Positions 1-5,206 of a stretch of DNA of 5,206 nucleotides are shown here, one piece after another. The notes beneath the pieces are model-generated. The model ran no database searches, was not told the origin of the DNA, and saw only the letters and a list, made by a program, of their open reading frames with translations. Each line of letters begins with the position of its first letter. Within the stretch, counting starts at the first letter, position 1. The stretch covers positions 1-5,206 of the forward strand of contig JAEYXI010000487.1 of the NCBI GenBank assembly GCA_023428515.1, given 5' to 3'. Position numbers and translations under genes: made by a program. This DNA is from Pseudomonadota bacterium. GTDB taxonomy: Bacteria; Pseudomonadota; Alphaproteobacteria; Rhizobiales; Rhizobiaceae.

Positions 1-234
1 CTGGTGGAACTGTTCCCCACCCGCATCCGCTATACCTCCATGTCGCTGCCGTACCACATCGGCAACGGCTGGTTCGGTGGCCTGCTTCCGGCGACGGTGT
101 TCGCCATGAGCGCGGCCCGCGGCGACATCTATTTCGGCCTCTGGTATCCGATCGCCATCGCAGCGATGTCGCTGGTCATCGGCATGATCTTCGTCAAGGA
201 TACGCTCGGAACCGACCTGAATACGAAAGAGTGA
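1..234 (+). CDS. MFS transporter, metabolite:H+ symporter type (3' end only)
   Basis: This is the last 77 codons of a gene that begins left of the window; the frame is open from base 1 and stops at TGA 232-234. The visible part starts LVELFPTRIRYTSMSLPYHI. The ELFPTRIRYTS...GNGWFGG signature is typical of the loop and penultimate helix of the metabolite:H+ symporter (MHS) branch of the major facilitator superfamily, such as the ProP/ShiA-like and longer rhizobial homologues. Two hydrophobic segments fit TM11 (about codons 18-38, GNGWFGGLLPATVFAMS) and TM12 (about codons 45-64, LWYPIAIAAMSLVIGMIFV), followed by a short polar cytoplasmic tail ending NTKE. The protein would be an inner-membrane proton-coupled importer of a small metabolite or osmolyte. 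The substrate cannot be told from this end. A strong terminator lies just downstream, so it closes its transcription unit. Confidence 0.87.
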   Translation: MVELFPTRIRYTSMSLPYHIGNGWFGGLLPATVFAMSAARGDIYFGLWYPIAIAAMSLVIGMIFVKDTLGTDLNTKE

Positions 235-261
235 CGGCCGATAGACCATAGGCTCACCAAG

Positions 262-291
262 AAAGGCCCGGTGCATAGCGCCGGGCCTTTT
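262..291 (+). terminator. Rho-independent terminator of the MFS transporter gene
   Basis: A perfect 10-bp inverted repeat (AAAGGCCCGG at 262-271, CCGGGCCTTT at 281-290) encloses a 9-base loop and ends in TTTT (288-291). It lies 27 bases after the transporter stop codon. The GC-rich stem flanked by A and T runs is the classical intrinsic form. Because the stem is A-flanked on the left, it could also act weakly on the other strand, but no minus-strand gene ends here. Confidence 0.88.
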
Positions 292-457
292 CCATTCCGG
301 AAGAGATGGTCCCACCGGTTTGCTTCGGCCTGGGTGAGGGCGTTGTAACTGGACCGTATCCGCGTGGCCGGCTCCCCGGCGCTACCCCGCAACAATCAAT
401 ATTTATCGATGCATCCGACGCTTCAGCAGTGTTGGAGGCGCGGTTCAGCCGGGCTGC

Positions 458-462
458 GGAGG
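458..462 (+). promoter_or_regulatory. Ribosome binding site that decides the hydrolase start
   Basis: GGAGG lies five bases before ATG 468. The frame is open further upstream to ATG 306, but that start has no properly spaced Shine-Dalgarno, only GGAAGAG directly abutting it. The 54 extra residues it would add do not look like any part of the alpha/beta-hydrolase fold. This site therefore favours ATG 468. Confidence 0.75.
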
Positions 463-467
463 AAGAC

Positions 468-1325
468 ATGATCGAAGACGTGCGCGGGCGCATCGAATAC
501 GACGAACATGGGTCGGGTCCTGCGCTGGTAATGGTGCCGGGATCGTGCAGCACCGGCGCCGCCTGGCGGCCCGTCATGAAGCTGCTCGACGGCAAGTTCC
601 GCTTCGTGACGACGAGCCTTCTCGGCTACGGCGCGACCGCGGAGCGCAGGACAGACGCCGACGCTTCCGTTGAGCACGAGGCCGAGGTGCTGGAGGCCGT
701 GATCGGCAGGGCCGGTGGCAAGGTTCATCTCGTCGGCCATTCCTTCGGCGGAGCGGTGGCGCTCATCGTGGCCATGCGCAAGCGGGTACCGATCGCCAGC
801 CTCACCGTGCTCGAAGCGCCGCTTCCCTCGCTGCTCAGCCATTTTCGCGAGGATGCGCATTACAATGCCTTCCGCGACATGACCGGCGCTTATTTTGCCG
901 CGTGGCGCGGCGGCGATCCCGAGGCGATCCGGATGATGATCGACTTCTACGGAGGCGAGGGAACCTATGCTTCCTGGCCGGAGCGCGTGCGCGCCTACGC
1001 CGTCGAGACGACGCCAGTCAACCTGCGCGACTGGGCCAGCGCCTATGAGGAGGCGCTCTCGCCGGACATGCTCTCGAAGATCGACGTGCCGGTCGCCATT
1101 GCTGTCGGCGCACAGAGCCATCCGGCGATCTGCCGCGCCAACGGCCTTGTCGCCATGTCGATCAAGGCCGCGACGTTCAAGACAATCGGCGGCGCTGCGC
1201 ACTTCATGATCTCGACGCATCCGGCACAGGTTGCCGAGTTGATAGAAGCCAATGTGCGGGCGGCGGAAGCGGGTCAGGAATGCCCGGTTGTACCAACGGA
1301 AACGGCGCAAGCCTGCTGTCGCTGA
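468..1325 (+). CDS. Alpha/beta-hydrolase fold protein, substrate unknown
   Basis: A 285-residue protein, a normal length for a single-domain alpha/beta-hydrolase, with no signal peptide and so probably cytoplasmic. The first strands hold VMVPGSCSTGAAW (about residues 21-33), the oxyanion-hole loop, with PG in place of the common HG. The nucleophile elbow is GHSFGG at 90-95, giving Ser92. The C-terminal GGAAHFMISTHP supplies the catalytic His245. The position after strand 7 (VGAQSHPA, 213-220) has no Asp, so the acid is probably Glu116 in VLEAP after strand 6, an arrangement seen in some haloalkane dehalogenase-like members. A helical cap (about 120-195) lies between. The fold covers esterases, lactonases, epoxide hydrolases, dehalogenases and C-C hydrolases, and nothing here picks one. 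Its start is set by GGAGG at 458-462. It follows a terminator, so it has its own promoter, which I could not place. The next gene is on the same strand 156 bases away. Confidence 0.85.
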   Translation: MIEDVRGRIEYDEHGSGPALVMVPGSCSTGAAWRPVMKLLDGKFRFVTTSLLGYGATAERRTDADASVEHEAEVLEAVIGRAGGKVHLVGHSFGGAVALIVAMRKRVPIASLTVLEAPLPSLLSHFREDAHYNAFRDMTGAYFAAWRGGDPEAIRMMIDFYGGEGTYASWPERVRAYAVETTPVNLRDWASAYEEALSPDMLSKIDVPVAIAVGAQSHPAICRANGLVAMSIKAATFKTIGGAAHFMISTHPAQVAELIEANVRAAEAGQECPVVPTETAQACCR

Positions 1326-1425
1326 AGCACGGCAGACGGATCGAAGGACCGGCGATTGTGCTCGCTATATTAGCCATAGGTGATATGATTGGTTGTCGCG
1401 CAGCGCCCTCCTTGAGGCCCGCGAC

Positions 1426-1452
1426 GATCGCCGGACGGCGATCAAGGCTTTT
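1426..1452 (+). terminator. Possible weak terminator or leader hairpin before the TPR gene
   Basis: A perfect 7-bp inverted repeat (GATCGCC 1426-1432, GGCGATC 1437-1443) closes a GGAC tetraloop and is followed after AAGGC by TTTT at 1449-1452. It lies about 100 bases after the hydrolase stop and 38 bases before the TPR start codon. The T run is short and offset by five bases, so it would terminate poorly. It may instead be a leader structure of the TPR transcript or chance GC-rich symmetry. Nothing else firm is visible in the gap 1326-1481. Confidence 0.3.
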
Positions 1453-1481
1453 CCTCGTCGACAAAGCCATGGGAGGTTCAC

Positions 1482-3257
1482 ATGAAAGCACGTGATTTCC
1501 TGCCGCGCGCGGGAGCGGCAACGCTTGCCTTCGCCGGGTTCGGCGCAGGCGCCGCGATTGCGTTCGTAGGCGACGGTTCAGATGCGGCACGGCTGCGCGA
1601 GGCGGCGGCTGCCGAATTACGGAAGGCCGCGCATTGCCTTGTCGCTGCCGTCTCGCCTGATCTGCAGGATACTGCGGCAGTGAAGGCCTATGAAGAAGGC
1701 GACGTGCCGCTGTGGAATGATCTCGGCTCGTTGACCTACCCGATCAGCACGACGAACGCTGAAGCGCAGGCCTATTTCGATCAGGGGCTCAAGCTCGCGG
1801 CGAACTTCAATCATGCCGAGGCGCAGCGCTCTTTCCGCAAGGCCCAGCGTCTCGATCCGGACTGCGCACTCTGTTTCCTTGGCGAGGCGTTGATCCTCGG
1901 ACCCAACATCAACGTGCCGATGGCGCCTGAGGCGAATGGGCCGGCGCTGAAGGCATTGCAGAAGGCGCAGGCCCTGGCGGGGAACGCGACCGACAAGGAG
2001 AAGGGGCTGATCGAGGCTGTAGCGACGCGCTATTCGGGCGACCCGAAGGCGGAGCGGCCGAAGCTCGACGCGGCTTTCGCAGATGCGACATCGGCGCTGT
2101 CAGACAAATATCCCGACGACCTTCTGCTGGCGGTGATCGCTGCGGAAGCGGGCATGGATACCCAGCCCTGGGATTATTGGGAGCCCGGCGGCAAGGAGCC
2201 GAAGGGCCGCGGCGCCGACATCCAGAGGCGTCTCGAGGCGGTTCTGGCGAAGAGTCCGAACGATCCTTGGGCGATGCATCTCTATATCCATTTCGTCGAG
2301 GCTTCCGACCGCCCCGAACGCGGTGAGCCTTATGCCGATCGCCTTGCCGCGCTGATGCCCGGAGCAGGGCACATCGTGCACATGCCGAGCCATATCTACT
2401 ACCGGATCGGTCGCTACGCGGACTCGCTCGATGCGAACAAGGCGGCGTCCAAGGTTGACGAAAGCTACATCACCCAGACCGGCGCGGTGGGGGTCTATCC
2501 GATCGGCTACTATTCCCACAACATCCACTTCGTACTCGTGTCGGCTGCGCTGCTCGGCGAAAAGGCCACCGTCCTCGAACAGGCCGACAAGCTCGACAAA
2601 TGGCTGAGCAACGAGGTCGCGACGGCAATACCGATCGCCCAGCCGGTCAAGGCGGCGCCATACTTTGCCTGGGCGCAATATGCCGACCCGGACACGGTGC
2701 TCGCACTGCCTGATCCTCCTGGCGCACCGCCCTATGTAAAGGCGATGTGGCACTATGCGCGGGGAACCGCTCTTGCGACGAAGAAGGATGTCGCAGCAGC
2801 TCGTGCCGAGGCGGGTGCCATCCAGAAGATACTGACGGAGACTGACTGGTCGACGCTCGACGCCTGGGCAATCCCGGCGCGGCCCGTGCTTGAAGTCGCC
2901 GGCGCCGTGGTGCTTGCCCGAGCCGCTCAAGCGGAAGACAATCAACAAGCTGCCGTCGAACTCTTAACGAAAGCTGCCGCGGCGCAGGATGCCATTCCTT
3001 ATATGGAGCCACCGTTCTGGTATTATCCGGTGAGGCAGTCGCTCGGCGCCGCGCTTCTGGCGACCGGCCGTCCGGATGACGCCAAGAAGGAATTCCAGAT
3101 GGCGCTGGAACGCGAGCGAAGCAGCGCCTGGGCTCTCTATGGGTTGAAGGAAGCAGCCAAGGCCAAGGGCGACGCGCTGGCCGAACAGAATGCTTCCGAC
3201 GAACTTTCCAAAGCTTGGCGGGGCGATCCTGCGATGCTCACCCTTGGGCGACTGTAG
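1482..3257 (+). CDS. Exported or membrane-anchored TPR-repeat protein with conserved His/Cys motifs
   Basis: A 591-residue protein with a good ribosome binding site (GGGAGG 1471-1476, five bases before ATG). Residues 1-29 have basic residues and then a Gly/Ala-rich hydrophobic stretch, so it is probably exported or membrane-anchored. There is no lipobox or twin-arginine motif. From about residue 84 it follows a widespread, poorly characterised bacterial family: YFDQGLKLAANFNHAEAQRSF (98-118, a TPR helix pair), DPDCALC (125-131), LGPNINVPM, QPWDYW (228-233), HLYIHFVEAS (266-275), GHIVHMPSHIYYRIGRY (296-312) and SHNIHF (345-350). A clear TPR pair near the end runs from about 515 to 560. The clustered histidines 266, 270, 297, 300, 304, 346 and 349 are conserved in the family as I recall it, and suggest metal or cofactor binding; this is inference. 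No enzymatic function is known to me. It is single or second in a unit with the hydrolase and converges on the regulator gene through a shared terminator. Confidence 0.85.
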   Translation: MKARDFLPRAGAATLAFAGFGAGAAIAFVGDGSDAARLREAAAAELRKAAHCLVAAVSPDLQDTAAVKAYEEGDVPLWNDLGSLTYPISTTNAEAQAYFDQGLKLAANFNHAEAQRSFRKAQRLDPDCALCFLGEALILGPNINVPMAPEANGPALKALQKAQALAGNATDKEKGLIEAVATRYSGDPKAERPKLDAAFADATSALSDKYPDDLLLAVIAAEAGMDTQPWDYWEPGGKEPKGRGADIQRRLEAVLAKSPNDPWAMHLYIHFVEASDRPERGEPYADRLAALMPGAGHIVHMPSHIYYRIGRYADSLDANKAASKVDESYITQTGAVGVYPIGYYSHNIHFVLVSAALLGEKATVLEQADKLDKWLSNEVATAIPIAQPVKAAPYFAWAQYADPDTVLALPDPPGAPPYVKAMWHYARGTALATKKDVAAARAEAGAIQKILTETDWSTLDAWAIPARPVLEVAGAVVLARAAQAEDNQQAAVELLTKAAAAQDAIPYMEPPFWYYPVRQSLGAALLATGRPDDAKKEFQMALERERSSAWALYGLKEAAKAKGDALAEQNASDELSKAWRGDPAMLTLGRL

Positions 3258-3282
3258 GCACGCCCGGCTATCCGCCTGGTTT

Positions 3283-3310
3283 AAAACCCCGGCGCATCCG
3301 CCGGGGTTTT
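3283..3310. terminator. Bidirectional intrinsic terminator between convergent TPR and ampR-like genes
   Basis: A perfect 12-bp stem (AAAACCCCGGCG 3283-3294, CGCCGGGGTTTT 3299-3310) with a CATC tetraloop. Read on the plus strand it ends in TTTTATT, 25 bases after the TPR stop. Read on the minus strand it ends in TTTTAAA just after the regulator gene. The minus-strand stop codon TAA (3311-3309) overlaps the outer two bases of the stem. This symmetrical A-stem-T form serves both converging genes. Confidence 0.9.
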
Positions 3311-4190
3311 ATTGCGGATCGGGTGCCTGCCGCAGCAGCCACGATGAGAAAGCTTTCATCGCACCGGTCGTGACCTTGGTCTGCAGCTTGGTGAGCCAGT
3401 AGCTTCCCTTTGAAATCGAGGCCGGGAACGGCTGGACGATTGTTCCAGAGGCGAGCAGCCTCGGAAACATGAGCGGAGGCGCCAGCGCGACGCCGGCGCC
3501 TTGCGCCGCCGCCTCCATCATCGTCATGGAGGAATCGAACACGATCCCTCTCAGCGGTGATGAAGGGGTTTTGAGCCCAGCCGCTGCGAACCAGTCCGGC
3601 CATTCGTCGTTTCGGTATGACCGAAGCAGAGTGTATCGGGTGATGTCTTCTGGCGACGAAAGACCTGCCGCTATTTCGGGAGTACAGAGTACGGACAGCG
3701 GTGCTTCAAAAAGCTCGACGGCATCCAGCCCATGCCATGCGCCGGTTCCAAACCGGATGGAATAGTCCAGACCTTCGGCGGCGATGTCGACCCGGTTGTT
3801 GTTGGTCGACAGTCTGACATCGACGAAAGGCGCTTCGTTCCTAAAACTTTGCAAGCGCGGTAGAAGCCAGCCCACGGCGAATGTTCCGACAGCACCGAGC
3901 GCCAGCACCTCCCTGATGTGACCGTCCTCGAAGCGATCCAGGGCATCCCCGATCCGGTCGAATGAATCGCGGACGACCGGAAGCAGAGCCTGCCCCTCTT
4001 CCGTCACCATCAGGCCACGAGGCAGTCGCCTGAAAAGGGAGACGTTCAACGTTTCCTCGAGATGTTTGACTTGATGGCTGACCGCCGCTTGCGTGACGCA
4101 GAGTTCGATCGCCGCACGGGTAAAACTGAGATGGCGGGCCGAAGCCTCGAAAGCACGCAAAGCGTTGAGCGGAAGTCTCTGGCGGTCCAT
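3309..4190 (-). CDS. ampR: LysR-type transcriptional regulator, AmpR-like beta-lactamase regulator
   Basis: A 293-residue LysR protein of the length usual for AmpR. The N-terminal winged helix-turn-helix runs from about residue 7 to 65 (PLNALRAFEASARHLSFTRA, then VTQAAVSHQVKHLE), and the effector domain from about 93. The match with enterobacterial AmpR, recalled from memory, runs through the whole protein: RRLPRGLMVTEEGQALLPV, STNNNRVDIAAEGLDYSIRFG, LLRSYRNDEW, VFDSSMTMMEAA and KGSYWLTKLQ. Residues known from AmpR genetics and structure fall at identical numbers: Gly102, Thr103, Asp135, Ser221 and Tyr264. AmpR is a cytoplasmic DNA-binding tetramer, repressed by the UDP-MurNAc-pentapeptide precursor and activated by anhydro-muropeptides. 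The start is firm: an in-frame TAG lies at 4223-4221 with no ATG, GTG or TTG between. No clear Shine-Dalgarno is visible. It is divergent from a B3 beta-lactamase 113 bases away, which it probably controls. GcvA is the nearest alternative family, but GcvA-type context is absent. Confidence 0.88.
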   Translation of the reverse strand: MDRQRLPLNALRAFEASARHLSFTRAAIELCVTQAAVSHQVKHLEETLNVSLFRRLPRGLMVTEEGQALLPVVRDSFDRIGDALDRFEDGHIREVLALGAVGTFAVGWLLPRLQSFRNEAPFVDVRLSTNNNRVDIAAEGLDYSIRFGTGAWHGLDAVELFEAPLSVLCTPEIAAGLSSPEDITRYTLLRSYRNDEWPDWFAAAGLKTPSSPLRGIVFDSSMTMMEAAAQGAGVALAPPLMFPRLLASGTIVQPFPASISKGSYWLTKLQTKVTTGAMKAFSSWLLRQAPDPQ

Positions 4191-4303
4191 GGCACAAATG
4201 AGTTTTTCTAATGGCTGTCGCTACATTTCATCGTTTGCGAGTTCGGTCCAGCTTGAATTACCAGTCGCCGGACAGGCGGATCGGGGTTCGGAGACAATAG
4301 GAC
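4191..4303. promoter_or_regulatory. Divergent control region between ampR and the B3 beta-lactamase gene
   Basis: These 113 bases must hold both promoters, as in classical ampR-ampC regions. They are more AT-rich at the regulator end (4195-4260). A TTGCGA at 4235-4240 is a possible -35 for the beta-lactamase gene, just downstream of the AmpR-box match, but no convincing -10 follows at 16-18 bases. That would be consistent with an activator-dependent promoter, though it is not proof. The beta-lactamase ribosome binding site is probably GGAG 4290-4293, ten bases from ATG. Confidence 0.6.
4214..4228 (+). promoter_or_regulatory. Candidate AmpR operator (AmpR-box-like sequence)
   Basis: GCTGTCGCTACATTT matches 11 of 15 positions of the Citrobacter-type AmpR box TCTGCTGCTAAATTT as I recall it, including the GCTA and ATTT blocks. 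It also overlaps a generic LysR T-N11-A element (T4218, A4230). Its place, 76 bases before the beta-lactamase ATG and 24 bases from the regulator ATG, suits activation of one gene and autorepression of the other. The consensus was recalled, not searched. Confidence 0.5.
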
Positions 4304-5164
4304 ATGAGAAAAATATTGGTATTCGCTGCCGGCATCAGCGTCGCTGCCGGCATAATGTCGTCGCCTGCCGCCCGGGCGGAGCAACCTGCTGCCTGGTCGG
4401 AACCGACGAAGCCGTTCAAGATCGTGGACGACATCTACTATGTGGGGACAAAGGGGCTTGCGTCCTACCTGATCGTGTCAGACGGCGAAGCAATCCTTCT
4501 CGACGGCACACTCGAGGAGAATGTCGGCTACATCGAACAAAACATCCAATCGCTCGGCTTCAAGGTCGAAGACGTGAAGATCATCATCAACACGCATGCT
4601 CATTACGACCACGCCGCGGGGATTGCCGGACTGAAACGTGATACCGGCGCGAAAGTTATGGCAATGGAACAAGAGCGTTCGGCGCTGGAAAGCGGAAGGC
4701 ACGAGGGCGACAACATTTATGGGGCGACACGTTTCCCGGCAGTCAAGGTCGACCGCGTCCTGCATGATGGCGACACGATTTCGGTAGGCAGCGTCACGAT
4801 GACCGCAACACTGACGCCGGGCCACACAAAGGGCTGCACCACCTGGTCAATGAGCGCCAAGGATGGAGCAGCCACGCGGCAGGTGGTGTTTCCGTGCAGC
4901 TTGACGGTCGCCGGAAACAAGCTCGTCGGCAATGCCGGTCATCCTGCGATCGTCGAGGACTATGAAAAAAGCTTCGAGATCGTGAAGTCGATGAAGGCCG
5001 ACGTCGTTCTGCCCGCCCACCCGGAGTTCGGCGATCTCTTTGGCCGGAAAGCGAAGCGGGATGCGGGCGACGAGGACGCGTTCGTGGATCGAGGACTATT
5101 GCGAAAGCTGGCCGACACGTCCCGCGCGGCTTTCGAGAAAGAACTCAAAGCGGCGCAGAAGTGA
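4304..5164 (+). CDS. bla: Subclass B3 metallo-beta-lactamase (BJP-1-like)
   Basis: A 286-residue precursor. Residues 1-25 form a Sec signal peptide (MRK, hydrophobic core, cleavage likely at ARA|EQ), giving a periplasmic enzyme of about 261 residues. The zinc ligands of subclass B3 are all present: NTHAHYDH gives His98, His100, Asp102 and His103 (standard 116, 118, 120, 121), TPGHTKGCTTW gives His174 (196), and LPAHPEF gives His239 (263). Ser199 in PCSLTVAGN takes the place of the Cys221 found in B1/B2 enzymes, as is usual for B3. FPAVKVDRVLHDGDTISVG and VEDYEKSF are further B3 family blocks, and the overall match is closest to BJP-1 of Bradyrhizobium among the enzymes I recall. Expected role: zinc-dependent hydrolysis of penicillins, cephalosporins and carbapenems. 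The start is fixed by an in-frame TAG at 4298-4300. It is divergent from ampR and its own terminator follows. A related lactonase or other hydrolase activity is a less likely alternative. Confidence 0.88.
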   Translation: MRKILVFAAGISVAAGIMSSPAARAEQPAAWSEPTKPFKIVDDIYYVGTKGLASYLIVSDGEAILLDGTLEENVGYIEQNIQSLGFKVEDVKIIINTHAHYDHAAGIAGLKRDTGAKVMAMEQERSALESGRHEGDNIYGATRFPAVKVDRVLHDGDTISVGSVTMTATLTPGHTKGCTTWSMSAKDGAATRQVVFPCSLTVAGNKLVGNAGHPAIVEDYEKSFEIVKSMKADVVLPAHPEFGDLFGRKAKRDAGDEDAFVDRGLLRKLADTSRAAFEKELKAAQK

Positions 5165-5180
5165 AAATCGGACTTCAGAG

Positions 5181-5206
5181 AAAAGCCCGGGCGTCATCGC
5201 CCGGGC
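5181..5206 (+). terminator. Terminator of the beta-lactamase gene, cut by the window end
   Basis: AAAA (5181-5184) leads into a perfect 9-bp inverted repeat (GCCCGGGCG 5185-5193, CGCCCGGGC 5198-5206) with a TCAT loop, 16 bases after the stop codon. The expected T run would begin at the first base beyond the window, so the terminator is incomplete here but its form is clear. Confidence 0.8.

What the first reader, a model, noticed from the sequence alone, without database searches (positions are those of the whole stretch)
3309..5164. AmpR-type regulator paired divergently with a subclass B3 metallo-beta-lactamase
AmpR normally sits beside class C (ampC) or class A serine beta-lactamase genes. 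In Stenotrophomonas AmpR controls the B3 enzyme L1, but the gene adjacent to ampR is the class A enzyme L2. Here the direct divergent partner is a B3 zinc enzyme with a complete ligand set. This suggests a self-contained muropeptide-induced carbapenem-hydrolysing module in an environmental, probably rhizobial, genome. The pairing is seen in the sequence; regulation and induction are inferred.
Basis: partly seen in the sequence, partly recalled or inferred. Interest (0 to 1): 0.7.

Follow-up and report, generated by a model that had tools for sequence, protein, structure and literature searches.

The report
AmpR regulator paired with zinc beta-lactamase
A bacterium, probably a relative of soil rhizobia, carries the classic sensor of penicillin damage directly beside a gene for a zinc-dependent penicillin-destroying enzyme, with the sensor's DNA control site between them; the wiring is read from sequence and has not been tested in cells.

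Summary
[quoted passage not shown] The regulator matches AmpR better than GcvA and keeps G102, T103 and Y264, where GcvA differs. The strongest new evidence is an operator at 4199-4239: a matrix from 45 ampR-class A/C/D loci, none B3, scores it 41.9 bits; 400 kb of random sequence reached 0.3. The site lies 48-79 bp before all nine rhizobial B3 genes examined (53% identity or more), five of which lack a divergent ampR, and was absent from 34 more distant B3 loci. Control by AmpR, in cis or trans, is well supported by sequence; induction and carbapenem hydrolysis are inferred. Beside AmpR in 57 Rhizobiaceae genomes: class D 18, C 17, A 10, PBP1A-family 6, B3 3, none 3. The pair is rare but recurrent. 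AmpR control of a B3 enzyme (L1) was known, so this is a new variant of a known kind. 'Self-contained' overstates it: muropeptide uptake and processing need other genes, and AmpG was not found in the two closest genomes.

The parts
3309..4190 (-). ampR: LysR-type regulator of the AmpR group, 293 aa; S38, K42, G102, T103, D135, S221, Y264 present
   Evidence: ORF; Pfam HTH_1 + LysR_substrate; AmpR structures are the best matches; trees; residues checked against GcvA
4199..4239 (+). predicted AmpR operator
   Evidence: matrix from 45 non-B3 ampR loci: 41.9 bits; random maximum 0.3 in 400 kb; same element before 8 further rhizobial B3 genes
4191..4303 (.). 113-bp divergent intergenic region presumed to hold both promoters; a simple sigma-70 consensus scan of 3200-5206 found no promoter
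4304..5164 (+). subclass B3 metallo-beta-lactamase gene, 286 aa, no named B3 family; ligands H98 H100 D102 H103 H174 H239
   Evidence: NF033105 336.9 bits vs cut-off 240; the named B3 families among the 25 models shown all score below their own cut-offs; PDB 8u00 and BJP-1 3lvz; alignment
3283..3310 (.). perfect 12-bp inverted repeat with a 4-base loop between the TPR gene and ampR, candidate terminator for both strands
   Evidence: read by eye; not listed by the terminator scan
5185..5206 (.). GC-rich hairpin (9-bp stem) just after the B3 gene at the window's edge, candidate terminator
   Evidence: listed on the - strand; the scan found 3 terminator-like sites against 2.0 expected by chance, so weak

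Best explanation
This is an ampR-bla unit in which the beta-lactamase is a subclass B3 zinc enzyme. AmpR binds the 41-bp operator beside its own start codon (predicted from sequence). Without drug it keeps the B3 promoter low, bound to UDP-MurNAc-pentapeptide; when a beta-lactam disturbs wall synthesis, anhydro-muropeptides are imported, trimmed by NagZ, escape removal by AmpD and turn AmpR into an activator; the B3 enzyme is made and exported to the periplasm (all inferred from AmpR biology, including A. tumefaciens, a member of the same family). In relatives the same operator before B3 genes would let an AmpR encoded elsewhere act in trans.
For: AmpR best structure matches; G102, T103 and Y264 as in AmpR, different in GcvA; AmpR group in the tree; B3 identity; operator at 41.9 bits from a B3-free matrix; operator before 9 of 9 rhizobial B3 genes examined, 48-79 bp from the start, and none in 34 more distant B3 loci (20, 14); a pattern form with up to three mismatches gave 7 hits in six whole genomes (about 37 Mb), each at an ampR or a B3 gene, and its reversed control gave none; in M. 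albiziae the two hits are an ampR and the B3 gene, on different contigs. NagZ and an AmpD-type amidase domain in three relatives. Published: AmpR is needed for inducible AmpC, and loss of AmpD derepresses it, in A. tumefaciens (PMC9238390, passages).
Against: No binding, expression or induction data. The window's own genome is not held. AmpG model: no match in G281 and G199, 150 bits against a cut-off of 350 in G094. S38, K42, D135 and S221 are shared with GcvA and do not discriminate. In Caulobacter the metallo-beta-lactamase BlaA is constitutive and independent of recycling (PMC13046382, passages), and in Phytobacter a divergent LysR represses a B3 gene without relief by penicillins (PMC12434095). 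Some AmpR loci score low with the matrix: SFO-1 -3.0, R. etli 8C-3 -13.8. The motif was first seen by eye in a listing that included the window, although the matrix letters come from 45 other loci.
Confidence: 0.8

Rival explanations
1. AmpR binds and represses the B3 gene, but beta-lactams do not induce it under normal conditions; the pair acts as a silencer or follows wall metabolism.
For: CARR-CAR-2, a divergent LysR-B3 pair, represses and is not relieved by penicillins; Caulobacter BlaA is constitutive.
Against: CARR is described by its authors as poorly conserved with AmpR, whereas the window regulator is closest to AmpR and keeps G102, T103, Y264; AmpR in A. tumefaciens is needed for induction.
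Confidence: 0.12
2. The neighbours are functionally unrelated: AmpR governs itself and distant genes, and the B3 gene sits there by chance.
For: Local gene order is fluid: tblastn of the window's TPR and hydrolase proteins had no hit in any fetched locus, and not every rhizobial B3 gene has an adjacent ampR.
Against: Divergent B3-ampR order with operator in three Rhizobiaceae genomes and the window; operator before B3 genes without divergent ampR.
Confidence: 0.04
3. The enzyme is a B3-like hydrolase whose main substrate is not a beta-lactam.
For: B3-like proteins outside B3 exist in the library (HARLDQ family, 219.7 bits here, below its cut-off of 350).
Against: Passes the curated B3 cut-off with a full HHH/DHH ligand set; relatives 86-93% identical (P0002, P0004, P0006) carry beta-lactamase names from uncultured-bacterium records, whose basis I did not check.
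Confidence: 0.04

Closest known systems
ampR-ampC of Enterobacterales, Pseudomonas and A. tumefaciens
   Same: Divergent order, AmpR regulator, operator of the same layout (the ACT-9 plasmid locus scores 24.3 bits with the rhizobial matrix)
   Different: Partner is a zinc enzyme of an unrelated fold instead of a class C serine enzyme
Stenotrophomonas AmpR with L1 (B3) and L2 (class A)
   Same: AmpR governs a B3 enzyme through muropeptides (PMC5574705, passages)
CARR-CAR-2 (Phytobacter) and the CAR-1 locus
   Same: Divergent LysR regulator next to a B3 gene, for CAR-2 (PMC12434095, passages); a LysR gene directly upstream of CAR-1 is mentioned there
   Different: CARR is described as poorly conserved with AmpR and is not relieved by penicillins
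VarR-VarG of Vibrio cholerae
   Same: LysR regulator divergent from a metallo-beta-lactamase, derepressed by penicillin G (PMC5595328, passages)
   Different: Its authors could not settle VarG's subclass by motif; the locus includes an efflux pump
Sphingobium and Sphingomonas ampR-B3 pairs (L022, L021)
   Same: AmpR (60% identical) divergent from a B3 gene, related operator (32.5 and 20.8 bits)
   Different: B3 only 32% identical, Glu in place of the first zinc-ligand His

Membership tests
AmpR regulators | LysR HTH plus AmpR-type effector domain; closer to AmpR than to GcvA | tested here: met
   in the tree GcvA and three GcvA-like paralogues fall outside (SH-aLRT 94, with a long-branch warning)
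AmpR regulators | Residues S38, K42, G102, T103, D135, S221, Y264 | tested here: met
   all seven present; only G102, T103 and Y264 separate AmpR from GcvA. Role of S38, K42, G102, D135 from PMC8401664 and PMC3660660 passages; T103, S221, Y264 are the positions where chain 3kot differs from 3kos
AmpR regulators | Operator in the divergent intergenic region | tested here: met
   41.9 bits at 4199-4239; a sequence match, not a binding test
AmpR regulators | Curated NCBIfam model | tested here: inconclusive
   no AmpR model among the 25 shown; PenR 377.6 of 625 and GcvA 282.6 of 288 bits, both below cut-off
AmpR regulators | Muropeptide-dependent induction of the neighbouring gene | not testable with these tools
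   needs expression data
Subclass B3 metallo-beta-lactamase | Curated B3 profile cut-off | tested here: met
   NF033105 336.9 vs 240 bits
Subclass B3 metallo-beta-lactamase | Zinc ligands HxHxDH, H, H | tested here: met
   H98 H100 D102 H103 H174 H239
Subclass B3 metallo-beta-lactamase | Beta-lactam hydrolysis | not testable with these tools
   needs enzyme assay
Named B3 families BJP, CAU/MBL1b, L1 | Score above the family's own cut-off | tested here: not met
   BJP 260.2 of 600, CAU 301.3 of 500, L1 156.9 of 560: a B3 enzyme without a named family
Canonical AmpG-AmpR-bla pathway | AmpG permease in the genome | tested here: inconclusive
   window genome not held; G281 and G199 without a match, G094 150 bits of 350

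The most novel reading that the evidence does not exclude
In Rhizobiaceae the AmpR operator, more than the ampR-bla neighbourhood, is the conserved unit: one muropeptide sensor has been wired to all four Ambler classes (A, B3, C, D) and to a PBP1A-family synthase, in cis or in trans, and in alphaproteobacteria B3 genes were captured by it at least twice. In Ensifer-type loci one AmpR has two operator sites, one before a PBP1A-family gene and one before a B3 gene, so a beta-lactam would call up wall synthesis and drug hydrolysis together.
Probability: 0.6. Interest if true: 0.65.

Novelty: new variant of a known kind. Interest (0 to 1): 0.5.

Why it matters
It shows, at sequence level, that the AmpR sensor is not tied to serine beta-lactamases: the same regulator type and operator stand before zinc enzymes, which inhibitors of serine enzymes do not stop (general knowledge). 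Environmental B3 genes may thus be quiet until induced. The operator matrix gives a simple sequence test for AmpR control of beta-lactamase genes in rhizobia, linked to ampR or not.

Tried and rejected
Conserved wider synteny: the window's TPR and hydrolase proteins had no tblastn hit in the fetched loci (many loci hold only 1.5 kb of flank). TPR homologues on plasmids are led by Skermanella and Sinorhizobium at 50-53% identity and do not settle the host. Sigma-70 promoter scan: none found. The genome-contig scan gave ten B3 loci, nine of them 35-44% identical and without ampR in the stretch held. Papers: no direct AmpR-B3 pair in searches (open-licence PMC, listings plus passages of some papers); the SMB-1 report was not held, so a pair published in a subscription journal is possible. 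No structure prediction was run. Tree caution: the six B3-paired AmpRs as one clade are rejected (p-AU 0.015) but the four rhizobial ones are not (0.128); the groups were chosen after seeing a tree. Hence 'at least twice', three on the best tree.

Full report
What is there. The window (5206 bp) holds the end of a transporter-like gene (read by eye), an alpha/beta hydrolase, a protein with a weak TPR motif, and then the pair in question. Bases 3309-4190 on the minus strand encode a 293-residue LysR protein; bases 4304-5164 on the plus strand encode a 286-residue metallo-beta-lactamase. The genes diverge across 113 bp. No whole genome is held for the window. A protein identical to the enzyme is listed on one 6.7-kb contig, so the source is probably a metagenome contig (inference).

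The regulator is AmpR. The best solved-structure matches are the AmpR effector domains of P. aeruginosa (E 2.6e-86) and C. freundii (2.4e-64), ahead of GcvA (1.9e-57). Of seven residues tied to AmpR function, all are present; G102, T103 and Y264 differ in GcvA (P, S, F), while S38, K42, D135 and S221 are shared with it. In a tree of 72 rows, GcvA and three GcvA-like paralogues lie outside the AmpR set (SH-aLRT 94, not starred, with a warning about long outgroup branches). The nearest rows are the AmpRs of G281 and G199 (79-80% identical by tblastn), which also stand next to B3 genes, and that of R. etli 8C-3 (78%), which does not.

The enzyme is B3. It scores 336.9 bits with the B3 equivalog model (cut-off 240); the named B3 families among the 25 models shown are all below their own cut-offs. 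The closest solved chain is 8u00, then BJP-1. Ligands H98, H100, D102, H103, H174 and H239 are present.

Conservation of the pair. B3 genes of this kind are rare: 7 of 394 genomes of G001's family at E <= 1e-40, 7 of 385 of its class at 1e-35, 14 of 397 of its order at 1e-40; the samples share at least G001, and G758 is in the last two. G001 is the genome of M. albiziae locus L001. Of the seven family-level genomes, three (G281, G199, G094) have ampR directly divergent; G273 has ampR about 1.4 kb away beside a PBP1A-family gene; G001 has a 36% identical LysR gene upstream and its AmpR on another contig; G068 and G104 have no close AmpR near the B3 gene and an AmpR beside a class D gene elsewhere. 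None of the other order- or class-level B3 loci fetched had a close AmpR in the stretch held. In the plasmid collection two sphingomonads have ampR-B3 pairs with a distant B3 enzyme; five other plasmid B3 hits (H5-H9) were not fetched.

What AmpR is paired with. Of 297 family-level genomes, 57 have an AmpR at E <= 1e-100 (a threshold relative to the window's own AmpR, so biased toward it). ORFs near it were compared by BLAST with ten seed proteins: class D 18, class C 17, class A 10, PBP1A family 6 (one of these, G273, also has a B3 gene nearby), divergent B3 3, none 3. One genome counted as class A (G300) also has a class C gene behind it. Nine partner proteins were scanned with NCBIfam, three class D, three class A, two class C and one PBP1A-family protein (the last from the E. 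canadensis plasmid), and all passed the class cut-off; the rest of the assignments rest on BLAST alone. On the careful tree the five partner labels need 13 changes against a minimum of 4.

The operator. Upstream regions of the AmpR loci show one shared element a few bases from the ampR start. A 41-bp matrix was built from the 45 Rhizobiaceae loci with class A, C or D partners; one locus (G283) was anchored by hand. The window's best site is 4199-4239 at 41.9 bits. A reverse reading of the same place gives 10.7; the next site elsewhere in the window is -11.4; sixty random sequences of window length peaked at -0.3 and 400 kb of random sequence at 0.3. The five other B3-paired AmpR loci score 52.6, 50.7, 37.8, 32.5 and 20.8; eight PBP1A loci 26.1-32.5. 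Results against a universal site: SFO-1 -3.0, R. etli 8C-3 -13.8 (it shows a similar element of different length by eye), and orphan ampR genes G015 and G269 about -28; the third orphan, G001, keeps the site (46.1).

Control in trans. The same element lies just before B3 genes without a divergent ampR: M. albiziae 49.4, N. galegae 41.0, E. canadensis 49.9, G273 50.0, G068 33.8 bits. With the four divergent rhizobial pairs (window, G281, G199, G094) this makes 9 of 9 rhizobial B3 loci examined, 48-79 bp before the start codon (N. galegae with a GTG start as called). Many more relatives exist in the protein collection and were not examined. Of more distant B3 loci (25-47% identity), 20 (threshold 8 bits) and 14 (5 bits) had no site; this leaves out the two sphingomonad pairs, which have one. 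A pattern form over six whole genomes hit seven places, each an ampR or a B3 locus, and its reversed control none. The pattern missed the weaker sites before G068's B3 gene and G273's ampR. For N. galegae no ampR was seen in the 12.9 kb held; its other replicons were not searched.

Mechanism. Shown by sequence: regulator type, enzyme type, operator-like site, spacing. Inferred: binding, repression, induction by muropeptides, export. Support from the same family: AmpR-dependent inducible AmpC in A. tumefaciens (PMC9238390, passages) and import by YejBEF-YepA in place of AmpG (PMC9790009, abstract and passages). The AmpG model found nothing in G281 or G199 and a sub-cut-off match in G094; NagZ was over its cut-off and an AmpD-type amidase domain was present in all three. 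That domain is broader than AmpD. I did not search for YejBEF-YepA.

Known or new. AmpR-dependent expression of a B3 enzyme is established for L1 of Stenotrophomonas (PMC5574705, passages). Divergent LysR-metallo-beta-lactamase pairs that are not AmpR are known: CARR-CAR-2 (PMC12434095, passages) and VarR-VarG (PMC5595328, passages). I found no paper on a direct AmpR-B3 pair in searches; a public plasmid record already annotates one as 'ampR_2' beside a B3 gene. Verdict: new variant of a known kind, well supported in sequence, function untested.

Noticed in passing
L050, L045, L106, L118 and others (18 loci): AmpR divergent from class D (OXA-type) beta-lactamases is the commonest pairing in the Rhizobiaceae sample; one paper search (listing only) showed no report of such a pair that I recognised.
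   Followed up: partly
L020:801-3254, L024, L072, L101, L102, L114, L115, L116: AmpR divergent from a PBP1A-family peptidoglycan synthase with an operator-like site (26-32 bits) by the ampR start; in E. canadensis and G273 a B3 gene with its own site follows about 1.4 kb from ampR.
   Followed up: partly
L021 and L022: The sphingomonad B3 enzymes linked to ampR have Glu in place of the first ligand His (ExHxDH).
   Followed up: no
L112 (G015) and L113 (G269): Two of three ampR genes with no beta-lactamase neighbour also lack the operator beside them; the third (G001, L075) keeps it.
   Followed up: no
G281, G199: No match to the AmpG model in genomes that carry the ampR-B3 pair, in line with the alternative muropeptide importer published for Rhizobiales.
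   Followed up: partly
window 1482-3257: A 591-aa protein with weak TPR matches below cut-off, about 50% identical to proteins on Sinorhizobium and Skermanella plasmids; function unknown.
   Followed up: partly
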